Shown in pieces: positions 1-64,000 of a stretch of 64,000 bases of DNA. Location: positions 372,001 through 436,000 of the forward strand of contig NW_024881591.1 of NCBI RefSeq assembly GCF_019059575.1. Direction: 5' to 3'. This DNA comes from Amphibalanus amphitrite. Its lineage: Eukaryota > Arthropoda > Thecostraca > Balanomorpha > Balanidae. A program made the position numbers and the translations under genes. Positions within the stretch are counted from its first letter, which is position 1; each line of letters begins with the position of its first letter. The notes under the pieces were generated by a model that worked only from the letters and a program-made list of their open reading frames with translations, searched no databases and had not been told where the DNA came from.

Positions 1-289
1 TTGTAAATAGGTATACGAGCTATGCAACGATTAGTCCCAAGAAGGTTAAGTAAAATCATTTTTGATGACCTCTAATGACCTCGGTAGTGTCCCGATAAGG
101 AAAAGCCCTAGTACGTTTGAAAATAAGGGTTTTATCGATTGGTTCTGCTTTTATTTTCTTAATTTTCGATCTAATCAAATGAAGCAAAAACGTCCTGATT
201 TTAAACCGGCTTGAACTCTCATCTGGGCGCCGATAAAAAGGAAACGGACCTTTCAAATAAGTTTTCTGTAGGAGCGGTGAAATTGTATG

Positions 290-1269
290 TAGGGTAAGGT
301 GCCTAATTAGCGACCCCCTTAATTTGAACCGTCATTGCTCACGCTCTGTGGGTGCCACTGTATTACTGGCTTGATTTTCGGAGAGATCGTTCATTTTTCT
401 ATTAAAATATAGTCATTTTCTGCCCCAATATTCACTAACTTATTTGTAGTGAGCATTTTGGCAAACCATTGCAAAAAACGCTAATAGGGAACTCTTCCCG
501 ATTAGCGACCGGGGAGGGTCGCTAATAAGTCTATGGGTTTCCCCATATTAAAAATGGCAAAAAATGCGACGCCTGAAAAGATGAAATATGATCTCAAAAA
601 GGTAACCTATACGCAAAGCACTCAAACAATCGAACAGAAACGTTTATCCAACACATTTACGTAAGTAAAAACTGATCACGTGATGCACCGAAGGCGAACA
701 GAAGGCGGAAACCCAAATTTTGCGGGCTATCTCGTATGGTATTCGAGGTCTGCGCTGAATTCGGCATCCCTGCAGTCGGTGACGACATTTGGCATCCCCT
801 GCCACACATTGCAAGCTTCAGCAACACCTCATTTTCATTTCTCTCTTTTCCCCTTTTTTCCCTTCTTGAGCTATTTGCGACCATGTCAGGCGCAAATAGG
901 AAATATGAGTTGCGACACATTTTTAACCGTCATGCTGTGCACAGTTGAGCGATTCACTATGGAAAAACGGCAATCAATTGAAAAAGGAATGTCGATTCAG
1001 AATAAAAAAGGTGCATCATCCTAATGTGCATCGCTTTTCATCAGAGAGGGCCCAAACACCCACGTTTTGGATAAGAAACTCGTCATTTTTATTTAAACTC
1101 ACCTGAAACGTCCCACCAGAAACATCGACGACCGGAAAATAATTTAATTTGATAACCAAAGTATGGCTGACCTTTTGACGATGTTTTCACCCCGTTTTCT
1201 CCTGCCAGTTTTTCTGCAGGGAGGTAGGTCGCAAATCGGAAAGGGTCGCTAATTAGGCACCTTACCCTA
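290..1269. mobile_element. Non-autonomous TIR element (MITE-like), about 980 bp
   Basis: Both ends carry the same sequence in inverted orientation: GGGTAAGGTGCCTAATTAG reads inward from 292 and its reverse complement ends at 1267. Each end is flanked by TA (290-291 and 1268-1269), which would fit a TA target duplication of a Tc1/mariner-type or similar cut-and-paste transposon. The interior has further copies of the subterminal motif (TTAGCGACC and its complement near 500-525) but no coding region that looks real. I infer a non-autonomous element mobilised in trans; its superfamily is not established. Confidence 0.7.
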
Positions 1270-2187
1270 CTGTTTCTCCGGTCCGATTCATTTTGCTCTC
1301 ACGATTTATCCATTTTCCAAAATGGTGCCGTGTACAGTTCATTCGCCATTTATTCGTCTAGGAATGCAGCCTTTCGGCCATTGCGGGACTCAGGCGGTTA
1401 TCTTCCTCCAGTAGGGAATTCAAACGTCAATACAACTTTTCTCGACAGTAACCACGTTTGCTATCAATAAGAAGGGAAAAGACGGCTCCAGAATCCCTCG
1501 GGGCAGCACGCGTTCACCGTACAGATACTGATCGAGGTCTGCCCGTCTGTCGGGACGGATAACTTATCCGTGGGATAGCCTAAGCCGCTTTGGCGCTGGC
1601 AAGAAAATTACATGACAGGTTACAAGGCGATGAGGACCGACATGTCAGCTTACTGACAGCCTGTTGAAAATGCCCGTGACCAGAGATTCTCACGCCAATA
1701 AATGCAGCTTAATTCGTGTACGGCGAATGACGCACCAATGGTCCTGCAGGGTGTCAGCTGGATAGCCCGATGCACAGTAGTATTGTTTGCCCATTTAAAA
1801 ATTACCACTATTGTTACAATGGTTATAGGTAAGTGAACAGTCGGTCGTTTAAAATTTTGCTTCTGACGTACTCAGCGTACTGCAACATTTACGTAAACAT
1901 GCTCGGATTAATTATTACCTCCTTCCTTCCTCCTATTCCACGAAGTCCATTTATGTGAAAACAAAAACTGAGTAAGCGCCCAAGGAACAATGCTAAAAAA
2001 CAAGCCATATAAATGTTTTATGAACGTGTAGCGTTGAATTATTTCATTCCGATTCGGGAAAAGTAAAATATAGAAAACCCTTTGCGTCACGTAAATGCTT
2101 CTTTCATTATACCGGTAACAGGCATCAGCATTCTGAAGCTGTTGCCGGTATAAGCCGCAACCCGCAACCCAATTCATCGTTACTTAC
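1270..2187. other. Non-coding stretch, probably intron of the gene at 2188-2706
   Basis: I see no exon, RNA gene or recognisable repeat here. It lies just downstream of the splice donor of the minus-strand exon at 2188-2706, so it is probably part of that gene's first intron, which continues past the left edge. Confidence 0.5.
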
Positions 2188-2706
2188 CATTTCGGCCAGG
2201 AGTTTGGCACTGTCCTCTTCCGCAGCACTATCCTCGGCTAGCCTGGCACTGTGCCGCGGTACCAGGGTAGCGCTGAACCGCTGGCGACCGGCGGGTCGGT
2301 TCAGATCCTGGTCCTCGGCGCCTCCCTCGCCTCCGGGACCGACAGAGGTCACACCCAGGTCCAGATCCAGGTCCAGCTCCAGGTCCAAATCGAGATCCAG
2401 CTCGGCCTCCGACCGGCCCGCGGCCCGCGTCCTCAGCTCACCCACCGACTCACTGGCGGCCCGCACTGGCCCACCTGACCTGAGGTCACCGTCACTGACG
2501 GCCCGGTCCGGCCCGGCGCCCCCGACCGAGTCCGTCGGCACCACAGGGTTCGAGAGCAGCAGACTGAACAGATACGCCTCCGAGAGCAGCACGCACAGGC
2601 TGAATACGAGGCAGCCGAGCGCCAGCCGACTGCCGGCCGGCATCGTGTCCGAGTGCTCGACCGTCCACTGGACCCGCGCTGCCCCGTCCACTCGCTGCGG
2701 CCGCAT
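2188..2706 (-). CDS. First coding exon of an unrecognised signal-anchored or secreted protein (partial)
   Basis: The exon is open for 173 codons from an ATG at 2706 and ends at a good donor (ATG|GTAAGT) at 2187. A second in-frame ATG at 2643 has a better context (A at -3) and may be the true start. Just after it comes a hydrophobic stretch (LALGCLVFSLCVLL then AYLFSLLL) that would act as a signal peptide or type II anchor. The rest is a low-complexity stem rich in Gly, Pro, Asp and Glu, including an alternating Leu-Asp tract (ELDLDLDLELDLDLDLG) encoded by a CTGGAC-type microsatellite near 2350-2400. This layout resembles Golgi type II enzymes or secreted precursors, but the functional domain would be in later exons outside the window, so I give no function. 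The frame is also open upstream to 3357, presumably as 5' UTR. Confidence 0.6.
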
Positions 2707-5267
2707 CCAGCCGACTGACCGCCGGCTCTGGCCGGGCTCCCGTCCGTGCCCTGTCGTCCCCTGCCGCCCCTCCCGGCCCTCCCGGCTCACCTGGGAGGCG
2801 CCCCGCCGGCCGATCAGGCGCCCATTTGTCAGGGGCTGCTGAGGAGGCGGTCCCACCGGGAGGCGCCCATCAGCCGGCGACACTGGACGGGCGCCCTCAC
2901 CGCGGGACGCCCCGAGATCGGCCCGGCGCCCACCGGAGCTCCCGTAATTGATTAATGAAGCAGAGGTGATTACGGGGCATGATCTCGACGGGGGGCAGCC
3001 GACGACGTCTGCTCGCCAGGGGACAAACAGGGCTGCCTCGTGCTCGCGCTGCCCGTCACGTGCCCGCCTCTGACAGAGTGGAGGAGTGGGGAGAGGGGAG
3101 GAGGGGAGGCCATGGGAGAGGAGAAAATGGACGTATAACGCCGGATGTGGAGTGAGAGTAGCCAGTAAGTAGGAAAAAGGAGAAAGATCGGTCCGAAAGA
3201 GTGAGTGGGTTGTGGTTATGTTGAAAAAAGAGCTGACAAACATATGTTTAGGTAACCTTATGTGGCGAAATGAATCACGAAACGAAACCTTCGTTGCGTC
3301 CAGGCCTTGACAATTCACATGGGCATTGACTGCTTCGACAGCTGACTCTCCGAGCATCGAGGGGCGGAGACGATTGTGAGGCCTGATCGGTGTGTGCTGC
3401 AGGGGAGGGACGGCTAGGGGACGACTGCCCGGCTACGTCGAACAGGGCGCCACCTGGTGGTGTGGTTGGGCAGCTCGGCTCCTCACTACTGCCACCTGGC
3501 GGTAAGGTACATTAAAGGTAGTGTGCCAGCTTTCTTGGACCGTATGGAGTTAATGGCCCAGATAAGGAGAACCGGATTTTTAGAACTTATCCATACCTTC
3601 AAAACTCATGGAAACGTCTTAAATTCTTCAAATTTTGAGTACCCCAGTGCGAAATTCGCCCCGACGGGTTGTCGGTCGTACCCCAACCACATTTCACACC
3701 ACTATGAACAATAAATGCACACACTGAAATCGCTATTACCGATATGCTCATCCAATCAAGTTTCGATAAACCCGTTCATCATCATCTCCTGCGGTTTCGA
3801 ACACGCCTGTTAGGTGGCTTCTGATGCTCGTCGAGGTCGGAATTTCCAAATACGCGTGGTGCGTCGGGCCGCGCGCTCTGACTTCGGCCAAGAAAAATGC
3901 GTCAGCTGATCATTGTCATTTCTGCCACTTGCGTGTGGTGAAATGGGGTCATAACTTATAAGACGGCTTTTTCATATCAATTATTTTACATAAAATCATA
4001 TTTCAAACCATAAATAATGTTCGACAGCCAAATAAAAGAAACAATACCAATACGGGCTTACAGTTTAAGGCTCGACATTGTGTTGTCTACGATTAGACAG
4101 CTGATAACTCATTCCCGTACGTCGTATGGTCGTAACACTATAATGACCTTTGCTTATTGTCACAAGTGCGCCGCATTCGCGATTGCTGCCCGACGCCTGT
4201 TTGCAGGTGAGCCCACTACAGTTGTTATACATATCTAAAAACCGAAAAAGTTTTAGGCGAAAAAGGCACTATTCCAGGCCCATTTTTGATTTTTTTGCGA
4301 TATTAGGTATAAACAGAAGCTTCTTATCCTAGGAAAAATAAAATGGGAAATCTTTCAAAGGTGGCACACTACCTTTAACATCGCGGGTAGCGAATACTCA
4401 TAGCCGGATAAAGAGACTTTTGAAGCATTTGTCAACATTCGAGGCATTTTTTTATTTAAACGTGCGTAAATCACCCTTTTTAAGCAGACAGGATACCAAT
4501 GCATGATGCTATCTCGTATTGCAAATGATGCTTTCACTTTCATCACGACTGATTGATAAAAAGTTTGATGTTTGTTATTGTAAGCAGCGCTTTTGTACGT
4601 TTACCGTTTTAGTGAAACGGTTGCCGAGTAAACTGGTGCTCAGTAACGGCATGAAAGGTGTAAACATCTACTATTTAACAACGAAGAGATATATTCAAAG
4701 CGCCCTTTTTTGTGTGTTCTACTGTTCTACCCAGTTAGGCATGCTTTTACCAGAATTCAGTTTTTCGTAGAACGTCTATCTACGACTGATTTAGCAATAA
4801 TATGTACGTCTAAGAGTGTTGCTAGCATGGTTATATGTTTGAATAGACCTAGTAGGTATGCCAGAGACAGGTAATAAGAGACTGGAAGATATACTCGTAT
4901 ATTATTCAACAGGCCATGCACTTTCACGTCATTATGTGATTGGAGGCATAATATTCGGGTGCATCCCGTCTCACGTACTTCGTCACTCACGCGGGTCGCA
5001 TTGCTGTATGTAAAACATTCACAAATCAACGACACATGACACCGTACGGTCACCTCAGCAGGTATCAGCCGCTCGCTGCCTTCCAGAGTAATACACAATT
5101 GAACGTTTATTGCCCTCATCAGCTCCTGCGACACTCAACAAAACCGTCGAGGTCACGGGCTGTCAGCGAAATTGCCGCCGCAGTTACAGGCCACGTATTC
5201 GCCTAATTCTCCTGAACTTCGCTTCAAGTCTCGGTGGTCCAGCAGCGCTCGCCGGTCCGCCGGTGTC
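2707..5267. other. Intergenic region, nothing recognised
   Basis: This lies between the 5' end of the minus-strand gene ending at 2188 and the stop codon of the CLIP serine protease. The first 400 bases are GC-rich and may hold the promoter and 5' UTR of the left-hand gene. I see no convincing exon, RNA gene or repeat family in the rest. Confidence 0.5.
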
Positions 5268-8200
5268 CTATTCCCTCAGATTATCCAGCACCCAGTCCAG
5301 GTACTCCGTGACGCGGGTATAGATACCGGGCACGTTCCTCGTCCCACAGCGCACAGAGCCGAACGACACAATGCCGATCTGGACAAACGGCAGCCGGCGG
5401 CCGGGCATGGAGAGGCCCACCAGCGGGCCGCCCGAGTCTCCCGAGCAGGAGTCCTTGAGCCGCTCACCGCCGGCACACAGCTGCGTGCGCCCGATGTTGG
5501 CGCGCCGGCGGAAGATGGGCACACACTCCTCGTGGGACAGCACGGGCAGACGCACCTCCAGCAGCTTGGAGCTGCTCTCGCCGCCTGCCCAGAGGAGATC
5601 AGAGATGGGTCAGAAGGTGCACAACGGGTCGGGCAGGCCGGGTCAGGTCAGGTCAGGTCGAGTCAGGTCAGCTCCAGTCGCGTCAGGTCAGACCGGGTCG
5701 AGACGGGAGAACGGTGAACGGGTGGGTTAGTGTTGAAGCTGCCTAATGCTACATATAAAAAAATCGTTTAACCTGGTTCAATGAAATACTTTTTCACCAA
5801 AACGTCAGTAAATGTTTCGATAGACGTGTTTCTCGTATTTCTTTTTATCGATGTGTAGAAGAAAGGTCGAGTTGTAGGCTTAGTGTCGGTTGTTATATTT
5901 TTACCACACTTAATTGTTTTATCCTCTATTTCATGTCCTATGTAAATTGTTATTTATGCAGGAATAATAGCCCCATTATCGGATCATATATCTGGTCGGG
6001 TATTGAGGTCGTCGACTGGCGTAGAAATATTGCTGTCATTTATTGGTGAACCTGGGTGCCTGTCCCAAAGGCCGTTAATGTCCTGGGCGCCTCGTGGTAT
6101 TCGTGTGCCACATTGGATCCCAGCTGACTTTTTCACGGCCCCTGCAGACCTCGAAGACCGGACCCGATGCGGCCGACGGTCGATAGTGCGCGGTGTTGGT
6201 GTACACTGTACAGGGCGGCGTCGGCGGCCACTGTCGAGCCGCCGCCAGAGCCGCGCCGGTCGCCACCCGTTATGGCGGGCGCTGCGGACCAGCCACCGGC
6301 CACCGGTCGGCGGCTCGTGGCGCCGCTGGTGGCACGCGGCGCCCTCCTGGTGCTGCTGTTGTTCCTGGTCTATCTGCAGGCGCTCGAGTACCGCGCGCAG
6401 CCGGTGCTCTCCGCCATGACCCGGCGGCGCGTCGCCTTCCCCCGGCTCACGCTCTGTCCCGAGGGGGAGATGAGAGACCCGTTGATGCTGGAGCTGTACC
6501 GGCAGATGGCTGCCGGAAACCTCTCCGTGGCAGAGTACTATCGGCGCAGCACGCTCGACATGAGAGACTTCCAGCTGAACGTCATGAGGGTACTGGGTGA
6601 GCTGGCCACCGGTGAGAGCTGGAATGATCGGGAGGTCGCCATCCCCGGCGAGGGGCAGTTCGGCGCCTGGCGAGAGCGCTACTACCTGTCCAATGAGTAC
6701 GACGGTCTCGGTTTGACGCCGCTGCGCTGCGTCACCTTCGAGCCCAGCGATCGCCTGCACGGGTTCCGCAGCTATGGCACCGTCGACGTCGAGTTGGTGC
6801 TGCGCGTGCCGGTGCCGTTTTTCAAACGTCACGGCGGAGATGAGATGGGTATGTTCGGCGAGGGACGGCGCACCTACCGTCTGTACGTGCACGGCCCCGA
6901 GGAGCCCAGCGTCGGCGACCTGGCGCGCGGCGGCGAGTACCCGCGCACGCCGTTCGTGCCGGTGCCACCCGGCGGCGGGGTGGTCATCTACCAGGTGACA
7001 TCTCGTCAGCGGCGGCTGGCCAACGTGCGCCGCCGGCCGTGCCGCTCGGAGCCGGGCTACTCGCCGGCGCGCTGTCTGAAGGAGTGCCAGTGGCGGCGGC
7101 TGGCGGCGCACACCGGCTGTCGGCTGCCGCACATGGTCTCCGTCGGGGTGTATCTGCCCGAAACGAGCGGCCCCTTAGACCACCTGCCGGCCTGTCGACG
7201 GCTGGTCCAGCTAGACGCTTACCAGGGCGGTAATCTGTTTGTCGGGGCCGGCAACACTGAAGGCTGTCCTCTCAGCTTCGAGTGGAACCACGGGTATGCA
7301 CAGTGGGAGGCGGCAAGAAGACCAGAGAATCATTCCGGCTCTCTGCGGTATAGCAGCGAACGACTGATTGATGGTGAAAACACGGCACCACCGCCGCCGC
7401 CGCCGCCGCCACCACCGCCGCTGCCGCCGCCACCGGTAGCACCACCCTTGCCAACGGTTCGCAGAAGCGACACCGCCGAGCAGTTCGTGCCAAATGAACT
7501 ATTATCTTCCCTGGTCGACTGTGAGTGCCCCGCCGCCTGCAGTGAGGACACCTACCACCTGCGCTCCGACCAGCTGAGTCTCGGCAGCTCCACCCTGAAC
7601 ACGTGTCTGGTCTACGTGAAGCTGCAGGTCGACCTGCTGGCCGAGCGCGTCGAGGAGAGCCTGGCCATGAAGGAGGCCACCCTGCTGGCCAACATCGGCG
7701 GTTTTGTCGGCGTGGTGACGGGCGCCTCGCTGTTCGCCGTGGTGGCGGTGCTCGAGCACCTCGTCCGCTGGGTGGTGAGCAGGAGACGCAGGAAGGGCCC
7801 AGTGGGCCGCGAGGAGATTCACTACCCACCCGCTGGCGTTGTCGAGGTCTGGAGAGAACCACATCACGTGGAAACGTTTCCTCAAAATGGACGGCCGAGG
7901 GATGTGCGCATCTGGCTGAGGTAGACAAGAAACTGGAAATGGGCTGGCTCTTATTTTTTTGCGCGCAGGAAATGGGCTACGAGTACGTGCATCGAAGATG
8001 CACATAACCGGTCCCAGTTACTGAGATAGACGTCAAGTAGATATAATGTGTTATCGAACACAGGTAATGCGTGCCTTTTTTTGGGCGCGGTTGAGATGGT
8101 CAGCATACCGTCGTATCACATTGTGGCCTAAGGCCAAATTCGTTTCGATCAGATATACTTGTCATTTAAGATATTGCATTCAAAGGCCCTTGATAGATAA

Positions 8201-11200
8201 AAACTTTCAGTAAAACGTTACGGTGCCCTGGCAGCGAAAGTAATATGAAGTCCCGAAGTGAGTAATAAAAACTTATTGCTTTAAATTCCCGATAACGATA
8301 AAAAGAATACAAAAAGTCTTACAGACAATGACCAGCAACAGATTGAACTTATCGTGTAAAAAAAATATATGTCAGTTTACTATAGCAAAGTTAACCGTCA
8401 CGTGGTAAAAAAAAACACCATCGTAAATATGAAGGCACAATCAATGTTATTAACTTCACTCAAGTAAAGATCACACTGAAAGACCAGAAATAAAAGGCAG
8501 ATACATTACGTTTCACCATGAATGCCATTCTGGCCAAGTGCAGTCGGTAAATATTCCGGCCGTCCGGTCCACTCACTACCCGGGTCGCCTGTTTATACAC
8601 TCACGTGCAGAGGTGAGGCCGAATCCGACCGCCCACGGACGCTCTCCGACAAACTGCTCCTCCCGCTGGCCGAACGGCAGACACAGGGGAGACACAAACG
8701 CTGCGGAGAGGACACACACACAACAGAGAGGGCGGTCAGTCACCGGTCGAAATCAGACCAACTTCAGTGGTTGTAGTATAACGCATCGAGGTTTGATTAA
8801 CACGAGCGTAAAACTGGTTTCATCAGTGAGCCGTCTATCATTCATGCCATATGTAGAATACGAGTCATAGTTTGGATCAAGTATAGTCGACTACAGAATG
8901 ATGTTCCACTCCTCAGAAGCTATCAGTTGACCGGGGCGCTAAGTTGTGCCGTTTATCATGCAATTAAGCGTGTCGATTGTGAGCATTGGGACAAAGCTAT
9001 AATTTGTGAACTCAGCCCGTGTGATGCGGCACAGCATACCACTCCAGGCAAATGCCATTGCCTGTGAGAAGTGGAACATCATTCTGTAGTCGACTACCTA
9101 ACCTATAGTTTGGCTGCCCTTTGGGCCCCTTCATTGTAATGATGATATTGCACTGACTTCAGTTAGTAATGAGCAGAAATAAATATGACGCCGCTTATAT
9201 ATGATAATGTAAGTCAATGTAATTAGTACCGTGCCAATTCCAATCAATGCTGTCTCCGAGGTAGCCCTATGTCTAATACCTTTTGACCCGCTATTTATAA
9301 CATGCATCCATTAGATGAGCATTACCTACTGGTGTGAAACAATTATTTTTATCGATTAATCCTGGTAAACATCGGACGCAAATGCATTAATTACTTTCGA
9401 TATTCGAGCCTCACTTTGCGGCTTCCTCGTGACAACACGGCCCCTAGCGCTATGAGCCGTAACGTCATCCTCCCTGACGTTACGATTTGTAACGTAACGA
9501 GTCGTGCCGTCACACCCGTTCCCTGATCGACCTACTTGTCAGGTTGGCCGGCCGAGACAGCCGAACTAGCGCGATGTCGTTCCTGAGACGGATGGGCGAG
9601 TCATACTGGTCATGAGTGATGACCTCCTCAATGTCAAAGTTCTGAGGCGGGTCGGCACACCGCTGCATGCCGTCGCTGAGACGCTGAGGGTCAAAAGGGT
9701 CACCGTTAGGTCAAATGAGGTCACTGACAGGTCAGACGAGCTCGCTGACAGGTCAGGAAGGGTCACCGATTGGTCAGACAAGGTCATTGATAGGTCAGAC
9801 GGGTCACTTGGTCACTGAAGGATTAGGCACCCTTGGCTTTGATCGGAGTGGGGTCATGACCAGGTCAGGCGAGGTCAAAGTAAGACCCATGGTGATTGTA
9901 AGCGAAACACGTTCATGCATCAATAATCAAGGACTATGAAGTCTCTAAGCAATGTGATGCGTTAGTTCAACTATTTTACGAAATAAAAAATAGAAAAATA
10001 AAACGTTTTCAAGTGTTATTCGCCCGTATGACAGCTCAGTAAAGCGGCAATTATCTCCAATGAGGCTCACCTGACAGTCTAATTCATTGTCGAGATCGTG
10101 CTCGCCGAGACGAATGGTAGATCTGAAAAGCATTGTTGGTTGTAAGAAAGTTGTTCTAGCTGAATGGAACGATTCCAAATCACTCCTGCATATGATTCAT
10201 ATCAATGCCTCTTTATAGCTCCATTACTAATGAGCAAGCACTGCAGACTCATTTAGACTTCTGTGATGCATGAATGATGCATGCATGTCTCCGCACCGCC
10301 GCCCATTCACAAGGTGAGGTCAGTGTGTTGTGCACTTTTGTACTATAGAGCACACATTATAGTTTACACACATTATACTCACAGGGTGAAGTCGGTGGGC
10401 AGGTTTGTGACGCAGTGGGCCGCCGTCAGCACGTAGCGACTGTTGATGAGGGAGCCGCCGCACCGGTACTCCACCTCCTCCTTACCGGTCACTGCAGCAG
10501 CGACAGCGGCGGGGCAGTGAGAACAGAGGGCAGCGAGAGGGGGCAGCTAACAGGTACCGGTCACTGCAGCAGCAGCGGCGGGCCAGTGAGAACAGAGGGC
10601 AGCGAGAGGGGGCAGCTAACAGGTACCGGTCACTGCAGCAGCGACAGCGGCGGGCCAGTGAGAACAGAGGACAGCGAGAGGGGGCATCGAACAGGTACCG
10701 AGCAGAGAGCAGGGAGCAGGCAGGGAACAGTGCTCGATACTGAGACATCAACAACTGGCAGCCAGCGCAGAACTCAAATGGTGAGACGACTGAACTTCAA
10801 ATGCACGTTTGTGTGTTTTTGCTAAGCTTAACTTGACTAAATGACACCAATAGCTTTAGCCGTTCAGCGTAACGATTTAACTCTTTCTAAAATCCATCAC
10901 AGTTCCTTCTGCCCAGACGCTGCACGCCGGTGTAGACGTCTAGCGGGGTTGGTACTGCAACACACAGTTTACCTCACCTGTGTACCCTAGAGCAGCGAGC
11001 CACGGATGGCCGCCTATCCGCACCAGGGTCCCGCCGACAATACGCTCTGCCAGAATGATACCGCACGTGCCGTCCCCCTGAGGCAGCAGATGCCTGCAAC
11101 GCGGACACAGGCGACTGTGAGTAGCACCGAGACGACTGGCTTATAGATAACCGCACTGAGCGGTTAGCCCTGCCTCCGACAGTCTAACAAGCAACAAGTA

Positions 11201-13663
11201 GTCTTTAAACTGACCGTTAAACTTTAAAGAAACCATTGATAGTAACGCCGAGCCCGACCGTAGTCCTTCCGTAGCTCTAACACGAATGAGCGTTAGTAGC
11301 AATGACCGTTTGACAACTGTTTATGACACTGACCGCTTTGCACCAAAACATTAATAACACCGATCGTTTAACGCACAACCGTTTATAGCACAGACCGTTT
11401 CACAGTTAATTGCTAACAACGCCCATCGTTTATTCGTTTACCACAACAAAATTAATAACAACGTCCGTCTAACAGCTAATCGTGTCGCCCGTTTACCAGA
11501 AATTTATTATGTAACACCGACCATCTAACAGACAATCGTTAGCCAATCTTAAAATGCCGACCGTGTAACGGAAAATTTACATTTAATAAATTTACACAGA
11601 CAATCAATTGAGTTTATTGTCAACAACGCCCAAAGTACATAAGTAGTACCTACACGATCGGTAAAACACATGCCGTTAAAAACTGCAATGATAGTTTCAA
11701 TAAAACCGCTAGACAGCGTAGGTAGGTCACGCCACCGACAAACGAACAAAAACGCAAAATTAGCAACATTGCGAAAGATCGGCCCGGTAGAACTATGTAC
11801 ATCGATGTGAAACTCGGTCGTCTGTGCCGGACCTGTGTCAATCAGATAAACCAAGCTCAGTCCTCACCTGTTGGGGTGGACCTGTGTGCAGTTGTCACAG
11901 ACGGGCTCTGGCGAGGGTGCCTCGGTGACAGGCTCGGTGACAGGCTCGGTGACAGGCTCGGTGACAGGCGGATCAGTGACTGGAGCTTCGGTCACTGGAG
12001 GATCAGTCACTGGAGGTTCGGTCACTGGAGGTTCCGTGACAGGAGGATCAGTCACTGGAGGTTCAGTGACCGGAGGCTCAGTCACCGGAGGTTCGGTCAC
12101 CGGTGGTTCGGTGACCGGTTTTCTGGGGACCGGCGGTTTGGTGACGGGTACACGATGAGCACAGCAGACAAGCGGTATCCGACCCTGCAACAAACGTGAA
12201 CATTGATTTGTGTCGCTCATACATGCACATTGAACAAATACACTAGACTAGATGATCGTCAGATACCAGAATAAGTCCCTTTGTACCAGTTCCTTTGTAC
12301 CAGACAGCATTGGATAACATTGATCTCGCAAGTCGCAATGTTTTTTTGGGCGTGACAAGAGATACAACAAAGCACCCCTGATGAAATGGCAATATCAAAA
12401 GGCGTATAAAGTACAAAGCAGACCCGCGCTGGCACTGCCGTATCGCGCCCCGGGAAGGGCCGCAGGCTCACCTTGAAGCCACAGATGCTGCTGCGGATGT
12501 TCTGAATGTCCTGCGAGCTGGGCCTGTTCCTGATCATGCTGAGGATGGCCGGACAGTTGGAAGCGGTGACGCAGTCTCCCGTCCGGTCGCGCCAGTCGGT
12601 ACAGTCCTCCTCGCGGCGCTCTGCGGACGGGGTAGGACAGATATATCAGAGCTCGGCGAATACACGTATAGAGACGGACAGGCAGAGAAAAAAAGAGCGA
12701 AAAATAGAGACGAAAGGTACAGACGTAACCATTATCTGAGCGAACAAAGAGACGGACAGACCAATAGAGACATATTATCTGCGCGAATATACAGACGGAC
12801 AGGCGCATACTGTAGACACATTGTCTGAGCGAATAAAGAGACGGGCATGAGGCACAAACAGACCATGATCTGGCCGCAGATCGGGACGGGCAGGCACAGA
12901 CAGACACATCAGATGGACCGCCGTCAGGGCACGGTATGCATCGTGACGGTATTTCCAAAGTAGCTCTCGGTGATTGGTGTCGTGTCCGTTTCACAATAAC
13001 TGGTCTTGTTCGTGACGCGTTCACGATGAAGAGGAAAATGCCAATAAACGTGACTTGCAGCATTGTTTCTGGGTATAACCTTCCCCCCGTCCATGCACGC
13101 TTAATTGCTCTTGAACATATGTCGTTCTGCAAAATATATCGATTTGTTTTCGCTACGAAACTACCAAAGTTACCCATAAACATGATTTTATATCGCCCTG
13201 TCAATGTTTTCATCCCGTTCATCTGCTTTATTTTATCTAAATTCTTTAAAACAAGCAAGTAATTTGCATAGTTATTTCTATCCTATTTTCTCCGACGTAG
13301 GGGTGTTTTATTAACTGGATCGGAAACGTTTGTATGATTGAGAATATTTGTTTATGGCCCTGTACCTATCGCTTAAAAGTTAAATTAGTCACGCACGTAT
13401 ATAGAAAAGAAAGTTTAAAAGTAACTGGGTACGTTTAAACATACAAAGTGGATGGTTCTCTAGCCAGTTCATGGCAGACTTGGACTATCGAATATAATCG
13501 CTCATGCCACTACTAAGTAAGAATGAGGCAATACCAACTGAGAATCCATAAGCTCACCTTCATTGAAGTTGATGTCGGGTGCTCTCCGGTTCCGACTGAG
13601 CGCCTGGGCTGGAACCAGCGCAGACGTCACCAGCAGCACCACACCGGCGAGCAGTGGTCGCAT
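5268..13663 (-). CDS. CLIP-domain serine protease (trypsin-like), nine exons, 462 aa
   Basis: Exons: 13558-13663, 12472-12620, 11868-12184, 10978-11093, 10383-10491, 10071-10122, 9536-9662, 8605-8700, 5268-5584; all junctions are GT-AG and the frame closes (1389 nt). Residues 1-22 form a signal peptide. A six-cysteine CLIP domain follows (about 40-93, ending VCC), then a linker of VTEPP/VTDPP repeats. Activation would cut R208|IVGG, leaving a 254-aa catalytic domain with His255 (TAAHC), Asp312 (NDIAL) and Ser408 (GDSGGP). Asp402, six before the serine, predicts trypsin-like cleavage after Arg or Lys. Cys201 probably keeps the CLIP part tethered. Such secreted zymogens act in haemolymph cascades: clotting, prophenoloxidase activation or Toll signalling. 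The sequence does not say which. The last intron (5585-8604) contains the DEG/ENaC-like gene on the other strand. Confidence 0.93.
5636..5708. repeat. GGTCA-rich minisatellite in the last intron of the serine protease
   Basis: Five-base steps of the type GGTCA are repeated with drift about a dozen times, starting some 50 bases upstream (in gene orientation) of the acceptor of the last protease exon. A related array lies at 9700-9860. Confidence 0.7.
6272..7924 (+). CDS. DEG/ENaC-family (pickpocket-like) sodium channel subunit, single coding exon
   Basis: This encodes about 550 aa from the ATG at 6272 (G at -3 and +4), or 585 aa from an in-frame ATG at 6167. It has the layout of amiloride-sensitive channels: a first membrane helix (ALLVLLLFLVYL), a large Cys-rich extracellular region (including CLKEC, CRRL and CECPAAC) and a second helix containing LLANIGGFVG. 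The family selectivity-filter motif GxS is present as GAS. The N-terminus is short and I cannot find the His-Gly motif normally found before the first helix, so an upstream exon may be missing; a possible acceptor (CCCTGCAG) lies at about 6140. A CCG repeat encodes a run of 11 prolines (about 7387-7420) in the extracellular part. The gene lies inside an intron of the serine protease, on the opposite strand. Ligand and expression are unknown. Confidence 0.85.
   Translation: MAGAADQPPATGRRLVAPLVARGALLVLLLFLVYLQALEYRAQPVLSAMTRRRVAFPRLTLCPEGEMRDPLMLELYRQMAAGNLSVAEYYRRSTLDMRDFQLNVMRVLGELATGESWNDREVAIPGEGQFGAWRERYYLSNEYDGLGLTPLRCVTFEPSDRLHGFRSYGTVDVELVLRVPVPFFKRHGGDEMGMFGEGRRTYRLYVHGPEEPSVGDLARGGEYPRTPFVPVPPGGGVVIYQVTSRQRRLANVRRRPCRSEPGYSPARCLKECQWRRLAAHTGCRLPHMVSVGVYLPETSGPLDHLPACRRLVQLDAYQGGNLFVGAGNTEGCPLSFEWNHGYAQWEAARRPENHSGSLRYSSERLIDGENTAPPPPPPPPPPPLPPPPVAPPLPTVRRSDTAEQFVPNELLSSLVDCECPAACSEDTYHLRSDQLSLGSSTLNTCLVYVKLQVDLLAERVEESLAMKEATLLANIGGFVGVVTGASLFAVVAVLEHLVRWVVSRRRRKGPVGREEIHYPPAGVVEVWREPHHVETFPQNGRPRDVRIWLR
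7925..8604. other. Remainder of the protease intron downstream of the channel gene
   Basis: AT-rich non-coding sequence. AATAAA at about 8264 could be the polyadenylation signal of the channel gene. Otherwise I see nothing. Confidence 0.4.
8884..9096. mobile_element. Short TIR element (MITE), about 213 bp
   Basis: About 30 bases at the left end (TAGTCGACTACAGAATGATG, continuing GTTCCACT) recur inverted at 9066-9096. The interior has no coding capacity. It lies in an intron of the serine protease, between the exons at 8605-8700 and 9536-9662. Confidence 0.7.
9700..9860. repeat. Degenerate AGGTCA-type tandem repeat
   Basis: Units of about 20 bases built around GACAGGTCAGACGAG-like sequence repeat with substitutions in the protease intron just upstream (in gene orientation) of the exon at 9536-9662. 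Confidence 0.65.
10484..10705. repeat. Three-copy tandem repeat (69-72 bp) overlapping a splice acceptor
   Basis: The block beginning ACCGGTCACTGCAGCAG starts at 10484, 10556 and 10625. The first copy includes the acceptor and the first bases of the protease exon with the catalytic His (10383-10491); the other two carry copies of the same acceptor inside the intron. Confidence 0.85.
11915..12145 (-). repeat. Coding tandem repeat for the Val-Thr-Glu-Pro linker of the serine protease
   Basis: A 15-base unit of the form GTCACTGAACCTCCA (coding strand), with shorter 12-base units at the C-terminal end, repeats through most of the third protease exon. It encodes VTEPP, VTDPP and VTEP in series: a probably extended, possibly O-glycosylated spacer between the CLIP and catalytic domains. 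Confidence 0.85.
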
Positions 13664-15072
13664 GGTGACCTCCTGTGTGACTGCTGACCTCTGCTGACCT
13701 CTGCTGACCTCCGCCGGTCACCCTCGACACTCGCCGTCGGGATAGCCGTCTGCTGCCGAGGCACACAGAGAGCGGATCAGTCGCCGAACAGAGCGACACT
13801 GAGCGGGTCAGCTACTTCTGTGGGAGAGACACTCGTGGACCGACAGCACGGGCAATAAACGGACCGGTTCACTGGCCCCGGTGCGCGAGCGGAGCTCAGC
13901 GGCTCGGAGCGGCCGGAGAGGACGCGACACCGCGGGTCAGTTACTGGTCAGTTACGGCTCGCCGGGTCACGTTTTATGTTTAGGTGCTCACCAGTTTTAT
14001 GAACCCCCACTGAGGACGTGGCTGGTCTCCAAAGTTGTCCTTAGCAGCCGTCTTCGCTCTCGCTGATCGCTCCCTCACTTCACTTCCCTGACGGTTAACA
14101 GCTCTGCACTCTCCCTCTCACACTCTCGACCGTCTCCTCTCCCTGTCGCACCTCACTGTCAGTGGCTGCTCTCCCGCTGCCTCTCCCCGTCTCACTGCCG
14201 CTCGTCCACCCCCACCCGGCCGTCCAGGACCAGACCTTGGGCCGCCGCTGGAAAAACCCGCCCTTGTGCGGCGCGTCGACCTGCTGCTCCCCGTATACCT
14301 ACCTACACCGGTCATCGGAGTAACCCGCCGCCGCCGCGCCGCCGACGCGGTAATTGGAACGCGGTGACGTGTCGGCCGGACACCGTCCTGTCCAAGGCTT
14401 TGTCCTGTCTGAACCGCGGGAGGAAGTGAGCTATTGAAGACGGAAATTATCCGTATGGTAAAAACCAGCTTCCGAGCACCGTACAGCACTTGTAGAGCGG
14501 TTACGTCATACGTGGAATTATTGCTGCAGGCTGCAGAGAATGGGCTGCCTTATGAATATGATTTCTGACTCGCCGGCTTAACTCCCATGCTTGAGTTTTG
14601 AATGCTGGCAAGTCGACCATCCCACTTACTGACGCCCATATGGGCAATGAGAGCGCCCTGCAAACAGCACTTTATGTAGAGCCGGAATGCTAATGGCACG
14701 CGAAGTAATTAGAGTCAGTTACTGCCCATCAGTTGTACGCAATGTTAATGAAGTGGAAGCTCAGGAGTCAGGTGATATTGGTGCCTATACTGGTTGTAAT
14801 AAATTATATGTGACCCATGGAAATGTCACGGCTGCGTTAAATAACCAATAGAACCCGGCTGAATGCCTATAGCGATAGCGCTTCGCGCATCAGTAGCCCG
14901 TACATAAATTGACCGCGTAAATCAGCCTTGCAGTCAAAAGCAACAGTAAATAATGATATGGTTCTGGATTTTCACGTTGCAGTACTGCAGTAGCCAGCAA
15001 TACGATGCGCAAGAATGCAACTATTGTTATATAAGGAAGCCCATTAGGTACTCGCAAGCTAAGCACTATTTA

Positions 15073-15272
<200 letters not shown>

Positions 15273-16752
15273 TTATTAGATCAAATGCTCTCTTTCCACG
15301 CAGGGTTTGTCGAATATGGAAAACGAATTCAGCAAACACTAAGCTAATGGCCTGAGCTTCATTTACAGCGTAACTGCATGGCACATATGTATTTCAGAGC
15401 AGCGTAGATGGCTAATGGTCTGAGCTTCATTTGCAGCGTAACTGCATGGCACATGTTTCGGAGCACGAATAACAGAACCGGGAAATAAACGTTCACCACG
15501 CCTCTAATTAATTTAGGTACGTGTAAGCCGGTGTTTGTTCTTCGTGATGTAATGTGGATGCGTTATAGGGACAGAACCGTACCGTAATGAGCTCCGTATT
15601 GATCCTGCGGCGTGCTCGTTAAATATGTTATAGGTATGTTTAATTTAGGTCTTGCCATTGTTACAATTTGCCATTGCGGAATTTATCGATTGTTATGATG
15701 AGCCAGTTTTACGTCGTTTATACGTCCAGCCGTATCATCATATAATGCGTCGGTGGTAATCATGTAAATACACCCGTACCTACCTATATACCTATAAGTA
15801 CTTATCAAATGTTATCAAGTGCGACAGTTTTTATTGCATGAAATTATATATCAAGTATAATCGAGGTCCGACAGACAAGCCTTTGTCGGCCCAGCCCGTC
15901 TGTGTGAGCTGCAGCGGCCGGGACCGAGGGTATCGGCGGCAGGCGGGACGAGCGGTCAGCACTAGCAGGGAGGCAATCAAACGAAAACGCACTGTCATTT
16001 ATGATCACGGAGAAAGTGTTTGCCGTTCCGCCGTTAACTTGCATGGCGGCCAGCGGGTCGCCGCTGGACAAACGACACGCCCGTCAGCTTATGGCACTGA
16101 ATATGCAGCGAATGATGATGTGTTTGCAGTTAGGACTGACGGGGACATGCCATTTGGTCGAGCGGGCGGGCGAATGGTGACACTGACCTTACTGGAATTG
16201 ACGGGTAGATCCCTCGGGCGACGTCGCTGCGGTGTTTGGTACCGTCTCCGAGTGCCTCGTGGCCGGGAGTGTCGCTAATTCTAACAGAATTAGGCTCAGT
16301 TGATTACTGTTCGCTGGCGGCACAAACACTGCCGATGTATGTGTGTGTGCACACAATGGACCACTTAGCACGCACCGTACCGGGGACTGACCGTGCGTTA
16401 TTAAACACTGCACTGTGTGCCGCTGCACCAATCGGGATGTTCCGTTTACGGTCCGATTCAAGCACGATAGCTGTCAGATCCACACACTGACCACCGTCCA
16501 CCTGTCGGCGGCCACTACCTCCAGAAGTTCCACAAGCACACAAACCCAGTCCAACGGACCCGGTCTCAGCTCAGTGTGTGGACGGCGGTTACGGTATACG
16601 ACTGAGGAGGCGGCGCCCGCTGCTCGGCTCGGTTTGACGAGAGCAGGCGCGCCTCTGTCACATACAACTGTTTATAGTAGCGGCGAGTCTGGTCACCACC
16701 GCCGCCGCCCGGCCGGCCGGCAGTCCAGCTCGTGGTGACGCGGAAACTCCGG

Positions 16753-16953
16753 TGACGTCAGAGGGTATGACGTCACTGAGGACCGGTCGGGGCAGTCCGG
16801 AGTAGTCGTTCGTTACGTCACCGCGGACAGAGACAGGTGGAGGAGAGTGGGTCATACGGAGGAGCGCCGAAGGTCAGCGGTCACAGAGGCCGTCTGACAG
16901 ACCGACATCCGCAGTCCGCAGTTTCCCCCGGCAGGAGGTGGGGGATGACGTCA
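16753..16953. promoter_or_regulatory. Cluster of three full CRE palindromes (TGACGTCA)
   Basis: Perfect TGACGTCA occurs at 16753-16760, 16768-16775 and 16946-16953, in a CpG-rich patch. CREB/ATF-type bZIP proteins bind this palindrome. No recognised start codon is close: the GST ends at 17427 on the minus strand. The cluster is seen directly; its regulatory role is inference. Confidence 0.4.
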
Positions 16954-17426
16954 TCAGAATGAAGGGGGATTAGACATAAGCTGCTGATGTAGGATCGTAA
17001 GCATCCTCATATAATGCATAATACATTGCACATATTATGTATTATGTATGCGTAATATATAATACATAATATATAATTCATATTAATACATAAATATTAG
17101 TACGTAATCTGAACGTAGACATAAAAAAACAGACCCTTGGCTAAACGGTTGACCTCTTAGCCGGTTCGTGCGATGGGATCATTATTATTGAGAAAAAAAG
17201 TTCATCCCTTCATGAATAACTATCACAATTCATTGTCGTCGTAAACACAGTTTTTTCTTTCACCAATATTTTGTAAACATATATTTCATATTTCCCGACA
17301 GTCTCCGTTACATATCCATTTGGCCGACGTGCTGTAAGCTCCGATTCTGTTCTTAGAACACTGGCAGCGTTGTGGTCACCACGCATAGGACCCCCTCGCT
17401 GGTATCATCCTCGGCCTCCTCACGAG

Positions 17427-19709
17427 TCACGACTTCCTGGCCAGCGCCTCCTTGAACATGACGCCGAAGGCCTCGGCTCCCGGCTGGTTGGCCTCCGCGT
17501 ACCCGGGAAGCGTCGTCTTCAGCTTGTTCAGCCAGGCGCTGACGACGGGGTAGGCGGACAGGTCCAAGATGCCTGACGCCTGCGAAACAGAGCATCAGGA
17601 AAATTAGACACAGGACAAGCATCAATCACAATGTTTTCTCAGACTGGATTTTCTGGATCTCAGCTCGCGATCGGCGGGACTCGATGTGCATGACCTGACA
17701 TCTATCGTCCGCTCGGTGAACTATGCTTACATAGACGGCAGGCTGGAAGTGGAGACCTTCAGAGGAGCGTCCTCACAGAGCGACCCTCACCGAGGGTCCC
17801 TCACGGAGCGACCCTCACAGAGCGTCCCTCATCGATCGACCCTCACCGAGCGTCCCTCCCCGAGCGTCCCTCCCGATCGTCCCTCACCTCCAGTGTGGAC
17901 ACGGTGACTCCCAGGGCGATGTCGGCCACCGTCAGACTGCTGCCGGCCACGAACCCCCGGTCTCCAATGAAGCCCTCCAGCCACGTCAGAGCCTGCTTCG
18001 TCTTCGTCAGGGCGGCCTCATCCACCTCTTTGGCACCTCCGAAGATGATGGGGTACTGGGGAAGGTGAGGCAGGAGGACTAGTTACTGAAAGAAGTCTGG
18101 ATCCGACTTCTAGAAAAAGTTTGAGCTGGGGTACGTACGTACGGCCCTCCAGCAAAAGAGCGGTTGGTTAGCCTATGTGCTTTTGGTGCAATAACTTTGA
18201 ATGACAGAGACACTCCTGTAAAATGACTCAATAGAAATGAGAAGGGGATTCGTGCACACATTTCGACAATGGTTTTCAACAGCCATTAGACGTATTCATC
18301 ATGCAGATCGATTATTGTGATGATGGCAACCAACCACTAAATACCTGGAGTCCTGGAGGGCCGTACACTGTATGTACAGTGCTGTAGCGTACCTACCTTC
18401 GTTTTTCGGGTAGCCAGATATGTTAATCGTTTGCTAATTAGCATGCAAGGAAGCACATTTATGAAATCCCATCTAGATCTCCGGTGAAAAAACGATTCGA
18501 TTTGGACTTCCTTAGGTCAGGAGCTGATGACGTTAGTGTCTGAAACTTACCACACATTTTCCGAAGTTGTCGTAGAGTGTGCCCATGTCGAAGTAGAGTC
18601 TCTGGTCGACCACAGCCCTCTCCTCAGGGTCGGTAGGGTACAGGGAGGTGTCCTTGCCGTATTTGTTCACCAGATACGTCATGATGGCGCGACTGAAAAA
18701 CAGGCGAGTCGCACATCAGAGAAAACAACAGAGACACAGCTGAACAGTTGAACACATTTGACGGAAGCCTGGTAAATTTAGATGAGTTTCCATCCGGGAC
18801 CAGTGACCACCGTCAGGTTTCCTTCGTTTATGGTTATCATACAATCATCACTTATCGTTTGGCCTCGTCATAAAACGGTTCTAGTATCCCTAGACCCCTA
18901 TCCTCGCTGTTATTTGAGTTATTACAAAATTCGGTGACAAAAGTCATTGAATAAGTCGTACATTACCTCTCCCATATGACGAACTTTCCGTCCACCAGAG
19001 TCGGGATCGTGTGCTGGGGGTTTATCTGTAACATAACACGACATCACCGTTAGTATGAAAGGTGGGTTCGGGCTGGGTGGAGTGCCGACCTGCGCAAACA
19101 AATGATAGACGCTGCTTTTATCGGACCGGCGTCCGGTCAACCACATGGAGTGTCCCTCGGGCCCTTCGGGTATTCATCGCTTGATTTGCCAGGGCACGGC
19201 ACCCACTTAAAAGCACTAGCGAACGTGAGGTTGAGTGAAAGACGTGACACTGACAATAGTGGAGCAAACTGCATAATAAGCGCAGCGAGCACCAACCCTT
19301 GAACAGCGCTCAACCGTGCATGTGTCAGGGATTGCCAAATGTTCCGGTGTAGACTTTTGTTCGTGTATCGTCCATCACCGCAGCGTGGTAGCCGGGAAGA
19401 CTGGAAGTGGCTGGGAAATACATCCGCAGTCTCCCCACTGTTTCCTCATGTCCAATTCTGATACAAGAGCTATGAATCACGGGTGTCGAATGTCGGACTG
19501 TTGGGTATATCGACTATGATAGCTCCGGGGCTACGTCAGCTCAGCTGTACCACACCGCCATCACTTACGGCGACAAAGTCTTCCTGCAGGTGTTCCCCGC
19601 CGAAGAGATCCAGCGATTTGACATTGACGTCCAGGCCGAGCGTTTTGATGAGGAGCAGCGCCGCCCGGGCCGGCGAGCTCTTGTCCATGAAGTACAGGTC
19701 CAGACCCAT
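17427..19709 (-). CDS. Cytosolic glutathione S-transferase, delta/epsilon-like, five exons, 220 aa
   Basis: Exons: 19569-19709, 18967-19025, 18551-18692, 17888-18055, 17427-17579; all GT-AG, 663 nt, frame closed. It catalyses conjugation of glutathione to electrophiles (detoxification). The N-terminal thioredoxin-like half has the SSPARA segment at the position of the catalytic serine (Ser11 or Ser12), the glutathione-binding stretch [11 protein letters not shown] (49-59) and the ESRAI motif (66-70). The all-helical C-terminal half contains LTVADIALG, the N-capping box region conserved in the family. Length and motifs fit the arthropod delta/epsilon group. The usual delta motif is SSPCR; here Cys is replaced by Ala. 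An acceptor lies two bases before the ATG (AG at 19712-19713), so there is an upstream non-coding exon. Confidence 0.93.
17757..17888. repeat. Short tandem repeat abutting the donor of GST exon 4
   Basis: Twelve- to fourteen-base units of the type GAGCGTCCCTCAC repeat about ten times in the GST intron. The array runs up to the exon 4 donor, whose own sequence (CCTCACC on the plus strand) matches the repeat unit. Confidence 0.7.
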
Positions 19710-20168
19710 GGCTGTGGATAGAGGGAGGGAGGCGAGAGATGGGAGAGGGGGAGGGAGAGAGATGAGGGGCAAGTAAAAAACGCGAGAATAAAATGTATGC
19801 ATTCAATAACATGAGAAACCTGGGGAACGGTGGAAAATATTTTCATGCAAAGCGGTTCAACTCATCATGACTCAGCAAAAGCACATCCTAGCCGTTGTTA
19901 GCACGCTTTAGGGTAGCAGATGACAAGCACATCAGAAAATTGGCCAAAACGCTACCCCTTTGTCTCCGTAACCCCATCCTCGGTATCGACCGTTGAAGGC
20001 ATCAGGCCCCCCTCCGCAGCTGAATCCATTCCAAGTTCAATAAACCACAACTGGCGGCGCCCGGCCGGCCCCAAGTGACCTTCGTTTCTCCCAACAAAAA
20101 CCCTACCACCGGTTCAATAAAATACCGGCTTTATGATCCCATACAAGAGCACTAAGAGCAGCACATAC

Positions 20169-20400
20169 CTTCTGTTTGTTCCTCCGCTCAGTAGCTCGTC
20201 CTGCGCTCACTGGCTCTCGACTCTCTGTGAGCTGAGCGGCTTTTCCCTGGCAGCGGTACCGTTGTTTCACACCTCTACCGGCGGCGACGCCCGGCGTGAC
20301 TGGCCGGCCGGCGAGCCGCGGCGGCTCTCCCTCCCTCCCCCTCTCCCTCTGCCCGGCATGACCGGCTCGGCAGGGGCGGAGCCAGGAGACCGCCGGCAGC
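20169..20400 (-). other. Probable 5' untranslated exon and promoter of the GST gene
   Basis: A donor (GAAG|GTATGT) at 20168 faces the acceptor two bases before the GST start codon. The sequence upstream of it is CpG-rich, as expected for a promoter-proximal exon. The 5' boundary is a guess. Confidence 0.4.
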
Positions 20401-21394
20401 GGCGGATCTAGTAGATGCGCCGGCAGTGCAGGGCGGCGGGAGCGGGTTGCAGGGAAGACGGCAGACGGGGCGCGGTACTCGACTGTGCTGAGTCGTGACA
20501 GCGTCATCGGAGGTGGGGGAAATGACGAACAAAAACTATCTGAGTCGACTACATTGCAACATAGCGGCGTGCGAGCAGCGAAGGTCTAAAAAATACCGGC
20601 ATCACGACACAGGCTGGTTTACCCCAGTGTTTATGACTCAGACAGGAATAGTGCTGAGCTGGTCTGACGGACGGCGGTCAGGGTCTGGTTCGAGCCGCGT
20701 CAGTGCCCGGTCGGCTGCAGACAGCTCCCAGCTGCCTGCCCGGGATTTTCCCATCAGTCGCAAAGGTCAGGACCCGCGCGACCCCACCATAACTAAACGT
20801 CCAGACAGGGGTTGTGCTGAGTTATATCGGAACTCTCACCCTTGTGGCACGCATTCGTATTAAATTCGCCAGCCTTCTTCCGAATTTCCGCACCACACGA
20901 CGAGGCTGACTTTCCAAAATAAGAGCTTACTTTGAACGCAACGTAACAGCATTATCCCCGAGAAACACATCAGTGTAATTTTGGACAGCGATGTATTAGT
21001 ACACAGGGCAAGAGGACCTTACAGCAGCCAGGTAACGTCGGTGTAGATCATATGAATTGAGACCGAAGAGCACAGCTAATCGAACCCGGACACTCTAACC
21101 TTCCAGTTTGGTTCGGTCCGGTCCCATCCACGGTCCGGCCCGGCCCAGTTCGTTCCCCAAGGTCCACTCTCTTCACAGTACGGTCCTTTTAGGTCCCGTC
21201 TATTCACAGACTTTTACGGTTCGGTCCGGTCCCTCTATGGCCCTCCTTGGAGCCACCAGGTCTCCTCAGCCGGCACACATGATGACATTGAGCGCAGACA
21301 CATCACAACCCGCTCCGCTCAGCTAGCCGAGCGGGCGCACACAGATGCCGTGAAACCCACCCCGCTCCCCCTCACACAGCCCGCCCGCCGGCGC
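20401..21394. other. Intergenic region between the GST and Mi-2 genes
   Basis: No gene seen. Around 21105-21250 there is a degenerate GGTCCGGTCC-type repeat. The right part should be the Mi-2 3' UTR. Confidence 0.5.
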
Positions 21395-38804
<17,410 letters not shown>

Positions 38805-38978
38805 GCGACCTGTTGATTTGAAACACTTCACACTAAGCTCTTGAAAATCACAACTACCGACGATTCCACGTGGGAAATGCCGGCAAGATCAAACACCAAT
38901 CGCTCCTCTCACGCTCCCGGCCCTCCGCTCGTGACGTCTCGCGGCGTGTGGCGGCCGGCGACCGGCCCGCTTGATTTC

Positions 38979-38990
38979 TGCGCATGCGCA
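38979..38990. promoter_or_regulatory. NRF1-type palindrome upstream of the Mi-2 start codon
   Basis: TGCGCATGCGCA lies about 175 bases upstream of the Mi-2 ATG in a CpG-rich patch. This matches the NRF1 (fly Ewg) consensus, which is common in promoters of housekeeping genes. Function is inferred. Confidence 0.45.
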
Positions 38991-39889
38991 CTGGACGCTA
39001 GCGGTTCCGGTCCCGTTCCGGCGATTGACGGATACCATGGCAACGGGCACAGGTCATCGTCATTTGTTGCAATCAATGCAATGCTCTCTCCCCCTGGGAA
39101 GCCTAGCAGAATTTAGGACACGATCCTTTTTATTTCCTCCGTGCAATGTTCAGTTGATGCTTTCACGGCTGATTGCAAAGGGCAGTGACCTTGATCCCCG
39201 AATGGTCCGGAACATTCGGCCGGGTCATGAATCACTGGGGATTGCCAGACCGACTCATCCTTGTCCTAAAGAAATGCCCGAAAAACATCGAGGCCTGGTA
39301 CCGGATGATAGCAAACCGCCCTGTCCTCCGAAACACTGAGACTTTCATCGTAAGTATTCGACTGTTGGCCGCAGTTCATACCTACCTGCTGAATACGGGC
39401 AATATGACTGCACGTTGACACATTCTGACCGCCGCCCCTTTCCGACACTTGGTCCCCGGAAGACTCGGCCAGTGGTCATAACGGCACAAGGCGACACATT
39501 TTGTCATAGTGCCGGCTGGGAAAACGATTCACGTTCCAAAACGACAGCCTCCTGACAGGATCACAAAACAACCAAGCTGTCTCTTCCACTAAATGGCCCA
39601 GTTTCAGGAAGCGCAACAGAATCACAATTACAAAACAAAATATATATTCATCGATATCCTCGCATAAACGGACAGCACCAGCAATAACGACAAAAACACA
39701 ATGAAAGCACAAATCGCAGTTAATACGAGCGATAGACTACGACCGCTGCGTAAGCATCAAACCACGCACGGCTCAAGAAGTCCAATTAATTCGAGATCAT
39801 TCGATATATAAACGTCGTCAGCCACCATTCGAAAACAGATCACCGCTTCTCTGACACCTCTCCCGTAAATGATCATCTGGTGTCACCCC
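38991..39889. other. Intergenic region between Mi-2 and the zinc-finger gene
   Basis: It contains a plus-strand open stretch (about 39157-39349) that ends at a consensus donor (ATC|GTAAGT). This may be the first exon of a divergent transcript from the Mi-2 promoter, but I find no second exon. The rest, to 39889, shows nothing recognisable apart from the 3' flank of the zinc-finger gene. Confidence 0.35.
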
Positions 39890-40080
39890 CTCCTTTAGTG
39901 ACAGCTTGGGATCCACCTCAGTCGAGCCCCGACTCGAGTCCGGCGATGTACTCGGTGGCCAGCTGGACGGGATCCTCGCCTCCCCCTCCGCCTCCTGTAG
40001 TGACCGTTTGCAGTCCACCTCAGTCCAGCGCCGACTCGAGTCCGGCGATGTACTCGGTGGCCAGCTGGACGGGGTCCGAC
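39890..40080. repeat. 102-bp tandem duplication of the 3' end of the zinc-finger gene
   Basis: GACTCGAGTCCGGCGATGTA and its surroundings occur at 39931 and 40033. The right copy is the true C-terminal coding end with its stop; the left copy lies in the 3' UTR or just beyond and repeats the last codons and stop. Confidence 0.85.
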
Positions 40081-43000
40081 CCGGCCGGCGTCACCAGCCG
40101 GAACTGACGGCCGTCGGACGCCGTGACCAGTACGTCCACCGACTCACCGGTCAGCGCGGACCCATCCACCTGACGGAAAGTGGAGGGTCAACATCCCAGC
40201 TGACACACGAGAGGGCGAGCAACACTGCTAAACTAACCTGCTATCACATTTAGAACGGACAGGAAGAGACAAATACCTACCGACAAAACTGACGAGGGTC
40301 GCTTATATATCGAACACCCAGAAAAGGCGCGGAGTAGACGGGTTAGCAGACGGTGTCGCATGACATATTTCAGGTCCATTGTTCACAATTATCGCCAAGG
40401 ATATAAATTTGCAGGACTTTGCGTTATAGAGGGACTCTTTCTTAATCTACAAATCCACATGTTTGGACAGTGAATGGTGGGCATGTTCGGACGTGAATGA
40501 TATGGCCATCTTTCTGTGGACAGATTACGGAGCCCGGCTCTCGGTGATGTTTAGCTACACCTCCCGCACCCACCTCCTGTGTATCCTCGGCAGTGACGTG
40601 GAGCGACTCGACCCCCTGGCCGACACCGCCGACCTCTGAAGGTGCCACGGCGGCAGTCAGGTCGGCTGGCTCCAAATCACCCTTGACGGCGAGCTCGGCT
40701 GGCTCCAGGTCACCCTTCACGTCCTGTAGTGTGATCTGCGCAACGAGAACGGAACATCGGGCCAGGTCAGGTCAGGTCACCTTAGGTCATCCCAGGTTAC
40801 TGATCGGGGCCATAAATTTGCGAATTGTATATTGATAATTTCTTATGTGGATGTTCCAACATGTCATCAGTGTCCGTGTCTCTCCCAATCCGTAAATACA
40901 AGTCATCCGTCTCCTGTGACGTGGCAGTCATGACAGCGTCGGTATGCGAGAGCCTATTCAAATACATTGTAATTCTTCTCGCATCAATCGCTTGCGGGAG
41001 GTGCGTGCGATTGATGCGAGCGTGCTTCCATGTATTTGAATAGGTTCTCGCATGCGATTTCCTGGCTGCGGAAAGAGTCTGTTTCAGGCCTTAGTGGTGT
41101 CAGTATCCGTATCCTTCTCCACCTGGATGTCCATCCTCAGTCCTCAGGTCCAGTCTCAGTGTTCGCCAGTGTGTCGTTGTCAGTGTCCGTGTCAGTTTCC
41201 ATCTCCCACCTGAATTCTCCGTCCGTCCTCCGTTGTCAGCTCCAGGGTGCGCGTTCCCTCGCCGGTGACCAGGCCCTTGTTGGCCGCCAGTTGGACCACG
41301 CCATCCGCTGCGTCCTCCAGTAGCACCTCGCTGTCTGCTGAGAGTTGTACTGGCCGGGCGCCGCCCTGAAGACAGAGACACAAACCAGACAGTCAGACAC
41401 GGACAGTACTGCCCCGTCGGCTGCGTCCTCCAGCAGTACTTCACTGTCCGCTGAGAGCTGTCTTAAAGACACACAGAAACAGATCACACAGTCACACATA
41501 CGGCACAGTCACGGCAAATTCAGCCATACACAGACGGACGGGACCTGTCACAGAGTCACTCTCAAATAAAATCCCATTTCCAGTACCAATCGACCGACAC
41601 TCGACCGGTTCACGCCTCCCTAAGTCCTACCCCACAGCGCGAATCCATCAACCTATCCCCCGTTTACACATTCCGCTGACTCACCACGGCGGCGATGCCG
41701 TCGATGAGCTGTACGGTGGACGGGTCGGCGGGGTTCTGACAGGTCACGTAGATCACCTGAGACTCGGCCGGCTTGCCGTCCAGCTGTAACAGCGGACCGG
41801 TGTCCTGCGGGACATACGTGACAAGGGGTCAGATACAGCTGTCTAGAGCGGACCCCTGGGGGAAAGGCCTGAGACAATGAGCCAGACATTATTACTTGCA
41901 GCACAGATAAGCTGGTGTGCCTTGCCCTATGAATAAGGAACTGCGTTTACATAGCAGGCTTCCAACGAACAGACACTACTGGACCAAATACTAGGTAATC
42001 CAACGAACCCAGATGACCCCAGCAGACCTGACCAAGGCCGTCTAAGAAAAAAATGCACAAATGGGCCCGAAACACATTAATCATGCAAAGAGTCATTGCT
42101 GATAAGTACGTGGATAACCCACCTGCACGAGTCCGGTGGTCAGCAGCTCTGGTCCGTCGCCGCCGCCCGTGTGCTCCTCCTCCTGGTGACGCTGCAGTGC
42201 GGAGGCGTCCTCACAGGACCACGAGCACACGCCGCACACCAAGCTGGCCCCGGCGTCCGCAGGGGACGCTGGGGGACACCGTCGGAGTACGTTAGTTTGC
42301 TGAACACCATCGTCCATCACTTTAGATGAATAAGTTCGACTTTTCCTAAAATCGCAAAAAAAGATGCCGGCATTAAACCGATCTGAGCCATCTCCTGTAG
42401 CATTAATTCGGATGCAGATCGAGATGTGGAAGTACACACCTTTCCCCGTGTGCGTGCGCATGTGTCTCATCAGAGTCCACTTGTTGTCCATCTGTTTGCC
42501 GCAGGTGGGACAAGCCAGGGGCCGCTGAGTGCCGTGGAGCCGGCAGTGCGCTCTCCACCGGTCCCGGCTGGTGAACGTCTTACCGCAGGGCCGGCAGAGT
42601 AGCGGGCGGCCGGCGCCGTGCGACCGCATGTGCGCGCTCAGCTGCACGAGGGGAGCGGTGACGGCCGACGGGTTATGGTAGGTCGGCGAGTGACGGGTAA
42701 TGAAATAATCACCGGGTCTTATCATGACCCCGTTCATGGCTAGATTGTGGCGCTAAAATGTTAATGAATGAATAAATGAATAAATGAATGAATGAATGAA
42801 TGAATGAATGAATGAATGAATGAATGAATGAATGAATGAATGAACGAATGAACAAATGAATGAATGAATGAAATAATTAAATGACGAATGAATTAATGCC
42901 TAACGATTGGACGAATAAATTACAGATGAGTGAATTAATTAATAAATGAATGTAAATGGGTTATTAAATATCAAGGATACGATAACATTGCAAAAAGCGT

Positions 43001-46000
43001 GATAAGCCTTTCTGGTACGGGCGTCCCGACCCGCACGTACCTGGCAGTTGGTGGCAAAGGCCCGGGAGCAGACGGTGCACGGGAACGGCTTCTCTCCCGT
43101 GTGGATCCGCTCGTGCTCCACCAAATTACCGCGCTGGGAGAAACGCTTCTTACAGACCGAACACTCGTGCGGCTTCTCACCTGGGGGCAGCCATGGTACA
43201 ACACGTAAGAGTGCTCATTCGGGCGAGGACACTAGGCCATAGGGACACACACTAAGGCTCTGACCTTGACATATACATAGGGCAAGAAGAGCTCAGGGGT
43301 CGGGACTATGTAAGGGTTTTTAGCAATCACATCGAACTCGTGAGCCCCGCATCGTGAAAAACTACAGCACAAATAAATGCACCTCACCGAATTCACACCA
43401 TGACTAAATGTCCAAAATCAACTGAACAAGACATGAGATAGCCACAGTATCCCTATGGTAGGTTCAGATACCACCGACCACAGATAACAGTAGTACTTAA
43501 CTGTTATCTGTGCACCGACCCTTTCTCCCACCTTTGTGCCATCGGATGTGGAACGTCAGCGCTGTTTTGTGGCCGAACCGCTGTGGGCAGAGAGGACAGG
43601 CGTGCTTCTTCTCTCCCGTGTGGCGCACCATGTGGTTCGTCAGGTGACCCTTGGTCTTGAACGACGACGGACACTCGGGGCACTTGAAGTTCCTGGCGGT
43701 GGAAGGGGGGGGGATGGCGTCAGTGGTGTGGTGGGGAAATGGAGATCGGAGCAAAAACTGTAATGACGTATCGTATAAGAGGCTGGCGTTGCCTTAGCTG
43801 AATCGTGTGAGTAAATAAGCGGAAAAGATCGTCACCCAACCACACGGTCTGCGTAACGGGTCATAGACGACGCCTAGCAAGTGTGACAGTTACAAGCAAA
43901 AGCTTTAAAAAAATAGTCTGCAAACGAGTAACTGCTCCATATTTTATCACCACATTATATCATACCCGATCATTCGTTTTGACATGAAGACATACCCAAG
44001 CACGATACGCCCTGGCCGTTAATGGGACTGTATCTACCACGTCTCTCTCACCTCTCCGTGATGTGCACCGCGCCGTGTCTGCTGAGCAGGTGCTGGTTGC
44101 GGAACCCCTTTCCACACAGGTTGCACATGAACAGTCGTCCGGGCGTGCCGTGTGCCGCCTCCGTGTGGTAAGCCAGCGCGGCGCGGCTGTTACACTCCTT
44201 ACCGCACTCGGCGCATGTCCGCGGCTGGGAGCGCGTCTGGGGGGAAGGGGGAGGGACGACGGTCAGATGGGAGCAAGTCTAGCGGGAGGGTTGAACGGAC
44301 GGCCGGAGAGATTTCTCAGGCAGTAAGCTGACGCCAGTAAAATACGGTGCACAATAAAATAAAGCAGCCGTCTCAACAAGGTCAACAGAAATATTACGCG
44401 CGATAACGATTCAAATATCATCTTATCAACACGCCGCTGCCTGTCATCAACATTATGCAGATCGATGCTTCGAGTCACAGACTGTATACGCGCTCCCCAC
44501 ATTCTTACCGCTGCCGCCCGCCATGTGCACACTGAACTTCCCGTTTCATCCCACCAGTTCCCCGTGTACCCACCGTGTGTGACTTTTCGTGCATCCTCAT
44601 CTGGCTGAGCTGCCCAAACTTTTTGTGGCAGGTGGGACACTCGAAGCGTTTGTCGGCGTTGTGTCGCTGCAGCTGGTGTACATGCAGGGACCACTTGGAG
44701 GCGAACGAGCGCGGGCACTCGGTGCAGGGCACGCGGGAGCGGTCCGCCAGCGGCTCAGAGTCCACACCCTCCACCACGCCCTGTGGACAGGAGGGAGGGG
44801 TCAGTACACCGTCAGTCCACACCCTCCACCACACCCTGTGGACAGGAGGGAGGGGGTCAGTACACCGTCAGTCCACACCCTCCACCACACCCTGTGGACA
44901 GGAGGGAGGGGGTCAGTACACCGTCAGTCCACACCCTCCACCACACCCTGTGGACAGGAGGGAGGGGGTCAGTACACCGTCAGTCCACACCCTCCACCAC
45001 ACCCTGTGGACGGGAAGGGGAGGGTCAGACCTTCCCCTTCACTATGACAGGAGAGGAGGGAGGGATAAGGACTGAGGACCTCAGCCCAATTTGTACATCC
45101 GTGCCAAACCCTACGAACAGGACGGTATTTGACTGAGAAACCCGACCTAACGAGTCACCGACGCCCCGGGCGGAACAGCTTCAAATCTGCCGAAAGGACA
45201 TCGCGATTCGCGACTAACGACGGTTCCATACTCCGCAGAGTGGAAAGGGGGAGATAAAAGATATGTCGAAAGATGTCCAAATATCAACGACAACTGACAG
45301 TATGCCTCTATCCTGTACGGAGTGACTTCTGCGGCGGGACAGATAAGAGAAAGATAAGGAGAGCAGCGGTGTAGTCCCTGGGCTCGGCTCACCTGTCCAG
45401 TGTGGCCCGTCTCCGTCTGATGGAACGCCAGCTCGGCGCCGAGTTTGAACCGCGCCGAACAGCCCAGACACTCGAAACGCACGCCGCGGTGCAGCGCCCT
45501 GCACGGAGAGAGCAGAACGATAACAGGTCAGGGAGAACTCAGCGCAGAGCAGGGTAGTCAGGTAAGAGGACGGCACAGCGCAGAGCCTAGTTACTATCAG
45601 AGATCACCTTCAGGCAAGAGACAGAGGCAGGACATCGTTAAGATAGAGAAGGAAAGGACGTTATCGATAAAACTTAATCCAAGGAAATGGAAGGCCAGCG
45701 CAGCAGCAGGCCATTGCAGCTGCAGACCCACGCCTGCTTGACTCGCCACTGCTGATCGCGTGGTACGCACCTGTGGAACTTGAGTCGGCCTTGCATCTGG
45801 AACTGTTTGCCGCAGACCTCACACTGGAATCGCGCCTGTCGCCGGCGTTTGCGGGAAAACGGGGTCGCCGCCTCGGCGTCTGCGACGGAACCGGGGAGGG
45901 GTGGGTCAGAGTGATCAGTTAAAGACCATACAGATATTAAATGTGGACCTAAATGAGAGTCAATCGGAGTAAAAATGAGAGAAAACACCCTATAGAACGA

Positions 46001-49000
46001 GCCGAACAGAGAAGCAATGACTATAGGTAACGGCGTAAAAACACAACTAACTACGGACGACGCGACCAGTTGCTGAATAGTAAATAATCAACCAAACAGA
46101 TACAACCTGAGGAATCCGGCCTTCCCGGTCACCACGGTGGCTCACCGGAGGGCTGAAACTCCTCGAGCGTCTCCGGCTGGTCCTGGTCGGAGGTGGAGCC
46201 GCCTTGGCCGGACCCGGCCTCACCCGGCACAGAGAGCACCTCCACGCGGACATGGCACGGCGCTGTGGGCGGGGGGGGGTCAGCTGTCAGCGCTGTGACT
46301 CTGACTGACAATCGCAATCGCACTGTGACTGGCAACGCAAAGTACGAGAATATAAAAATCGAAGGCATGACAAGTGGTTAAAATGCGTGGCTTATTCAAA
46401 CACAGCGACCATAAGCCGCGACATAACGCGCACAATTAAGACGCAAAACTAACAACACAACGAATTAATTTAACAACACAAACTGATACTGATGTCACTA
46501 TCAATTCCTCACCCGGTAGCCTGTGGTCAGACAGACAGCTCAAATTTCGCCCTTACACTCCCTTAGAAAGCTCACCTCGTTCTCCCTCCGCTCCCGTCTC
46601 GCCCTCGCCGTCACCGTCTCCGGCCGCCTCAGCTACGTCGGCACCCCCCAGCACGCGCTCCAGTTCCCTGCCCTTCACCGAGTTCTGGAAGCGCGCTGGC
46701 AGCCGGCCGCGCGGGCGACGAGACCGGTCCAGCGCCGGCGGCGGCTCGGCGGGTGCCGGGGCCGGCGCTGGCTTTGGGTCTGCTGCTGAAACGCGGAGAG
46801 GCGAAGGATAGACGTCGGTGGAGTGGATCTGATGTTCGACACTGCACTGCACACTTATCAAATGCACAAAGTGAAGCTTAGTACATCAAGGGACATGGAC
46901 GAAAAAAATACGGGGACGAGTAAGCATGAATACACAACAATGTGAAATAATATCACGTCCCTGGCGACTTTATCGACTAAAAAAAAAAAGAAGCTGACAG
47001 AGAAACTCAATTAAGAGTTCATTATCGGGAACAATGGATCCATGTCGAGAAAATAGCCATGAGCTGGTACGCGCGGTACGGGGACCCGCAGTTGCTACTG
47101 TACACGAACCCCAACTATAGCCGTCTGTCCTGTCCAGTAACAACCGACAACAGTGATATCGACTGCCGGTCCCTGTACAAGAGCAGCTGAGGTTCTCTGT
47201 GCGTGCCCTCTGACAGCTTATCGCTGTTCCCTGTGAGGGTGCTGGGACAATTTACTCAGGGTCGCTGTACAGTAGCAACTGCGGGTCCCCGTACCCGATG
47301 CCGATTAACGAACATCTCGGACACCAGCTCACCTTTGACCGCCGTGACGTCGCCCTTCCGCGGCCGTCCCCTGCGGCGCTTCTGCAGCACCTCATCGGCG
47401 AGTAGCTGGCCACGGAGAGCGTTATCGGCAGCGTACAGGGCGGCCGGGTCGGGCGGCGCTGTCCAGATGGTCAGAACGGGTGTGTGGAGTTAGACAACTG
47501 GAGCACGATGCATGCATAGCGACAGTTCAGAGCTGAGCTCGTTGGTCAATGGTTTTCTGAGCAAAATATGGAAACAGTCAAAAAACGTACCATTAATTCG
47601 TCACCAGAGAGCTAGTACGATTAATTCATCAACGGACAACGAAGAACGTACAATTAATTCGCATAACCGTACAATTACCGATCGCACAAATAACTTATAC
47701 CATAACACACATACAGCCTGTACGGCTGGCTGAGTCATTGTTCATCGGCACATATAGCTGTAACAGGCACATATCAACCACTGTTTATGCGGATATCCAA
47801 CCCATCGCCATCTGCCATCCTAACAGTCATAGCGGCAGTTGGCCCACAACAGTAAAGCTACGGGTAGCAGACCTCCTCGCTGGTACTGGGGAGAGTCGGG
47901 TGGATCGGGTGTGGATCGGGAACGCACCTGGCCGGTCCGGGTGCAGCAGGGCGTGTATGGTGTACTGGCCCTCCAGTACCCGGTCCAGGAACACCTGGGT
48001 GGCTGAGACACTCCCGTGACAGGGGCTGCAGATGCGCCGCGGGTGACGGCCGTCATCGAACACCTTCGAAAAACAGGGAGACGATTGGTCAGACCAGGTC
48101 AGAGTCTAGTATGAGATGGGATATAAGAACCTGGATGTGATTTGCATTCTGCTTCTCATTTGGGTACATTGAGAAAACAGATTGACCATGAGCGCACAAT
48201 AAGCCTTTATCTGTGCATGTTGATATCCCGTTGTGAAGCCTCTTTTACGGGCTTGCGAGTTGTAAAAAATGATAAGATTTAGAGTCAGCTGCATTTCGTC
48301 TGTGGGCTGTTGATATTCCCTAAGGTCTCACGTGTCTGCACGTCTGCACGTCTGCTCGTCTGCACGTCTGCTCGTCTGCACGTCTGCACGTCTGCTCGTC
48401 TGCACGTCTTGCCTGCTTGCACAGCCTGCATAACCTGGTTGGAAGTACCACTAAGTGTCAGCTATCTTGTCCTTCCTTGCCTTAACCCAGCTACCCCTGC
48501 TTGGAACCCCTGCTATGCTGTTGGCGCTTGTTCCTTGCCTTGCACCCTGAGCTAACATCGAGAACTGCCACGGGGGTCGAGTCTCACAGTCTCAGTCTGA
48601 ACACTCACACTGTACAGATGAGAAACGCACGAGGCGGTCGAGGCAGGGGGTCGGCTGGGGCTGGCAGGAGGGGGAGAAGTGCAAGCGTTAACAATGCTGC
48701 AGCTTCTGCCAGGGGTGAAGAGTCAATCTGTGGTACATGTGGTGACGATGTGGGCAATGACCCGATAGGATGTGATAAGTGCGAGCATTGGGTCCATGGA
48801 AACGAGATGTGTTCGGGTCTTCCCCAGGACCTCATTGATGCCATCATGAAGTATGATGGAGCAGGAATTCAGTTTGTTTGTATGAAATGTCAGGTCCAAC
48901 ATGTGAGTGCGCGCGGCGAATCTCCGACAAGCCACACAGAGCCTCACCTTGCTGAGACTATTAGTCATCTGTACAACCAGGTGAAGGGGATTTGCTCAGC

Positions 49001-52000
49001 CTTAAGGGAACTTTCCACCCAAGTCAAGGCCCTGTCCTCACAACAGGCTACAGGTTGTGACCATGGTGCTGCCGTACAGAACCAAAGCACTGCACCTCAC
49101 ATGCAAACCCAGCCAAATCCTCAACAGCCGTCTAACAACTTGAACTATCGCACACTGATTCGCGAAGAGCTCAAAGAACAGAGAGAAAGGGAAAAACGTC
49201 AATCCTTTATCATTGTGAAGGGCTTGGCAGCCACCTCTCCTTCGGACTTCGTCAGTAAGTTTACAAAACTTGCAGATGACTGCTTGGGTTTGCAGGTTTC
49301 GACACCAGAGGTCTTCCAAATTGCAGGTCATGCTAACTTCTACAGGGTTCGGATCTCTGATGACCAGTCGCGAAAAGCCTTACTAGAGAAGGCAAAACAG
49401 CTGAGAGGTACCCAGTACGAACGAGTGTACATCAGTAGGGACCTGACCTATGCACAACGATCAGAACTCTTTCTGCGCCGCCAGGAGCGCAGACAGCAGC
49501 AGGCCCAGGCGGATGGCTCACTGAACCAAGGAAATGACCATGCGTTACAGGCCCCCAAACCTCCCTCACAGAGGCCTGCCCCTGCTGCTGCTCCCCCTGC
49601 TCAACCATCTGCTCCAGTGGGAGCGGAAAACTAACTTGTCTGCCTACATCCACAGTTTTAAGAATAGCCTTGGCCAATGTTAATGGACTTCCTTCGAAGG
49701 TCAAGCAACTCACTGAGTTCAGCGACCAGAGATTGCTTGATATTCTGTGCATTACCGAATCCCACCTTTTAAATCATATAGCTGATTCCTTTGTTCAGAT
49801 CCCAGGATTTACTCTTCTCAGAAATGATGTATGTGGCAATGTATTCAAGCATGGAGTCTGTGTGTATGTGCACAACAAACTAGCTGTTACCAATGTCAAC
49901 AGGCCGCTTCTTAACGTCATAACATTTTGCCTCTCAAATTTCAGTGTGTTTGTTGCAGTGGTCTATAGGCCTCCTTCAAACAATGAAGATGAAAATAACT
50001 CACTGCTGTCATATTTGTCAGATTTCTGTGCAGACAAGGAGGTGATAGTACTGGGCGATTTTAACCTGCCGAACCTGGATTGGAAAAGTGCTGATGCCCC
50101 TTCCAGTTGTGCAACAGTGGAACGCAATTTTCTCAACCTCTTCAACCTACTCGGTCTAACCCAGTGGATTAAGGAACCAACCTTTCCCAGGTCTGGAAAC
50201 ATCTTGGACCTGGTATTAACTACGGAACCTGACCGTCTTGGACACATTGAGATATGCCCTCACTTGCCAGGTTGCGACCACTGCCTAGCTGTATGTGATT
50301 ATGTGTTCGAGTCAGATGACATCTTAACTGTCTCTCACCCCCGACCTTACAGGAGAGCCTGGAGCAGGGGTCGCTTTGCCTTGATGCGCCAGCTGCTGAA
50401 AGATACGGACTGGGACTTCGAGTTTGCCTTCCGGGATTGTGATGAGTGTTTTGTCCAGTTTGTACGAGTCATTGCAGATCTGACTAATGAGTTTGTGCCA
50501 GAACAACCTCCACGTCTGAGGACCCGGCCGCAGTTCCAGACTAGACCACCGACGAGCCTTATACACCGCCGCCAGAGAGCATGGAATAACTATAAGGTTG
50601 TTAGACAGAAACTGGGAAGGAAAGCCCATGCTTCCGTGGAGGCGTATGGTGCCTTTGCTTCAATTAACAAAGAGTTAAGAATGTTCACTGTAACTTCACA
50701 ATGCCAGTATGAAAGAAACTTAATTGACAGGTCCAGACAAAACCCAAAACTTCTCCATTCTTATGTAAGGTCTAAGAAGGTTGGCTGTCCAGCAGTTGGC
50801 CCCTTAATGCTGAAGACTGGTGAAATGAGCGACGATGCCCAAGCCATGTCTGAAATGTTCGCCTCATCGTTTGTTTCTGTTTACTCTCCTAACAGCCCAA
50901 GGAACCCTGCTCCCCATCAGATGTTCAATGGAACGCTTAACAGTGTTGATTTCTCAACGGACGATGTCCTATCGGCACTGATGATGCTTGACCCCCATTC
51001 TGCCATGGGGCCCGACAGATTGCATCCACTGGTGCTGAAGTCTTGTGCTGCTGAGGTGGCATATCCCTTGCACTTGATCTTTCAGAAATCCCTGCAGGAA
51101 GGGAAGCTGCCAGCTCTCTGGAAAATGTCTATTGTAAAACCTATCTTTAAAAAGGGCCACAGATATGACCCTCTGAACTATCGGCCTATCAGCCTGACCT
51201 CGGTTGTCTGTAAGACTATGGAACGCTTGATATGTACTAAACTTAGAAACTACCTTGAAACTAACTTCCTACTAACTAGCAACCAATTCGGTTTCAGACC
51301 AGGCAGGTCAACAATGGACCAACTATTATTAGTATATAACACAGTCTCGAAGATGGTGGATGCTAGACATGTCGTAGATATAATATTTTTTGACTTTAGC
51401 AAGGCCTTTGATGTAGTTAACCATGAGATCATGCTCGTAAAACTGCGATCACTGGGACTGCAGGGTTGTCTGCTTGACTGGTTATCCTCCTTCCTACAGG
51501 GTAGGTTGATGCAGGTCTGTGTGAAGGACTGTCTCAGCAAACCCTGTGTAGTTAGTAGTGGTGTACCTCAGGGAAGTGTTTTGGGACCCCTCTTGTTCCT
51601 TGTGTATGTGAATAGTGTTGCCTCCCAACTGAAAAGTGACTATAAAATATTCGCTGATGACATTAAACTTTATGCCTGTGTGCCCTATGATCCATCCTCC
51701 TCCTCTCCATCCCTTGCTACACAGCAGATCCAGAAAGACATTGACACTCTACACTCAACGGCAGCATCATGGGGACTAAAGATGAACTCAAAGAAGTGTG
51801 TTGCTTTAAGGTTTAATGGCTCTAGTCCTAACATAGACCTACCGGGATACTTCCTTGATGGCCAGCAAATCCCTTTCTCTAAGAGTCATGTTGATCTTGG
51901 TGTGACTGTTGACTGTCGCCTGAGATTTCACGAACATGTACACACAATTGTTCAGAAGGCAGGTGGCCTTGCCCAGAGCTTGCTAAAATCTACGGTCTGT

Positions 52001-53237
52001 CGCTCACCTGACTTCATGATGTTTCTTTTAACCACACACATTCGACCCTTGATGGAATACTGTTCGTGTATCTGGAACATGGGCTATATCGAAGACTTGC
52101 GGCTCCTAGAGAATGTACAGCGTAGGTGGACTAAACGAGTTGATGGGCTTGCTAACAAGAGCTACTCTGACAGATTACGGTCACTTAACTTGTATTCAGT
52201 ACAGGGCAGGCTCCTTCGCTCAGACTTAATCCACTGCTGGAAGATATTTAATGGAAAATCCTGTATAGAGCCCATTGATGTGTTTAGTCGACCTCCGCAA
52301 ACACGAACACGAGGACACACACACAAAATATTTCCCGTTTTCACCAGGACTGACACTAGGAAGCGTTTCTTCTCAGTGCGATGCATGCCTGCTTGGAATG
52401 CTCTGCCTCTGGAGGCTGTCTCAGCCCCAAACCTAGCAAAGTTCAAGGAAATGCTCCATCTGCACTTGCACGACAGACTATTTGACTTTGTGTAAAAACT
52501 CTTCTACCTATATGCTGCTTATCGTTTGTCTTTTTATGTATCGTTTGTCTTTTTATGACTGTGTTGCTGTTTACCGTACCGTACTATTGTGTTCGTTACT
52601 TTGTGTTTAAGTGCCTTGTATTCATGCGTGTCACCTTGGAAGACGCTCAACTCCAGCCTTCGTACTTCATAATCTTCCCCAGACAAGAACTCAACTTTGG
52701 CTGGTGCGTCTAGGATTCAGGGTTCCTGTTCCTCATACCCACTTCTCACTTCCTTCCTGACTTCCTAAATGACACTGGGAACCCAACCAGGTGAGTATAC
52801 CAGGTGAGTATCTGCAAGTCTCCATGTTTAGAAGGTTGATAAATCTTTTTGTCATCATCTGAATGAAATAATAATCCTACAGCACAACAACTGTCAACAG
52901 TACTTCATGGGAGAGAGGCGATGAGTCCATGAAAGCAGAGTTATCTGTGCAGTTTGAGAGACAACACTAACAGAATATCAAGTTAAAGAGTTAACATGAC
53001 TTGGAATATTTTTAAGAGGTAATGACTGGCAATTATGTGAATAGCAATCTGATAATCTTAAATACTGCTCATCTCAACTGTTCATCTTATCTCAGTACCT
53101 ACCTGAAATGGAAGATATTTGTTGATTTTAATGCAAAATGGCTCCTCATCTTCTGCATCAAATATGGAAATTGTGTTTTCAGATTCTGCTCCACACAGCC
53201 TGCATATGTTGCTGTCAGCAAGGCCACTGGTTCCCAT
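40020..53237 (-). CDS. ZAD + AT-hook + 13 C2H2 zinc-finger protein, 17 exons, 855 aa
   Basis: Exons: 53103-53237, 47928-48063, 47333-47458, 46576-46785, 46146-46262, 45771-45879, 45393-45498, 44574-44780, 44052-44236, 43532-43692, 43041-43180, 42440-42641, 42123-42268, 41685-41804, 41210-41365, 40574-40735, 40020-40169. All GT-AG except a weak acceptor (TTCGAAG) before exon 2; 2568 nt in frame. An in-frame stop just upstream of MGTSGLAD supports the start. The ZAD (a zinc-binding dimerisation domain of arthropod transcription factors) is split: NICRLCG in exon 1 and RRICSPC in exon 2. Residues 117-126 ([10 protein letters not shown]) are an AT-hook. Thirteen CxxC...HxxxH fingers lie at about 260-640, with TGEK-type linkers only between some. 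The C-terminal 200 aa have no known domain. I infer a nuclear DNA-binding regulator; its targets are unknown. The 5-kb first intron holds a LINE. Confidence 0.93.
40944..41053. repeat. Foldback inverted repeat (110 bp) in the zinc-finger gene
   Basis: ATGCGAGAGCCTATTCAAAT at the left pairs with the inverse at the right end (ending ATAGGTTCTCGCAT). The arms are about 50 bases with few mismatches and the loop is about 10. It lies in the intron between exons 15 and 16 and is probably a small MITE. Confidence 0.8.
41412..41462 (-). pseudogene. Partial duplicate of zinc-finger gene exon 15
   Basis: The stretch encodes [16 protein letters not shown], as does the real exon at 41210-41365, then diverges. 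It sits about 50 bases upstream of the real exon. It lacks the rest of the exon and is not needed for the reading frame. Confidence 0.8.
42757..42877. repeat. (GAAT)n tetranucleotide microsatellite
   Basis: About 25 units of AATG with occasional A or C substitutions, in an intron of the zinc-finger gene. Confidence 0.95.
44761..45012. repeat. Five-copy 55-56-bp tandem repeat overlapping the acceptor of zinc-finger exon 8
   Basis: CCCTGTGGACAGGAGGGAGG occurs from 44779, 44834, 44890, 44946 and 45002 (the last with changes), each following CACACCCTCCACCAC. The first copy is the true acceptor and exon start (coding GVVEGVDS). Confidence 0.9.
48333..48416. repeat. Short tandem repeat of CGTCTGCA/CGTCTGCT
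   Basis: Eight-base units repeat about ten times just upstream of the retrotransposon ORF1. It may belong to the element's 5' region or to its insertion site. Confidence 0.8.
48618..49634 (+). CDS. Retrotransposon ORF1: PHD-finger RNA-binding-type protein, 338 aa
   Basis: The start is chosen at the ATG preceding a Gly/Arg-rich N-terminus ([16 protein letters not shown]). A PHD-like finger follows at about 38-90 ([17 protein letters not shown], then CMKC), then a coiled region rich in Glu/Arg and a Gln/Pro/Ala-rich tail. In CR1-like elements ORF1 binds the element RNA and accompanies it to the target. The stop at 49634 overlaps the open ORF2 frame. This is the only ORF1 in the window. Confidence 0.85.
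   Translation: MRNARGGRGRGSAGAGRRGRSASVNNAAASARGEESICGTCGDDVGNDPIGCDKCEHWVHGNEMCSGLPQDLIDAIMKYDGAGIQFVCMKCQVQHVSARGESPTSHTEPHLAETISHLYNQVKGICSALRELSTQVKALSSQQATGCDHGAAVQNQSTAPHMQTQPNPQQPSNNLNYRTLIREELKEQREREKRQSFIIVKGLAATSPSDFVSKFTKLADDCLGLQVSTPEVFQIAGHANFYRVRISDDQSRKALLEKAKQLRGTQYERVYISRDLTYAQRSELFLRRQERRQQQAQADGSLNQGNDHALQAPKPPSQRPAPAAAPPAQPSAPVGAEN
49670..52495 (+). CDS. Retrotransposon ORF2: AP-endonuclease and reverse transcriptase, about 941 aa
   Basis: The N-terminal third is an AP-type endonuclease that nicks target DNA ([41 protein letters not shown]). The middle is the reverse transcriptase ([39 protein letters not shown], and the catalytic FADD in place of the commoner YADD). No stop or frameshift interrupts it. 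No ATG lies near the N-terminus: the frame is open back into the end of ORF1, so translation may depend on a non-AUG start, reinitiation or frameshifting. The coordinate given is the TTG just before the conserved ANVNG. Confidence 0.92.
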   Translation: MANVNGLPSKVKQLTEFSDQRLLDILCITESHLLNHIADSFVQIPGFTLLRNDVCGNVFKHGVCVYVHNKLAVTNVNRPLLNVITFCLSNFSVFVAVVYRPPSNNEDENNSLLSYLSDFCADKEVIVLGDFNLPNLDWKSADAPSSCATVERNFLNLFNLLGLTQWIKEPTFPRSGNILDLVLTTEPDRLGHIEICPHLPGCDHCLAVCDYVFESDDILTVSHPRPYRRAWSRGRFALMRQLLKDTDWDFEFAFRDCDECFVQFVRVIADLTNEFVPEQPPRLRTRPQFQTRPPTSLIHRRQRAWNNYKVVRQKLGRKAHASVEAYGAFASINKELRMFTVTSQCQYERNLIDRSRQNPKLLHSYVRSKKVGCPAVGPLMLKTGEMSDDAQAMSEMFASSFVSVYSPNSPRNPAPHQMFNGTLNSVDFSTDDVLSALMMLDPHSAMGPDRLHPLVLKSCAAEVAYPLHLIFQKSLQEGKLPALWKMSIVKPIFKKGHRYDPLNYRPISLTSVVCKTMERLICTKLRNYLETNFLLTSNQFGFRPGRSTMDQLLLVYNTVSKMVDARHVVDIIFFDFSKAFDVVNHEIMLVKLRSLGLQGCLLDWLSSFLQGRLMQVCVKDCLSKPCVVSSGVPQGSVLGPLLFLVYVNSVASQLKSDYKIFADDIKLYACVPYDPSSSSPSLATQQIQKDIDTLHSTAASWGLKMNSKKCVALRFNGSSPNIDLPGYFLDGQQIPFSKSHVDLGVTVDCRLRFHEHVHTIVQKAGGLAQSLLKSTVCRSPDFMMFLLTTHIRPLMEYCSCIWNMGYIEDLRLLENVQRRWTKRVDGLANKSYSDRLRSLNLYSVQGRLLRSDLIHCWKIFNGKSCIEPIDVFSRPPQTRTRGHTHKIFPVFTRTDTRKRFFSVRCMPAWNALPLEAVSAPNLAKFKEMLHLHLHDRLFDFV
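52561..53102. other. Rest of the first intron of the zinc-finger gene
   Basis: Contains the uncertain 3' end of the retrotransposon and unique intron sequence up to the exon 1 donor at 53102. No other gene seen. Confidence 0.5.
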
Positions 53238-53961
53238 CTTCAAGCTTATCTAGTTCACCTGAACATAATTCCTGCCAAGCCTGATTGAAAGTTTTCTATG
53301 AATGTAAAACAATCTTCACAGCTAGTTTCTGAAAAAAGAAGGCCCACAACCTGAAACAAGAAAGCATTCATAATGCAAATTATGCAATAATATTTCACTT
53401 ACTTTCACATGCTGTCTGCTGTCTCAGCGCGGGCGGCATTTTCCCGCTGGGACTACACTGAAAAAAACTTACTCCCCATTTTCTAATTTTAGAATGCCAA
53501 AAAGCACTCCTGCAATCGAATAATTTTATGACCTGGCATAAGCGCCTAAAATGGGGAGTTTTGGGGAATAAAACTAGCATATAGAATATATTTAGTATCC
53601 GAACGCTTATATTATTCGTGCTAGGGAGTAATTTTATGACGGAGGATAAAAGTATGCTATCTTTGGATAAAATTACACCAGATGATAATTTTATTAACTT
53701 AACACTAAAATTACTCCCATTCGGGGAATAATATTGCCATGCCAAAAAGCACTCCTTTTTTCGATAATTTTACCCCGGAGTAACTCCCCGGTAAAATCAA
53801 GCCCCGGTGTAAAAATACCACCCCTGATAATGAGGGGTGATGTGATAATATTATGACCAAGTGTAAAATAAGGAATGCATTTAAACAATGTATTGAAACA
53901 CCAACAATTGATTAACGAATGGTACCTGGGCATCAGCAGGTACATCTTAGTTTGGACGCAG

Positions 53962-54080
53962 TTCCAGTGATGGCGCATTGCGGCCGACAGGGACGTAATT
54001 TTGCTTCCTAGTTGAGAAGCGGCGTCTCAACTGGGAGGCAAAACTTCGTCTCTGCCGGCCGCAATGCGAAATCACTGGAA
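53962..54080. repeat. Near-perfect foldback palindrome, 119 bp
   Basis: TTCCAGTGATGGCGCATTGC at the left pairs with the right end (GCAATGCGAAATCACTGGAA); the arms are about 55 bases around the loop AGCGGCG. Confidence 0.85.
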
Positions 54081-54115
54081 GGACGTTCAAGGTCACAACT
54101 CACAAGAGCGTTATG

Positions 54116-55687
54116 GTTAACACTGAGGCTAACGAATAACATCTGCGCACAGAACCACCGCCACGGATGGCAGATAAAACGAGCGTGTATGGTTAACCCG
54201 CGCCCGGCTGGGGGTCCTGGATTTCCACGCCCTGCTGGGGGGGGGGGGTGTTTGAACACCCCCCCTTGTAACTCGGCTCCTGGGCCACGTAGCGATACGC
54301 GGAAGGCGGCGTTCGAAAGAGCGTAAAAAATAATGACGAAATCACTTCGGTCAATTTTTTGGTCAGGTCAAAGGTGAGGTCACCAGAGGTCATTGAAGGC
54401 AAAATTTCGCCGATTTCCAGGTCGAATGTCGAAAATTTCCAAGAAGCCCACGCATAACTCAGGAACCAATTGAGCTACAGCGCCGCGGAAAGTGCATTCG
54501 ATAGCCCTATTAACGCCCTTTCTGAGTAATTCTCTCAGATTTGACCTAACGTCAACGGTTTTGCCTGCAGGGGGCAAAAACTGCAAAAATAGCCGATTTT
54601 CAGTTTTTCTGCAATAACTTTTGACCCAAGCCTTGTACGATCTTACTTTCACCGGCATCGTGTTCCTCTCGTCAAGACGCATCGAATGAACTATAACTTG
54701 ACCTTGAAAGGTCAAGTTGAAAATTTGACCACAGGTCAAGGTCATGACCTGACCGGAAAGGGTCATGTTGCATATCAGTCGATCCGTATCGTCGAGCTGA
54801 ACACATATAAGGCGTTTTCATCGCTCTAGCATGCCTCTATCAAAAGTTATTTGCGAAAAACTGTTAGATACCATTCGTGACCTAAGATGACCTCAGGGCA
54901 CAAACAAGGGTCTCGGACACCATTTTCATGTTCAGTGTGTCTAAACCACTTTTAATTCGATGTTTGGGAGTGTTTATAATGTCTTTCGGCCAAAAGAGGC
55001 GCATTTCAATTTTCTCCCATTGACTTATAATGGGGAGGTCGCAAAATTGACCTGACCTTAGGTCATCGATATCAAAATTCTGAGATATACATTTTGTACA
55101 TGCTATTGCTCTTAGCAATCGCTTAAAGTTTCAAAGCGATCGGTCACTCGGTGTAGCTATATGACAGACATTGAAACTTTTTTGAGGTGAGGTCACTTCA
55201 AGTGACCTGGTGACCTGACCTTGAATGACCTTGGTCTGAAATTTTCACAACATGTGTAGAATTGATTATGATAAGGTGTACCAAAAACGGCGACGCTCCG
55301 CGCCGCCGTTTTTGAGATATTCGCGAAAAACCACAAGGGGGGGGGGGGTGTTCAAGCACACACACACCCCCATCAGGGCGCGAGTTAACACTGAGGCTAA
55401 CGAATAACATCTGCGCACAGAACCACCGCCACGGATGGCAGATAAAACGAGCGTGTATGGTTAACACTGAGGCTAACGAATAACATCTGCGCACAGAACC
55501 ACCGCCACGGATGGCAGATAAAACGAGCGTGTATGGTTAACACTGAGGCTAACGAATAACATCTGCGCACAGAACCACCGCCACGGATGGCAGATAAAAC
55601 GAGCGTGTATGGTTAACACTGATGCTAACGAATAACATCTGCGCACAGAACCACCGCCACGGATGGCATATAAAGCAAGCGTGATCT
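54116..55687. repeat. 76-bp tandem array, split by a nested insertion
   Basis: The unit begins GTTAACACTGAGGCTAACG. Starts fall at 54116, 54192 (interrupted after GTTAAC), 55384, 55460, 55536 and 55612. Units after the insertion are almost identical. Confidence 0.9.
54198..55383. mobile_element. 1186-bp insertion with imperfect inverted ends, nested in the 76-bp array
   Basis: It is flanked by GTTAAC on both sides (54192-54197 and 55384-55389), which fits a 6-bp target duplication. The ends are CCGCGCCCGGCTGGGGG and the inverse of TCGCGCCCTGATGGGGG. G runs lie close to both ends. The interior is rich in TGACCT/AGGTCA words and has no convincing coding region. Confidence 0.7.
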
Positions 55688-55909
55688 GGGCTATGAAAGA
55701 CGTACTGAGACTCATTGGCGTACTGAGACCGCCGCAGCTGAATTAGTCATAATACAGAGGCTCCAGTAGTGTGAGCCACACGTTGCGAGTCACTTGAGCC
55801 ACAGGTGAGCCACAAGTCACGAGTCACTTGAACCACAGGTGAGCCGCAGGTCGCCAGTCATTCGAAGTGGGCATCTCCGATGCTGGTTCTACACTACCTG
55901 GGTAACCTC

Positions 55910-58900
55910 CTACACCTTCTGTGATAAGCCAGATATGTTTACATCGAATCCCACACTCCGGTAAAGAATCTCGAACAGGGCCCTGCAGGGCCCCGTGAAC
56001 TTTGTGTAGAAGACAGCGTGGGCGGCCGTCATTAGGGCCACGGTCTCCAACCTGGTGGCCGGCAGTTGGCAGACCATCAAACCGTCCACCGATAGTTCCT
56101 CACCTGCCTGACGAACCCCGTTTCTCGGATCCGCCAAGGTGCCAATGGTTGTTCCACAAACATAGGCAAGTAGAGCTAGCAGCTCGTCGTCTGCCGTGAA
56201 AAAGAATATTGCAGTCAGTTGGCATCAATGCATATCGTACAAATAAACGTAAAGAAAACCTAGGAGAGAAACAAGGAACCGCGTTCGTGCAGTAGCTGGC
56301 TATGCCACTACAGTATCCATGGAGACGATTCTTCGCTTCTTCCTGATTTCTTTTCACTCTCAAAATCGTAGTACGATGCGTAGTACGTTTACGTAGTACG
56401 ATACACTCTTACAACTAAACGTGCATAATTACAAAATAATTATACGTCGTTAAAATATTTCAGTGAAATAAGAAATTAGTACCCGATGTTCCGCTGTCAT
56501 GGTTAAGTATGGAATGCAAGTAGGTATCAAACTGCATGTAACTGTGGTATATTTGGAGACAATGAAGACAACCATGAATGGAGACAACCATGACTTTTCA
56601 ATATCACTAGAGTTAAACAACACTTTTTGACTAATAGCAAAACCAACGACGATTGGCTGTCCAAAGGTGAGATAGATAGATAGATAGATAGATAGATGTA
56701 TTCGAACAAGATCCATTATAAAACAATGGCTTTTCACTAGTTCACGTAAGCGAATTAAAACATTGTGGACACGGCGAAACAGACATACCAGCTGGCAGCT
56801 ACAATCACGCACATGATGAAGTCAGGTATACCCTACTGCGACTTAACAGCGCGTCTGACTGCAGAACGGAACCCGCACGTTCCGGGCTCCACACCGACAC
56901 TGTTCAGTAGCCCTACTCCTCGGTAGCACAGCCGTCTCCTCCCTGCCTCAGTTCGGATAGTCGGGAGCGTGTACAGGCTGGCCTGCCTCGTGTTATGGCT
57001 GTGGCGCTGATCAGTCCGCAGACCAATAGTCGCCATGATGCTTTCAGGCTGCCCTGAAACTATAACCCGCTCGACCGCACACACAGTGTGATATATCACA
57101 AGCTGTTCAGCAGTGAGCCACTGCAGTTGTTCCAGGGACTGAGATACATGGTCATATCGCCTCTTGCCCGTCACTACTCGAACGCAGAAGTTGACAAGTT
57201 TTTGTACACGTCGAAGCTGCGTCATGCCACACGAACCATACACTGACAAACAATACCGTAACACGGAAAGGACAAGTGCCTCGACAATGGATTTCAGTGT
57301 CACTCTTGGGATCACGTGACGTGCATGAGTCAGAGCAATAAGAATGCCCGTGCACTTTCTAGTTACATTGTCGATGTGCGTTTCATAGTTGAGATGGCGG
57401 TCAACGTAAACTCCCAGGTTCTTGGCGGCTCGCGACTCAGCAACAACAGTGCCACAAAAGTGAAGGGAGACTAAGGGCAGGTCGCGCAGCATCGCTGGTG
57501 TACCTAATACGACCATTTGTGTCTTAGCTGTGTTAAGCATCATGCCGTTAGCACAAAACCACTGATACATACGGTGTAAGGCGTTCTCCATACAGGCCAC
57601 CATTCGCTGCACGTCACGTTTCTTTCCGCTGACCAACAGCTGTGTATCGTCTGCATACTGGACAATTGTTACATCATCTGAGACACTGAGGCTGAGGTCG
57701 TTGGCATACAACATGTACATGACGCATGATAGCGCTCCGCCTTGAAAAACACCAATGTTATTTTCTCGTGAGCGCGACAGTACGTTCCGTCCTTTACCGT
57801 CACACAGCCTAACCTGCTGAGTGTGATCAGACAAATAACTGCTGAACCATTTCGTGTCAATGCCATACAGTGCAAGTTTTCGAAGTAAATTTTGATGTGG
57901 CACTACATCAAAACATTTGGACAAATCCAATAAGACCAAAATTGATATGTTGCCGTTTTCCATTGCGTGAAGAACCCTATCAGTTATTACGTGAAGCGCG
58001 GTTTCTGTAGACCGCTGCTTCCTGTAACCGTGTTGGGCATCAGCAAGAAGATGATTTTCTTCTAAGTACGTTGTTAATTGGGTCTGAACAGTGCGTTCTA
58101 CGAGCTTCATAATAGCCGGAAGAATAGAAATGGGGCGTGTATCGGACGGCTTGGTTGTAACCTTTCCTTTAGGGATAGGTGTCACCAGCGCATGTTTCCA
58201 CGCTCGTGGGACCACACCAGAGATCAAACTGAAGTTGACAACATCTAGTAACGCATGTCTTACGCCGTGGAAAAACTTCTGCAACATGCTCACACTAATG
58301 CCATCGTCTCCAGTTGAATTGGACGGTTTCATAGATAGAAGCACGGTATATAGCGTGTCTGCGTCCACCGTTTCCACACAAAGGTACAACATGTTGTCCC
58401 ACCCGTCGTTAAAGTGCCACCTTTTTACGGTTTTCGGTTTAAAATGGTTTTCAGTAGACCTGACCCACCTATGACCTACCCTGAAGTCTGTTTCCCGAAA
58501 TTCGTCCTAGTTTTCGAGATATCCGCATTCGAACTTCACATTGATGCCATCACAAAAAGTGTGGGAGATGGGATTCTAACATGGTAATGTTACATTCCCA
58601 TATTCCACACATTTGTGATGGCTTTAATCTGAAGTCCAATTGCGGATATCTTGAAAACTAGGCCGAATTTCGGGAAACAGACTTCAGGGTAGGTCATAGG
58701 TGGGTTAGGTCTAGTGAAAACCGTTTTGTGTAAAAAAGGTGGCAGTCTTCCTTTAAGCCAAAAAAAAAAAAATCATCAAGAAAATAAACAGTTGTCCTGC
58801 CCTCTGCTATTAATGTATTACGCCATTGGGATATGTGAAACGTCATTTCTCCATCGTGCAGGAAGAAGCATGCGTGGGAAATACCTTCCTACACTTGGTC

Positions 58901-59793
58901 TTGGCTAATGTTTTGGCCTGACCTCGTATTTATCGAAAATACATCGGGCCTAACTTAACATTCGCTAAAAAAAATCAGTCAGATCTAAACATTATTCCAG
59001 CCCTGGCCAGGAATATATTGTCTACGATGATCGGCTCGAGCCCAGTTACATAGAAGAAGAGTATCCCCCCCCCCCCCGGCACGATGTGTTGCTAGCGGAA
59101 CACCTCATCCGAAAAGGTGTGCTTGTGCCCGTTCAAAACTCACCGTCTTTGTCGGCCGGCTCCACGTTTATCATCGTCTGGGCATACTTCTTCGCGGTAT
59201 GTCTGATTTTGTGCAGGACATGCTCCTTCACGTCCTCCTCGAGCCCCATGATCATTCCCAAGTCAGTCCACACCTGGAAACATCGCAAAATCACATTAAT
59301 GAATGGAATTAACATCAAGCAACATCAAGTGAACATTATATCATTGTGGAAGGTCAGCTCAGGTAAGTTACTCCAGCTCACAAAAAGTTTGAAAGCGCGC
59401 CACGTCAAGTGTCAACCTCTGGTGATCTTTTACCTAGATAGGCAATGGGCACTGGACGACTATGGGTAACATCGACCACAAGACAGGAAACATCAACGTG
59501 ACACAGGAGGAAGCTCGGAGGACCCAATACGTAGCGGCCATGGGTGACAATTTGTCTTCCAGAATTTCATCATCGCGGAAATCTTCGTCCGCAAATCTAC
59601 GTCAACGCATTTCTTGGATTGTATGGTCATACTGCGGATTACTGTAAAGTCATACTAACAAAACACAAAGTATACAGTAATTTCAGCTTACCTTCGAGGA
59701 CTGGGACGCTTGCTCGGTTCTCTGACAGAAGGCCTTGGTTCTGACGACTTGAGCACAATGGCGGTCGCGAATGGTCGCGAACTGCAGAGACAT
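55910..59793 (-). CDS. Unrecognised small gene, three exons, 170 aa
   Basis: Exons: 59692-59793, 59144-59273 and 55910-56190; GT-AG junctions in phases 0 and 1, 513 nt, closed frame. The ATG has G at -3. The product starts MSLQFATIRDRHCAQVV, has a helical, charged middle (MGLEEDVKEHVLHKI, then TAKKYAQTMINVEP), a hydrophobic LLALLAYVCGTTIG stretch and a C-terminal part containing AAHAVFYTKFTGPCRALFEI. There is no signal peptide or known motif that I recognise. It lies between the inverted termini at 53454 and 60513, and its 2.9-kb second intron contains the truncated reverse-transcriptase gene and a MITE. A donor-like GTGAGG within exon 3 (about 56097) could allow an alternative form. It may be a host gene or transposon cargo. 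Confidence 0.6.
56670..56697. repeat. (GATA)n microsatellite
   Basis: About seven GATA units in the intron of the 170-aa gene, just downstream of the reverse-transcriptase remnant in its own orientation. Confidence 0.9.
56833..58408 (-). pseudogene. 5'-truncated non-LTR reverse transcriptase, about 520 aa
   Basis: The frame has reverse-transcriptase landmarks in order: TRPISILPAIMKLVER, LVLLDLSKCFDVV, GVFQGGALSCVMY and YADDTQLLV. The N-terminal endonuclease is missing: the open frame stops at the TTAA-flanked MITE (58409-58756) and does not resume beyond it. It is clearly different from the element at 48.5-52.5 kb (YADD rather than FADD, different RT sequence). It lies in the second intron of the 170-aa gene, in the same orientation. 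Confidence 0.85.
58409..58756. mobile_element. TTAA-flanked foldback MITE, about 348 bp
   Basis: TTAA stands at both borders (58409-58412 and 58753-58756). The arms, about 165 bases each, begin TGCCACCTTTTT and meet at the centre near 58580; they share GACCTACCCTGAAGTCTGTT and CACCTATGACC. TTAA flanks suggest mobilisation by a piggyBac-type transposase, by inference. It interrupts or abuts the 5' end of the reverse-transcriptase remnant. Confidence 0.8.
58757..59143. other. Intron sequence of the 170-aa gene
   Basis: Contains an A run and a C run (about 59067-59078), otherwise nothing recognisable. Confidence 0.5.
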
Positions 59794-60513
59794 TCCGAAA
59801 ATATTATTCTTGGAATAATACTGTGCTGGACGAATAAATTAATCACTTTTAGATTAGTTATGTCACAACGGAATAGGATTATCAAGAAAGTGATACAGTA
59901 TTGCTTGAAATACGCTCCCGAATACTCCCGAAGAATAATGTTAGTAATGCTACCACATAATATTACTCCATGGTTATAAAATTATTGTCCGGACATGATA
60001 GTTTTATCACGAAGGAAGTAATTTTACACCTACATGAGAATAGTTTTATTCTGTTGCGTCAATTTATCAGCCGTAATGGAGTATAAAAATTACCCTAATT
60101 ACTCCACAGCGGTTTATTTTTATGCAGTTTTGATAAAAGTACTCTAGCTGTCAATTTTATTACCATCTAATGGGAGTTCAGCACAAATATATTCCAATGA
60201 CCTTGTTTATCACCGTGAAATAAGCTAAAATTACCCCATGCCTCTTTGAGACTGATATAAATTTATAACCCGGAAGAATAAAAAGGACACGTGATAAAAT
60301 TAGAAGATAAAATTAGCACTTGCTAAAACACAAAAGAGATGATTATAGTACCAGGTTTAAGAATAAGTTTCAAAAACGCCCTTAATGCAATGCAGATAGT
60401 AAGAATACGCTACAAAACATAATCATTATATGCCATTGGTGCGTGATTATTCGCCAAACTGGAATGGAAAAACTCCAAAAATAACTCTCTAGGTGTAAGT
60501 TTTTTTCAGTGTA

Positions 60514-60875
60514 TGTGTACCTACTACCTACCTGTACTTACTTGACAACGGCTCCTTTATTCACGTTCTTAAACGCCACACGTGCATGGCGTAATACGAG
60601 CTATATGAGCTCCTGAGCTCGAAGCCGTATCAGTGTTTGTACATCAATAAACCGTATCTCTCTCTCTCTCTCTCCCCCCATTCAGGAAAATCTCAGAAAA
60701 TCTCAATCTCCATGTCGTTTCCTTTACCTTGGGAAGTCCACATTTACTTCGTGCATTTACTTGAGTAACTTGAATCCCTAAAATGTCCCTTGAACCGCTT
60801 GAACCTTGCGCTTGGAATAGTTCAAGAAATAATATTCATGAATCGAGTCATGCCTGATAAAAACAAGTGTTCGGA
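60514..60875. other. Non-coding gap between the inverted-terminus tract and the foldback element
   Basis: A short CT repeat lies at about 60657-60675. No gene seen. Confidence 0.5.
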
Positions 60876-61110
60876 TTCCATGACGGTTTTTCGTCCAGCA
60901 GATTTTCGTCGGACAATTTTTCGTCCGCAGATTTTCGTCCGACTTTTTTTCGTCTCGCATTTTTTCGTCTGTACATTTTTTCGTCTGTGCATTTTTTCGT
61001 CTGTACATTTTTTCGTCTGTACATTTTTTCGTCCGGACATTTTTTCGTTCGTATATTTTTTCGTCTGTGCGTTTTTTCGTCCGGACATTTTTTCGTCTAC
61101 AATTTTAACG

Positions 61111-61265
61111 TAACCTAACCTAACCTAACCTAACCTAACCTAACCTAACCTAACCTTTAACCTAACCTAACATTTAACCTAACCTAGCCTAACCTAACCT
61201 AACCTAACCTAACCTAACCTAACCTAACCTAACCTAACCTAACCTAACCTAACCTAACCTTACCT
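61111..61265. repeat. Interstitial telomere-like repeat (CCTAA)n / (TTAGG)n
   Basis: About 29 units of CCTAA with a few insertions (CTTTAA, ATTTAA, one CCTAG). TTAGG is the common arthropod telomere repeat. It sits in the loop of the foldback element and is flanked by unique sequence and a gene on the right, so it is not a chromosome end. Confidence 0.95.
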
Positions 61266-61322
61266 ACTGATGTTTGCCTACCGGGGGATAAGGAAAAAGT
61301 TACTTGCATGAATAGATTGCAA

Positions 61323-61435
61323 GCAATGGTAAGTCAAATATTTTTAGGTTAAGTGGTTATGCATCAGGCTTCAGGCCTTCGGCCTGAAGCCAGATACACA
61401 ACCACTTAACCTAAAAATATTTGACTTACCATTGC
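61323..61435. repeat. Near-perfect 113-bp hairpin inside the foldback element
   Basis: GCAATGGTAAGTCAAATATT at the left pairs with the right end, and the arms of about 53 bases meet at GGCCTTCGGCC. Only a few bases mismatch. A second short palindrome-like stretch (CTTCGGC) follows. Confidence 0.9.
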
Positions 61436-61818
61436 CTGTAATCTCTCCTAAGTCCTAAGGCATTGCCTTCGGCACTGCACTGCTTCGCCCCGAGTATTAT
61501 TATGACGTCATTTGCCTCCACAGTTGAATAGCATTGTAGTATGTTTTCACTCAACCTTGGGTGAACAGACGTAAAATTTATTGAACGAAAAAATGTCCGG
61601 ACGAAAATATGTACAGACGAAAAAATATACGAACGAAAAAATGTCCGGACGAAAAAATGTACAGACGAAAAAATGTACAGACGAAAAAATGCACAGACGA
61701 AAAAATGTACAGACGAAAAAAATGCGAGACGAAAAAAAGTCGGACGAAAATCTGCGGACGAAAAACTGTCCGACGAAAAAATGTCAGACGAAATTTTGTC
61801 CGGACACGAGTGTTCGGA

Positions 61819-62271
61819 GACTAGGAGAGAAGAGCAAATATGATGTTTGATGACGTTTTATAGTTTTTATTCTCCCAAATATTCCAAAATGTGACACAAA
61901 TTCAAAAAATCATTTTATATATTTCTAATTTTTAGTGTATATTCGATAATAATTGGTATTTCATTGCCAATTTGGATAACAAATTTAAAAAACGAAAATA
62001 AAATAAAACGAAAAATGACGTTCCTTTTGACTGAAGTTCTGCTCATTCTGCTAACATATGCATATCCTACTCGCTTGAATAGGGTTTGACAGTTTTCGTC
62101 TTTCCTTTTTCCCCTCGTGAACGTGGGAAAGGAATCAAGTTGAAGTAAAACTGGAAGAGGGCGCGGTTTTGGAATAAATTTGTAAGCCTATATCACATTA
62201 CGATAATTTAAGTGTACCATTTTTTGTGAGAATATTTGTGCTGATAAATTAAAGAAGAGAGCAAGCTTGTT
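61819..62271. other. 5' flank of the Loquacious-like gene
   Basis: AT-rich sequence that should hold the promoter and 5' UTR of the plus-strand dsRBD gene. No specific element recognised. Confidence 0.45.
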
Positions 62272-63864
62272 ATGGAACCCATTCTGAATGGCATCTCATC
62301 TCCAGATGCTGAAGTTGAGGCTAAGGTAAAAAGACCAATTTTCAGCCCATAGACGAAGGATATAAAGAAAAGTCTCTTTCTCCAATGCTTTGTAATGTTT
62401 ATTCACTGCAAAATGAAAAGGTTAATGAGAATGATAGTCGGATAATTTATGAGTTGGGGACGGGGGTTGGGGAATAGGTAGGTATTTTTCTTTAGTAGGT
62501 AGGTATCTAGCCGTTTGCCCCATGATCTTCATATCAATGGTTGATATATATCTGTAAATGGCTCATTTGGTGATCAGATCTCGTTTTTATCCATCAAATT
62601 TGTTTCAGCCACTGAACCTGGTGACTCCAAGTATTCCCACCAAGACACCAGTGTCCCTGCTCCAGGAACTGGCTGCCAAACAGTGCATCACACCCAAGTA
62701 TGACCTTCTGCAGGTGAGCTGAACTACTGGTTACTGGCTGAGCTTAATGCTGTTTTATACTTCCTCCTCACATTTATGGTGTCATGGGAGTCACCATCCC
62801 TCTAAGACTTTCTGACCAGGATGTACACCAGTCTTTGAATATGCTAACTGCTAAGGACAATGTTGGACTGACCCACTCACATACAAGATGCCTTTCCACT
62901 TGCTGAACCTCACTCCAGTAGGCAAAGGGTGTAGAAATGTGTGCATGTGATCTGAAAGTCCCCCCCCCCCACATGTGTTGAATACATTTCTCTGTGGCAC
63001 TGATCAAATATTCATGGTCAGTGGGACATATTGCACCCTTCCACTCCCTTCCTGAAGGAAAAAGGCAGTCCTGAGTGCTAATGGTTTAATAATTGTGTCT
63101 GATACTCTTCAGTATCTGATGCCAGCAGGGTCTGACACCTTGCTTGCATAAGTTCATCCTGTTAGGCTTGCATGGCATGCTGTGTGGCCTGATATTCCAT
63201 CCTCTGCTGTCTGGCCCCCACTGATACAATGCACCATCTTTTGTGATGTGATTCAGGTGGTGGTGTGATAACTGATATCCAACTCTCCTCTCTCCCCTGC
63301 CTGCAGAGGCTGCTCTCCAATGTCTTTACAGGTGACACTGACAAACCATCCACACATCCCCACAGGTATGAGGTAGATGTCCCTGTCCTTTGTGCTGTGA
63401 CAGTGCTCTGATACTGCACTGTACCTGCCCCTCCCCCCCCCCCCCAAGATAGTCCCGTGGTCTGACACTCCATCCTCCCCTGCCACTCCCCTCACAGGTA
63501 GAGGGCGCCGTCCATGAGCCGACGTTCCTTTACCGCGCCACGGTCGGAGAGTTCGTGGCCAGCGGCCAGGGCCAGAGCAAGAAGAAGGCCAAGCACATGG
63601 CGGCGCGTGCCGTGCTGGACCAGCTGCTGGGTCAGCAGGCGGCCACGCCGCTGGTGCCGTCGGCGCGGCCGGCGGCGCTGGCCGAGCTGCCGCTGCTGCC
63701 CTGCGAGGACGACGCGGCCGGTAACCCGGTGGGCCGGCTGCAGGAGCTGTGCATGTCGCGCCGCTGGCCGCCGCCCACCTACGAGCTGGTGCACGAGGAG
63801 GGCCAGCCGCACGAGAGGACGTTCACCATCGCCTGCTGCATCGGCACCAAGGCCAGGGAGATCG
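62272..63864 (+). CDS. loqs: Loquacious/TARBP2-like double-stranded RNA-binding protein, first three exons (partial)
   Basis: Exons 62272-62325, 62609-62713 and 63498-63864 join in frame (phases 0, 0) and give 175 aa plus one base; the gene continues off the right edge. dsRBD1 runs from KTPVSLLQELAAKQCITPKY through GAVHEPTFLYRATVGEFVA to SKKKAKHMAARAVLDQL (about 28-93), with the KKxAK helix that grips the RNA. A Pro/Ala-rich linker follows, then the start of dsRBD2 (NPVGRLQELCMSRRWPPPTY, then HERTFTIACCIG). Fly Loqs and vertebrate TARBP2/PACT partner Dicer in making miRNAs and siRNAs. LQELCMSRRWPPP closely resembles Loqs. R2D2 is the less likely alternative. The third dsRBD cannot be seen. 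Exon 3 is strongly GC-rich compared with exons 1-2. Confidence 0.9.
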
Positions 63865-64000
63865 GTACGGAAAGGCCGGGACGTACCTACTGTGCAGGGA
63901 CGGGTGGGTCAGGAAATACGGACGGAGTATTGTCGTCGCTTTGGACTTTGCAGTAGCAGTCGATTTTCTGGAATATTCTATTATACAGCTATTTCTTCCG
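63865..64000. other. Start of intron 3 of the Loquacious-like gene
   Basis: It begins at a GTACGG donor. No further exon is visible before the window ends. Confidence 0.6.

Follow-up and report, generated by a model that had tools for sequence, protein, structure and literature searches.

The usual explanation for interstitial telomere-motif repeats is chromosome fusion or the repair of breaks. Foldback transposons are usually viewed as elements with fixed ends and a changing loop. Helentrons are not known to generate a target-site duplication when they insert. The closest described systems are the fly FB elements and Tetris of Drosophila virilis, which possess long inverted arms of tandem repeats around a non-coding middle; for Tetris, duplications of 8–10 bp and no autonomous copy are reported (PMC4079207). 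Mutator-like elements, including Rehavkus, generate duplications of 8–11 bp and carry inverted repeats of very variable length, and Rehavkus itself (9-bp duplications, PHD finger) contains a minisatellite (PMC6446971). Helentron-type non-autonomous elements (HINEs), as described for oyster Cg_HINE, bring together a microsatellite, tandem repeats, and a palindrome in one element (PMC7492417). In penaeid shrimp, abundant AACCT arrays occur and transposable elements are named as carriers of the expansion of simple repeats, with no foldback or hairpin core described in the excerpts of these papers (PMC3124438, PMC7878876).

The window (the whole 64,000-nucleotide stretch of Amphibalanus amphitrite DNA that was analysed) contains a complete, non-autonomous foldback element of 935 bp at 60874–61808 on the forward strand, the ends of which were defined from 40 distinct insertion sites and which we assign to family A. 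Repeat and inverted-repeat searches place its left arm, composed of units of 14–16 bp of the type CATTTTTTCGTCTGTA, at 60887–61098 (+ strand); the right arm, at 61585–61798 (− strand), is the left arm inverted, and the two mirror each other over 137 bp at 98% and a further 77 bp at 92%. Between the arms lies a (TAACC)n array of 161 bp (61106–61266, + strand; TRF score 258), the minus strand of which reads TTAGG, the arthropod telomere motif according to PMC3124438. This is followed by a long hairpin at 61314–61444 (+ strand), recognised as an inverted repeat and by folding, with 64-bp arms at 92% identity, 3 nt between them, the apex GGCCTTCGGCC, and TTAGGTTAA and TTAACCTAA within the stem. 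Comparison with other copies of this core delimits a 3′ part (61445–61520, + strand) that holds a second, small GCCTTCGGC hairpin and the motif GACGTCA. When 61262–61520 was folded as DNA, the result was far more stable than expected (z = −13.1), with 0 of 200 shuffles as good.

Aligned copies start with GATTCC and end with GGACACG, which leaves an 8-bp target-site duplication, AGTGTTCG, on either side of the window element (60866–60873 and 61809–61816). The initial annotation had proposed a foldback-type mobile element, and this is confirmed: the structure is real and dozens of copies carry target-site duplications. The mirrored arms and the CCTAA array were recovered as it had described them. 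A separate hairpin is also present, although with the extent given above and not the 113 bp claimed; likewise, the flanking direct repeat is a genuine duplication, but one of 8 bp here (and mostly 8–9 bp elsewhere), not 10 bp. The word AGTGTTCGGA occurs in the window only at 60866 and 61809, and the claimed 10-bp repeat comprises the 8-bp duplication plus, on one side, the first two bases of the element and, on the other, a chance match. Within the window, neither the arm unit (16 bases, at most 3 mismatches) nor the TAACC array (14 bases, at most 1 mismatch) has a second location. Frames within the element are repeat-derived only (100–143 aa, stop to stop); Pfam searches of them returned no transposase and one histone-like match below the cutoff, and the single Rfam match, to an miRNA family, lies below the gathering score. 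An arm 26-mer and a hairpin-apex 27-mer each gave 0 matches in the viral_contigs collection, and the whole element had no match in the phage collection searched.

Family A thus resembles FB-type foldbacks in its long inverted arms of short tandem repeats and in its dispersed copies with short duplications; it differs from FB and Tetris, compared by description, in a loop with a telomere-motif array plus a long hairpin, both common to elements with other arms. The length of its duplications falls within the 8–11-bp range of Mutator-like elements as given in PMC6446971, and like Rehavkus it has a minisatellite; no transposase was seen in the family-A sequence read. Unlike Helentrons and HINEs, it duplicates its target site and bears long inverted arms, and its palindrome, of about 130 nt, is internal. 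Among the literature matches listed, no title or abstract opening mentions a foldback with a TTAGG loop. The family is probably a foldback DNA transposon that is young and non-autonomous and whose modular core plants interstitial telomere-motif tracts.

The evidence for mobility comes from the home genome (807.55 Mb). A first look gave 2118 candidates, of which 40 were scored; all were long matches (83–100%), the window copy among them. Exact left ends (22 bases) occur at 63 places and exact right ends (21 bases) at 68, against 0 for either reversed-pattern control. A set of 34 copies defined by both ends represents 30 distinct sites; all 34 end in GACACG and 32 begin with GATTCC, the exceptions being L029 and L030, one site present at two places on a contig, which begin with GCGCTC and lack a duplication. 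A stricter end rule, which leaves out L029 and L030, yielded 43 complete end pairs, three of them second copies, and hence 40 distinct sites; copies for which the sequence read lacked one end (L024, L034, L035, and L037 among them) were not counted. Perfect duplications flank the element at 37 of these 40 sites: 8 bp at 19, 9 bp at 17, and 10 bp at one. The three sites lacking one are L009, L028, and L043, with L028 off by a single base of eight. Divergence from the majority sequence is low across the 34 copies (0.24%–1.65%, gaps ignored), and the spread of family A was therefore recent. The same insertion is found on two contigs in several cases (L015/L019, L016/L017, L044/L045, L034/L035, and L067/L068), the assembly probably keeping some haplotypes apart.

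In the majority sequences, the middle ~170 bp of the left and right arms are nearly identical, whereas the outer 40 bp differ; this poor match between termini is unusual in a cut-and-paste element. A test for gene conversion between the two arms of one copy detected none, the mean left–right distance being 0.1085 within copies (33 comparisons, the unparsed L038 dropped) and 0.1081 between copies (1056). The loop of L052 carries an extra module which, by eye, is also present in another family, D, and loops therefore seem to exchange parts. By eye, L060, a family-A copy, appears to hold the inserted end of a family-C element.

Pairs of ends, obtained by subtracting the places of exact ends, span from about 0.5 to 25.8 kb, and the long copies were read in stretches in a search for an autonomous partner (L047, L048/L037, L049/L034/L035, L070, L059/L071, L072, L073, and several others). 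Where read, the additional sequence resembles foreign elements nested within the same 0.85-kb element. Neither a transposase nor an autonomous copy turned up in these stretches, which cover the longest copies (C298, C912, C5, and C138) only outside their middles. The candidates on C314 (8.4 kb), C298 and C912 (11.9 and 12.7 kb), and C1206 (4.7 kb) look, in the stretches read, like insertions of other elements into a family-A copy and were set aside as autonomous candidates. Inserts in the copies that were followed include, besides a reverse-transcriptase element, one bordered by TTAA, and one insert in the left arm of a long copy is bordered, by eye, by the 8-base repeat CGGACATT. At L048 (C314:374101–380000) and L037, a family-A copy is split by a large element that, by eye, is bordered by TTAA and has ends of the type AGG.ATTATCAGGGTTT; no clear transposase lies among the frames of the first 5.9 kb.

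The telomere-motif array is retained in 34 of 34 copies, and every complete copy read carries a CCTAA array. In all 34 aligned copies, the array lies inside the element and not at an insertion junction outside a mobile element, where an interstitial telomere made by telomerase repair would be expected to lie. The length of the array varies: there are 7–28 CCTAA words per element, around two of which lie outside the array. In compressed form, the units mostly run from TAACG through TAACC to TTACC, interspersed with other variants, and L011 contains 17 TAACG units in a run; parsing failed for L038 and started too early for L022. Telomerase is not expected to copy TAACG. The array looks like a slipping microsatellite, and because variant units form blocks and near-identical copies differ in length, lengthening and shortening would occur through replication slippage rather than telomerase.

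The array and hairpin are not confined to family A. A 30-base word from the core occurs exactly at 642 places in the genome (control, 0), making the core roughly ten times as numerous as family-A ends; the window copy, in which a 7-base insertion splits the word, is not among them. The 3′ ends of arrays with at least six TAACC units were found by pattern at 292 places (control, 1), the first 100 of which were listed, and 25 of these 100 lie within copies with family-A ends. Thirty-eight of the other 75 were examined. Among 18 picked by hand, the hairpin core accompanies 16, a count that includes three family-F hairpins (67% similar), the half hairpin of L081, the apex-less L082, and four scored by eye; one array (L084) has only the spacer and one (L087) has nothing. 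A systematic sample of 20, drawn from the 57 that remained by taking one in three and adding the final entry, gave 12 with the core, two with the spacer only, three degenerate TAACC tracts on contig C22, and three with nothing. An independent count was limited to contigs C1–C63, on which both lists are complete. Here, 24 of 41 arrays (at least six TAACC units) have the exact core word 80–288 bases downstream on the same strand, as opposed to 0 of 41 on the opposite strand and 0 of 41 upstream. Nine of the 17 arrays without the exact word are on C22. Conversely, a listed array lies upstream of only 24 of the 99 core words on these contigs, and therefore most cores come with an array that is shorter or eroded, or with none at all. 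On C22, TAACC tracts without the exact core word were noted near 339–346 kb and 818–824 kb; three were read and are degenerate, and these tracts are possibly old telomere or satellite DNA.

Elements carrying the core include families A, B, C, and D, whose arms share no match at E 0.01 (14 loci of 1251 bases). The arm units are, for example, GGCCAGGGTTCATAATGTCCAGGGCACGATGTGTCCAGTGTTC in B, of the GTGTAAATCACACC type in C, and AAATGTCAATTTGCCG in D. Against A, the spacer is 80%–90% identical in B, C, and D and the hairpin 74%–99% identical where aligned, and the core 3′ part reaches 93%–100% in B and C. Read by eye, families A, B, and C hold the core at a matching position and in one orientation between their arms, and the loop of B consists of little besides the core. 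Direct repeats were found near the ends of two family-B copies (11 and 9 bp) and one family-F copy (8 bp), with flank words giving the candidate duplications GGCCGAAATGG and CCTGGGCGA for B and ATAAGCCC for the single F copy; two family-C copies showed no duplication. In the single family-D copy for which a wide stretch was read, the units are directly oriented, and therefore not every carrier of the core is a foldback. Family F (L083, L085, and L086) has a related core of like layout, in which a TAACC array bearing a TTACC interruption is followed by a hairpin whose stem exceeds 50 bp; L085 is flanked by long inverted repeats. A tRNA-like stretch on the 3′ side of family C, noted by eye at L075, L076, L077, L079, and L080, was not supported, ARAGORN returning 0 tRNAs in all five loci.

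The stem is long in most core variants folded, with single unpaired changes in L113, L121, and C132, a stem mostly lost in the family-D copy on C16, and a poor fold in the decayed core on C77 near family F. Pairs were counted on five variants (A, C, D from C192, L114 with a core like that of B, and L124, the last two read for the core only), a small and related set that leaves out the broken C16 copy and takes its structure from one of the five sequences. In these, 99% of cells are paired, three of 60 pairs are changed on both sides, and 52 pairs are invariant and hence uninformative. The paired fraction, the cells changed on both sides, and the covariation score lie above all 500 shuffles, whereas the number of doubly changed pairs (reached by 58 of 500 shuffles) and of pair types (433 of 500) is not outstanding. 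The stem of family F, 67% similar, is almost perfectly paired and has the same GGCCTTCGGCC apex, and all six variants aligned retain TTAGGTTAA and TTAACCTAA unchanged within the stem. Either selection on structure or correction between palindrome arms could keep the pairing. A more speculative, and on balance improbable, reading is that the core is a functional module passing between unrelated transposon families and selected as a structure, with TTAGGTTAA/TTAACCTAA and a UUCG-type apex kept while the stem sequence changes, as if recognised by telomerase, by proteins that bind telomeres, or by an enzyme acting on RNA or single strands; the carrier transposons would gain, and interstitial repeats would be the footprint.

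Under the explanation we favour, family-A ends and minisatellite arms would be moved by a transposase supplied from elsewhere, probably Mutator-like and acting in trans, that cuts the target with the 8–9-bp stagger seen in the duplications. The loop would be a modular core of TAACC microsatellite, spacer, and hairpin of roughly 130 nt; elements with unlike arms share it, presumably because it is kept or exchanged through arm replacement or recombination rather than inserted separately. Every transposition of an array-bearing core element would then plant an interstitial telomere-motif tract. Since many of the repeats have a fixed position within a core common to several mobile elements, transposition is the likelier source of many, though not all, of the interstitial telomere-motif tracts of this genome. 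The earlier idea that such an element spreads these repeats is thus supported, with the carrier being the array-plus-hairpin core and not the foldback family alone. A core that outlives its carrier arms would reverse the usual view of foldbacks and provide a defined object on which function can be probed. Against this explanation stand the terminal mismatch, the lack of a transposase where long copies were read, the absence of perfect duplications at three of 40 sites, at L029/L030, and in the two family-C copies, the direct repeats of family D, the 17 of 41 arrays lacking the core word, the few core words with an array upstream, and the loss of most of the C16 stem.

The numerical excess of 642 core words over 63–68 family-A ends would also be expected if the core were itself a mobile element, or marked a hot spot, and had entered the loops of several independent foldbacks. 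The core at C110 fits this, as its left side differs and the sequence read there shows no left minisatellite arm; however, the fixed place and orientation in A, B, and C, and the near absence of other loop sequence in B, speak against it, and no duplication around the core was noticed in unsystematic reading. We therefore consider independent mobility of the core doubtful. Capture of telomere DNA, namely array and subtelomeric sequence, once from a chromosome end followed by amplification is similarly rather unlikely. The motif is that of arthropod telomeres as given in PMC3124438, and the array adjoins unique sequence, as it would at a subtelomere junction. On the other hand, the blocks of variant units fit slippage; of the 100 array ends listed, none lies within 9 kb of the start of its contig, the end that was checked; and use of TTAGG at the chromosome ends of this species is an assumption. 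The parts list shared with oyster Cg_HINE (PMC7492417) invites a HINE reading, which is very improbable for family A and is contradicted by perfect 8–10-bp duplications at 37 of 40 sites and by the long inverted arms; family D could still fit it. Hairpins and tandem repeats pose difficulties for assembly, yet 40 distinct sites share their ends while differing in their duplications, and single insertions were recovered on two contigs at several loci (L015/L019, L016/L017, and L044/L045); these results contradict an assembly artefact or a chance palindrome and leave it a negligible probability.

Elsewhere in the window, a second palindrome (58441–58727; 116-bp arms at 91%, 55 nt apart) adjoins a reverse-transcriptase frame at 56833–58506, and at 49538–52495 lies a LINE-like frame (985 aa) that matches endonuclease and reverse transcriptase. 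The family-A element itself ends about 460 bp upstream of the putative start codon of a gene for a double-stranded-RNA-binding protein. This gene has a dsrm match (E 1.3e-19) at 63453–63956; its first exons (62272–62325 and 62609 onward) and their link to the dsrm match were read by eye.
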